From Synaphobranchus kaupii (Eukaryota > Chordata > Actinopteri > Anguilliformes > Synaphobranchidae): 64,000 nucleotides of DNA. The DNA is taken from the NCBI GenBank assembly GCA_029718625.1, contig CM056376.1, forward strand, positions 117,215,307-117,279,306, written 5' to 3'. Under the pieces are notes generated by a model. That model did not search any database and was not told the DNA's origin. It saw only the letters and a program-made list of their open reading frames with translations. Every line of letters starts with the position of its first letter. Positions within the stretch are counted from its first letter, which is position 1. A program made the translations under genes and the position numbers. Positions 1 through 64,000 of the stretch are shown piece by piece.

Positions 1-302
1 CGGGCTCAAATTGTGAAAGAGTGGTTCAGGGAGCATGAGGAATCATTTTCACACATGAATTGGTCACCAGAGTCCTGACCTTAACCCCATTGAAAGTCTT
101 TGGGATGAGCTGGAGAAGACTTTATGGAGTGGTTCGACTCTCCCGTCGTCAATACAAGATCTCGGCCAAAAATTAATGCAACTCTGGAAGGAAATAAATG
201 TTACGTTGCATAAGGTTGTCAAAACAATGCCACAACAAATGCGCGCCGTAGGCGTCCAATGAAATATTAGTGTGCAACTTTTTTTTTGGCCAGGCAGTGT
301 AT
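1..302 (+). pseudogene. Tc1-like transposase 3' relic with transposon end
   Basis: The stretch encodes the C-terminal part of a Tc1/mariner-class DDE transposase on the plus strand. The family hallmark [15 protein letters not shown] is readable from about 70, followed by a typical tail ending at a TGA at 260-262. A one-base frameshift near 76-78 separates the upstream reading frame (the KEWFREHEE region) from the hallmark, so the copy is dead. A T-rich stretch and GGCCAGGCAGTGTA at about 289-302 follow; this looks like the transposon's terminal inverted repeat ending at a TA target. The N-terminal part lies outside the window. Confidence 0.8.
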
Positions 303-2642
303 TTGCGGCATTCTCTAGCCCGCGCTTCTATTTTCCCTTTGGCGAACTTCATCCACGTTGCCAGCTTTGCTGCTGTTCTGAAGCACATTTTTAAATATTA
401 CTTTGGCCATGCTGTAGGGGTGCGCATTTTCTAGTTGTATTTCCACTTAGTTCCCTGTTTAAAAGCCAGTTTTAACTTAGCCGGGGTCGTAACAGTGGGT
501 TATGTGTGAAGCAAATGCATTGTGTCCTAACTGCCTAATTTAGACTAATTTGACAGGCAGCATTGCCTCCATACATAATTTGTTACTAAACCACTTCAGG
601 TTATATGTAAAAATATACATTAAACTAATACAATACTAATTGTTCAGTTAGTATTGTATGGTAACTCTTGTTCATTTTCTATAGCCATACTAAACCATTT
701 GTCTTGTAACAACAGCTGATGACAGGATGAACACAAATGGGCTATAGGGAAAAGTTATCTTGCTTCCTATGCACTCCCCCTAGCTAAATTCACAGCTAGG
801 CTGCATTGTCAGTGGCAGCACTAATGGGGGGCAAGCTGGGGCTATAGCCCTGTCATAAATCTGCACAGCACTGCACAGCCCCCCCAACCTTTTGCTTACA
901 TTTTGACAATTCTCATGAACACCATAAATTGTCTGCACTGTAGGAGTTATTATACTTGTGTTGTGTTATAAATTATTGCAACATAAGAAGCTGACCAGCA
1001 CATCTATTGCAATCATTTTAAAATGCAAAAACGTTATTCATAACAACATAGTATGCTTTTTTTTGTGATTAAATTGAGGCAGAATATTCGGTCGTATGCC
1101 ATCTTGGGATCGGGCTTTATTGGAGCATCAGTAACCTGAAGTGGTTTTGTAACAAATTACGTGTGGAGGCAATGCTGCCTGTCGACTCGTCTATGTTATA
1201 GCCTGCATCATTTGGTACACAATGCATTTTCCTCACGCATAGTCACCCTCATAACACTGAGTTTCTCCTCCTTCGACTTGTCTTACATCCATTACAGAGA
1301 CAGCCTATATTTACAGAAATGTGAAATTGGCTTACCTGGTTTAACTAAGAGCGGCGTTGCTGCAGCTAACCACCTCCAAGTCTTTGCAGCCACAAATTCT
1401 CCTGCTGGATGGTTTGTTCCGGGGGCGCCACCACAGATCTATGTTTAAGGGGGATTGAGTGCACTAGTTAAATGTCACGTGATGCATGCATTATCCAATT
1501 TGTATTCCTGACCCATGTAATTGACACAATAGATTTTAATTTTAGCAAAACGCATTTAGTTAAGTTTTGTTTCTTTACCTTTTAATCTTTTTTCTCTTCT
1601 ATCTGTGTAACTGGGATCTCCACAAAAAAACATTTTCAACTTTGTTATAACATTTGTTTCTTCCAATAAAGACGTGGGTATTGCTGCTAGTTAGCTAGCT
1701 AGTTGACGTTGGGTAGCTCGCATGTTGAATGCCATTGGAATTGTTTGGTTACCCTGGCAACTAAAGCTCTGTTCCGCTTCAGTTCTGTACGTTAAAGAAA
1801 AATCACTGCGAGCGCAGCGATGAGAAGGCATGTGTGACATAGCTAACGTTAGTACTACGCACCCAACGTTAGCCAAGATACGCTTGACGTTACTGAAAGT
1901 AGTAGCTAAATCCACACAGGGCTAACTAACACACTGGCCGTGTTCGAATAAGGCATTAATGCAGGAACGCATTCGTTTTGACAAATGCTGGTAGGAGGGA
2001 CAAGTGACATCAGCCTTGTGATTGGTTTGGGATTAGTGACGTCACCATTCCCACATAGTACCGCCCAACTTCAATCCAAAAACGAGGGTAAAAGTATCCA
2101 GTATCTCTGGAATTCAGAAAGTAATTATTTCCAATACATGTATATGAATATTGTATGTACACAAGACTCAAATTAACGTAATTAGAAGGCAATCACGAAT
2201 ATTTGCTCCCTGGGGCTTTAAAGTTTTGCAATAAAACTAAACGAAAACGAAAGTTTTTATAAATGATCAGAGTGAGCAGTGACCTGAATATCTTGATCAG
2301 GTGTGCTTGCAACAGACTTTTCAAAGCACTGCTATGATTTAACTGCAGTCAGAACAGGCACTAAAGGGCATCTGGGGTGATGTGTCCAGCTGAGTTGCTT
2401 GATCTTGGCTGTATGGATGTGAATGCTAATGTGTGCCTTCCTGTATGAATGGAAAAGATTGTATGGGCCTACATTTACAATTGTTTAAAAAAAACTTGAG
2501 CAACCAGAAAATTTGAGCTGCCCATTGCCATCTTCACAGCACTTGCTCTTCAAAATGCTCTATAAATAAAGTGTATTATTAATTTCTCTATAAATAAAGT
2601 GTATTACATTAACATTAAGATATAACTTCTCTCATTCCACAG
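303..2642. other. Non-coding stretch, presumably upstream intron of rnf4
   Basis: I see no convincing exon here. The sequence is AT-rich, with small fish-type repeats such as GCTAGTTAGCTAGCTAG near 1687 and a short direct duplication of CTATAAATAAAGTGTATTA near 2559 and 2587. Because the rnf4 exon at 2643 is preceded by a good polypyrimidine-AG acceptor, this interval is probably intron, possibly interrupted by unclassified repeats around 1920-2220. The open frames here look like chance. Confidence 0.5.
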
Positions 2643-2792
2643 ATCGTTGGAAGTGGGCGACTAGTGGTCTCCACCAGGTGTGGTCACCTGTTCTGCAGCC
2701 AGTGCCTCCGTGATTCACTGGCCAAGTCTCATACCTGTCCCACCTGCAGGAAGAAGCTGACCAGCAAGCAGTACCACCCTATCTACATATGA
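2643..2792 (+). CDS. rnf4: RNF4, last coding exon (C-terminal half of the RING domain)
   Basis: RNF4 is a nuclear SUMO-targeted ubiquitin E3 ligase that ubiquitylates poly-SUMOylated proteins. This exon encodes 49 residues and a stop. It holds six of the eight RING zinc ligands (CGHLFC, the SQC cysteine and CPTC) and ends in YHPIYI, the C-terminus typical of vertebrate RNF4. The first two ligands, the SUMO-interacting motifs and the start codon must lie on upstream exons outside the window or in exons I could not see. The exon is preceded by the acceptor CATTCCACAG and its reading frame is open throughout. Identity rests on recalled family sequence, mainly the RING spacing and the PIYI tail. 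Confidence 0.9.
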   Translation: MVGSGRLVVSTRCGHLFCSQCLRDSLAKSHTCPTCRKKLTSKQYHPIYI

Positions 2793-4284
2793 GCCTACGG
2801 CCATGCCCCACTCAGGCCACACCCCACCTAGAGCACACACTGCCTCTGGAGTCCTCATGCACTGTGTGCGGACCTTTGGTTATTGCCTGTCCCAATTCAC
2901 ACCCTTATTGCTCTCTCTTTCCTCCTTACAAATGAATTAGTTTTGACCCAGGCAGCAGTGACCACATTTAATAGCAAAGAAGGGTCGAGGCAGTGAAGTG
3001 CAGGATTGTCCTCTTGCAGCATTACCACATTTAAATTATATTTTGATTAAAATGTTCAATTACCACATTGCAGTTCTTGCTCTGAAGATTGTAAGCAACT
3101 TGTGTGTGTCAACATATTTTGCAGAACTATTTGGATTTTGTGTGGTGTGTGCTGAATCTGAGTGTTGGTTTCAGTTTATTTTTAACCATCAAATTGGTTA
3201 AACAAATAAATCTGGTAATTTATTTGAATATCTTGTTTAATTTATTTCAAGGTAACATAAGAATTTGTAAAAACTAGTTTCTCTGCTGCACTGATAATCC
3301 TATGGAGGGGCCCTTACTTTGTCAGGTGGTACAAAGGAAAAAATTGGTACGAGAGCATAATGTGGCAGTGGTGTTAGTATTTGGAGTTTTTTTGCCACAC
3401 CAAAAATTAGTCAATCACACATGACAAATCGCCATCAAAATACGGATGCAGTTGAAAGAATTAATTCCGCTACAGTTCCACTATGATCAGATTTCACCCA
3501 CTTACTGGTTCTGATGGAAAAGGCAGAAGGGACATCACTTCTGTGCTTGGTGGCTATATTTTTATGGTTATACCCTCCTGGCTAATTTATAATTACTTGT
3601 AATAGAAATCCCTGGATTTATAAAAGGTTATTTGCTGATCTCATTTCATGCTGTTATTTTTCAGTTTCATAGAACGTTGCATTGAGTGTGCATGCACACC
3701 TTATTTTACCTGCTATATGCTACTTATATTATAGCCAAAGGTACATTGGTTTGAAAGGACACAGGTTTCCATTGCAGCATGTTATACTAAGTATCTCATA
3801 TGCCCAGGACTGGTTAGGTTGGGTTGGGTTAGCCGTTAATCCTGGACATTGAGCCTTGAGGGACTCACGTCTCCTTCTAGTGGGATACAGATTGAAATTA
3901 TGCTGCCTTACCTTCATATCTGTAAATATGTGTGTTTTAATTCTGTACATAATGTTAATAAATTACAATAAATGTGTAAGGAAACTGTGTTATGGGTGTA
4001 AACGGTCATTTTTCCACATCAAAGTTGCCTTGTCTGTCCCACGTGGACATGGGTGCATGTATTTTTTTATTATGAACCCAAGACATTGGAAATTTGCGAT
4101 TGACATTGTATTTTTTTTTTAATCTAGTACATTATTAGGGAATCAATGTTGTCTGTGAACCCTGTTGTCATGTTTCTTATTTTCTTTTCCTTTGAAATAT
4201 GAATATGCAATCCGACCACATGGTGACACTATAATGGTCGAAGAAATGCATTAAGTTTAAAGGTCAGGCTCACCCTGTTTCACA
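2793..4284 (+). other. rnf4: rnf4 3' UTR and downstream flank
   Basis: This is AT-rich non-coding sequence after the rnf4 stop. AATAAA signals occur near 3205 and again near 3956 and 3967, so the messenger could end near 3230 or near 3990. No other gene is visible before the Tc1-like element that begins at about 4285. Confidence 0.55.
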
Positions 4285-5916
4285 TAGTCAAGCTGGAAGG
4301 TCTGCACACCCCTTTCACCTTCTCCACGTTTTATTACGTTACAAACTTATACTACAATAGATTGAGTTCATTTTTTGCCTCAAACATCTACACACAATAG
4401 CCAATAATGACAAAGTGAAAACAGGTTTTTAGAAAGAGTGCAATTTTATTTTACTGACAAAAATAGGTTATTTAGGGGTTACATATCTGTACACACCCTT
4501 AGCCTAATACTTGGTTGCTGTACCTTTGGCAGCGATTACAGCTTCAAGGCATCTTGGGAAAGAAGCTACGAGTTTGGCACACTTGTTTCTGGACATTTTT
4601 GCCCATTCCTCTTGGCATATCCTTGCAAGCTCCGTCAGGTTGGATGGGGAGCGTCGGTACACAGCCATTTTCAGCTCTTTCCACAGATGTTCAATTGGAT
4701 TCAGGTCTGGGCTCTGGCTGGGCCACTCAAGGACATGCACAGACTTTCTCCGAAGCCACTCCTTTGTTCTCTTGGCTGTGTGCTTCGGGTCGTTGTCATG
4801 TTGGAAGGTAAACCTTCGCCCCAGTCTGAGGTCCAGAGCAGGTTTTCTTCAAGGATCTCGGTGTACTTAGCTGCATTCATCTTTCCCTCTATCAGGACTA
4901 GTTGTCCCGTTCCCGCTGCTGAAAAACATCCCCACATCATGATTCTGCCACCGCCATGCTTCACTGTAGGGATAGTATTAGCCAGGTGATGAGCGGTGCC
5001 TGGTTTCCTCCAGACGTGACGCTTGGTATTCAGGCCAGAAAGTTCAATTTTGGTTTCATCAGACCAGAGAATCTTGATTCTCATGGTTTGATAGTCCTCT
5101 AGGTGCCTTTTCGCAAACTCCAAGCGGGCTGTGATGTGCCTTTTACTAAGGAGGGGCTTCTGTCTGGCCACTCTACCATAAAGGCCTGATTGGTGGAGTG
5201 CTGCCTGGGTGGTTGATCTTCTGAAAGGTTCTCCCATCTCCACAAGGATACGCTGGAGCTCTGTCAGAGTGACCCTCGGGTTCCTGCTCACCTCCCTGGC
5301 CAAGGCCCGTCTTCCCCGATTGCTCAGTTTGGCCGGGCGGCCAGGTCTAGGAAGATTCTTTGTGGTTCCAAACTTCTTCCATTTACGAATGATGGTGGCC
5401 ACTGTGCTCTTTGGGACCTGTAAAGCTGCAGAGATTTTTCCATACCCTTCTCCAGATCTATGCCTTGACACAATCCTGTTTCTGAGGTCTGCAGATAATT
5501 CCTTTGACCCCATGGCTTGGAGTTTGCTCCAACATGCACTGTCAAATATGGGACCTTATATAGGCAGGTGTTGGCAATCCCCAATCATGTCCAATCAATT
5601 GAATTTATCACAGGTGGACTCCAATTAAGTTGTAGAAACATCTCAAGCAGTATCAGTGGAAACAAAATGCACCTCAGCTCACTTGTGGGTGTCATATCAA
5701 AGGGTGTGCACACTTGTGTACATATTATATTTTACATTTTGATTTTTAATAAATTAGCACAAATGTCTAAAAACCTGTTTTCACTTTGTCATTATGGGCT
5801 ATTTTGTGTAGAATTTTGACACAAAAAATGAACTCAATCTATTGTAGAATATGTCTGTAACGTAATAAAACGTGGAGAAGGTGAAAGGGGTGTGCAGACT
5901 TTCCGGCTTGACTGTA
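4285..5916 (-). mobile_element. Tc1-like transposon, copy A (full length, inactive)
   Basis: This is an almost complete Tc1-like element of about 1.63 kb. The terminal inverted repeats are AAGCTGGAAGGTCTGCACAC on the left and a matching inverse ending CCGGCTTGACTG at 5914, followed by TA. The left TA target has decayed (CATAG where copy B has TACAG). The single gene runs on the minus strand. The same family is present at 61096-62733 (copy B) with very high similarity. Confidence 0.93.
4504..5513 (-). pseudogene. Tc1-like transposase, copy A (frameshifted)
   Basis: This is a DD34E transposase gene of the Tc1/mariner superfamily. It starts at 5513 (MGSKELSADLRNRIV). In order it shows a paired-like helix-turn-helix region (GYGKISAALQVPKSTVATII), a basic GRP-type linker (RPGRPAKLS), the first catalytic Asp in [10 protein letters not shown], a GGG-rich stretch, and the catalytic Glu in [16 protein letters not shown] 10-bp deletion near 4838, relative to copy B, shifts the frame just before the second catalytic Asp region. 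The original C-terminus continues in another frame to 4504. No functional protein can be made from this copy. Confidence 0.92.
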
Positions 5917-6949
5917 TAGCCTTGATTTTGGCTATGACACACTAGTGATTTTCAGATCCATTACAGAACCATTACCACTCAGGAGTCATTATTATGAGTC
6001 ACACAAAACTAGTTACACATTGAAATATTCAAACTTGTTTTTTCCTATAGCGATCCATTCAAATGCAGAGAGGTTATAGTATTGCTTGTAAGAGTATCTG
6101 AAAATAAGATATCAAGAGTCTTTTGATTTCCTTTTATACCCAGTCATGATAGCATCACCTGTTTACCTGTGGAATGTTCCATACAGGAGTTTTTTTAATT
6201 TTATTTAATTTTTTTTAACTTCCCAGTCTCAGTTTTTTTTCCCCTGTCCCAACTTTTTTGGAACGTGTTGCAGGCATCAAATTCGGAATTGGCGTATATT
6301 TACAAAAATGCTGGGGCGTGGTTTGATACCAGGAGCTCAGCCCCTATATTATTACCTTATCACGCCCAGATTTTGGCATTTTTTGAATTTCAAAGGGGGG
6401 CAGGGTCTTCTTGCTTGTTTCGCAGTGTTTTGTTACCCTGTAAGGTTAAGTTAGTTAACAACGGGCTGGATAAGCTCATCGTAACGTTTAGGCTAACATA
6501 TCTACTTTCTAGTTTTTAGCATTTAGCCTATAAGCCCCAAACACAGAGAACTAGGAAATGTCGCTATATAGCCTGGTATTGTCGTAACTGCCTGACGACC
6601 AAAATCATTCACAGACAACCATTGAAGTTGAACCATAAGTTCAGTGATTTGAATGGTGCCCTGTAATGCCCCTTTCTTCAAGGCCCCGCCTTGATGGGCA
6701 GCTTTGACATTTTGCATTTTCAGTTCGGAGTTTTGGCAGGGTTTTTGCGTGACCACGCGGAAATGATAATGCAATCGGATGCAATGCCATTGCATTTGAA
6801 TTATGTCACTCTTGTGCCGCAAAAGCTTGCAAACGATATGTTAAATGGCAAATTGAATTTTTTGTCATGGATCATGCGATTAGCTACAATAAGAAACTGC
6901 TAATGCAAATGTGGTTTTTCATTTTCATTTAAATTATGGCAGGGTTGTG
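5917..6949. other. Repeat-derived non-coding stretch
   Basis: There is no gene. Positions 6048-6126 carry one arm of the foldback module that recurs at 9377, 10355, 17268, 52836 and 55798. Positions about 6126-6310 match parts of the Tc1-like family at 30148-31505: TATACCCAGTCATGATAGCA and CTGTCCCAACTTTTTTGGA. The remainder, 6310-6949, is AT-rich unclassified sequence. Confidence 0.6.
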
Positions 6950-6957
6950 TCATAGAG

Positions 6958-7698
6958 CAGGGGTTCTCAATCCTGGTCCTGGGGGACCCCTGTGTATGCT
7001 GGTTTTCGTTGCAACCGCAGTTGCAATCCCAGAATTTTAACAAGCTGTTAATTTTTCTTAATTAGGTGCTTTTCATGTTTGGAGGAATTATTCGCCCACT
7101 TAAGACACATTATGTCAGAAATAGCTATGCATGCCATGTAGAACAAACTCCCCATGTTCACATTGTGCTTATTGTGCTATATTGCAACAATTACATAAGA
7201 AAAGGTTACAAAATAATGTATTTTCACTCAAATGAAAGAGTGAAGTGAATCAATAGGCTCCTAATTAGGTTGTTGAACACGTGTTTAACTCAATTTTTTC
7301 TTTAAGCTTAAGACAATGCAGGTTTGGCTCGTTATCATTTGCTTTGTGTTTGAATTCTTCATTATCTACGAAATGGTTAATTTTAGTGGCCATGTGTCCA
7401 CACTTTCACCAATTAGGAGCCTATTGATTCAAATCAGTCTTTAAATGGATCTGTTAAATAATTTTCTTATCTTTTTTAAATAATATAGCACAATGTGAAC
7501 ATGGGGTGTTTATTCTACATGGCATCCATAGCTATTTCTGATATAATGTGGCTTAAGAGGGTGAATAATTCCTCCAAACATGACAAGCACCTAATTAAGA
7601 AAAATTAACAGCTTGTTAAAATTCTGGGATTGCAACTGCGGTTGCAACGAAAGCCAGCATACACAGGGGTCCCCCAGGACCAGGATTGAGAACCCCTG
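6958..7698. mobile_element. hAT-type foldback MITE with 8-bp target duplication
   Basis: This 741-bp non-autonomous element has termini CAGGGGTTCTCAATCCTGG and its inverse. It is flanked by a perfect 8-bp duplication TCATAGAG at 6950-6957 and 7699-7706, the signature of hAT transposition. The inverted similarity extends far beyond the termini: sequence from about 6958 to 7270 pairs with about 7410 to 7698, including CTAATTAGG and AATAGGCTCCTAATT near the centre. The element is therefore a long hairpin with a short loop. It has no coding capacity. Confidence 0.93.
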
Positions 7699-7706
7699 TC
7701 ATAGAG

Positions 7707-8257
7707 GGCAAGAAAAATTTAATGTGAAATGGATTTGCATTAACATTTTCAAATTGTCAGGTAAAGTTCGTAGCTACATAACTTGCAAATGAAAACGCAA
7801 AATGGCCTTTTGCATTTTCATTTGAATTATGTTATGGTTTTTGCGCACATCAAATGTAAATGAAATGCAATCGCTGATTCATATTTTTATTTGAATTTTT
7901 GCAGGGATATGCTTCCGTACAGAACAATATCCGCCATGCCTTGTCAAGTGCATAGGCTACAGGCGTCCGGGCTGAGCAAGGCTTGCCTTAGTCTCATGAA
8001 GGCCAGACTTTGTGATAAATACAAAGTCTGGTCTATAGACTTGCCTAATGCGGTAAAGAGCCGCCCACTTTGACAAGATGGTGCCTTTGATTGACCTGTA
8101 ATACAACCAGCCACAGACTGTCTATGGTTGATACAGAAACAACGCTACAAGAAGAACAGACCCGTGTGAAACAAATGTTATTTACACAAATGGCACGGCA
8201 ATCTCCAGTAAAACAGTCCATCACACCGAAGAAATGTCGTGAACTTACATTTACAGC
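7707..8257. other. Non-coding stretch between two MITEs
   Basis: No gene is visible. The first 200 bases continue the AT-rich host sequence interrupted by the hAT element. The last 20 bases before 8258 (TTTACAGC) resemble the foldback module into which the next element inserted. Confidence 0.4.
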
Positions 8258-8261
8258 TTAA

Positions 8262-9372
8262 AGGATAAGTTCGCTATTTTGGACCTTGGACCCTATTTGC
8301 GGTCTGTCTTCCATGAACCTGACACATTGAGTCCATATTTTCGCTGATCGGTCCAGTATTGAGCTAGCTACATATTTCCTGTAGGCTCTCACTGGGCTAC
8401 AATAGAAGTCAACGGGGCAATTAGAAATGTTATGGAAAAACAACGATAAATGTGCTTTCATGTACAATAAATGAGACGGGAAGCTCAGGGTGTATTGTTA
8501 CCGGTCTCAGTATGCTCTCCTGTGAAATGTATCTCAATCCGAACATTTTTACGTGCTTGGCATGGCTTGGAAGTAAGCATTTCTCTGTTGCTTGTTTTCG
8601 CTGCTCCCGCGGAGTACTATGTGTCGGGGGTGGGGGAGCGGGAAGGTGTGCCGGCCGTTTACGAAACTATCTATGTGAGCAGTCTGCGTTTGTTTACCTG
8701 CAGCAACGTAGGCTACAATTTCCACAAAAAAACTTGGATGATGGATGACTATAATGATTACGAAGACGAAGAATTTGATTTTGACTTTGACGTTACTGGC
8801 TACAGATTTGAGCCAGAATACACGGACACGGAACTACAAGAGATGGATGATAAGAGAGCAAGAGAAGAGAGAGAGGCTGAAGTTGCGCAGGTAATGTAAA
8901 TTATTACAAATGATGATTACAAACACTGCGTTACAAATAGTTCTGCTGTAGGCTACTAAACTCCAACGGGAGGTCAGGATTTGTGATCAACTGCTTTTCA
9001 AGCGGCCTCTCTACAACGTAGCTAGACTGCGGAAGTTTACAGTGCGAGGTAGTGCGGTCGGAGAAATAGTTCTGTTTCAAATGGAACTGTTGTTTCAACG
9101 TTCGGTTTTCGTTTGCGATAGCCTACATTTCACAGGAGAGCATACTGAGACCGTAAGAATACACACTGAGCTATAAAAGCACATTTATCGTTGTTTTTCC
9201 ATAACATTTCTAATTGCCCCGTTGACTTCTATTGTAGCCCAGTGAGAGCCTACAGGAAATCTGTAGCTAGCTCAATACTGGACCGATCAGCGAAAATATG
9301 GACTCAATGTGTCAGGTTCATGGAAGACAGACCGCAAATAGGGTCCAAGGTCCAAAATAGCGAACTTATCCT
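8262..9372. mobile_element. Foldback element with TTAA target duplication (Kolobok-like)
   Basis: This 1111-bp element has termini AGGATAAGTTCGCTATTTTG and its inverse. TTAA flanks both sides (8258-8261 and 9373-9376). The arms are about 270 bp long and nearly identical (8262-8530 against 9115-9372). A TTAA duplication with termini starting in purines suits the Kolobok superfamily. piggyBac also uses TTAA but usually has CCY termini, so Kolobok is the better inference. The unique centre (8540-9110) carries an exon-like acidic coding segment, described separately. The element sits inside a copy of the foldback module whose uninterrupted form is seen at 52890-53050. Confidence 0.85.
8740..8890 (+). 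CDS. Acidic exon inside the Kolobok-like element (unknown gene fragment)
   Basis: The segment reads MMDDYNDYEDEEFDFDFDV, then a TGYRFEPEYTDTELQEMDD block and a charged KRAREEREAE tail, and ends at CAG followed by a possible donor GTAATG at 8891. The frame is open upstream to 8471, but the compositional shift to acidic coding starts at the two Met codons near 8740. The FEPE block reminds me of the N-terminal exon of teleost proteins annotated as P2X7-receptor-cytoplasmic-domain-like. That is a weak recollection and no following Cys-rich exon is present. It may be a captured host exon or the remnant of the element's own gene. Confidence 0.45.
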
Positions 9373-9376
9373 TTAA

Positions 9377-9772
9377 TCCCACCCCCCAATTCCCATAGAG
9401 ATCCATTCAAATGCAGAGAGAGTATAGTATCACTTGTAAGACATGAGAATAAGATATCAAGAGTTTTTTGATGTTGTTAGGTCACAGACATCAGAAAGTC
9501 ATGATATGCAACCAAATATTAAATATTATAACTTTATTAAATTTTGTTAATTTGTCCAATTACTTTTGGTCGCCCTAAAATGGAGGGGTCTATGTATAAA
9601 AATGGCTACAATTGCTACACCGTTCACCCGATATGGATGTAAAAACCCTTAAATTAAAGCTGAAAGTCTGCACTTTAACCTCATAGTCACTGTTCCATTT
9701 CAAATCTGATGTGCTGGAGTACAGAGCCAAAACAACAAAAATTGTGTCATTGTCCAAATATTTATGGACCTG

Positions 9773-9783
<11 letters not shown>
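9377..9783. mobile_element. Foldback module arm joined to a Tc1-type end
   Basis: Positions 9377-9530 match the recurrent module (CCATAGAGATCCATTCAAAT, then GTCACAGACATCAGAAAGTC). It runs into a different tail ending near 9780 with AAATATTTATGGACCTGTC, typical of a Tc1/mariner terminal repeat next to TA. The internal segment AAAGCTGAAAGTCTGCACTT is the inverse of sequence at about 10960, so 10856-11100 probably holds the opposite end of the same family. There is no gene. Confidence 0.7.
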
Positions 9784-9803
<20 letters not shown>

Positions 9804-9804
<1 letters not shown>

Positions 9805-10112
9805 GGTAAAAATATGATACTGGAGAGTATTTTTTAAGTGATTTTCATTTGTTTACCAAAGTGTCTTGTGTTTACTTTATGGGACACGAAATAGGAAACA
9901 AAAATGTATACATTTTCGTGTCCTATTAATGGGTAAAAATCAAAAATTTACAACAGTTCAAGAAAGTCTGGCCAATGAGTTTATGTTATGTATTACATGG
10001 CTATATGAAGTACCACATACAAGTAAAACTTTCCCATAAAGTAAACACAAGACACTTTGGTAAACAAATGAAAATCACTTTAAAAAATCTCTCCAGTATC
10101 ATATTTTTACCT
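9804..10112. mobile_element. Short foldback MITE in TA-rich DNA
   Basis: This 309-bp element has inverted repeats of about 80 bp: AGGTAAAAATATGATACTGG and onward pairs with 10035-10112. It is flanked by (TA)n on both sides, consistent with a TA target. It has no coding capacity. Confidence 0.8.
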
Positions 10113-10119
10113 ATATATA

Positions 10120-10844
10120 CAGTGCATCCGGAAAGTATTCACAGCGCTTCACTTTTTCCACATTTTGTTCTGTTACAGCCTTATTCCAAAATTCATTAAA
10201 TTCATTTTTTCCCCCAAAATTCTACACACAACACCCCATAATGACAATGTGAAAAAGGTTTTTCTGAGATTTTTGCAAATTTATTAAAAATAAAAAACTA
10301 AAATTTCTCATTTACATAAGTATTCATACCCTTTGCTTTAACATATTTTTAAAGTATCATATTTCATATTTGGTCGCATATCCTTTACATGCTGTTACTT
10401 CCTGAAGTCTGTGACCATCAACATCAAAAAACTGTCGATATCTTATTTTCAGGTACTGTTACAAGCGATACTATAACCTCTCTGCATTTGAATGGATCTC
10501 TATGGAAATTGGGGGGTGAGACTAGATTCAGCTGTAAATTACACTGGTACAGTATGGAACACATGGCTGGCTAAATGGCTGTAAGTTATCAAGGGGCTGA
10601 GCTATCAAACGAGCCCCAAACCATCACTCTGTTGCCAGATATGGAGTAGATGTGGATGGATCACTTTAAGGGTTGTTTCTCCTGACTTTTTTCCCCATAG
10701 AGTTCTATAGGAAAATGAGTCCGGAGAAATAACTCTTGCAGTGATCCATCCACATCTACTCCACATCTGGCAACAGAGTGATGGTTTAGGGCTCGTTTGA
10801 TAGCTCAGACCCTTGATGTGAATACTGTGAATCCGGATGCACTG
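10120..10844. mobile_element. Tc1-type MITE with palindromic interior
   Basis: This 725-bp element has termini CAGTGCATCCGGAAAGTATT on the left and an inverse ending ATCCGGATGCACTG, flanked by TA. These ends match a well-known fish Tc1 family. From about 10355 the interior is the recurrent foldback module. Its inner part is a hairpin: CCATCACTCTGTTGCCAGAT near 10620 pairs with its inverse near 10770. There is no intact transposase. Confidence 0.85.
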
Positions 10845-10855
10845 TATATATATAC

Positions 10856-11180
10856 ACGGTGAGCACCATAATTCATTGGACAGTGACACATTTTTTGTTA
10901 TTTTGGTTATGTACTCTAGCACTTTGAGTTTGAAAGGATACAATAACAATGGTGTTGAAGTGCAGACTGTCAGCTTTAATTTGGGGGTATTTTTATCCAT
11001 ATTGGATGAACCGTTTAGAAATTATAGAACCTTTTGTACATAGTCCCCCTCATTTTCGGGCTTAAAAACATTGGACAGTTTAACATAATCTAGAATCAAG
11101 TAATCATTTTTAATATTTGTTTGAATATCCTTTGCATGCCGTGACATCCTGATGACTGTGACCCAACAATATCTTGTGAC
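10856..11180. mobile_element. Tc1-type end fragment
   Basis: This begins with a terminal-repeat-like CACGGTGAGCACCATAATTC after a TA tract. It continues with the family whose opposite end is at 9560-9783. From about 11110 it enters the module start (TATCCTTTGCATGCCGTGAC). It is truncated, and the solo LTR follows about 95 bases downstream. Confidence 0.6.
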
Positions 11181-11274
11181 TGTTTTATTATCTCTGATGC
11201 CTCATAGGCTGACTCATAGGAGGAACTAGCAACATTGGGAAAAGGGGATTAGGGGTTTACCAAAGTATGTTCCG

Positions 11275-12205
11275 TGTTACGTTCCGAGTATGAACTGGAC
11301 CCAAATGCACGACTCACACACAGGAAGTTTCAGAGATACTTCAAATAATTTATTTGCTTCGCTCAGAATCCCTCCGGAAGCATAGGGAGAATTATTAATT
11401 ATGACAGACAACCAGGAATGGACGAGGCAGGGGATGAGCGGGAGCGGGAGAGGTCAGGGACTGGATGGTGACAGGAATCCGGGCTGGATGAGCAGAGGAG
11501 CGGGAAGCGGGAGACAGGGCAGAGTGGAATGGCACGAACGGCTGCGGGGAGCAGGGCAGGAGCACCGGCTGGATGCACACCCAGCAGCAGGTTGGCGTAA
11601 GCAGCGGCACACGCAGGGGGCACGCTAAGCTGCAGGGTAGCTGAGCTGGAGCACCGGCTGGATGCAACCACAGCGGCAGGATACAGACAAACAGCTGCAG
11701 GCTGGTAGACTAGAGCAGAACAGAGTTAGTACAGCGAGGCAGGACAGGATGACCAGCGTGGCGACGCCGTTCCAGGCGAGAGCTGATCAAACCAGACAGG
11801 GCAGGACTAGCGAGTAAACGCTGAATACAAGGCGAGGCTTTAAGTCAGGCAAGACAGGACTAGATACTAAATATCCACGAGACAAAGACCAGAGTGTTAC
11901 CACAAAGAGACTTAACGAACTGGCACAGGACAAAGAACACCAGGTGACTAAATACAAATGTTAACAGGTATCAATTAGGTGCCGCGTGCGAATGTATGCG
12001 TGAGTGATTAACAGAGTAGGGAGTGTGCGGAATGCATGCGGAAAGGAGGGAAGGGATAGGCGGAATCAGAGTGGTGAACAGAGTGACACGAAAGGGAAAA
12101 CCACGCCCAGTCTGCAGCACGAGGGAAACGAACAGGAATACAAACACGAAACGAGAGGGAACAGGTAAAACACGGGACACAAAAGGACGGGAGTGAGAGC
12201 ATAAC
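11275..12205 (-). mobile_element. Solo LTR of a retrotransposon (931 bp)
   Basis: The unit begins TGTTACG and ends CATAACA, the canonical TG...CA of an LTR. It is flanked by a perfect 5-bp target duplication TTCCG (11270-11274 and 12206-12210). Its own transcription direction is minus, because AATAAATTATTTG lies near the 11350 end on that strand. No internal coding region or second LTR is present, so it is a solo LTR left by recombination. The GC-rich proline/serine-coding frames inside are by-products of LTR composition. A Gypsy-type origin is plausible but not provable here. Confidence 0.88.
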
Positions 12206-12210
12206 ATTCC

Positions 12211-13910
12211 GTGCCATTTTAAGAATACTTTTGTCTCATATAATCCAAAATCATCATGAATAAATTTTACAAATGACCAATTCAAAAAAACATGTTAATG
12301 TTATTTCTGAGAGGCCAACAATCTGTGAGGACACGTGCCCCCTCAATTTTAATTGGTACGACACCACTGGATAACTTAAAATTCAGATTGACACCCCAGA
12401 TCATTACTTGCATGATTATTCTCTGTACCTAAGTCACAACGGATTTTTTGTATTGCTTTGGAACTCTAGGAATACCATAGTGACCACTTTACTAACCGTA
12501 AGTTACAGATGTTTTCAGCCTTCAAACAAACACAATGTTTAAACTGTAATATTGTGACCACATCTCATCATACGCAGCTATGGCAGAGTTTGTAAGTTTT
12601 GTTCAAGGCACACTATGTTACACTCAGAAAAAATGGTGAAAAGTTCACAGACCAGTTGAACACGCATGCCATCTTTGTGTGTATCCTCTACTCAGCACCC
12701 CCCATTCCTGCATGTTAGTGCAGCATAATTACTCCTCCATCCCAAAAGTGACAGGATGCTGACCCCTCAGAATTATTGAATTCTCATCTCCCGCCTTGGG
12801 CCAAGTCGAAGGCTATTCAATTTTGCCTGAGGGGGACAGCCTATTAAAGAACATGAGGGAATAACCCATCGCCTCTGATAGCCCAGAGAAGCCATTACAG
12901 CAGTACATGCATGGCGGCCAACAGGAATGGACAGACGCACCAACCCTTCCACCACCACCCCTCATCCCACCCCCACCTACACACACACTTTCCCCCTCAG
13001 CCAAGAGATCAGACACAATTTACATGACTTGAAGGAAAGTGACAGCAAGCAATCAGCCTGGGGAATAGGGCTGGAAACCTCTCATGGGCTGGTAATGCAC
13101 CCCAAGACATTGCTCCAACCGATATTTTACACTGGGTGTGCCCTTTGACCCTGACACATATCAACCAATTGCCCTTTGGTATAATTATGTGGGATAATCT
13201 TTTGGAGTTTGATTTGGGGAAGAGGGCCCTCATTTATTTTTTTTTCTCCATTAATAAACACTTTTGGTAGAACTGTCTACTGCCTAAGTGAAATGCCCTC
13301 AAAGCTGGAGGTCAGAGTTATTTATCGATTTATTTATTTATTAAGGCACATGGTGGTGGCTATGCTGGTGGCTCAGAGGACTTGAGAGGCAAAAGGATTT
13401 AATTACATGACTGCCTTGTGTGAGACGCACATTGAGCATTCCCAGTGATTTAAAATTTACGCTGAGGGAATAGTATAATTATTCACTGATGGTATTTATT
13501 AAAGGCATTCATGGAGTTGGCAGCTGCACTAATGTAATGTTACATTTTAGATGAGAAGTTCATTATGATGTACTGTATATCTGAAATTAATACATTTTTG
13601 CTTATGCAGGTATGTGATCCATGAATAGCATGGCAACAGGACAGCAAGCTAAAGAGGAGGAAGAAATGTTTTAGAGAAACCACAAATTAATGATTCTCCC
13701 ACACCTCTGGACTGACCTAAATAAGAGTGGCCTCACTAAATCATAGTGAGCACCTAAAATGTGTCATATTGGTAAAAGACTTTAATTCTCATACCATATG
13801 TTGGATGTTTTCAAATCAATACAGCGGCTTGAATATGTATCCCAGATATCAATAGCCCCGGCCATGCCATAATTTACACACTCAATGTGTTATAAGTTTC
13901 CAGATAAGGG
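12211..13910. other. Non-coding stretch
   Basis: I see no gene. It includes a C-rich patch near 12940-13000 (CACCCCCACCTACACACAC) and an AT-rich patch around 13320-13345. There are no clear exons, transposon ends or RNA genes. Confidence 0.4.
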
Positions 13911-13911
13911 G

Positions 13912-14620
13912 GTTGGACAAAATAATGGAAACAAGTAACAGTATCTGAATATCAAATAACTAATAAGGAGTAGGACCATGCGTCACCTTCAGAACAGCTT
14001 TAATCCTTTTTGGAATGCTGTAATACAAGTTCTGAACTTTGTGTAGTGGGATACTGGACCATTCTTCAAGAAGTAAAGCTTTCAGTTCTTTAAAGGTGAT
14101 GACGCTGGTGGGAATTAACTTTGCAATGTAAAACTTCACGTAAAGGTTCAGTGATGTTTAGATCTGGTGACTGTGGAAGCCATGGAAGGTATTTCACTTC
14201 ATCCTGGTGTTCATGAAACCGGTCCAGGTTTTGTTCTCCGTACACCAGGTTATGAGCCTTTGTGCATTAGCCTGGGATGTAAGTGGTTTCCAAATGGTGG
14301 TCCTGACAGCTTTCAATACCAGCTTTACAGAGCTCACAACATACACACAGATATAATTCTGTGGTAATTTTTAAGGTTGTAGTTTTGGGTTGTTTAGCAA
14401 CTATCCTGTTAACCCCTTCTCAAGCACCACCTTTTTTGAACACAAGCCCGAAAATAAAATGGTTACTGTTCTTGAACCCCTTTCACTACATGCATAGTCC
14501 TGGTTTCTTCTGTCAGGTAACTCTCATCATGGCTTAGTTTTCCAAGAGTCTGAATTACTCTATGTATTACGGAAACAAAGTTACAGAAGCTCAAACACAG
14601 TGGACGTGGAAATTTCTTTC
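13912..14620 (-). pseudogene. Tc1-like transposase relic
   Basis: The left end, GGGGGTTGGACAAAATAATG, matches a common fish Tc1-family terminus. The following 300 bases read, on the minus strand, as decayed C-terminal transposase: a GATCTGGTGACTGTGGAAGCC stretch stands where the SPDLN-type hallmark is expected. Frames are broken several times and I could not find the right end. Confidence 0.6.
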
Positions 14621-16944
14621 TTGCCTAAAACATTACTTTTACTGTGATTTGTTTAGTCTGGCGATTTTCAGAACACATAGAACATAAAGAGTCATCGTTT
14701 TTATCGAGCCTGTTTTGTGCCATGTTACAAAATATGGAACTGTTGTCCTTGGGATTGTAAAATAGTTTATAGAGGTAGAATTGCGAGTTTTAACACTTTG
14801 AGTGACCAGATTGATTGAAGATTTCACTGGAATGAATGAATGAAAATAAACTAAACCTCTTCCGGCCATAGTTAAGGGGTTATGTGTTCATCTGCCCTGT
14901 TATTGAGCTTTGACGAGCGGCCACTAGTCCTCTTTTTTTTGGTGTTGTTGCATGTGTTTTCATAATTTTCAACACTATTCCCCTTACCACATTAAATAAT
15001 TTTGCTGTAATTGTGACCAATGCACCTGCAGTTTATGCAGTGACTAATTGGACACTATGGAACTTTTTTTTAATTTTTTTATTTTTTTTATTTTACCTTT
15101 TATTTTACCAGGTAAGTCTCTTGAGATCAAGGATCTCTTTTTCAAGAGAGACCAAAATGCCAAAATGGCAGCATTTAAAAGAAGACAAACAGACAAGACA
15201 ACATGAAAGTTCAAGTGGTATGTGAAGATGAATTTGAGGTGCAGAGATTGGAATGGGCGGAAGTGTTAAAAAGGTAAGGCTATGCAGAAAAGTTTTACCG
15301 TGTAAAAAAAGGCAAGTTTCATCAACACTCTCCCAGCACATTCTTTAAAATGTCTTTAAAAGTGATTTTTGCTTTAAAATAATTTATGGTTATGAAAGTC
15401 ATAGTTTTTGTGGCCCATTCCAAGCAGAGGGAACAGAAAACATAAAGCCCCTTTTTCCCAAACTCTGGGTACTGAGGCATGTAAAGTCCTGTGATCGCAA
15501 ACTGTAAGTTCAGTTTGATGTTAAAGTGAAGTATAAATTGAGGAAAAAAGGGAGCTGACCAATGATTGCTTTATAAATTAAAGTGTACCAATGAAGCAGC
15601 CTCCAGACAGTCAAGGAGGGCCAGTTCACATTTGCATTAGGGGCCTGATTTACTAAGACCTTTAGTGTGTACAAAACCAATAACATGACATGAATGATTG
15701 GTCATGGTATTTGTTTTGCACCATTCATTGGCTGTGTTATTAGTTTTGCGTGTGTTTTAGAAGAAGAAGAAAGTAATAACGCAAGTTCTGGGCTTTATTG
15801 GGCGTGTGCGATTGTATCTGAATTCTGCGTGTTTACATTAGGTCAGAAGTTAATGTTCTTAAGATATGAGAGTCTGGTTATTTCTGTAGGAAACCCTGAA
15901 AGTTGCCAAATTCTCGGTGCTGTATATGGGACACGTCCCTCCAACCGGTAACTTGGCGGATTGCATAACTGCCATCCCAATACCTCCATAAAAGTGTGTT
16001 GTTTGTACGTGTTTTAGTGTGTTGTTTTGCGGCCCAAAGCCAAAATATTATGTGTTGGTGGTTAATTTGATTGAATTCCTCGCTAAATTAATAAAAATTT
16101 ACACACGCACATTTGTTATCCTGTAGATGCCGATATTGCATGTGTTTTTAAAGATATTTAAATCCTATTCTCACGTTTTCAGCTCCCTTGCTGGTGCAAA
16201 ATCCCCCTGTGATTGTGTGCATTAATTAGTTATTTAACGCGAGTATGACTAAAAATATTAAAAAAGGATTAGGTGAAATGTACGTCCGGTCCATTTGATT
16301 TTCTGAAAAAAAATCATTATTTATCTTACGTTTCTTTATTTGCGCATTTGCATAGTGCTGCCAGCTGCTCAGTTCAGCTTCACTTCAATACATTTTGGCA
16401 CATAGTCTACATAACATATAACGCGAAGAGGCTAGTTTCCTGCTGACTATATTTGCTCACGAAAATGATTTACATTTACCAAACTATCATAATTACTTAA
16501 ATAGTCTGACATTAGGCTATGGCACGATATATGTTACAATGCACGGTAATAAAAAAAAACCTGGCTGTCGTGTTCAAAAGAGAACGTTTTCTTTAAAAAT
16601 TAAATTAAAACTAGCCTACATTTGGGATAATATGCTTCGTTTGTAAATTATCAATATAAACATTTTCTTTATCAAAACAATATTGGCAACACATGTCATC
16701 TAGTATGGAAACAACCAATAAAAAAACAGTTTCTACAGTATAGCCATCACAGCTATTGACAACTAATAATTCATAACTAATAAATGTATTTTTATTAAGA
16801 TACGGAAATGTAACCACCAAGATATCCCTTGCTTGCATATGCAAGTTATCCAATATCATACAGGACAGTATTCTTCTTTCCCTCCTTGTCATCGTCATCC
16901 CGATAATCATTATCAACATTTGTGAACTCTGTAGAAGCGTATAT

Positions 16945-16945
<1 letters not shown>
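14621..16945. other. Non-coding stretch with a dispersed repeat
   Basis: No gene is seen. Positions about 15070-15600 carry a fish dispersed repeat recognisable by TTTTACCAGGTAAGTCTCTT and TTTTTCAAGAGAGACC, probably the 3' part of a retroelement or a MITE. Sequence from 15640 to 16940 is unclassified and AT-rich. Confidence 0.45.

Positions 16946-17036
<91 letters not shown>
16946..17036. repeat. (TA)n microsatellite, about 90 bp
   Basis: This is an uninterrupted TA dinucleotide run immediately left of a Tc1-type end. TA is the Tc1/mariner target, so the tract may have served as the insertion site. Confidence 0.95.
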
Positions 17037-17039
<3 letters not shown>

Positions 17040-17600
17040 TGCTGCTCGAAAGTTTGTGAACCCTTTAGAATTTTCTGTATATCTGCATAAATTCGATCTA
17101 AAATGTGATCACATCTTCATCTAAGTCCTAAAACTTGATAAAGTGAACCCAGCTCAACAAAAAACACAAAAAACATTATTATTTTATAATTTATTTATTG
17201 AGAAAAATTATGCAACATTAAATGCTTTGTTGGAAAAAGTATGTGAACCCTTGGATACGTATTTTTAAAGTATCATATTTAATATTTGGTCGCATATCCT
17301 TTGCATGCTGTTACTTCCTGAAGTCTGTGACCCATCAATATCAAAAGACTCTCAATATCTCATTTTCGGGTACTGTTACAAGCGATACTATAACCTCTCT
17401 GCATTTGAATGGATCTCAATGGGAATTGGGAGGTGAGACTAGATTCAGCTATGAATTACACTGGTACAGTATGGAACACATGACTGGCTTAATGGCTGTA
17501 AGTCATCCAGGGTCTAAGGTATCAAACGAACCCCAAACCATCACTCTGCGGCCAGATATGGAGTAGATGTGGATGGATCACTTTAAGGGTTTATTTTGAT
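17037..17600. mobile_element. Tc1-type end joined to the foldback module
   Basis: The left terminus CAGTGCTGCTCGAAAGTTTG is a fish Tc1-family end distinct from that at 10120. From about 17268 the sequence becomes the recurrent module (TTTGGTCGCATATCCTTTGC), continuing to the GATGTGGATGGATCACTTTA step near 17565 and then breaking off. No second arm or right terminus is present. Confidence 0.75.
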
Positions 17601-19014
17601 GCAGGCCCCCTCAAAGTTTAGGCTATTCATCACACCGGTGCAATATTCGTATTTACATTGACAAATGTCTTTAATTTTTACATTGTGGAAACCTAATTCC
17701 CAGGAGGATGTTGATACCGTATTCACTGAAGATTTGAACATGACAGCGAAATAGGCCTATTTGCTAGGAAGAGTACAGTTTTAGACAATTTTTGGAAATC
17801 GAACCCGTTATATTTCTATAATTTTTTTAAATGTATCGTTATTTGTTTCCATTAAACGTGTGGTGTGAGCTGTATAGGCGACAGCTGTCACTGGGCGAAA
17901 TCTCAAATCCAAAATTGTGTTTGAGTGACCCCTGGTGGTCCACGAGGGTATCTTCCAGGTGTTTCATTGACCCACGCGAATCTTAATATTTGTATAGGCC
18001 AGTGCAGGTTTCATAACGTGTAATTTACTGGCTTCAGACTGTCGAAATGTTGTATCAATAAATGAAACACCATATGTGCAAGCAACGTAGCCCCTGCAAA
18101 GAAAAATAGGCCTATGTGAAGTACAATTTTTTAATATTTTTTTAAATGCGACAAATGAGCGGTAAATGAGCCGTGGGATTAGGCTACACTAAATATCCCC
18201 TAAATTAACCACTGGGAATTTCATTATTAGGTAATAAACTCACACCAAAGTAGCCTACACGCTTTTCCACGCTGACTTATAATATTGCATCTTAAATGTG
18301 ATTATTATCGGTGTATGTCGTAGAAACACCATAATGTCAATTTTCATCAAGTGAATGCCGATTCATTTCATAATAAAATAATTTCATAGTAATAGGACGA
18401 GATGTATGTTACCGTCTTGAACAACAGCAGCGTTTAAATATGTATGCTGCTTGCTTTTTTCCGATGTACTGTATATTCCTATTTATTTTCCTTCCTTGTT
18501 GTTAGGTTGACTCCAGGACATGTAATGTAACAAGACAGTTTCCTTATAAGGAGGAATATGCTAAATAAGAGAGTGATGCCCTCATTATACTAAGAAAAAG
18601 TATTTGTGGTCTCCATAATTTTGATTAGCTCTTTAATTTATGTATTTTATAATGCATTGTAGCCTACTGGTAATCAAAGATTCCAGACTAAAGACAAATG
18701 GAATGCTCAATATTTCCATCTTTACCTGACATGATAATAATATAGCCTTTTTTTTCACATTATCTGCGCATGTTATTTTACCAGTAAGTTTGATTTAATT
18801 AATGCAATTACATTTTTAATTTTTTTGTAGTAGTAGTAGAAGTAGTAGCAGCAAGGGTGGTGCCAGGGATTTTGGGCGCCATTAAAATATCCCACATTTG
18901 GCCCCACCATCCCAGGCCACCCCAGAAAATCCTGTGTTCTAATATTTTAGAACAGTCAGAGCCCTTGGAATCATCCTAAATTTACCTCCCCACATACGAT
19001 GCTGTTGTAGTAGT
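17601..19014. other. Non-coding stretch upstream of pitx2
   Basis: There is no exon. It contains a perfect SRF-type CArG box at 18542-18551 and (GTA)n near 18830. The region lies 3.7-5 kb upstream of the pitx2 start and could hold regulatory DNA, but conservation cannot be judged from one sequence. Confidence 0.4.
18542..18551. promoter_or_regulatory. Candidate SRF CArG box CCTTATAAGG
   Basis: This is an exact palindromic match to CC(A/T)6GG, followed by GGAATATG, which partly resembles a TEAD site. It lies about 4.2 kb upstream of the pitx2 start codon. One 10-bp site has modest information, so its function is only a suggestion. Confidence 0.35.
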
Positions 19015-19703
19015 CAATGTTGGGGAAAGTACTCTCAAAGCATGGTACAAATTACCAATTACTTCACTCTGAAAAATAGTTTAACTATACAGCCAAGCTA
19101 CCCTAAAGCTTGCAAAACCACAATTACCCAAAAAACTATTTACTTCAAATTACTTAAATTATTATTATTTTTTATTATCATTATCATGTTCCCCAGACAT
19201 GACGTGTGTGTGAGTACTGCCTTATTTTTGCACTTGGGGAAAACCACTACAGCTCAGTGGGGAGAGGCAATTGTGTGGAAATTGACAGTTGGCCGCTGGC
19301 ATTACATTACATTACATTACAATCATTTGGCAGATGCTTTTATCCAAAGCGACATACAGATGGTCATCGAAGCTACTACAGAACAGATTAGACAAAGCAC
19401 AGCCTTCCCATATCGTAGCAACTATCCCTAGTTGGAAAATATAGTGGAGCTGAGCGCTTCTCACCAATCAGGATTAGAGGGAAAAGAGAGGGAGGATGTG
19501 GTATTTGGTCAAAAGGGTTTGGGGAAAAAAAAACATTTTAGGGCCAAATGTAATTTGTAGTTCCTGTAGTTAACTACGCCTCAAAATGACAACAAAACAA
19601 AGTAATTAACTACTACAACCGTTACACAAATTTGAATGTAGTTGAACTACCAGCAAACTGCTACTACTTTAATTACATGTAGTTAAACTACTTCCCAACA
19701 CTG
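19015..19703. mobile_element. DNA-transposon relic with CAGTGTTGGG-type ends
   Basis: The left end is CAATGTTGGGGAAAGTACTC and the right end is ACTACTTCCCAACACTG, inverse to each other in the first dozen bases. These match a widespread fish hAT-like non-autonomous family. A SINE/LINE tail fragment is inserted at about 19300-19365. Target duplications have decayed, and there is no coding capacity. Confidence 0.65.
19300..19365 (-). repeat. Retroposon 3'-tail fragment
   Basis: CATTACATTACATTACATTACAA followed by TTTGGCAGATGCTTTTATCC is the tail shared with the SINE at 59910 and the L2 fragment at 50926. Only the 3' end is present, as expected for a 5'-truncated retroposon on the minus strand. 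Confidence 0.75.
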
Positions 19704-19707
19704 GTGA

Positions 19708-19739
<32 letters not shown>

Positions 19740-20470
19740 GCCTAGTACAAAAAGCAAACACGAGTTTGATAATTGGAGATCTAGGCTGGTTATGGTCTAC
19801 AACATACATGAAACAATGAAATCATATACAGAGCATGTCACCAATTTCCAAATAAATTATGTATTAACTGAAAGCAAACAGGGAGAGATTAAGTAGAAAT
19901 TTCTTTGGGTTGTAAATTACATGTTAAAAAATACTGGTTTATAATTCATGTAGGCCTAGCCTATACGTTAGCCTATTAATTAAAGTAGTTCAGACGAACA
20001 CAACTGTCTCAAAGAGGATCAGAAAGGCTACATATCATATTTTCCCCACAGCCAACAACAAATTTGCTGTTTTTGACAGCTCTTCAACCATCTCTCACTC
20101 CCAGTGTACCCAATATTTCCCTTGGGATTGCAAATGAGGTCTGCATCAAGGATTTCCTCGGATTAGTCCAGTAACCCATTAGCGGCCATATTGCGTGAGA
20201 AAAGGCGTGACATTTACGTGAGCGCGAAATACTTATCAGTGTACAAATCGCTAAATTGGATGGCGGTGCAGAGCAGTTTAGAAACCGCCAAACCATCATT
20301 TTAACTGCAATTGTAAGAATGAGACTAAAAGGCTGCTTTCAGGGGCATCCCTGCCACACAATTTTCGAGATAATATAACTACATTAGCCCAGAACACATT
20401 GTAACAACAATGTGTTATTTCGGGAACAGATAGTTTTGATTTGCATTGAATTAACAGTGGAATAAAACAT
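19704..20470. other. Non-coding stretch with (TAG)n
   Basis: A (TAG)n run lies at about 19710-19740. The rest shows no gene, transposon end or RNA that I can support. Confidence 0.4.
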
Positions 20471-21907
20471 GGGCCTCGTTTCCCAAAACCATCTTAAGCC
20501 TAAAATAATCCTGAAAGTCATCTTACGAAGCATCTTTCGTTTGCGAAGTGTTTCCCAAAGGCTTCTTAACCAAAAACGGTCTTACAAATGATCAACCAGT
20601 GCCTCTGATCACTCGTAGAAAGCTGTGGCCGTATTTAATGCATGCTGCCTATAATACTTTCTAATCAATGGATGTAGAATATCACAATATCAACAACACA
20701 TTTACATTGAGTGAAAAAATTAAAATGTTAAAATAGAGAAATGTATTGACACGTTAATTCTTTTGTCTTTTTATCGGAAGACCGTCGTCGTTAAAATAAG
20801 TTGTTGGTGCATTAGGTAGGTGGGTAGGGCCGCTAAGGCATAGATGTGTATAGGGCCGTTTTCATAGTTTAGATAGATTAAAGCAGATAACTGGAGTGGT
20901 GAATATGAAAACAGTAGAAAAAAATGAAACCAAATACAAAATGCGTGGCTGGGGTGATTGATACAGATAACTGGAGGAGTGCACTTTGGGGAGAAAGGAA
21001 ACTGAATAAAATAAAATAAAAAGCAACACAAAATAAAATAAAATGCCCCTATATGGTGTGATGGGAGTGGTGGTGGGTTTTTAAAAATAAAAATAAATTC
21101 TCGATGACTCGATGAATTCTCGAAACCAGCCATAGGCCTGCCTTGGCACAATCATGGACACTAATCGCTCTCCTCCTCCTCTTCTTCTCCCTCCTGTCTG
21201 TTCCGCAACGGGTGCTCGTGCTAGCACTGCAACGTTGTGCATCTTAGCGGTAAAACTAATAGCAGTATTCTAGCTATATCCTTTATCTCTAGGCGCAACG
21301 TTTGTAAAGGCATGAATATGACCCAGAATCATGTTTCGCTTAGACTGATTAGGGCCTACTTTTGTTAAGAAAACGTGTAACTAAATCGCCCAATGCAGTG
21401 TCTGCCTCCGTATTATAAAATTAACACATTCACATTAAACCACATTATTGAAGCTCATTCAATATATTAGACTAGCCTACGTGGAAACGAGGTTGAAATA
21501 ACGCCAATTCTTCAGTTTACAAATATCTTGCTATCCGCTTTTCTTTCTTTCTAAAAGTAGGCTAAATGACACATAGCCTAGGTAGTCTATCTTGTTCTAA
21601 GCGTATAAATGCTATAGTCCATATTGTGTTTTATTATAATTTCCGTTTAGTTACTGAGCTAGGCTATGCATAAACTGCATTCGATGCCAAGCAGTCCAAT
21701 TATAAAATTTAATCACCTAACACTTTTCAGCACCTTTTAGTGGACAGCGGTGCTAAAGATACACTAGCCTATATCATGCACACACTCTCTGGTTAAGTAG
21801 TTTGGGAAACGCGTGTAAAAATTTACGAACGTCCTCAGGATCGAATTTTGAAAACAGCATTTACCTCAATAACCTCTAAGATCGTTCGATAATGGGAAAC
21901 GAGGCCC
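20471..21907. mobile_element. TIR-bounded non-autonomous DNA element
   Basis: The ends GGGCCTCGTTTCCCAA and the inverse TGGGAAACGAGGCCC bound 1437 bases. The near-terminal sequences (CATCTTAAGCC, CGAAGCATC) resemble fish MITEs that start with a TTTCCC block. The target duplication is not clear. The interior contains A/T-rich runs and no recognisable transposase. It ends about 800 bases before the pitx2 start. Confidence 0.65.
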
Positions 21908-22031
21908 TGAACAAAAGCAAGTCCCTCCTTTCAGACTTTTTCTTAGTTGGCCTCCTGCTCAGAATAAGCTTGGTAAATTGTTATCAGAAACTAACGTTAC
22001 ATGGAATTAATTGAATTGTTAGATACTTATG

Positions 22032-22092
<61 letters not shown>

Positions 22093-22707
22093 ATTGAATT
22101 ATGTTGCATTGTGGCTATTTTGTGTAACCTTTTTCTCTCCACATTAATTAATTAGATTTTAATTCGGAAGGAAACCAAGAACCAACCACACAGATAGGTA
22201 GGCTATTGCTACGCGTCTTTCGAGCTATCTCTCACCGGTTGGTTGGAAAAACTATCAGGTCTTAATGTGACTGCCTGTAGTGGGCGGCCTTCGATGACGT
22301 CAAAGCAATTGAAAAGTGGCTCAGTTGGATAGAAAGGAGAACTAGAAAACATCTCAAAGGAACCAAGAGAGCTCGTGTGTGTGCTTTGGATATAATATCG
22401 CCTACCTGCCCCTTCAGCCTAATGCTTCAACCACAGTCTTCGGGCCAGTGAGAATGCTTTAATTTGCTCCAGCTTCTTAAAAAAGAATGAAATAATTGGG
22501 ATAGTTAGCCTATTGCCGATAGTAGGCTACTTATAAAGTTGTCCTTTAAGATATTTAAGCCTTTTTATGCCCAGTTGTGAATTCTTTAATTGGAGAAGCG
22601 GCGCCACGTAAATCGCTAAATTTTGTTCCTCCGCTCATCCTGTCAGGCGATTTTTCGCGCATCAAGACATCTAGCTACTTGCAACAAATTGTTTCGCGTT
22701 TTTATCG
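21908..22707 (+). promoter_or_regulatory. pitx2: Promoter-proximal region and 5' UTR of pitx2 (C-type start)
   Basis: The interval holds a (CT)n(CA)n tract at about 22033-22092 and a perfect palindromic CRE TGACGTCA at 22295-22302. The latter is followed by GCAATTGAAAAGTGGC, which contains an NKX2-like AAGTG core. No TATA box was clear. The transcription start is unknown and the start codon is at 22708. Confidence 0.5.
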
Positions 22708-26067
<3,360 letters not shown>

Positions 26068-26909
26068 TAGGCTACTTGAGAATTCATAATCCCAATTAGG
26101 GGATGAGAGACTATAAATCCTTTTGCTTCCCCTTTTAAAATGGCAGTAGAAGATTAGACCACTGGAGTGAGCAAGAATTACGCGATAGAATTTTAAGAAT
26201 TCTCCAACAAGTAGCCTATTTTGATTATTCGTGCATAAGAGCATCATTTAACTGGATGCTTTTATTTTATAATCTTGTTATTTTGAAGTTTCGAATTTTG
26301 GGACACTGATGATGGAATGAAAGTTTGTACATTGCGAAACGTCCTCTGCATTTTATTTAGAAAAAGAATGTTCCAGCTTTTCATTGATTTCACCGGTTAA
26401 TAACGCACGTGAAATCGTAAAGGAATAATGTTGTGCTTGTAAAGGGCATGTACATATTAAAATATCTATTGTGCGTTTCTAACATATTATACATGTATTA
26501 TTAAATATCAGTGAATATCAGTTATAGAGTAGAAAACTTGGTGCATCAAATGATCTATATAGGCCTAGCGAAATTTGCATCTGTGTATACTATTTGGTAC
26601 GGAAATTTGTTTCGTTTTCAGCAACAAAAATAACATTGTGTTTTAATTAATGGAAGTAAATATGTTGTTCAAAAATATTTTCAAAAGTTTTGTTGAGGAT
26701 CATTGGGCGGCTACGATTCCATGGAATTAAGATAGAAAACAGGTGACATATAGGCTATAGTTCCGCGTTTGAAGTCAGTTGAATTGGATACTTCTAACAA
26801 CATGGGTGTTCTGAAATATAGCCTACACTGTTGAGGAGGAGAGGGAGATATCCCCGCCAGACGAATAGATGAATATACGCCTTTTTGTATGTGGAACAGT
26901 GGAATACAC
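26068..26909 (+). other. pitx2: pitx2 3' UTR and flank
   Basis: AT-rich sequence following the stop. An ATTAAA-type signal occurs near 26456. No other gene is visible before the Harbinger element at 26913. Confidence 0.55.
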
Positions 26910-27162
26910 TAAGGGCTCTATTTTTATAAACCAAATGCAATGGTGAACACAAGAGTAAGCGTTTGGCGGTATCGCTCTGAGGGCGTGTCGGCGAGAAATT
27001 TGGTAATTTCATGACGGCAATCTTGGCGCACCTGATGGCGGTATTGCTAAAAGGCTGGGTTTAAATGTCCAAGGTGTGTCTCTATGGTAGCCAATCAAAT
27101 TGTTGTTCTCATGCTTTTAAAAAAAAGCCAGTTGGAACACAATCGCTCCATGCAATTTCATA

Positions 27163-27345
27163 ATGAGCAACCCAAACGCACTGGACCGTCAACGACAAGA
27201 GCGCTTTTCCGCACAGGAATCAGAAATACTTACAACAGAAGTACAGGCTAGGACTGTAGCAATTTATGGATCACAATCCACACCACCTCGTCTCCACCAC
27301 CTGGATTCGAAGGCTTGGAGGTTGGTTTGTCAGGTGAGACTAATA

Positions 27346-27380
<35 letters not shown>

Positions 27381-27598
27381 CAATGCAAGAACCAGACTAT
27401 ATCATTTTGAGCCATGCCATTTATTTTCAAACAAAAATGGGCATTAATTATGCAACATGTGATACTTTTATACAACAGTTATTCATTCTTTTAACAAACA
27501 AAAATGTGTTTGGCAGATGGCTCTGCCGTCCCTGGTCCAAACTGCTCTGCTGCCGCTCCGGATCCAGTGTCCAGTGAACCTGAGGCAGATAAATTTTA
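27163..27598 (+). pseudogene. Harbinger MYB/SANT-like accessory gene
   Basis: In PIF/Harbinger this DNA-binding partner carries the transposase into the nucleus and to the ends. Exon 1 (27163-27333) reads MSNPNALDRQRQERFSAQES, then EVQARTVAIYGSQSTPPRL and AWRLVCQ, and ends at a GTGAGA donor. After an intron with (TA)n at about 27351-27378, a second segment near 27517 has the typical tail (AVPGPNCSAAAP, ending EPEADKF and a stop) in a frame that does not join exon 1 cleanly. A middle portion seems deleted, so the gene is probably inactive. Confidence 0.7.
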
Positions 27599-27654
27599 AG
27601 TTCAGTTAACTATGCCTGCTTTGTCAATCCTTGATTTAACATGCATATAGAATT

Positions 27655-27782
27655 TTAGAAAGAAAGCCCGCACACTTAAATGCTCATACACGTTTATTCG
27701 TGATTGCACACGTTACAGACAACGTTTTCGATCACGAATAAAGGTATGTATGAGCATTTAAAATGTGCGGGCTTTCTTTTTA
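27655..27782. repeat. Hairpin with AATAAA on both strands
   Basis: AGAAAGCCCGCACACTTAAA near 27659 pairs with its inverse near 27755-27778, and CGTTTATTCGTGAT pairs with ATCACGAATAAAGG. Each arm contains AATAAA on the strand of the incoming gene. The hairpin lies exactly between the convergent ends of the two Harbinger genes, so a bidirectional polyadenylation role is plausible. Confidence 0.65.
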
Positions 27783-27888
27783 AAATTACACTTGATTAAT
27801 CTCAGCCCAGCACCTTCAACTTGGATGTGCGTATGATTCTACGTGGGAACATGCATTGAAATGTTAATTTTAAAAGCTGATCCGATAC

Positions 27889-28921
27889 TTACCATTTATC
27901 TAGCCCTATTAAACCGCTCAGCCAGTTGATTTCTCTTTGCTCTGGCTGTGATGGGGACCGCGACCACTGGTGCAGGTGGGGCAAGCTCATTTTGTCGCTG
28001 TCTGTGGTGCTGAAGTACATCTTCCGGCAGGCGCATTTCACATTGGTGAAGATGTGCGATATTATGCAGCACACAACAGGCCACCATGAAGGCAGCTGCT
28101 CTCTCAAGGGTATACTGTGATCCACTCTCTCAGTGATCCACCCGACCTATCCAAACACCTAAATCTCATTTTGAGATGGCCAAAAGTTCTCTCAATGGCA
28201 ACGCGACCCTTTGTTAGTCGGTGATTGAAAATGGGTTGTGCTCTGGTGCTGGGTGCGATGTATGGTGTCATCAGCCAATGCTTCAAAGGGTACCCGTTGT
28301 CATGGGCTGACAACGGGGTAAGAACCTGGGTAATTGGCAAATACATGTGTGACTTTGCAGCCGGCATCGCATGTCACCTGGACATTGATGGAATGTGTTC
28401 CTTTGCGATTGACGAAAACTATTGCATGCTCGGGTGGTGCGCGGATTTGTATGTGCGTGCAGTCGATAGCACCAAGCACCCCAGGGAACCCACACTTGAG
28501 AAGAAATGCGAGTTTTGTCTCGCGCTGGCGTTCTGGTGACGAAGGTAAAGTAATATACCTGTTGGCCTGGTTGACCAGGGCTGATGTCACAGCCTGAATG
28601 GCAGCACTAACAGCTGTCTGGGAGACTCCGGAGGTGGAACTGACGGTATGCTGGAATGACCCAGTCGCATAAAAAGTAAGCGCGGCAGTAACTTTAAACT
28701 GGGACGGGTAGGGCATGTCCTCCTCTGGTGTCATTCTGAAGATGCGGCTCTAAGATGCGGCAGATGTAGGCTACTGCTTCTCTTGAAAGATGTAACTTTT
28801 TACTGCATTCATTGTCCGTATAGTTGAGGAAGGACAACCGCTGAAAGTATATCCTTTCTGTGTATTGTCGTCGTCGTCGCCGCAAACGTCGACCGATCAC
28901 GTACTCCATCGTCAGTGTCAC
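27889..28921 (-). pseudogene. HARBI1-like DDE nuclease of the Harbinger element
   Basis: The gene starts at 28921 (MTLTMEYVIGRRLRRRRRQY). The blocks, in order, are AYICRILEPHLQNDTRGGHA, KVTAALTFYATGSFQ, FPGVLGAIDCTHIQI (first catalytic Asp), HDNGYPLKHWLMTPY (second Asp region), GRVAIERTFGHLKMRFRCLD (catalytic Glu) and VACCVLHNIAH. These are collinear with PIF/Harbinger transposases. Frame changes near 28705, 28310 and 28110, and missing sequence between the first two catalytic blocks, make it non-functional. Confidence 0.88.
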
Positions 28922-29543
28922 GGGATTGAATCCTTAGGCCACTAACACCTGACCTGCCTCCATAAATAGTCACTTATATACCCTGCTGATGACTGATTGG
29001 AGACTAAATTAATCGTTTGGTTAATTAGCCTTCATTAGGTGATGTAGGCATAATTATGATTCAAGTGGTAGGCTTATGATTCAACTGTGTCAATGTGTAT
29101 TATATTATAGGCTATTGGCCTACATCGCACGTTTCTTGTAAGCTGTCCTGTTTTATTCTAGTAGTTTAAATTAAAATTAATTAATTAATAATAATTATAG
29201 GCTATTTGTTCATTAAATGGAAGTGTATTGTTGGCATCACCTATAGACACTACATAGAGCAACATTGCCGCTAAGAGGTGGTTCCAGCTGATCATAACGC
29301 AATGGGTTTTCGTTGGTTCAAACTGTCACTGCACCGAAAGTATTTTAGAACACGCCCCAGACAGCGCCACCCATCCCACTGCAGTGCAAGAAAGGATGTT
29401 ATGTTGACAATTTGTTGATCCTAGCGGTATTGCTGAGAAACGCCATAGCGCCAGTTTTCAGACGTTGATGCTGTCAACAAGCTTGCGTTTGACTATACCG
29501 TCCCCTTGCGCTGGTTTGCGCCGGTTTGAAAATAGAGCCCTAA

Positions 29544-30147
29544 ATGAAAATTAGGCACAGATCTGAGCTCGATCGGAACAATGCTACAATCGTTGCAATG
29601 ATGAAAACGACCATTGATGATGATTATAAATGTGTAGCCTAGGCCTACGTCAAGAAGAGGTTTTTTTAAACTAGAAACGGTTTAGCGCTGGTTCCATCCC
29701 CCAAATTTGCCGACCTGTGTCGCAGCTACGAGGCTAATTGATGTCCAGTCACGATGCGACTTTTCTACCCATAATAGGCCAGTGTTTGTATTCATCCCCA
29801 TGTTGCAATATACCGACGTAAAAAAACATTTTAATTTCTGCCCCACTAATCGACGTGATAATGACCCCCATGACCGACGTTTATTAGACGTCTAAGGGAC
29901 GTCAAAATGTTTGGTAAGACATAATTGGTATTATGGCCCTCTGTATTTTCTTTTTTTAGACTATGTAGGTTACTATCTTTTGCCATAATTACATTATGTA
30001 GTAACTATTCTTTTTTACAAACAAAACGCATATTGTTTCAAGTTTAATTTTAAATAATTTAATGGCTAACTTAGCAGTCTTTAATAACGTTAACTGTTAC
30101 TAGAGATTTATCCAAATTAAGATGAGAGCTAGGTTTACAACTATATG
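29544..30147. other. Non-coding stretch
   Basis: AT-rich sequence between the Harbinger and Tc1 elements with no gene or recognisable repeat. Confidence 0.4.
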
Positions 30148-31505
30148 TACAAACCCCAATTCCAAAAAAGTTGGGACAGTATGTAAAATGCAAACAAAAG
30201 CAGAAAGCAGTGATTTGTAAATTCTCTTTTACATATATTTGATTGAAAACAGTACAAAGAAAAAAAAAAAAAACACGCAACACGTTTCAAAAATGTTGGG
30301 ACAGGGGCAACATAGGACTGTGAAGGTTGTGGAATGTTCAAAAAACACCTTCCACAAGTAAACAGGTGATGCTATCATGACTGGGTATAAAAGGAGCATC
30401 CACGAAGCGTTTACGAGCAAGGATGGGTCGAGGTTTGCCACTTTTCGAAAAACTGCGTGCGCAAATAGTCCAACAGTTTAAGAACAACGTTTCCCAACGT
30501 ACGACTGCAAGGAATTTAGGCATTTCACCATCTACACTCCATAATATTATTAAAAGATTCAGAAAATCTGGTGAAATCTCTGTGCGTAAAGTACAACGCC
30601 GAAAACCAATATTGAATGCCTGTGACCTTCGATCCCTCAGACAGAACTGCATTAAAAACCGACATGCTTCTGCAATGAATTTAACCACATGGGCTCGAGA
30701 ATACTTCGGAAAACCGTTGTCAGTAAACACACGTACAAATGCAAGATAAGACTACTACGCAAAGCGTACGCCATATATCAACAACATCTAGAAACGCAGC
30801 CGACTTCTCTTGGCTCGAGCTCATGAGTTGGACTGACGCAAAGTGGAAACGTGTGCTGTAGTCTGACCTTTCACCTTTCAAATTGTTCTCCGGGCCAAGG
30901 AGGAAAAGGACCATCCCGATTGCGTCTGTCGTGGTATGGGAGGGGGAGCGTGTGTTAGTGCCCATGGCATGGGTAACTTGCACATCTGTGTATAGGCACC
31001 ATTAACGCTGAAGGGTACGTATGCATTTTGGAGCAACATATGCTGCCATCTAGACGACGTCTTTTTCAGGGACGTCCCTACTTAGAGTATTTCAGCAAGA
31101 CTATATGCCAAGCCACATTCTGCACGTGTTACAACAGCGTGGCTTCGTAGTCAGAGAATGCGGGTGCTAGACAGGCATGTCTGCAGTCTAGACCTGTCTC
31201 TCATTGAAAACGTGTGGCGCATTATGACGCGTAAAAAATACGACAATGGAGACACCGGACTGTTGAGCAGCTGAAGTCTTCAAACAAGAATAGGAAACAA
31301 TTCCGCTTTCAAAACTACAACAATTAGTGTCCTCAGTTCCCAAAAGATTACCGTGTTGTTAAAAGAAAAGGTGATGTAACACAGTGGTATAAACATGTCC
31401 CTGTCCCAACTTTTTTGGGACGTGCTGCGGGCATCAAATTTAGAATAAGTGTATATTTACAAAAAACAATAAAGTTGATTAGTTAAAACATCAAATGTCT
31501 TGTCT
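30148..31505 (+). mobile_element. Tc1-like element, 3'-truncated
   Basis: The left terminus TACAAACCCCAATTCCAAAA is a well-known fish Tc1-family end. The right part reaches ACTTTTTTGGGACGTGCTGC and AACATCAAATGTCTTGTCTT, and then similarity to the family stops before the expected inverse of the left end. Pieces of the same family lie at 6126-6310. Confidence 0.8.
30423..31330 (+). pseudogene. Tc1-like transposase, heavily decayed
   Basis: The intact N-terminal reading frame (30423-30749, 108 aa) starts MGRGLPLFEKLRAQIVQQF. It contains a helix-turn-helix (TTARNLGISPSTLHNIIKRF) and continues to WAREYFGKPLSVNT. Downstream the expected catalytic region is recognisable only piecemeal: a GAGTTGGACTGACGCAAAGT stretch near 30823, where an RWTDAKW-type block is expected, and an AACGTGTGGCGCATTATGAC stretch near 31208, where a catalytic-Glu block is expected. 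Frames change repeatedly. There is no functional product. Confidence 0.75.
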
Positions 31506-32895
31506 TCACTTAAAATTTCAAAACATTTAGACTTGGTGTTGCCACAAGAAGCTTTGGCGAACAAACAGGTTTCTATCCTAGGCAGAGTTTTTAGCTCAAA
31601 ATAACGTTGTGCGTGGAAATATTTCAATAGTTTAAATATTTTATCTAAGATATTTAAAAAATTTGAAAAAGTACATTGCCTGTTCATGCTCATTCGTGAT
31701 GTCATTCATTAAACACTACGAGGCTCAAGTACGCATGGTCTTAATCGGACGCATTGCCTTCAGATCGGAGTGTGATGTGTTCGATCCCCGCTGCAGACGG
31801 TGTTTTCTTGCATATAAGAATTCGGGTGAAATATGGTCTAAACAAGCTCTAAATGTGAACGTCTAATAGACATCTAGAAATATAGGCTACGTTGAAAAAA
31901 CTTTCACTTTTGAACTATTTCCAGACGTCTATTAGACAAGGCAGTCTATATGTTCTCACCACCCACCACCCATTGGCACAAGGGATTATCAACACCTTAT
32001 CCTGTGTTTTTAATGTTGTAAAACATTGCAACCGGTTAACATGTTTAAGTGTTAAAAATACATTTTATTGCATTTAACGCTGTTGCTGGGCTAGATAAGT
32101 CGTCACAAAAAGAGACTTATGTAGGCCTACGTTTTCACGTTGTACAATGTTATACGGCGTGAATTTGACTGTCGACTGACTTGAAATAGTTTTGCCTTTT
32201 AAATAGATGTTTTTATTTATTTTACAGCAAAACTATGCCCCTGCGCTCCAAAGTAAATCCTTTGTTACTTTATCTTTCTCTTGCCCTGTAACAGCACGAG
32301 CACCCCACCCTGTTATATAAAAAAAATATATAACAGGAATGCAGAGTACAATTTGTCAGTGACCAATTTTTACGTTGCTTTGGAGCATACAGCCTACACT
32401 GTTGCCCTGTAAAAAAAAAACAGTAAAGAACTGGCAGCAGGGTTGCCAGGAAGTTACTGTAAAATTCACATTGTCTTACTGTTGCTGAAATGTACAATTT
32501 GATACATTTTTTTAAATGATACATACAACTGTCAATTATTACTGTTACAGTATAATACTGATACAGTTTTAGCAGTTCATTGACGTTTTTGCATTATCGC
32601 TACTGGTAGGCATTTTGTTTTACTATTTTACAAATATTATTCTGTATTAGAATCGTGGAAATTACGATTATAGCCAATTTTGTTAAAAGAATGACTGTTT
32701 CATGGTAACAGTGATGGAAACCTTGTGGCGTGCATGATAAACTAGGCTACTGCTTGTCAATCTTGCCAAAATAACCCAGTGTCCTACCTCAGTGAAGAAA
32801 GAAAACATGGCCTTTTCAATTATGTGACTTAAAATCTGAGACAAACACAGCTTCTAAGTGCCTGTTACAAAACATTACTTTATTGTAAAAAAAAA
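31506..32895. other. Non-coding stretch with a dispersed repeat
   Basis: Sequence at about 32405-32600 (GGCAGCAGGGTTGCCAGGAA, TACTGTTACAGTATAATACT) resembles a common fish non-autonomous DNA repeat rich in TACTGT. The rest is AT-rich without a gene. It includes the 3' flank of the minus-strand exon at 32896. Confidence 0.45.
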
Positions 32896-33058
32896 TTACA
32901 TGAAGTGCCACTCAAATTCCATCAGTTTCTTCAGTAGAATGGAGACATGAGGATTGACCTTTGTCGTCTTCTTATGGGTGACTTTACCGGTTCTCTTGGA
33001 CAGCACTTTTCCCCGTCCAGCCTTGGTGCCCCTCTCTGGATTTATTAATATAAAGCAC
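32896..33058 (-). CDS. Terminal exon of an unrecognised gene
   Basis: On the minus strand a TTTTTCAG acceptor at 33059 is followed by an open frame of 53 residues. It contains INPERGTKAGRGKVLSKRTG and a KVNPHVSILLKKLMEFEWHF block, and ends with TAA at 32898-32896. An AATAAA lies about 15 bases past the stop (32879-32884). The lysine/arginine-rich first half and the short hydrophobic LLKKLMEFEW tail suggest a nuclear protein's C-terminus, but I do not recognise the family. Upstream exons would lie at higher coordinates, and none was found before the satellite array. It could alternatively belong to a mobile element. Confidence 0.5.
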
Positions 33059-34639
33059 CTGAAAAATGATAGTGGATGTTTAGCGATGGTGTGAAAAAAA
33101 ATTTGGTTAAATCATTCACATGTCATGGTCTTAATGGTTGTTAAACTGTGTTGTGCCCAATATACAGTACCTCCAATTCAATGTGGAGTATAGAACTGCA
33201 AATAAACAACAGAAAGATAAATGACGTATGACAATAGAATACAATTACAAAACATTATCATTTCCTTTACTGCGGATTGGATCACCTTTAACCCCTTTGT
33301 TCAGGCCCCCTAGTGGCGTAGACCCTGGGGTCTACATCAAAAACATCCTATTGTACCACGTCAGAAAGCATGGTATCATGGAAAATCAGCGCCATTTGGG
33401 TTATTTTCGGGCAAATTATGAAGTTTCTACGTGCCACCGTTCTTCTGTATTTCATAAAAGTATCTCAACCACTCTACAGTGATCTACATGAGTGTGAATC
33501 TGGTTGAAGATACTGGAAATTTAATAGAAGTTGGTTACAGTTCTTCGTTCACCACCAAAAAATCGTATACTATCACAGCAACAATAAAAAGCACACAACG
33601 TCCTGAATATAAGTACTGTACATGAAACTGTTATTCTGCCATTAGAGTGAATTTCTGTCGTCATCACATCATTTCCTTCTGCTATGAAAATGTCCTTTCT
33701 AAGATTCTGTAGTTATTCTCTGCCTTTTCTGTCTATATGTGGTGTATGGTGTAAGTTTCAACAGGGGCAAAATCTAAAAAAGATGTCTGCGTAACATTAT
33801 GCAATTCAAATTGGCAGTTGTAATATCATGGGACTAATTGGCAGCCTCATTATCCAAAAAGAATGCATTCTAAGCTTTCCACAGAGATACAAGATAAGTC
33901 ATTGGACAGTTGTGAGCGATTGTCAGAGCTGTGTGTGTCACGAGCATATTATCAGAACAGCATTATCAATAATCGTCTGCATCTCTGTTATTTTGTGCGT
34001 TATACATCGCGTAGTGACCGCTGATGAGGAATATTTTTAGTACAATGGCAAACTGACAAAAGGATTCGCTGTGCTTGTGTTGTGTGCCGCTGCTGAATTG
34101 TGCAGACGTCCCCTGGATTCAGATGAGGAGATTGACATCCATGACATCGTCTGAACCAGAAAGCTTGGATAGCTAAGTGTTGCCGTGTGTACAACGTGTG
34201 TGTGCGTGCTGTCCTTTTAGTTTCGAAGCACTATAGCCTGTACACTCACTCACTCACTCATTCACTCACTCACTCACTCACAGACTCACGTTTAATGAGT
34301 CCATCTCTGGGAAGGAGAGGGGGGTGTAATGAGCTAAACACATAAAGAAACACAAATGCGGGGCTCTAAAGTTCAAATGTATTCAGCAAGGCACGAGAGA
34401 TGCAAAAGTGAAAACATAAATTATGAAAACTATCTAACAATTTCAAATACAACATAAGAATGAATAACTCAGTGTTCCACCCCCTAAAACCCCCTTCAGA
34501 TGGGTCATACCATTCTTCCCTGCACTATGACTTCTTGAGCGGAGAGAGTGGGAGAACTCAATTAAGTATCGATACCTAGTTAAAAAAAATCAGTAACAAA
34601 AAAATTTTAATTGTAATTGATTGGGCATTTGGACTTTAG
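33059..34639. other. Non-coding stretch left of the satellite
   Basis: No gene is supported. A (CACT)n run lies at about 34243-34281. The minisatellite array begins at about 34640. Confidence 0.45.
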
Positions 34640-37336
34640 ATTTATACTCTCACATACACCATTATACTCTCTCATACACACCATCATACTCTCTCACACA
34701 CACCATTATACTCTCTCATACACAACATCATACTCTCTCACACACACCATTATACTCTCTCACACACACCATTATACTCTCTCACACACACCATTATACT
34801 CTCCCACATACACCATCATACTCTCCCACATACACCATTATACTCTCTCACACACACCATTATACTCTCCCACATACACCATCATACTCTCCCACACACA
34901 CCATCATACTCTCTCACACACACCATTATACTCTCTCATACACACCATTATACTCTCCCACATACACCATCATACCCTCCCACATACACCATCATACTCT
35001 CTCACACACCATTATACTCTCCCACATACACCATTATACTCTCCCAGAAACACCATTATACTCTCCCACATACACCATCATACTCTCCCACACACACCAT
35101 CATACTCTCTCACACACCATTATACTCTCCCACATACACCATTATACTCTCCCAGAAACACCATTATACTCTCCCACATACACCATTATACTCTCCCACA
35201 TACACCATCATACTCTCCCACACACACCATCATACTTTCTCACACACCATTATACTCTCTCACACACACCATCATACTCTCTCACACACCATTATACTCT
35301 CTCATACACACCATTATACTCTCCCACATACACCATCATACTCTCCCACACACACCATCATACTCTCTCACACACCATTATACTCTCCCACATACACCAT
35401 TATACTCTCCCAGAAACACCATTATACTCTCCCACACACACCATTATACTCTCTCACACACACCATTATACTCTCTCACACACACCATTATACTCTCCCA
35501 CATACACCATCATACTCTCCCACACACACCATCATACTCTCTCACACACACCATTATACTCTCCCACATACACCATTATACTCTCCCACATACACCATCA
35601 TACTCTCCCACATACACCATCATACTTTCTCACACACCATTATACTCTCTCACACACACCATCATACTCTCTCACACACCATTATACTCTCTCATACACA
35701 CCATTATACTCTCCCACACACACCATCATACTCTCTCACACACCATTATACTCTCCCACATACACCATTATACTCTCCCAGAAACACCATTATACTCTCC
35801 CACACACACCATCATACTCTCTCACACACACCATTATACTCTCTCATACACAACATCATACTCTCTCACACACCATTATACTCTCCCACACACAACATCA
35901 TACTCTCTCACACACTATTATACTCTCTCACATACACCATTATACTCTCTCACACACCATTATACTCTCTCACACACAACATCATACTCTCTCACACACT
36001 ATTATACTCTCTCACATACACCATTATACTCTCTCACACACCATTATACTCTCTCATACACTATTATACTCTCTCATACACAACATCATACTCTCTCACA
36101 CACCATTATACTCTCTCACACACAACATCATACTCTCTCACACACTATTATACTCTCTCACACACAACATCATACTCTCTCACACACTATTATACTCTCT
36201 CATACACAACATCATACTCTCTCACACACCATTATACTCTCTCACACACAACATCATACTCTCTCACACACTATTATACTCTCTCACATACACCATTATA
36301 CTCTCTCACACACACCATTATACTCTCTCATACACCATTATACTCTCTCATACACAACATCATACTCTCTCACACACCATTATACTCTCTCACACACCAT
36401 TATACTCTCTCATACACAACATTATACTCTCTCACACACCATTATACTCTCTCACACACCATTATACTCTCTCATACACAACATTATACTCTCTCACACA
36501 CACCATTATACTCTCCCACACACACCATTATACTCTCTCATACACAACATTATACTCTCTCACACACACCATTATACTCTCTCACACACCATTATACTCT
36601 CTCATACACAACATCATACTCTGTCACACACCATTATACTCTCCCACACACAACATCATACTCTCCCACACACCATTATACTCTCTCACACACACCATCA
36701 TACTCTCTCACACACCATTATACTCTCTCACACACCATTATACTCTCTCATACACAACATCATACTCTCCCACACACAACATCATACTCACTCACACACC
36801 ATTATACTCTCTCATACACACCATTATACTCTCTCATACACACCATTATACTCTCTCATACACACCATTATACTCTCTCACACACAACATCATACTCTCT
36901 CACACACCATTATACTCTCTCACATACACCATTATACTCTCTCATACACACCATCATACTCTCTCACACACACCATTATACTCTCCCACACACACCATCA
37001 TACTCTCCCACACACAACATCATACTCTCTCACACACACCATTATACTCTCCCACATACACCATCATACTCTCCCACACACAACATCATACTCTCTCATA
37101 CACACCATTATACTCTCTCATACACACCATTATACTCTCTCACACACAACATCATACTCTCTCACACACCATTATACTCTCTCTCACACACCATTATACT
37201 CTCTCATACACACCATCATACTCTCTCATACACAACATCATACTCTCTCACACACAACATCATACTCTCTCACACACCATTATACTCTCTCACACACACC
37301 ATTATACTCTCTCATACACAACATCATACTCTGCTA
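34640..37336 (+). repeat. 22-bp minisatellite array, left arm
   Basis: Tandem units of ACCATTATACTCTCTCACAC type, 22 bp with frequent 20-bp variants that lack one CA. About 125 copies lie in this orientation. Variant positions include ATTATA/ATCATA, TCTCTC/TCTCCC and CACACA/CATACA. Long open frames on several phases arise because the unit lacks stop codons in any phase. They are not genes. Confidence 0.97.
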
Positions 37337-37430
37337 CATAATGGTGTATGTGAGAGACTATGATGGTGCATGTGAGGGTATAATGGCGTGTGAGAGGGTA
37401 TAATGGATGGTGTTTGTGAGAAAGTATAAT

Positions 37431-37472
<42 letters not shown>

Positions 37473-40400
37473 TATAATGGTGTATGTGGAAGAGTATAAT
37501 GGTGTATGTGAGAGTATGATGATGTATGTGGGAGAGTATGATGGTGTGTGTGGGAGAGTATGATGGTGTATCTGGGAGAGTATGATGGTGTATGTGGGAG
37601 AATATGATGGTGTGTGTGTGAGAGTATGATGGTGTATGTGGGAGAGTATGATGGTGTATCTGGGAGAGTATGATGGTGTATGTGGGAGAGTATAATGGTG
37701 TGTGTGGGAGAGTATAATGGTGTTTCTGGGAGAGTATGATGGTGTATGTGGGAGAGTATAATGGTGTGTGTGGGAGAGTATAATGGTGTATCTGGGAGAG
37801 TATGATGGTGTGTGTGGGAGAGTATAATGGTGTATGTGGGAGAGTATGATGGTGTATGTGGGAGAGTATAATGGTGTATGTGGGAGAGTATGATGGTGTA
37901 TCTGGGAGAATATAATGGTGTATGTGGGAGAGTATGATGGTGTATGTGGGAGAGTATAATGGTGTATCTCGGAGAGTATGATGGTGTATGTCGGAGAGTA
38001 TGATGGTGTATGTGGGAGAGTATAATGGTGTATGTGGGAGAGTATGATGGTGTATCTGGGAGAGTATAATGGTGTACGTGGGAGAGTATGATGGTGTATG
38101 TGGGAGAGTATAATGGTGTATCTGGGAGAGTATGATGGTGTATGTGGGAGAGTATAATGGTGTGTGTGGGAGAGTATAATGGTGTGTGTGGGAGAGTATA
38201 ATGGTGTATGTGGGAGAGTATGATGGTGTGTGTGGGAGAGTATAATGGTGTATGTGGGAGAGTATGATGGTGTATGTGGGAGAGTATAATGGTGTATGTG
38301 GGAGAGTATGATGGTGTATGTGGGAGAGTATGATGGTGTGTGTGGGAGAGTATAATGGTGTATGTGGGAGAGTATAATGGTGTGTGTGGGAGAGTATGAT
38401 GGTGTGTGTGGGAGAGTATGATGGTGTATGTGGGAGAGTATAATGGTGTGTGTGGGAGAGTATAATGGTGTATGTGAGAGAGTATAATGGTGTGTGTGAG
38501 AGAGTATAATGGTGTGTGTGGGAGAGTATGATAGTGTATGTGGGAGAGTATGATGGTGTATGTGAGAGAGTATAATGGTGTGTGTGGGAGAGTATAATGG
38601 TGTATGTGGGAGAGTATGATGGTGTATGTGAGAGAGTATAATGGTGTGTGTGGGAGAGTATAATGGTGTATGTGGGAGAGTATAATGGTGTGTGTGGGAG
38701 AGTATAATGGTGTATGTGGGAGAGTATGATGGTGTATGTGGGAGAGTATAATGGTGTGTGTGGGAGAGTATGATGGTGTATGTGAGAGATTATAATGGTG
38801 TATGTGGGAGAGTATGATGGTGTATGTGGGAGAGTATAATGGTGTATGTGGGAGAGTATGATGGTGTATGTGGGAGAGTATAATGGTGTATGTGGGAGAG
38901 TATGATGGTGTATGTGAGAGATTATAATGGTGTATGTGGGAGAGTATGATGGTGTATGTGGGAGAGTATAATGGTGTGTGTGGGAGAGTATAATGGTGTA
39001 TGTGGGAGAGTATGATGGTGTATCTGGGAGAGTATAATGGTGTATGTGGGAGAGTATGATGGTGTATGTGGGAGAGTATGATGGTGTATGTGGGAGAATA
39101 TAATGGTGTATGTGGGAGAGTATGATGGTGTATGTGGGAGAGTATGATGGTGTGTGTGAGAGTATGATGGTGTATGTGGGAGAGTATGATGGTGTATGTG
39201 GGAGAGTATAATGGTGTGTGTGGGAGAATATAATGGTGTATGTGGGAGAGTATGATGGTGTATGTGGGAGAGTATGATGGTGTATGTGGGAGAGTATGAT
39301 GGTGTATGTGGGAGAGTATGATGGTGTGTGTGGGAGAGTATAATGGTGTGTGTGGGAGAGTATAATGGTGTATGTGAGAGAGTATGATGGTGTATCTGGG
39401 AGAGTATTATGGTGTATGTGGGAGAGTATAATGGTGTATGTGGGAGAGTATAATGGTGTGTGTGGGAGAGTATGATGGTGTATGTGGGAGAGTATAATGG
39501 TGTATCTGGGAGAGTATAATGGTGTATGTGGGAGAGTATAATGGTGTATGTGAGAGAGCATACTGGTGTATGTGGGAGAGTATGATCGTGTATGTGGGAG
39601 AGTATAATGGTGTATGTGGGAGAATATAATGGTGTGTGTGGGAGAGTATAATGGTGTATGTGGGAGAGTATAATGGTGTATGTGGGAGAGTATAATGGTG
39701 TATGTGGGAGAGTATGATGGTGTATGTGGGAGAGTATGATGGTGTATGTGGGAGAGTATGATGGTGTATGTGGGAGAGTATGATGGTGTATGTGGGAGAG
39801 TATGATGGTGTATGTGGGCGAGTATAATGGTGTATGTGGGAGAGTATGATGGTGTGTGTGGGAGAGTATAATGGTGTATGTGGGAGAGTATAATGGTGTG
39901 TGTGAAAGAGTATGATGGTGTATGTGGGAGAGTATGAAGGTGTATGTGCGAGAGTATGATGGTGTGTGTGGGAGAGTATGATGGTGTATGTGGGAGAGCA
40001 TGATGGTGTATGTGGGAGAGTATGATGGTGTATGTGGGAGAATATGATGGTGTATGTGAAAGAGTATGATGGTGTATGTGGGAGAGTATAATGGTGTATG
40101 TGGGAGAATATGATGGTGTATCTGGGAGAGTATAATGGTGTATGTGGGAGAGTATGATGGTGTATGTGAGAGATTATAATGGTGTATGTGGGAGAGTATG
40201 TTGTGTGTGGTGGGAGAGTATCATGGTGTATCTGGGAGAGTATAATGGTGTATGTGGGAGAGTATGATGGTGTATGTGGGAGAATATAATGGTGTATGTG
40301 GGAGAGTATGATGGTGTATGTGGGAGAGTATAATGGTGTATGTGGGAGAGTATGATGGTGTATCTGGGAGAGTATAATGGTGTATGTGGGAGAGTATGAT

Positions 40401-43400
40401 GGTGTATCTGGGAGAGTATAATGGTGTATGTGGGAGAGTATAATGGTGTGTGTGGGAGAGTATGATGGTGTGTGTGGGAGAGTATGATGGTGTATGTGGG
40501 AGAGTATAATGGTGTGTGTGGGAGAGTATAATGGTGTATGTGGGAGAGTATAATGGTGTGTGTGGGAGAGTATGATGGTGTGTGTGGGAGAGTATGATGG
40601 TGTATGTGGGAGAGTATAATGGTGTGTGTGGGAGAGTATAATGGTGTATGTGAGAGAGTATAATGGTGTGTGTGAGAGAGTATAATGGTGTGTGTGGGAG
40701 AGTATGATAGTGTATGTGGGAGAGTATGATGGTGTATGTGAGAGAGTATAATGGTGTGTGTGGGAGAGTATAATGGTGTATGTGGGAGAGTATAATGGTG
40801 TGTGTGGGAGAGTATAATGGTGTATGTGGGAGAGTATAATGGTGTGTGTGGGAGAGTATAATGGTGTATGTGGGAGAGTATGATGGTGTATGTGGGAGAG
40901 TATAATGGTGTGTGTGGGAGAGTATGATGGTGTATGTGAGAGATTATAATGGTGTATGTGGGAGAGTATGATGGTGTATGTGGGAGAGTATAATGGTGTA
41001 TGTGGGAGAGTATGATGGTGTATGTGGGAGAGTATAATGGTGTATGTGGGAGAGTATGATGGTGTATGTGAGAGATTATAATGGTGTATGTGGGAGAGTA
41101 TGATGGTGTATGTGGGAGAGTATAATGGTGTGTGTGGGAGAGTATAATGGTGTATGTGGGAGAGTATGATGGTGTATCTGGGAGAGTATAATGGTGTATG
41201 TGGGAGAGTATGATGGTGTATGTGGGAGAGTATGATGGTGTATGTGGGAGAATATAATGGTGTATGTGGGAGAGTATGATGGTGTATGTGGGAGAGTATG
41301 ATGGTGTGTGTGAGAGTATGATGGTGTATGTGGGAGAGTATAATGGTGTGTGTGGGAGAATATAATGGTGTATGTGGGAGAGTATGATGGTGTATGTGGG
41401 AGAGTATGATGGTGTATGTGGGAGAGTATGATGGTGTATGTGGGAGAGTATGATGGTGTGTGTGGGAGAGTATAATGGTGTATGTGAGAGAGTATGATGG
41501 TGTATCTGGGAGAGTATTATGGTGTATGTGGGAGAGCATAATGGTGTATGTGGGAGAGTATAATGGTGTGTGTGGGAGAGTATGATGGTGTATGTGGGAG
41601 AGTATAATGGTGTATCTGGGAGAGTATGATGGTGTATGTGGGAGAGTATAATGGTGTATGTGGGAGAGTATAATGGTGTGTGTGTGGGAGAGTATAATGG
41701 TGTATGTGGGAGAGTATAATGGTGTATGTGAGAGAGCATACTGGTGTATGTGGGAGAGTATGATCGTGTATGTGGGAGAGTATAATGGTGTATGTGGGAG
41801 AATATAATGGTGTGTGTGGGAGAGTATAATGGTGTATGTGGGAGAGTATAATGGTGTATGTGGGAGAGTATGATGGTGTATGTGGGAGAGTATAATGGTG
41901 TATGTGGGAGAGTATGATGGTGTATGTGGGAGAGTATGATGGTGTATGTGGGAGAGTATGATGGTGTATGTGGGAGAGTATGATGGTGTATGTGGGAGAG
42001 TATGATGGTGTATGTGGGCGAGTATAATGGTGTATGTGGGAGAGTATGATGGTGTGTGTGGGAGAGTATAATGGTGTATGTGGGAGAGTATAATGGTGTG
42101 TGTGAAAGAGTATGATGGTGTATGTGGGAGAGTATGATGGTGTATGTGCGAGAGTATGATGGTGTGTGTGGGAGAGTATGATGGTGTATGTGGGAGAATA
42201 TGATGGTGTATGTGAAAGAGTATGATGGTGTATGTGGGAGAGTATAATGGTGTATGTGGGAGAGTATGATGGTGTATCTGGGAGAGTATAATGGTGTATG
42301 TGGGAGAGTATGATGGTGTATGTGAGAGATTATAATGGTGTATGTGGGAGAGTATGTTGTGTGTGGTGGGAGAGTATCATGGTGTATCTGGGAGAGTATA
42401 ATGGTGTATGTGGGAGAGTATGATGGTGTATGTGGGAGAATATAATGGTGTATGTGGGAGAGTATGATGGTGTATGTGGGAGAGTATAATGGTGTGTGTG
42501 GGAGAGTATAATGGTGTATGTGGGAGAGTATGATTGTGTATGTGGGAGAGTATGATTGTGTATGTGCGAGAGTATGATGGTGTATGTGGGAGAGTATGAT
42601 GGTGTATGTGGGAGAGTATAATGGTGTATGTGGGAGAGTATGATGGTGTATGTGGGAGAGTATGATGGTGTATGTGGGAGAGTATAATGGTGTGTGTGGG
42701 AGAGTATGATGGTGTGTGTGGGAGAGTATAATGGTGTATGTGGGAGAGTATGATGGTGTATCTGGGAGAGTATAATGGTGTATGTGGGAGAGTATGATGG
42801 TGTATGTGCGAGAGTATGATGGTGTGTGTGGGAGAGTATGATGGTGTGTGTGGGAGAGTATAATGGTGTATGTGGGAGAGTATGATTGTGTATGTGGGAG
42901 AGTATGATTGTGTATGTGCGAGAGTATGATGGTGTATGTGGGAGAGTATGATGTGTCGTATGTAGGGAGAGTATAATGGTGTATGTGGGAGAGTATGATG
43001 GTGTATGTGGGAGAGTATGATGGTGTATGTGGGGAGAGTATAATGGTGTTGTGTGGGGAGAGTATGATGGTGTGTGTGGGAGAGTATAATGGTGTATGTG
43101 GGAGAGTATGATTGTGTAATGTGGGAGAGTATGATGGTGTATGTGGGAGAGTATGATGGTTGTATGTGGGGAGAGTATAATGGTGTATGTGGGAGAGTAT
43201 GATGGTGTATGTGCGAGAGTATGATGGTGTATGTGTGAGAGTATAATGGTGTATGTGTGAGAGTATGATGGTGTATGTGGGAGAGTATGATGGTGTATGT
43301 GGGAGAATATAATGGTGTATCTGGGAGAGTATGATGGTGTTGTGTGGGAGAGTATAATGGTGTATGTGGGAGAGTATGATGGTGTATGTGGGAGATATAA

Positions 43401-46400
43401 TGGTGTATGTGGGAGAGTATGATGGTGTATGTGGGAGAGTATTAATGGTGTATGTGGGAGAGTATGATGGTGTATCTGGGAGAGTATAATGGTGTATGTG
43501 GGAGAGTATGATGGTGTATCTGGGAGAGTATAATGGTGTATGTGGGAGAGTATGATGGTGTGTGTGGGAGAGTATAATGGTGTATGTGGGAGAGTATAAT
43601 GGTGTGTGTGGGAGAGTATAATGGTGTATGTGGGAGAGTATGATGGTGTATGTGGGAGAGTATAATGGTGTGTGTGGGAGAGTATGATGGTGTATGTGAG
43701 AGATTATAATGGTGTATGTGGGAGAGTATGATGGTGTATGTGGGAGAGTATAATGGTGTATGTGGGAGAGTATGATGGTGTATGTGGGAGAGTATAATGG
43801 TGTATGTGGGAGAGTATGATGGTGTATGTGAGAGATTATAATGGTGTATGTGGGAGAGTATGATGGTGTATGTGGGAGAGTATAATGGTGTGTGTGGGAG
43901 AGTATAATGGTGTATGTGGGAGAGTATGATGGTGTATCTGGGAGAGTATAATGGTGTATGTGGGAGAGTATGATGGTGTATGTGGGAGAGTATGATGGTG
44001 TATGTGGGAGAATATAATGGTGTATGTGGGAGAGTATGATGGTGTATGTGGGAGAGTATGATGGTGTGTGTGAGAGTATGATGGTGTATGTGGGAGAGTA
44101 TAATGGTGTGTGTGGGAGAATATAATGGTGTATGTGGGAGAGTATGATGGTGTATGTGGGAGAGTATGATGGTGTATGTGGGAGAGTATGATGGTGTATG
44201 TGGGAGAGTATGATGGTGTGTGTGGGAGAGTATAATGGTGTATGTGAGAGAGTATGATGGTGTATCTGGGAGAGTATTATGGTGTATGTGGGAGAGCATA
44301 ATGGTGTATGTGGGAGAGTATAATGGTGTGTGTGGGAGAGTATGATGGTGTATGTGGGAGAGTATAATGGTGTATCTGGGAGAGTATGATGGTGTATGTG
44401 GGAGAGTATAATGGTGTATGTGGGAGAGTATAATGGTGTGTGTGTGGGAGAGTATAATGGTGTATGTGGGAGAGTATAATGGTGTATGTGAGAGAGCATA
44501 CTGGTGTATGTGGGAGAGTATGATCGTGTATGTGGGAGAGTATAATGGTGTATGTGGGAGAATATAATGGTGTGTGTGGGAGAGTATAATGGTGTATGTG
44601 GGAGAGTATAATGGTGTATGTGGGAGAGTATGATGGTGTATGTGGGGAGAGTATAATGGTGTATGTGGGAGAGTATGATGGTGTATGTGGGAGAGTATGA
44701 TGGTGTATGTGGGAGAGTATGATGGTGTATGTGGGAGAGTATGATGGTGTATGTGGGAGAGTATGATGGTGTATGTGGGCGAGTATAATGGTGTATGTGG
44801 GAGAGTATGATGGTGTGTGTGGGAGAGTATAATGGTGTATGTGGGAGAGTATAATGGTGTGTGTGAAAGAGTATGATGGTGTATGTGGGAGAGTATGATG
44901 GTGTATGTGCGAGAGTATGATGGTGTGTGTGGGAGAGTATGATGGTGTATGTGGGAGAATATGATGGTGTATGTGAAAGAGTATGATGGTGTATGTGGGA
45001 GAGTATAATGGTGTATGTGGGAGAGTATGATGGTGTATCTGGGAGAGTATAATGGTGTATGTGGGAGAGTATGATGGTGTATGTGAGAGATTATAATGGT
45101 GTATGTGGGAGAGTATGTTGTGTGTGGTGGGAGAGTATCATGGTGTATCTGGGAGAGTATAATGGTGTATGTGGGAGAGTATGATGGTGTATGTGGGAGA
45201 ATATAATGGTGTATGTGGGAGAGTATGATGGTGTATGTGGGAGAGTATAATGGTGTGTGTGGGAGAGTATAATGGTGTATGTGGGAGAGTATGATTGTGT
45301 ATGTGGGAGAGTATGATTGTGTATGTGCGAGAGTATGATGGTGTATGTGGGAGAGTATGATGGTGTATGTGGGAGAGTATAATGGTGTATGTGGGAGAGT
45401 ATGATGGTGTATGTGGGAGAGTATGATGGTGTATGTGGGAGAGTATAATGGTGTGTGTGGGAGAGTATGATGGTGTGTGTGGGAGAGTATAATGGTGTAT
45501 GTGGGAGAGTATGATGGTGTATCTGGGAGAGTATAATGGTGTATGTGGGAGAGTATGATGGTGTATGTGCGAGAGTATGATGGTGTGTGTGGGAGAGTAT
45601 GATGGTGTGTGTGGGAGAGTATAATGGTGTATGTGGGAGAGTATGATTGTGTATGTGGGAGAGTATGATTGTGTATGTGCGAGAGTATGATGGTGTATGT
45701 GGGAGAGTATGATGGTGTATGTGGGAGAGTATAATGGTGTATGTGGGAGAGTATGATGGTGTATGTGGGAGAGTATGATGGTGTATGTGGGAGAGTATAA
45801 TGGTGTGTGTGGGAGAGTATGATGGTGTGTGTGGGAGAGTATAATGGTGTATGTGGGAGAGTATGATTGTGTATGTGGGAGAGTATGATGGTGTATGTGG
45901 GAGAGTATGATGGTGTATGTGGGAGAGTATAATGGTGTATGTGGGAGAGTATGATGGTGTATGTGCGAGAGTATGATGGTGTATGTGTGAGAGTATAATG
46001 GTGTATGTGTGAGAGTATGATGGTGTATGTGGGAGAGTATGATGGTGTATGTGGGAGAATATAATGGTGTATCTGGGAGAGTATGATGGTGTGTGTGGGA
46101 GAGTATAATGGTGTATGTGGGAGAGTATGATGGTGTATGTGGGAGAATATAATGGTGTATGTGGGAGAGTATGATGGTGTATGTGGGAGAGTATAATGGT
46201 GTATGTGGGAGAGTATGATGGTGTATCTGGGAGAGTATAATGGTGTATGTGGGAGAGTATGATGGTGTATCTGGGAGAGTATAATGGTGTATGTGGGAGA
46301 GTATGATGGTGTATGTGCGAGAGTATGATGGTGTGTGTGGGAGAGTATGATGGTGTATGTGGGAGAGTATGATGGTGTGTGTGGGAGAGTATAATGGTGT

Positions 46401-47340
46401 ATGTGGGAGAGTATGATTGTGTATGTGGGAGAGTATGATTGTGTATGTGCGAGAGTATGATGGTGTATGTGGGAGAGTATGATGGTGTATGTGGGAGAGT
46501 ATAATGGTGTATGTGGGAGAGTATGATGGTGTATGTGGGAGAGTATGATGGTGTATGTGGGAGAGTATAATGGTGTGTGTGGGAGAGTATGATGGTGTGT
46601 GTGGGAGAGTATAATGGTGTATGTGGGAGAGTATGATTGTGTATGTGGGAGAGTATGATGGTGTATGTGGGAGAGTATAATGGTGTATGTGGGAGAGTAT
46701 GATGGTGTATGTGCGAGAGTATGATGGTGTATGTGGGAGAGTATAATGGTGTATGTGTGAGAGTATGATGGTGTATGTGGGAGAGTATGATGGTGTATGT
46801 GGGAGAATATAATGGTGTATCTGGGAGAGTATGATGGTGTGTGTGGGAGAGTATAATGGTGTATGTGGGAGAGTATGATGGTGTATGTGGGAGGGTATGA
46901 TGGTGTATGTGGGAGAGTATAATGTTGTGTGTGGGAGAGTATGATGGTGTATGTGCGAGAGTATGATGGTGTGTGTGGGAGAGTATGATGGTGTATGTGG
47001 GAGAGTATAATGGTGTGTGTGGGAGAGTATAATGGTGTGTGTGGGAGAGTATGATGGTGTGTGTGGGAGAGTATAATGGTGTATGTGGGAGAGTATGATG
47101 GTGTATGTGGGAGAGTATGATGGTGTATGTGGGAGAGTATGATGGTGTATGTGGGAGAGTATGATGGTGTATGTGCGAGAGTATGATGGTGTATGTGGGA
47201 GAGTATGATGGTGTGTGTGGGAGAGTATAATGGTGTATGTGGGAGAGTATGATGGTGTATCTGGGAGAATATAATGGTATATGTGGGAGAGTATGATTGT
47301 GTATGTGAAAGAGTATAATGGTGTATGTGGGAAAGTATGA
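37337..47340 (-). repeat. 22-bp minisatellite array, right arm in inverted orientation
   Basis: The same unit continues on the opposite strand (GAGAGTATAATGGTGTATGT) for about 10 kb, or about 450 copies. A (GT)n run lies at about 37435-37466 just inside the junction. Rare variant units recur together at long spacing, showing higher-order duplication. The apparent proteins rich in SYSPTYTIILSHIHHHTLP are translations of the repeat and have no family. Confidence 0.97.
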
Positions 47341-47359
47341 TTTAAACGGCCTCTCATAC

Positions 47360-47384
47360 AGATGGACACACACACACAAACACA

Positions 47385-47440
<56 letters not shown>

Positions 47441-47452
47441 CACACACACAAT
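47360..47452. repeat. (ACGC)n(CA)n microsatellite
   Basis: CACACACACA, then about ten CGCA tetranucleotides, then CACACA. It directly follows the minisatellite array. Confidence 0.95.
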
Positions 47453-48640
47453 GTAATACTCATACTATTATATAAATATAACACTACAGGCAGATTCATA
47501 AAATGCAATGCAATATATCCAGCAAAACCACTTCAAATGATAGCTCTTTTACCTCAAATAATTCCTGTTTTTCACCCCTATTAGGGCAATGTATCCCCGG
47601 GGATACAGACATTTCATGTGTGATTATCAAAACGGTAGAAATGCAATTACTATTTTTTTAATAAGAACATACAAAATCATTTTCAAATAACAATATTTTT
47701 ACAAAACAAACCCCAAAATATAATAAACATGTAATAACAATAATGACACCACCCTCAAGGTCAGAGACCTTGTCACTATATGCAGCCATGTTGGATTTTG
47801 GTAAGGATGACCCATTGACCCAAGAGTCTTGATATCAATCACATGACCTAAGCACTGGACACAAGTCCCCCTTCTATGTTTCATACTGAAATAAAGCCCA
47901 CTCACTCATTGCTCCTCCCCACAGCCTGGCACATGTCTGTATCCCTGAGGATTAAAGGGTTAAGGACTTGGGACAGGTACTGGGGTTTCTTGGGACAGGT
48001 ACTGGGGTTTCTTGGGTCTACTGCTGGTTGAGGGCTCCAAATTCTGCCATCACTGTCGGACAAGCTAACTGGCAACCAACTTCCTCTACTTAAAAATGTT
48101 ATATCTATAGCTTTTAGGCTCAGATCATTGATCTTTGAGTTAGGCTAATGTATAACATGTATAACATGCAAAAACAAGTGAGATTTTTAAATATCCAGTA
48201 GCCTAACTGAAATAAATAATATATGTAACCTTTTATGTAACTTATGTAATATATAATTAATTTATGTAAAATTTTTTTGTGTCATTTTTGTCTGAAAGCA
48301 GGTTTTTGTTGTTTCATTATTTGGAGGTAGGCTGTTCCAGCCTAACTCTATTTTTAGCTAAACGTGAGATAAATACATTGGTGGGGTATATAGGCTATGT
48401 CATTTTTTAAAAATGTTGGCCTATCTCCCTCGCTTTATTAGATATACAGAATCTATAGGCTGCCCAATATGGCTTTTCATAAGATGGACAAGACCTGGGA
48501 TCGCTTTACAGACAGTTGCATATCTTTATAAGTGACAGGGAAGCCATGCGTTGTCATAAATTCGCAATATGTGTATACCAGACTACTATCAAAAAATCAG
48601 ATAGCCTGTGATTGATTTCACTATTTCTGATATCTACGGT
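47453..48640. other. Non-coding stretch with a MITE-like inverted pair
   Basis: GGGGATACAGACATTTCATG near 47598 is inverted relative to CATGTCTGTATCCCTGAGGA near 47931. This suggests a MITE of about 0.4 kb (47573-47964). A 25-bp direct duplication (GGGACAGGTACTGGGGTTTC) lies at about 47970-48015. There is no gene. Confidence 0.5.
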
Positions 48641-48688
48641 CAGCGCTGGCCAATGACGTCATTCGGAAGAGACCCACCGGTTTCAAAG
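48641..48688 (+). promoter_or_regulatory. Compact promoter of the DHHC gene: CCAAT, CRE, ETS-like site
   Basis: CCAAT (48650-48654) overlaps a perfect CRE TGACGTCA (48654-48661), followed by CGGAAG (48664-48669), an ETS-type core. All lie within 40 bases of the start codon at 48689. There is no TATA box. This fits a short housekeeping promoter, though the start site is not known. Confidence 0.5.
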
Positions 48689-49681
48689 ATGGCAGCGCTT
48701 CGCTGTCGAAAAGACCCTTGTGGTTTTATATGTCTTGTTTTAACGTATTTCAGCGTTTTCTATGCCGACTACGTGGTAATTCAGTATGTCCTAATCCCAG
48801 CCTATTCCGGGAGGTGAGTAGCGTTTAAATCCTAAACAGGTTTCAGTGCGTGTGTGGCATGTGTGTCATGATGTGTGTGCAGCGTAGCGGTGGTATGCTA
48901 CGTTAGTAACGATAGCTAGCTATGCTAGCTTGATAATGTCCGATTTCGTGTATTATTTATTAAAGACATTAACCAAACTACTTGACATATTTATGCGATA
49001 CATTTCAGTATCTAGCGCGTTACTATTTAAAAATCATATTGATATTGGCTACCGACAGACATCTACCTAGCGTTTCTGGGAGCTGTGGTGTCCGGTTATA
49101 TGCTGTAATGTTTATGACGTAAACATGAGGGGACATAGGGGCTTGTCTTCTTTTGCAGCATTACAATACAGTAAGCAAACATTTCCACTCACTCCATCTG
49201 GACCTCTGGCTTTCGATATGAATATCTTCAGACAGATGTTCTGCTTTTTGAAGCTAATTGCCTGATGTAATTGACTATCTATTTAACAAGGGGGAACCAA
49301 AAGAACTCTGGGGAACTCCAATCACCTGGATTTGCTAATTAGCATTATTCTTCAGCCACGAGGTAGAACTAATTACCAAATTCAGCTGGCTGAGTTCATG
49401 GGTGGAAGAAACGCATGGAAGGACTTTTACTTTATGACCCCTGGACTTTACACCTCTGCAAATGGTGCCAACCTCTTGATCAGTGCACTTTAGTTGCCTA
49501 TGGCAGCTGTAAATGTGAATCTCTGCATATGGTCAATACAAAGGAAGCATACTTTCCCCCCTCTCCCCCTCCAGTGCCTGGTGCTCAATGCACGGTGCCA
49601 TCTTCAACATCCTCCTAATCCTGCTCCTAGCCTGTCACTCAAAGGCAGTCTTCTCAGACCCAGGTGAGTCTCACACACACA

Positions 49682-49716
<35 letters not shown>

Positions 49717-51068
49717 CCCTGCACCTTTACTGCATACACACAGACACACACACCTGCACCTTTACTCCATACACATTCACACAAACACACACACACTAAC
49801 ACCCCTGCACCTTTACTGCATACACATACAAACACACACTAACACCCTTGCACCTTTACTGCATACACATACAAACACATACACACACCCCTGCACCTTT
49901 ACTGCATACACATACAAACACACACTAACACCCCTGCACCTTTACTGCATACACATACAAACACATACACACATCCCTGCACCTTTACTGCATACACATA
50001 CAAACACACACTAACACCCCTGCACCTTTACTGCATACACATACAAACACACACTAACACCCCTGCACCTTTACTGCATACACATACAAACACACACTAA
50101 CACCCCTGCACCTTTACTGCATACACATACAAACACACACTAACATCCCTGCACCTTTACTGCATACACATACAAACACATACACACATCCCTGCACCTT
50201 TACTGCATACACATACAAACACACACTAACACCCCTGCACCTTTACTGCATACACATACAAACACATACACACACCCCTGCACCTTTACTGCATACACAT
50301 ACAAACACATACACACACCCCTGCACCTTTACTGCATACACATACAAACACACACACACCCCTGCACCTTTACTGCATACACACAGACACACACTAACAC
50401 CCCTGCACCTTTACTGCATACACATACAAACACATACACACACCCCTGCACCTTTACTGCATACACATACAAACACACACACACCCCTGCACCTTTACTG
50501 CATACACACAGACACACACTAACACCCCTGCACCTTTACTGCATACACATACAAACACACACACACCCCTGCACCTTTACTGCATACACACAGACACACA
50601 CTAACACCCCTGCACCTTTACTGCATACACATATAAACACACACACCCCTGCTCCTTTACTCCACACACACACCCCTGCACCTTTTTGTTTTAAGCTGTG
50701 TGTAGTTGTTTGACTGAGATTTGTCACTGTGTAACTTGACATGTGCCTTTGGTTGTGTCTTTGTTATGTAGTGTTATAACCGGGATGTGCAGGAAAGTCT
50801 TTTGTTTAGTGTTATAGCAGGGTTGTGCAGTAAAGTGCCTTGTTGTGTTATAACAGGCTTGTGCAGCACAGTGCCTTATGTAGTGTTATAACAGGCTTGA
50901 GCAGCCCAGTGCCTTGTTGTTACATTACATTTACATTTTAGACATTTGGCAGACGCTCTTATCCAGAGCGACGTACATTAGTGCATTTTCCAACCTGAAA
51001 CAAGTGCTTTAAAAACAACCCTAAAAGGTAAATACGAATTCAAACACCGGGCGCAGTCAGTATGATTA

Positions 51069-51102
<34 letters not shown>

Positions 51103-54100
51103 TGGGGGGGGTGGGGGACCACACGATATCAATCATTGGCATGCACAACAGTAAGCCAATAAGTAACCTTACAAGTATTAAACTAGAAGCTTCAACCACT
51201 GAAACAAGGATTTATAGAACACAATCAAGGGAGGTCACAAGGAGGTAGGGAGGGGTGGAGAGAGGTGCAGCTTAAAGAGGTGAGTCTTCAATCTGCGCTT
51301 GAAGGCGGTCAGACTTTCTGTTGTTCTGACCTCCACGGGGAGCTCATTCCACCACCGTGGGGCCAGGACAGACAGACGTCGAGACCGGGTGCTAGTATGA
51401 AGTGGGGGGGGGTACCAGTCGTCCTGAGGAGGCTGAACGCAGGGATCTGGTAGGTGTGTAGGGTCTGATGAGCTTTTGGAGGTATGGAGGGGCTGATCCT
51501 CGGACTGCCTGGAAGGCGAGCACCAATGTTTTGAATTTGATGCGAGCCATCACAGGTAGCCAGTGGAGGTCAATGAGCAGGGGGGTGACATGGGAGTGTC
51601 GGGGGAGGTTGAAGACCAGGCGCGCTGCTGCGTTCTGGATAAGCTGAAGGGGTCTGATGGCTGATGCTGGCAGGCCAGCCAGGAGAGAGTTGCAGTAGTC
51701 TAGGCGGGACAGCACCATCGCTTGGACCAGGAGCTGGGTTGAGTGGGTGGTGAGGAAAGGGCGGATTCTCCTGATGTTGTACAGGAAGAACCTGCACGCC
51801 CGGGTTACCACTGCGATGTTCTCGGAGAGGGACAGTCTGTTGTCCATCACCACTCCGAGGTTCCTGGCACAGGGCGTTGGGGTCAGTGGAGTGTCCCCTA
51901 AGGAAATGGAGAGATTGAGAGGGGGAGAGGTTAGAGCAGGAATGTAAATGAGCTCAGTCTTGCCTGGATTGAGCTTCAGATGGTGGTTGTCCATCCAGCT
52001 CTGGATGTCTCTCAGGCAAGCGGAGATGCGGGCTGAAGCCTGAGTGTCAGAGGGTGAGAAGGAGAGAAAGAGTTGAGTATCGTCAGCATAGCAGTGGTAG
52101 TGTTATAACAGGCTTGTGCAGTACAGAGTCTGGTGCAGTGTTATAACAGGTTTGAGCAGCCCAGTGCCTTGTTGTGTAGTGTTATAACAGGCTTGTGCAG
52201 CACAGAGCCCTGTGTAGTGTTATAACAGGGTTGTGCAGTACAGTGCCTTGTTATGTAGTGTTATAACAGGCTTATGCAGCACAATGATTGCGTCGTGTTA
52301 TAACAGGGTGAGACTGTACTGTTGATTGCCTTGCCAGGTATGGTGCCACTCCCAGACACAGCCATCGACTTCTCCGACCTTCGGTCTCAGTCCTCTCGCA
52401 AAAATGAAAGGGTAAGGTCCCTTCTTTCCTCTCCTCTCCTCTCACTTGAGAAACAAACACACACATAGGCTGTATGGCTGTACACACGGAAGCCACACAT
52501 GGCTTAAATACAGTTTGAGTGCATTGTGGGAGTTGTAGTTTGATAAAGCTGTGTTTTCTTTCAGGGCTGTGAGGGCTGGACAGTGTGCAGCCGGTGTGAG
52601 ACGTATCGTCCCCCCCGTGCGCATCACTGTAGAGTCTGCCAGAGATGCATCCGACGCATGGATCACCACTGTCCCTGGTCAGTTTCACCCTAACGCATAA
52701 CCCCTAACTCGCATCCTAGCCCTTAACTCACACCCTAACTCACCTAACCCACATGTTAACCCCTAACTTATACCCTAACCCATTAGGGAAATGCAGAAAT
52801 GTGCTCCTGTAGGAGAGAGACAACGATTCACACATACCTCAGACGCTTGAAGATTTACAGCCATTTAGCCAACCATGTGATCCATAATGTACCAGTGTAA
52901 TTTACAGCTTAATCTAGCCCCCCCTTCCCAATTCCCACAGAGATCCATTCAAATGCAGAGAGGTTATAGTATTGCTTGTAAGAGTACCAGAAAATGTCTT
53001 TTTGATGTTGTTGGTGATTTACAGCTTAATCTAATCCCACCCCCCCAATTCCCATAGAGATCCATTCAAATGTTTGTAAGAGTACCTGAAAATAAGATAT
53101 AAAGAGTGTTTTGATGTTGTTGGGTCACAGACATCAGAAAGTCATGGCATGCAATGGATATGCAACAAAGTATTAGATATGATGACTTTATTTAAATTTA
53201 TGTTAATTACTTTTGCTACCTTGGTGAGCATTATCAATTCCGTCAAAAACATAAAAATGTATCCGTGATTCCAAACTTTTGAACGGTAGTGTATGTATAT
53301 GTCATTTGGCTTAATCAATACACATACACATAAACACACGCAAACATACAGCATACAGACACACTCGTGTGTGTGTGTGTGTGTATATGTGTAAGTGTGT
53401 CTGCATGCTGTATGTTGGGGTGTGTTTGTGTATGTGTGTAGAATAGGCGTGTGTGATTTTCTTGCACACTTTCTTTCGTAGGATAAATAATTGTGTGGGA
53501 GAGCTGAACCAGAAATACTTCATCCAGTTCCTCTTCTACACTGGTAAGGACAAGTAGTCAATGTATTGTTGTTACATTTGTTATCAGTATTGCAGAAGGA
53601 CAATCAGTATATTGATTATAATTATTGTTTGTGATGGTAGGGTTGGCCAGTCTGTACTCCATAGCACTGGTGGTATTATTGTTTGTGATGGTAGGGTTGG
53701 CCAGTCTGTACTCCATAGCACTGGTGGTATTATTGTTTGTGATGGTAGGGTTGGCCAGTCTGTACTCCATAGCACTGGTGGTATTATTGTTTGTGATGGT
53801 AGGGTTGGCCAGTCTGTACTCCATAGCACTGGTGGTATTATTGTTTGTGATGGTAGGGTTGGCCAGTCTGTACTCCATAGCACTGGTGGTATTATTGTTT
53901 GTGATGGTAGGGTTGGCCAGTCTGTACTCCATAGCACTGGTGGTATTATTGTTTGTGATGGTAGGGTTGGCCAGTCTGTACTCCATAGCACTGGTGGTAT
54001 TATTGTTTGTGATGGTAGGGTTGGCCAGTCTGTACTCCATAGCACTGGTGGTATTATTGTTTGTGATGGTAGGGTTGGCCAGTCTGTACTCCATAGCACT

Positions 54101-56522
54101 GGTGGTATCTGCATGGGTCTGGAGGATTCGCAACGAGAGAGACGGTGATGAAGCCCAAGACACAGATTCCAGCGAAGCTCCCAGCAAACACCTGATAGTG
54201 TGAGTTTATCACAGACACACACAGCTTATTGTTATGATTACGTCTGGCTGTTTCTCTTAGTGCTGTACTAGTACTGATATTTTCTCCCTGTCTCTTAGCG
54301 CACATTATATTATCCTTCTGGTGGAGTCGGTGCTTTTTGGAGTTTTTGTCATGGTCATCTTCTATGATCAGGTAACTCTTGTAATGGTGGATTAATGTTT
54401 AAGACCAGGGGTGTGTGGGATGTGATCGGGTTGTGTGGGATGTGATCGGGTTGTGTGGGATGTGATCGGGTTGTGTGGGATGTGATCGGGTTGTGTGGGA
54501 TGTGATCGGGTTGTGTGGGATGTGATCGGGATGTGATCGGGTTGTGTGGGATGTGATCGGGATGTGATCGGGTTGTGTGGGATGTGATCGGGTTGTGTGG
54601 GATGTGATCAGGTTGTGTGCAGTGGTTTAGGGATACAGATGTTGTAACTGCAGATGTGTAGAAGGCCAGAAGGAATGGTAACAATAGTACTGACATATTT
54701 TATGTATACACCATAATAATCCCCCCCCCCCCCCTTCCCCTCCACAGCTAATATCCATCGTCACGGATGAAACGCCGATTGAACAGATGAAAAACAGACT
54801 AATGAAGGACAGACCATCAAGCTCCCAGCACACACACACAACACACACCAAACACAACACACACACACACACGCAAACCCAAACTAGCACTCCTGAGAGA
54901 GGTCTTTGGAAGAGGTGAGTGCATGTTTGTGTGTATATGTGTACTATATGTGCATATCTCAACAGCCAATTTAACGAGGTTACTGTTGTCAGCTACTGTT
55001 GTCAGCTATATTATATTTAACTTTTACCTAGTAATTACCTGGTTAGCCTGCACAGGTACAACTATGGTTTCTCAAAAATTGCTCACTATCAAGATTTGTG
55101 TGTTGGTACCCTACTACCCCTTATGGAAAAAGAATATACTGCAGTATATTTAAAATATATCAAAATTATCTTCACAATATATTTAAAATATACTGCAGTA
55201 TATTACATTTCCATAAGGGTAGGGCTGAAACAATAATCGCCATATCGCCATACCCACCATGCGAGGCTTACCACTGGTTTGGTATGTTACCATCATAACC
55301 GCTCATATCGATATTGACAAGGACAAATTCACTAATATTGAAATAGTGAATATATTGACTACAGCATAAATATTGTTTCACAACAATCCTTCAATTAAAA
55401 TGTCAATGAAATTATGAACTCAATGAAAACATCTTCCTCCTTTAATGTCATTGATCCTCTGTGGTAACGTTATCTTTTCCACTGCATTGGTAATAGCACA
55501 GAGTCATAGGCTATGGTGGATGTTATGGTGCTGCATTAATGCATTATTTGCATATACAATGCCCTCCACTATTATTGGCACCCCCTGGTAAAAATGAGTA
55601 AAAAGGGTTATAAAAAATTCACCGTTTGGTGAATTAGCTTAATGTCACACTGAAAAAGTGAGAACATTTTAATTGAAGTAAATTCATTATGAGAAAAAAA
55701 AATCCCTCATCAAGAAATAATTATTTTTAACAAAACCACGTGTGCCACAATTATTGGCACCCCCTGCATTTATATATAGAATAAAGTAATAATTTTTAAT
55801 ATTTGGGCGCATATCCTTTGCATGCCATGACTTCCTGATATCTGTGACCCAACAACATCAAAAGACTCTTGATATCTTATTTTCTGGTACTCTTACAAGC
55901 GATATTATAACGTCTCTGCATTTAAATGGATCTCTATGGGTGGGACTAGATTTAGCTGTAAATTATGCTGGAACAGTATGGAATACATGGTTGGTAAAAT
56001 GGCTGTAAGTCATCAAGGGTCTGAGGTATCAAACAAGCCTCAAACCATCACTCTGCTGCCAGATATGCAGTAGATATAGATGGATCACTTTAAGGGTTGT
56101 TTCTCCTGACAAATTTTCCTATCGAACTCTATGGAAAAATAAGTCAGGAGAAGAAACCCTTCAGGTTATCCATCCATATCTACTGCATTTCTGGCAGCAG
56201 AGTGATGATTTAAGGCTTGTTTGATACGTCAGACCCTTGATGATTTAGAGCCATTTAGCCAACCATGTGTTCCATACTGTTTCAGTGTAATTTACAGCGA
56301 AATCTAGTCCCACTCAGGCACAGTGTTGTGTATGTAAATTACTGTATCTCTTATATCACTGTTCCAGGCACAGTGCTGTGTATGTAAATTACTAATGCAG
56401 TGTGTGTATCTCTCATATCACTGTTCCAGGCACAGTGCTGTGTTGGCTGTTCCCCTCTCCATTCCAGCCCTCCCTCGGCTGGGGGTATCACCTACTCTGC
56501 TCTGCCGGACTATGATGTGTAA
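48689..56522 (+). CDS. DHHC palmitoyltransferase (DNZ1 / ZDHHC3-7-like), nine exons
   Basis: DHHC enzymes attach palmitate to cysteines of membrane proteins, mostly in the Golgi. Exons: 48689-48813, 49575-49663, 52338-52411, 52565-52677, 53482-53543, 54073-54199, 54299-54371, 54748-54914 and about 56430-56522. The phases of exons 1-8 match. TM1 is in exon 1 ([19 protein letters not shown]) and TM2 in exon 2 ([15 protein letters not shown]), followed by a SDPG motif. The zinc-binding Cys-rich domain and catalytic DHHC are in exon 4 ([19 protein letters not shown]). TM3 spans exons 5-6 and TM4 is in exon 7; a TDETPIE motif is in exon 8. Closest recalled match is Drosophila DNZ1. Odd points: exon 6 has nine candidate acceptors, a CA-rich tract in exon 8 puts the conserved [11 protein letters not shown] block out of frame, and the exon 9 end reads SALPDYDV and stop (56520-56522) in a further frame. 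Either the C-terminus is diverged or this copy or assembly is frameshifted. Confidence 0.85.
49667..50690 (+). repeat. 43-bp minisatellite in intron 2 of the DHHC gene
   Basis: After a (CA)n run, about 22 copies of a unit containing CCTGCACCTTTACTGCATAC followed by CA-rich spacer, 43 bp in the regular part (for example 50062 to 50105). Length variants arise in the CA segment. Confidence 0.93.
50755..50925 (+). repeat. GTTATAACAGG minisatellite, left part
   Basis: Imperfect units of about 45-55 bp with TGTTATAACAGGCTTGTGCA and CAGTGCCTTGTTG. The array is split by the L2 insertion and resumes at 52099. Confidence 0.85.
50926..52098 (-). mobile_element. L2-type LINE fragment, 5'-truncated
   Basis: On the minus strand the fragment begins inside reverse transcriptase at the catalytic [12 protein letters not shown] box (near 52090). 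It continues through the thumb region: [47 protein letters not shown] and [15 protein letters not shown]. After a frame change near 51390 it reads [18 protein letters not shown]. The 3' UTR ends in AAATGTCTAAAATGTAAATG and TAATGTAA at 50926. It lies inside the GTTATAACAGG minisatellite of the DHHC gene's intron 2, antisense to the gene. It is truncated and inactive. Confidence 0.9.
51392..51994 (-). pseudogene. L2 reverse-transcriptase C-terminal coding fragment
   Basis: This is the longest open part of the LINE's pol gene, 200 codons covering the region after YADD up to [14 protein letters not shown]. Similarity is to L2/Maui-type fish LINEs. It has no start, endonuclease or complete polymerase. 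A similar but older remnant lies at 63380-63570. Confidence 0.88.
52099..52320 (+). repeat. GTTATAACAGG minisatellite, right part
   Basis: This resumes directly after the L2 fragment with TGTTATAACAGGCTTGTGCA units (about five) up to just before exon 3 of the DHHC gene. Confidence 0.85.
52836..53292. mobile_element. Foldback module arms with a third kind of Tc1-type end
   Basis: Two successive copies of the module arm (52836-53010 and 53015-53160) contain CAGAGATCCATTCAAATG. They run into a tail ending CCAAACTTTTGAACGGTAGTGTA, a common fish Tc1-family terminus. The whole lies in intron 4 of the DHHC gene. There is no coding capacity. Confidence 0.75.
53607..54108 (+). repeat. 54-bp minisatellite spanning a splice acceptor and exon start
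   Basis: Nine units of 54 bp. The exon-like part GGTTGGCCAGTCTGTACTCC starts at 53641, 53695, 53749, 53803, 53857, 53911, 53965, 54019 and 54073. Each unit contains TTATTGTTTGTGATGGTAG (intron end with AG), then the first 35 bases of exon 6. The copies look identical. The unit is a multiple of three with no stop on the gene's frame, encoding [18 protein letters not shown] per copy. Confidence 0.96.
54409..54620 (+). repeat. 20-bp minisatellite in intron 7 of the DHHC gene
   Basis: About nine to ten copies of TTGTGTGGGATGTGATCGGG, with two interspersed short GATGTGATCGG half-units. Confidence 0.93.
55110..55225. repeat. Small palindromic MITE in intron 8
   Basis: CTACTACCCCTTATGG near 55111 is inverse to CCATAAGGGTAGGG near 55211. 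The interior is largely self-complementary around TATACTGCAGTATATT. It is about 115 bp with no gene. Confidence 0.7.
55555..56317. mobile_element. Tc1-type end with full foldback module in intron 8
   Basis: The left end is ATGCCCTCCACTATTATTGG, a further Tc1-family terminus, with the internal ACAATTATTGGCACCCCCTG. The module starts at about 55798 (GGGCGCATATCCTTTGCATG). This is its most complete copy: outer arm, inner hairpin (GATGGATCACTTTAAGGGTT against its inverse around 56155-56175) and return arm up to 56310. It abuts the duplicated acceptor of exon 9. Confidence 0.8.
56318..56443 (+). repeat. Duplicated acceptor/exon-start units at exon 9
   Basis: GCACAGTGCTGTGT-type sequence starts at 56318, 56368 and 56430. 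Each start follows an AG, and the last two share the identical ATATCACTGTTCCAG tract. Only the third copy continues into the exon (GTTGGCTGTTCC). The first two run into TATGTAAATTACT, which holds an in-frame stop. Confidence 0.85.
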
Positions 56523-56569
56523 CGCTGTAATGCTGTAAGTCTTATAGTGGATGTCTTGGAGCAGACATT

Positions 56570-57585
56570 GGCTGTGTTCAACACCGCATACTATCCATGC
56601 TTTGCATGTTAACTGTGATGTAAAATGAGTATGTAATATGCTTCAAGTGCATATCATGCTCATTTTGCCCGGATATATGTATACTACATTAGCACACAAA
56701 AAAATGTAGGTTCTTTTCAGCTTTATTGGACAGCACAGCGTAGAGAGACAGGAAGAATGGGAGAGAGAGAGACATGCAACAAAGGTTGTGCAGCCGGTTT
56801 TGATCTGCCAATGGCACAGCTTGCAATGAGCATGTGGACGGTCCTCTTGCTGGCTATGCAACTGAAACACCCCATTAGCAAAAATTTCAGAGTATGCGAC
56901 TGAGCTTACTCAATGGTAAAGAGATGCCCCATAATACATTGCGCCTGTTTGTCATCATCTGAGCAACCAATTATACGGTGTGAACCAACCATATGGTGTG
57001 ATTGCAAGGAATAATTTTCGATGACACGACTATGTCAGTAACAACACTTAGCTTTTAACTGACAAATTGGAAATTAGCATTAGAATGCAGGCAACTTATT
57101 TCTGAGGCAAATTCAAGAGCAACCTCCGACGATGACGAAAATGTGTGGGAACATAACAAATTGCATTCCTTATTGATTCAATACGGAAGGCGGGACGGGG
57201 ACGATTCATAAACATTCATGAAAAAATGGGAACAGTAATGACCAAAAGTGGAATATTTTGACAATAACAGAGCATTAACATTTAATGGAAATTATCCAGC
57301 AGTTCATATAAATATTTTCATTTATTGTGGTTATGGATAAAAAATACACTAATGAATAATGTCACAAATATTTAATGGAATTTTGTAAATCTAATGAGGG
57401 TGGTTCCTATATGTGTTTATAACATGGCGACTGATGGCCACAGGTCCATGGCACAGTTAAGTATACTCAATTCCAAAAGGCCCTGTGTACTAGGCTATTC
57501 ATACTAATTTCTGTTTTAGTATGTATTACACAGTAGCTACATACTATCGTAGCATGTAGTATTGTTTTGGGTTTTGAACACAGCC
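56570..57585. mobile_element. TIR-bounded MITE of about 1 kb
   Basis: The ends GGCTGTGTTCAACACCGCAT and an inverse ending TTTTGAACACAGCC. The near-terminal ATACTA/TAGTAT motifs match fish MITEs. No transposase is recognisable. Confidence 0.6.
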
Positions 57586-58263
57586 ATTGTGTGATCAATT
57601 TTATCGCCCCTTCCTACAGGGTACTACAACCCAAAGAGTCACCCTCCCATTAGACGCAAACGTCAATACACCCCTCACACACTAATACACACCTCACACA
57701 TACACACACACACACACTAATACACACATCACTAACATGCACACCAATACACACCTCACTAACACACACAAATACACACCTCACACACATACACCTCTGT
57801 AACACATACTAATACACGCCTCACACACATGCACACTAATACACACCCCACTAACGCACACTAATACACACCTCACACACTAATACACACCTCACATACA
57901 CATGAAAAACACCTCACTAACACACACCAATACACACCTCACTAACACACACTAATACACACCTCACACACATACACACTAATATACATCTCACTAGTAC
58001 ACACCTTACACACTAAAATGGACCTCACACTCCTCCATGCACAGATTACATACCTCACTCTTCTCACTAACACAGAGATGTTACTGATGGTTGATTGCAG
58101 ATGTAGTAGATACTGTCGTCTATACAGATGACTGTATAGACTATCATTGTTTTCCCTAATGTTACCAGTACCCGCTGTTAAATAATGGAACAACATATTG
58201 TTTTTATGTAATTATTTATTCAGACTGTGATGTCATCTATACTGGGGCATATGTTTTGCGAAT

Positions 58264-58283
58264 GTGTGCGAATGTGTGCGTGC

Positions 58284-58324
<41 letters not shown>

Positions 58325-58331
58325 CGCGCAC

Positions 58332-58367
<36 letters not shown>

Positions 58368-58387
58368 CGCGCGCACATATGTGCGTG
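58264..58387. repeat. Alternating purine-pyrimidine tract (GT/GC)n
   Basis: Two (TG)n runs are each followed by a GCGCGCACATATGTG-type block. Such sequence favours Z-DNA. No other function is visible. Confidence 0.85.
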
Positions 58388-59277
58388 TAGTTTGTTCAGA
58401 TTTTCTTAACTGTAAATAATGATGTATTTTCTAATGTATTCTTATGAATTACCGTTACACAAGTGCTCAAGGAACACAGTGTTACATCATCACCCCGCAC
58501 CTCAGTCTGAGACTGGCTGTGTCTGAATCAGTGCCCTATCTACTGCGCCCTGTCTCCTGTGGCAGAAGTGTGCTGTTTAATATGCACTGTTTAGCAGTCC
58601 GAGAAAAATATCCGCCATACTATTTTCCAACCGTACTGTGGAAGTGTCGTAACCAGGTCATAAGACGTCCCACCAGTGTTGCCATGTACGCAGTTTTACA
58701 GCTAAATTGGGATACTTTCAAAGTGCAGTCACGGGTAAAAATGAAAAGTCGCAAAGCACGCACTTATTTTAAAAAGTACAAATATGATGATTTCTATTTA
58801 AAATACGGTGGTTTCGGTTAAAAATATATTTTGGGCTTGTTTTGAGTCGCCATTTGGCTGGAAAGTCTCTGGCAAGATCTGGCAACCCTGCTCCCTACCC
58901 TTGCGCTGCTAGGTCACGTGTTGTTTTTGTTGTATTTGAAGGAAAACGTCAGCGAAGCTGTGCCTCATTTTTTTTTTTTTTTAAACGGAGCTTCACGTCA
59001 TATTTATGTGACCAAAATGTTTGTGTACTTCTTAAAAAGTGTGCTCCCGAATGTACTCAGTGAAACCCCGGAAATAAGTGTGTCGTCCGGGTGTTTCAAA
59101 TATGCTGCAATTTGAAAGATTTTCGCCAACTCAACGACTTTCTCATCCTACCTACTCACCGAGGCTAATCAATAGTGTGGAAGAGTGCTGATTCGGACAC
59201 GACCACTGTCTCACTGACTGGTGGGCTTGTAGCCCCAGTGTTGCATCATCATCCTGCGCCTCAGTCTGAGACTGTGG

Positions 59278-59450
59278 CTGTGTTTGGGATGGCTCCCTAT
59301 ACCCTCTCTAGTGCACCATTTAGGGAATCAGCCATAATTTATCATGTGCTAATTCTCAGTGTTCTCAGTTGAGAATTTGGATACCATCAGAATGGCTGAT
59401 CCCCTAAATAGTGCACTATAAAGCGTACAGGGAACCATTCCGAACTGGCT
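59278..59450. repeat. Small palindromic MITE
   Basis: GGGATGGCTCCCTATACCCT and CTAGTGCACCATTTAGGGAA near 59290-59330 are approximate inverses of CCCCTAAATAGTGCACTATA and GTACAGGGAACCATTCC near 59400-59440. This is typical of a fish hairpin MITE. Confidence 0.65.
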
Positions 59451-59909
59451 GGTGGGCTATAGCTCCAGTGTTGCATCATCACCCTGTGCCTCAGTCTGAG
59501 ACTGTCTCACTGGCAGGTGTGCTACAGCCAGCAGGAGGTATATAGTGGGAGGTATGGTGATGAAGATTATGTACTTTACTATTTATTGTATTTTAACTGT
59601 GAACTCTGTTTTATATACAGTACAGTGTGAAATAAAGTCTGTACATCTGGGATCATCTTTGTTTCTCAGGAAGGGGGAGTCCATGTAATACAGGAATATA
59701 TATGCACACACACACACATACAGATCCATTGGCTCTGTAGTAAAAATGTTTCATAGTCTCCCGAGTGGCTCAGTTCGTAAAGGTGTTGGCCAGGTGTGCA
59801 GGCTCAGCCCTGCTGGTTGGACATTGTTACACTGAGGTTGTGCTGTTTTATTATTTAACTATGATAGCCTACAGGAGGGGTGTAATAACCAGAGGAGCCT
59901 ACAGAAGGG

Positions 59910-60130
59910 GCATTACATTACATTACATTACAATCATTTGGCAGACGCTTTTATCCAAAGCGACGTACAATAAGTGATATTATCCATTTATACAGCTGGA
60001 TATATACTGAAGCAATTCAGGTTAAGTACCTTGCTCAAGGGTACAACGGCAGTGTCCTACCTGGGAATTGAACCTGCAACCTTTCGGTTACAAGGCCAGT
60101 TCCTTAACCATTATACTACACTGCCGCCCG
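59910..60130 (-). mobile_element. tRNA-Thr-derived SINE with LINE-like tail
   Basis: On the minus strand the head reads GGCAGTGTAGTATAATGGTTAAGG (A-box region, written here in two overlapping parts: GGCAGTGTAGTATAATGG and TAATGGTTAAGG). It then has ACTGGCCTTGTAACC, with a TGT anticodon-like loop, and GGTTGCAGGTTCAATTCCC (B-box region). The body leads to AAAGCGTCTGCCAAATG and a (TAATG)n tail at 59910. The head is closest to tRNA-Thr(TGT). It is a retroposon and not a functional tRNA: the acceptor stem is not paired. Confidence 0.82.
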
Positions 60131-60294
60131 GGCATAACTAAATTGGTTCCTATAAGACCCCTTTCACACCGAAGCAATCACCCGGGTAAACCCGTGCTTG
60201 CCGTTGGTGTGAATGGATCAACCCTTGTTTTCCGACCCGGGTCCGTGACCCTGCTCAGGACCCGGGACTTACGCGGGTCGGACACGGCTCCGCT

Positions 60295-60985
60295 TAAACA
60301 AGACACATTTCTTCTAATTTTAAAGCAAGATTACTTTTTATTTAAATTTTTTCTTCCCTCCACCTGCACAATATTTCCTGTGCCCTCTGCTGCCACATAA
60401 CCCCAAAGCATAATGGATCCACCTCAATGCTTAACACCTTTTTTCTCCAAACATACATTCTTTGGTTGTGGCTAAAAAGTTCCATTTTGGCTTTGTCAGT
60501 CCAAAGCACATCACAAATTGCTTTCATGAAATGAGCCCCTGACCTCTAAATGGTCAAAAAGTTAAACATGACACATTTCTTCAAATTTTTAAGCAAGATT
60601 ACTTTTTATTAAAATTCTATTCAGTTTTATTTTTTACATTTTCAAAATAATAAAAAAAGGAAAACGGCCCTGTGCAAAAGTTTGGGAACCCGGTCAGTTA
60701 GTACTTTGTAACTCCTCCTTGGGAATTATAACAGCTTGCAAACACTTCCTGTAGCCAGCTAAGAGTCTTTTAGTTCTTGCTTTTGAAATTTTTCCCCATT
60801 CTTCCTGGCAGAACATCTCTAGCTCAGAAATATTCTTCAGCCTCCTTGCATGCATGGCATTTTTGAGAGATCTCCACAGATTTTCAATAATATTCAAGTC
60901 TGGGGACTGTGGTGGCCATTCCAAAACCTTCATCCGTCTTTCCTGCAGGTACTTCATGGTTGATTTCGAGGTATGCTTTGGATTA
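60295..60985 (-). pseudogene. Scrambled Tc1-like transposase relic
   Basis: On the minus strand 60957-60694 encodes the C-terminal block (VLEWPPQSPDLNIIENLW, then EMFCQEEWGKIS). Positions 60527-60342 encode an upstream block with the first catalytic Asp (ICDVLWTDKAKMELF). The order is reversed relative to a collinear gene. A direct duplication of GACACATTTCTTC...AAGCAAGATTACTTTTTATT lies at 60301 and 60570. TGTGCAAAAGTTTGGGAACC near 60672 is a Tc1-family end. Confidence 0.75.
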
Positions 60986-61095
60986 GCTTCTGTTCAATTA
61001 GATATTAATTGTAAAAGGCATTTTGACCAGGGGTCCCCAAATTTTTTGCACCCCACTGCAAATGATGGAGATTGTAGGCTATTCATGTGAATGTA

Positions 61096-62733
61096 CAGTC
61101 AAGCCGGAAAGTCTGCACACCCCTTTCACCTTCTCCACGTTTTATTACGTTACAGACTTATACTACAATAGATTGAGTTCATTTTTTGTCTCAAACATCT
61201 ACACACAATAGCCAATAATGACGAAGTGAAAACAGGTTTTTAGAAAATATGCAATTTTATTTTACTGACAAAAATAGGTTATTTAGGGGTTACATATCTG
61301 TACACACCCTTAGCCTAATACTTGGTTGCTGCACCTTTGGCAGCGATTACAGCTTCAAGCCGTCTTGGGAAAGAAGCTACGAGCTTGGCATACTTGTTTC
61401 TGGACATTTTTGCCCATTCCTCTTGGCATATCCTTGCAAGCTCCGTCAGGTTGGATGGGGAGCGTCGGTACACAGCCATTTTCAGCTCTTTCCACAGATG
61501 TTCAATTGGATTCAGGTCTGGGCTCTGGCTGGGCCACTCAAGGACATGCACAGACTTTCTCCGAAGCCACTCCTTTGTTCTCTTGACTGTGTGCTTCGGG
61601 TGGTTGTCATGTTGGAAGGTAAACCTTTGCCCCAGTCTGAGGTCCAGAGCGCTCTGGAGCAGGTTTTCTTCAAGGATCTCGGTGTACTTAGCTGCATTCA
61701 TCTTTCCCTCTATCAGGACTAGTCGCCCCGTTCCCGCTGCTGAAAAACATCCCCACATCATGATGCTGCCACCGCCATGCTTCACTGTAGGGATGGTATT
61801 AGCCAGGTGATGAGCGGTGCCTGGTTTCCTCCAGACGTGACGCTTGGTATTCAGGCCAAAAAGTTCAATTTTGGTTTCATCAGACCAGAGAATCTTGATT
61901 CTCATGGTTTGAGAGTCCTCTAAGTACCTTTTTGGCAAACTCCAAGCGGGCTGTGATGTGCCTTTTACTAAGGAGGGGCTTCCGTCTGGCCACTCTACCA
62001 TAAAGGCTTGATTGGTGGAGTGCTGCCTGGATGGTTGATCTTCTGAAAGGTTCTCCCATCTCCACAAGGATACGCTGGAGCTCTGTCAGAGTGACCCTCC
62101 TCACCTTGGTTCCTGCTCACCTCCCTGGCCAAGGCCCGTCTTCCCCGATTGCTCAGTTTGGCCGGGCGGCCAGGTCTAGGAAGATTCTTGGTGGTTCCAA
62201 ACTTCTTCCATTTACGAATGATGGTGGCCACTGTGCTCTTTGGGACCTGTAAAGCTGCAGAGATTTTTCCGTACCCTTCTCCAGATCTATGCCTTGACAC
62301 AATCCTGTTTCTGAGGTCTGCAGATAATTCCTTTGACCCCATGGCTTGGAGTTTGCTCTGACATGCACTGTCAACTGTGGGACCTTATATAGGCAGGTGT
62401 TGGCAATCCCAAATCATGTCCAATCAATTGAATTTATCACAGGTGGACTCCAATTAAGTTGTAGAAACATCTCAAGCAGTATCAGTGGAAACAAAATGCA
62501 CCTCAGCTCACTTTTGGGTGTCATATGCACACTTGTGTACATATGATATTTTACATTTAGATTTTTAATAAATTAGCACAAATGTCTAAAAACCTGTTTT
62601 CACTTTGTCATTATCGGCTATTTTGTGTAGAATTTTGAGACAAAAAATGAACTCAATCTATTGTAGAATATGTCTGTAACGTAATAAAACGTGGAGAAGG
62701 TGAAAGGGGTGTGCAGACTTTCCGGCTTGACTA
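61096..62733 (-). mobile_element. Tc1-like transposon, copy B (full length, inactive)
   Basis: This 1638-bp element has termini CAGTCAAGCCGGAAAGTCTG and an inverse ending CCGGCTTGACTA, flanked by TA (61094-61095 and 62734-62735). It is the same family as copy A at 4285. Ends and interior are nearly identical between the copies. Confidence 0.94.
61315..62342 (-). pseudogene. Tc1-like transposase, copy B (two frameshifts)
   Basis: The gene starts at 62342 with the same N-terminus as copy A. Relative to copy A, 7 extra bases near 62098-62106 shift the frame after ALAREVSRN, and one extra base near 61930 shifts it again at LEFAK. From there the frame is open to the stop at 61315. It includes [28 protein letters not shown] (second catalytic Asp) and [15 protein letters not shown] (catalytic Glu). 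The copy is inactive, but the region broken in copy A is intact here. Confidence 0.92.
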
Positions 62734-62735
62734 TA

Positions 62736-64000
62736 TTTGAACTGAACAACTCTGGAATTATCTTCATTGAGGCTAGCTAGATTCACAGCTAGATTCAAGT
62801 AGAGGATTGCTGAGGTTGTCACAGGTAAATAGGCTATGTAACTAAATAAATAATATTTTACTTAAAATGTTTTGACAGTTTTTACATAAAAACATTTGCA
62901 AGATTTGGAGCACAAGATTTGGGCTATCGATTCAGGAGTTCACATACTGGGTTAAGCCAGTGTAATGGCAAACTACATTGTATCAGCTGCCCGCTGGCTA
63001 CCAAACTAGCCGTATTAGTAGGGAAAAAAGGAACGTGTACAAAAGTAAACTTGAGGACCGGGTCTTCAGTGAATGGCGAGGACCTACAACTTACCCGTGA
63101 CCATAGTGTGAATGGGTCAAACGTGGGTCGAACACATGTTCAATATCCTGCGTCAATCCCGGGTTTTGTGTGTTAAAGGGGTGTGAGTATTTGTGTAGCT
63201 CCTACCCTCTATCTTCTTGGAGCCCTTTTTTGGCCTAATATGTAGCCTAATAACAGCAAGATGTTTCAAATTGGAATTACACCCTCTGCATTATTCATTA
63301 GGCTCCTGCTCAAGCATAGTCTTCACCATTTTAGGTGTCCTCCTTGAGATTCTGTCTTGACTGCATGACTGCAGTTTTTTTTTTTTTTACACCACCGGGG
63401 GGTCAGAATAGACTGCACACGTGACCTGGAAGTGTCGGCACATGAGATGGGGGAGTGACCAGCAAGAGCAAAATGGAGAGGTCTGGTTGATGTGTATGGT
63501 CCAATGGTCTTTTGAAGATATAATGGAGCTGTCCCTTTTCTGAGATTTTCAAACTGCCCCACCCCCCATGCAACTTAGAAAGAGGGAATATCAAGGTTTC
63601 ATATGTGCATAAAATAGCGAATTTATGAGAGAGTTGGGGGAAAATCGCATTAACTCTATTTGGGCATTAATGAGTAATATATTTTGAATACATTTGTAAT
63701 TATTGTGTATAATTATGAAGGAATAGTCACTGGCTTAATCATGTCAGGATACCCGTCAAACACGCTCCCTGGGAACCTGTGATTGGGGTTTGGGAAGGAG
63801 ATTCAGTGCAGAGATGTGCCACAGAAACACACCCCTCTGCAGTTGAGCATCAAACCCATATTTTTGTGTAGATCTGGGTTTTCAACAGGGGGTCTGTGGA
63901 CCCCTGGGGGTCCTTTAAGGTACTGTAAGGGGTCCCTGGAATACCATTTGTTTTATTGTACATGAGTAGGTACCATTTTTCTGTTGAGTTATTCTACTAG
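62736..64000. other. Non-coding end of the window with an L2 relic
   Basis: There is no gene. Positions 63380-63570 on the minus strand retain an L2 reverse-transcriptase remnant (GTAPLYLQKTIGPYTSTRPL) comparable to [20 protein letters not shown] of the fragment at 51392. A G-rich patch CCCCTGGGGGTCCTTTAAGG near 63900 resembles the end of a MITE that would continue outside the window. Confidence 0.5.

Follow-up and report, generated by a model that had tools for sequence, protein, structure and literature searches.

Gene structure and identity

The window, i.e. the whole stretch of 64,000 nucleotides of the eel Synaphobranchus kaupii that was analysed (assembly GCA_029718625.1, named in PMC12492003; contig CM056376.1, positions 117,215,307 to 117,279,306 of the forward strand), harbors a gene whose exons 1-8, with GT-AG borders, join into one open DHHC frame, and whose intron 5/exon 6 boundary is covered by a tandem array (Table 1). 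The earlier identification of this gene as a DHHC palmitoyltransferase, made in a sequence-only reading of the same DNA, is borne out by a match to the Pfam DHHC domain PF01529 (E 6.3e-41, 140 bits against a cut-off of 28.7) and by the residues D141, H142, H143, and C144, which are invariant in 18/18 aligned proteins. The gene is that of a ZDHHC3-like DHHC palmitoyltransferase; among the matches listed, the annotations of relatives in many fishes read ZDHHC3, ZDHHC3-like or zf-DHHC domain-containing protein. The closest protein among these matches is SKAU_G00032630 of S. kaupii itself (100% identity over the query), and the tarpon and conger proteins are 90 and 92% identical, respectively, in alignments covering 92 and 90% of its length as the query.

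The protein part encoded by exon 5 ends in FLFYTG, and the exon 5/6 junction lies inside the third transmembrane helix (TM3), directly after YTG, as had been supposed before. The AlphaFold model of the S. kaupii protein P0001 (18 rows; mean pLDDT 52.7, pTM 0.41), a low-confidence model which served solely to locate TM3, shows a single helix spanning residues 156-191, with the junction residue G167 inside it and block means of 72-77 for residues 161-190.

Table 1. Features of the gene and of the array (positions within the window).
Feature	Position	Strand	Basis
Exon 1 (from the ATG chosen here; the deposited protein begins 12 residues earlier)	48689..48813	+	join
Exon 2	49575..49663	+	join
Exon 3	52338..52411	+	join
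Exon 4, DHHC zinc-binding domain	52565..52677	+	join and Pfam
Exon 5, DHHC-CRD end and TM3 start, donor CTG/GTAAGG	53482..53543	+	join
Native intron 5, 97 nt up to first acceptor	53544..53640	+	splice-site reading
54-bp minisatellite, 9.04 copies, 100% identical	53621..54108	+	TRF and script
Exon 6, first-acceptor form, 559 nt, eight extra 18-residue blocks	53641..54199	+	translated join, predicted
Exon 6, ninth-acceptor form, 127 nt, no extra block, as in deposited protein	54073..54199	+	join and deposited protein
Exon 7 (TM4)	54299..54371	+	join
Exon 8, with coding CA-rich microsatellite; conserved LREVFGRG beyond it in another frame	54748..54914	+	join and alignment
Exon 9 region; acceptor TTCCAG/GCACAGTGC tandemly doubled at a distance of 62 bp, giving exon starts at 56368 and 56430	56368..56513	+	repeat comparison

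As to the 3' end of the gene, the motif LREVFGRG, present in the tail of 17/17 aligned relatives, is absent from P0001 and in this assembly stands in a different frame, downstream of the CA-rich part of exon 8; the final PDYDV, exact in 11/17 relatives, is found in exon 9 in yet another frame. These two apparent frameshifts (54829-54914 and 56430-56513) would fit both residual indel errors and true decay; the lack of LREVFGRG in frame leaves the core DHHC domain unaffected. The acceptor of exon 9 is itself tandemly duplicated (56315-56443; 39 nt at 97%, 62 bp apart, the exon start occurring a third time at 56315), and its upstream copy, if used, would end the reading frame early.

The repeated splice boundary and its known relatives

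Tandem Repeats Finder (TRF) reported at the intron 5/exon 6 boundary an array with a period of 54 bp, 100% matches, no indels and a score of 976, and in a script comparison all nine full 54-bp copies collapsed to one single sequence. The sequence-only reading was thus right in describing nine identical units at this place, but the start it gave, 53607, is 14 bases too early, the true one being 53621. In each unit, the terminal 20 nt of intron 5 (ATTATTGTTTGTGATGGTAG) are followed by the initial 34 nt of exon 6, in agreement with the intron end and exon start recognized earlier. Nine consecutive exact 54-mers are evidently not a chance outcome of random sequence. The array locus was the sole match in the 1.5-Gb genome to a 221-base query including the last units, in a search that scored the best candidates alone and skipped very common words. 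The proposed recent expansion is supported by the zero differences between the copies, and zero changes in 488 bp set an age bound of about 0.6 to 6 million generations, which depends on assumed mutation rates and ignores homogenisation. The left and right ends of the array share 2 bp only, AT, as would be expected of a tandem duplication at microhomology.

In steps of 54 bp, nine AG dinucleotides precede positions 53641, 53695, 53749, 53803, 53857, 53911, 53965, 54019, and 54073. When exon 5 was joined to copies 9, 8, and 1 and translated, 0, 1, and 8 extra 18-residue blocks, respectively, were obtained in frame, and the join to copy 9 gave the normal TM3 of the family; the remaining six joins are in frame because the unit measures 54 nt. 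The absence of stops in the gene's frame, the frame-keeping nature of all nine acceptors, and the gain of 18 hydrophobic residues at TM3 with each extra unit, all noticed earlier, are therefore confirmed by the translated joins and the unit length. The hydropathy of the block (Kyte-Doolittle) is 2.52, vs. 1.35 and 1.61 for the native TM3 stretches. Of the three forward frames of the unit, two, among them that of the gene, are free of stops and the third is not. Shuffled 54-mers of equal base composition lacked stops in a given frame in 38% of cases, and a unit both in frame and open is expected by chance with a probability of about 0.13; this is weak evidence of selection and by itself no argument for it.

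Structures of this kind are described in a group of papers, which also supply the background on AG scanning (PMC3087553, PMC4526556, PMC5941971, PMC3902484, PMC1431707). The so-called mirages of amphioxus are minisatellite-like tandem repeats spanning intron/exon boundaries in Adh3, the globin genes BflGb6 and BflGb9, TnC and PGBD5; many of their copies, not all, keep the splice signal, and they are reported not to disturb regular splicing. The eel repeats likewise cross an intron/exon boundary, and an AG with identical context from -20 is kept in 9/9 copies. The likeness lies in the boundary-spanning tandem duplication, which in BflGb6 affects the acceptor side, as in the eel; the BflGb6 units, however, number 6 and 3 in two haplotypes, measure 150-160 bp and are 81-100% identical, whereas the eel array is found in a vertebrate and has nine 100% identical 54-bp in-frame units, each adding a hydrophobic block. 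As far as its sequence goes, the eel array appears to be a vertebrate case of the mirage-type structure known from amphioxus, which would extend mirages to an eel, and it is an unusual one in having nine identical, in-frame, membrane-span-sized units. A literature search restricted to open-licence papers returned no paper describing an acceptor minisatellite in fish.

Human genes offer two further parallels. The minisatellite of IFI6 (G1P3, 6-16) also repeats a splice signal, and its downstream units are used as donors, giving three mRNA species; but these are donors where the eel has acceptors, and their alternative use was demonstrated by transcripts. In FAM20C, another gene, a VNTR lies across an intron-exon junction, like the eel array, and is said to affect splicing. 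As for the model of intron gain in which tandem duplication of AG/GT segments brings new splice signals, tandem copies supply such signals in both cases, but the eel array is known as a repeated acceptor, not as a new intron. The eel array also illustrates how turnover of minisatellites can supply new coding sequence or new introns. Repeats in the introns of earthworm metallothionein and an exon duplication are described in PMC12783039.

Choice among the nine acceptors

The nine acceptors do not differ between position -20 and exon base 34, and any matrix reading that stretch will therefore score the nine sites alike. With our matrices, which for splice sites and branch points are frequency tables, not MaxEntScan, and had no fish-specific training, each of them scored 1.01, vs. 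2.78 to 8.1 for the other acceptors of the gene, which makes them its weakest. The view that the nine acceptors are equivalent holds for this stretch; however, it fails upstream, where a native branch-point region precedes copy 1 only. Copy 1 follows native intron 5, with the best branch-point-like motif TTGAT (score 3.85, its A 26 nt before exon 6), whereas copies 2-9 follow exon sequence, with the best such motif scoring 2.54 at 17 nt. According to the scanning rule, the first AG after the branch point is taken as the acceptor; since there is no AG between TTGAT and acceptor 1, this rule favours copy 1. The deposited SKAU_G00032630, on the other hand, has no extra block, as if produced from the ninth acceptor, and matches TM3 of 17 aligned relatives with no insertion. 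It also carries a frameshifted C-terminus and further residues missing from our exon-joined model; with such a tail it may be a purely computational product, and so RNA need not underlie its use of copy 9. The two rules of thumb hence point to different copies, scanning to copy 1 and the deposited protein to copy 9.

If the branch point before copy 1 does commit the join to the first AG, the main product would carry 144 extra hydrophobic residues and would probably be a failed protein, the allele being a loss-of-function or decaying one. TTGAT as the best branch-point candidate, the 97-nt native intron and the two apparent frameshifts at the coding 3' end would agree with such a state of the gene. 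We consider it unlikely, as exons 1-7 are open, the close identity to the tarpon and conger proteins is retained, and the deposited model lacks the block.

The sequence-only reading had proposed that the gene could make a ladder of proteins with zero to eight extra blocks at TM3, for which several of the nine acceptors would be used. Sites that do not differ between -20 and the end of the unit and score equally, a unit in frame and open, a block more hydrophobic than native TM3 and the several isoforms made from the IFI6 donor minisatellite would all suit such a ladder. The homologues give it no support: the strings LLFVMV, VVLLFV or two GLASLYS occurred in 0/125 homologues from the matches listed, the S. 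kaupii protein included. These homologues came from a first search (the best 120 of 1,127 matches) and from a second one with the eight-block form as the query (the best 120 of 397, with only the 7,999 candidates that had the most words in common with it scored), in which P0001 of S. kaupii was the best match among those listed. The span from NQKYF to TM4 was at most 54 residues in the 104 of the 120 first-search proteins that were measurable, and 48 in the one measurable protein of five further ones from the second search. The weakness of the acceptors, their unequal branch-point context and the regular splicing reported for the amphioxus mirages also speak against the ladder, which we hold to be rather unlikely. 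If each block did span the membrane, the C-terminal motifs would end up on the wrong face with odd numbers of blocks but on the right one with even numbers; that we have here a vertebrate acceptor ladder of variable copy number, adding membrane-span-sized blocks one by one to a transmembrane enzyme whose topology switches with parity, is very doubtful. On balance, copy 9 would have a modest lead as the dominant acceptor, with the ladder possible but unproven.

A donor-like ATG/GTAGGG in each unit, which scores 6.7, near the two weakest donors of the gene (6.49 and 6.6), was weighed as a possible origin of 50-nt micro-exons but dismissed, as 50 is not a multiple of three and the frame would be broken. 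Folding of the RNA from intron 5 to the end of exon 6 gave a long hairpin ladder; with z = -1.29 and 2/20 shuffles folding at least as well, we claim no special RNA structure. With acceptors that are alike from -20 up to exon base 34 and differ only by their order and by the upstream context of copy 1, the array is a natural experiment on the choice of 3' splice sites, in which the rules of the first site after the branch point, the site closest to the following donor, or some combination of the two are contrasted.

Origin of the array and its genomic setting

We favour, with a probability of about 0.5, a minisatellite expansion across the splice boundary, with most transcripts still joined at one dominant acceptor. 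The sequence and identity of the units, their frame and the gene were read directly; the origin and the mode of splicing we infer as follows. A 54-bp segment straddling the intron 5/exon 6 junction would have been tandemly duplicated recently and would then have grown to nine identical copies by slippage or unequal exchange. Most transcripts would be joined at one dominant acceptor, the ninth likelier than the first, and would yield the ancestral protein, the other copies being minor or cryptic sites. The gene would tolerate the array because the surplus copies would then be intron; if read, they would add in-frame hydrophobic blocks to TM3.

Near-identical arrays (period at least 20, at least 4 copies, at least 98% matches) numbered 3 in 194 kb of non-N sequence, or about 15 per Mb, in a small, non-random sample of 20 stretches of 10 kb taken at round coordinates from contigs 1-6 (5,643 bases N). 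Tandem-repeat rows of TRF, listed by hand, make up 24% of the window; for the gene span the figure is 28% (23.5% without the 54-mer array). Given the minisatellite-dense genome sample and the duplicated acceptor of exon 9, a chance strike on a splice boundary is plausible, and no special function is needed. With uniform placement and no selection, the chance for one or more of eight acceptors to lie in an array comes to 0.88, a post hoc figure from hand-listed rows that is a rough guide and not evidence.

The same sample bears on the notion of an assembly artefact, in which one or a few true copies would have been multiplied or homogenised in the course of assembly or polishing. Indel-type discrepancies nearby suggest an imperfect consensus, and a misassembled mirage is reported in the globin paper; but long reads, if used, would easily exceed 488 bp, the flanks are clean, and other near-identical arrays occur in the sample, so that we regard an artefact as very unlikely.

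Besides the array under discussion, introns 2 and 7 contain arrays (49701-50646 and 54408-54619) that start 38 and 37 nt after the donors of exons 2 and 7, respectively. Just upstream of the gene, a 22-bp minisatellite of about 12.7 kb occupies 34647-47341 as two adjacent arrays, with consensus units that appear to be each other's reverse complements. The segment 61100-62730, with similar ends in opposite orientation, resembles what we take to be a Tc1/mariner-like transposon.
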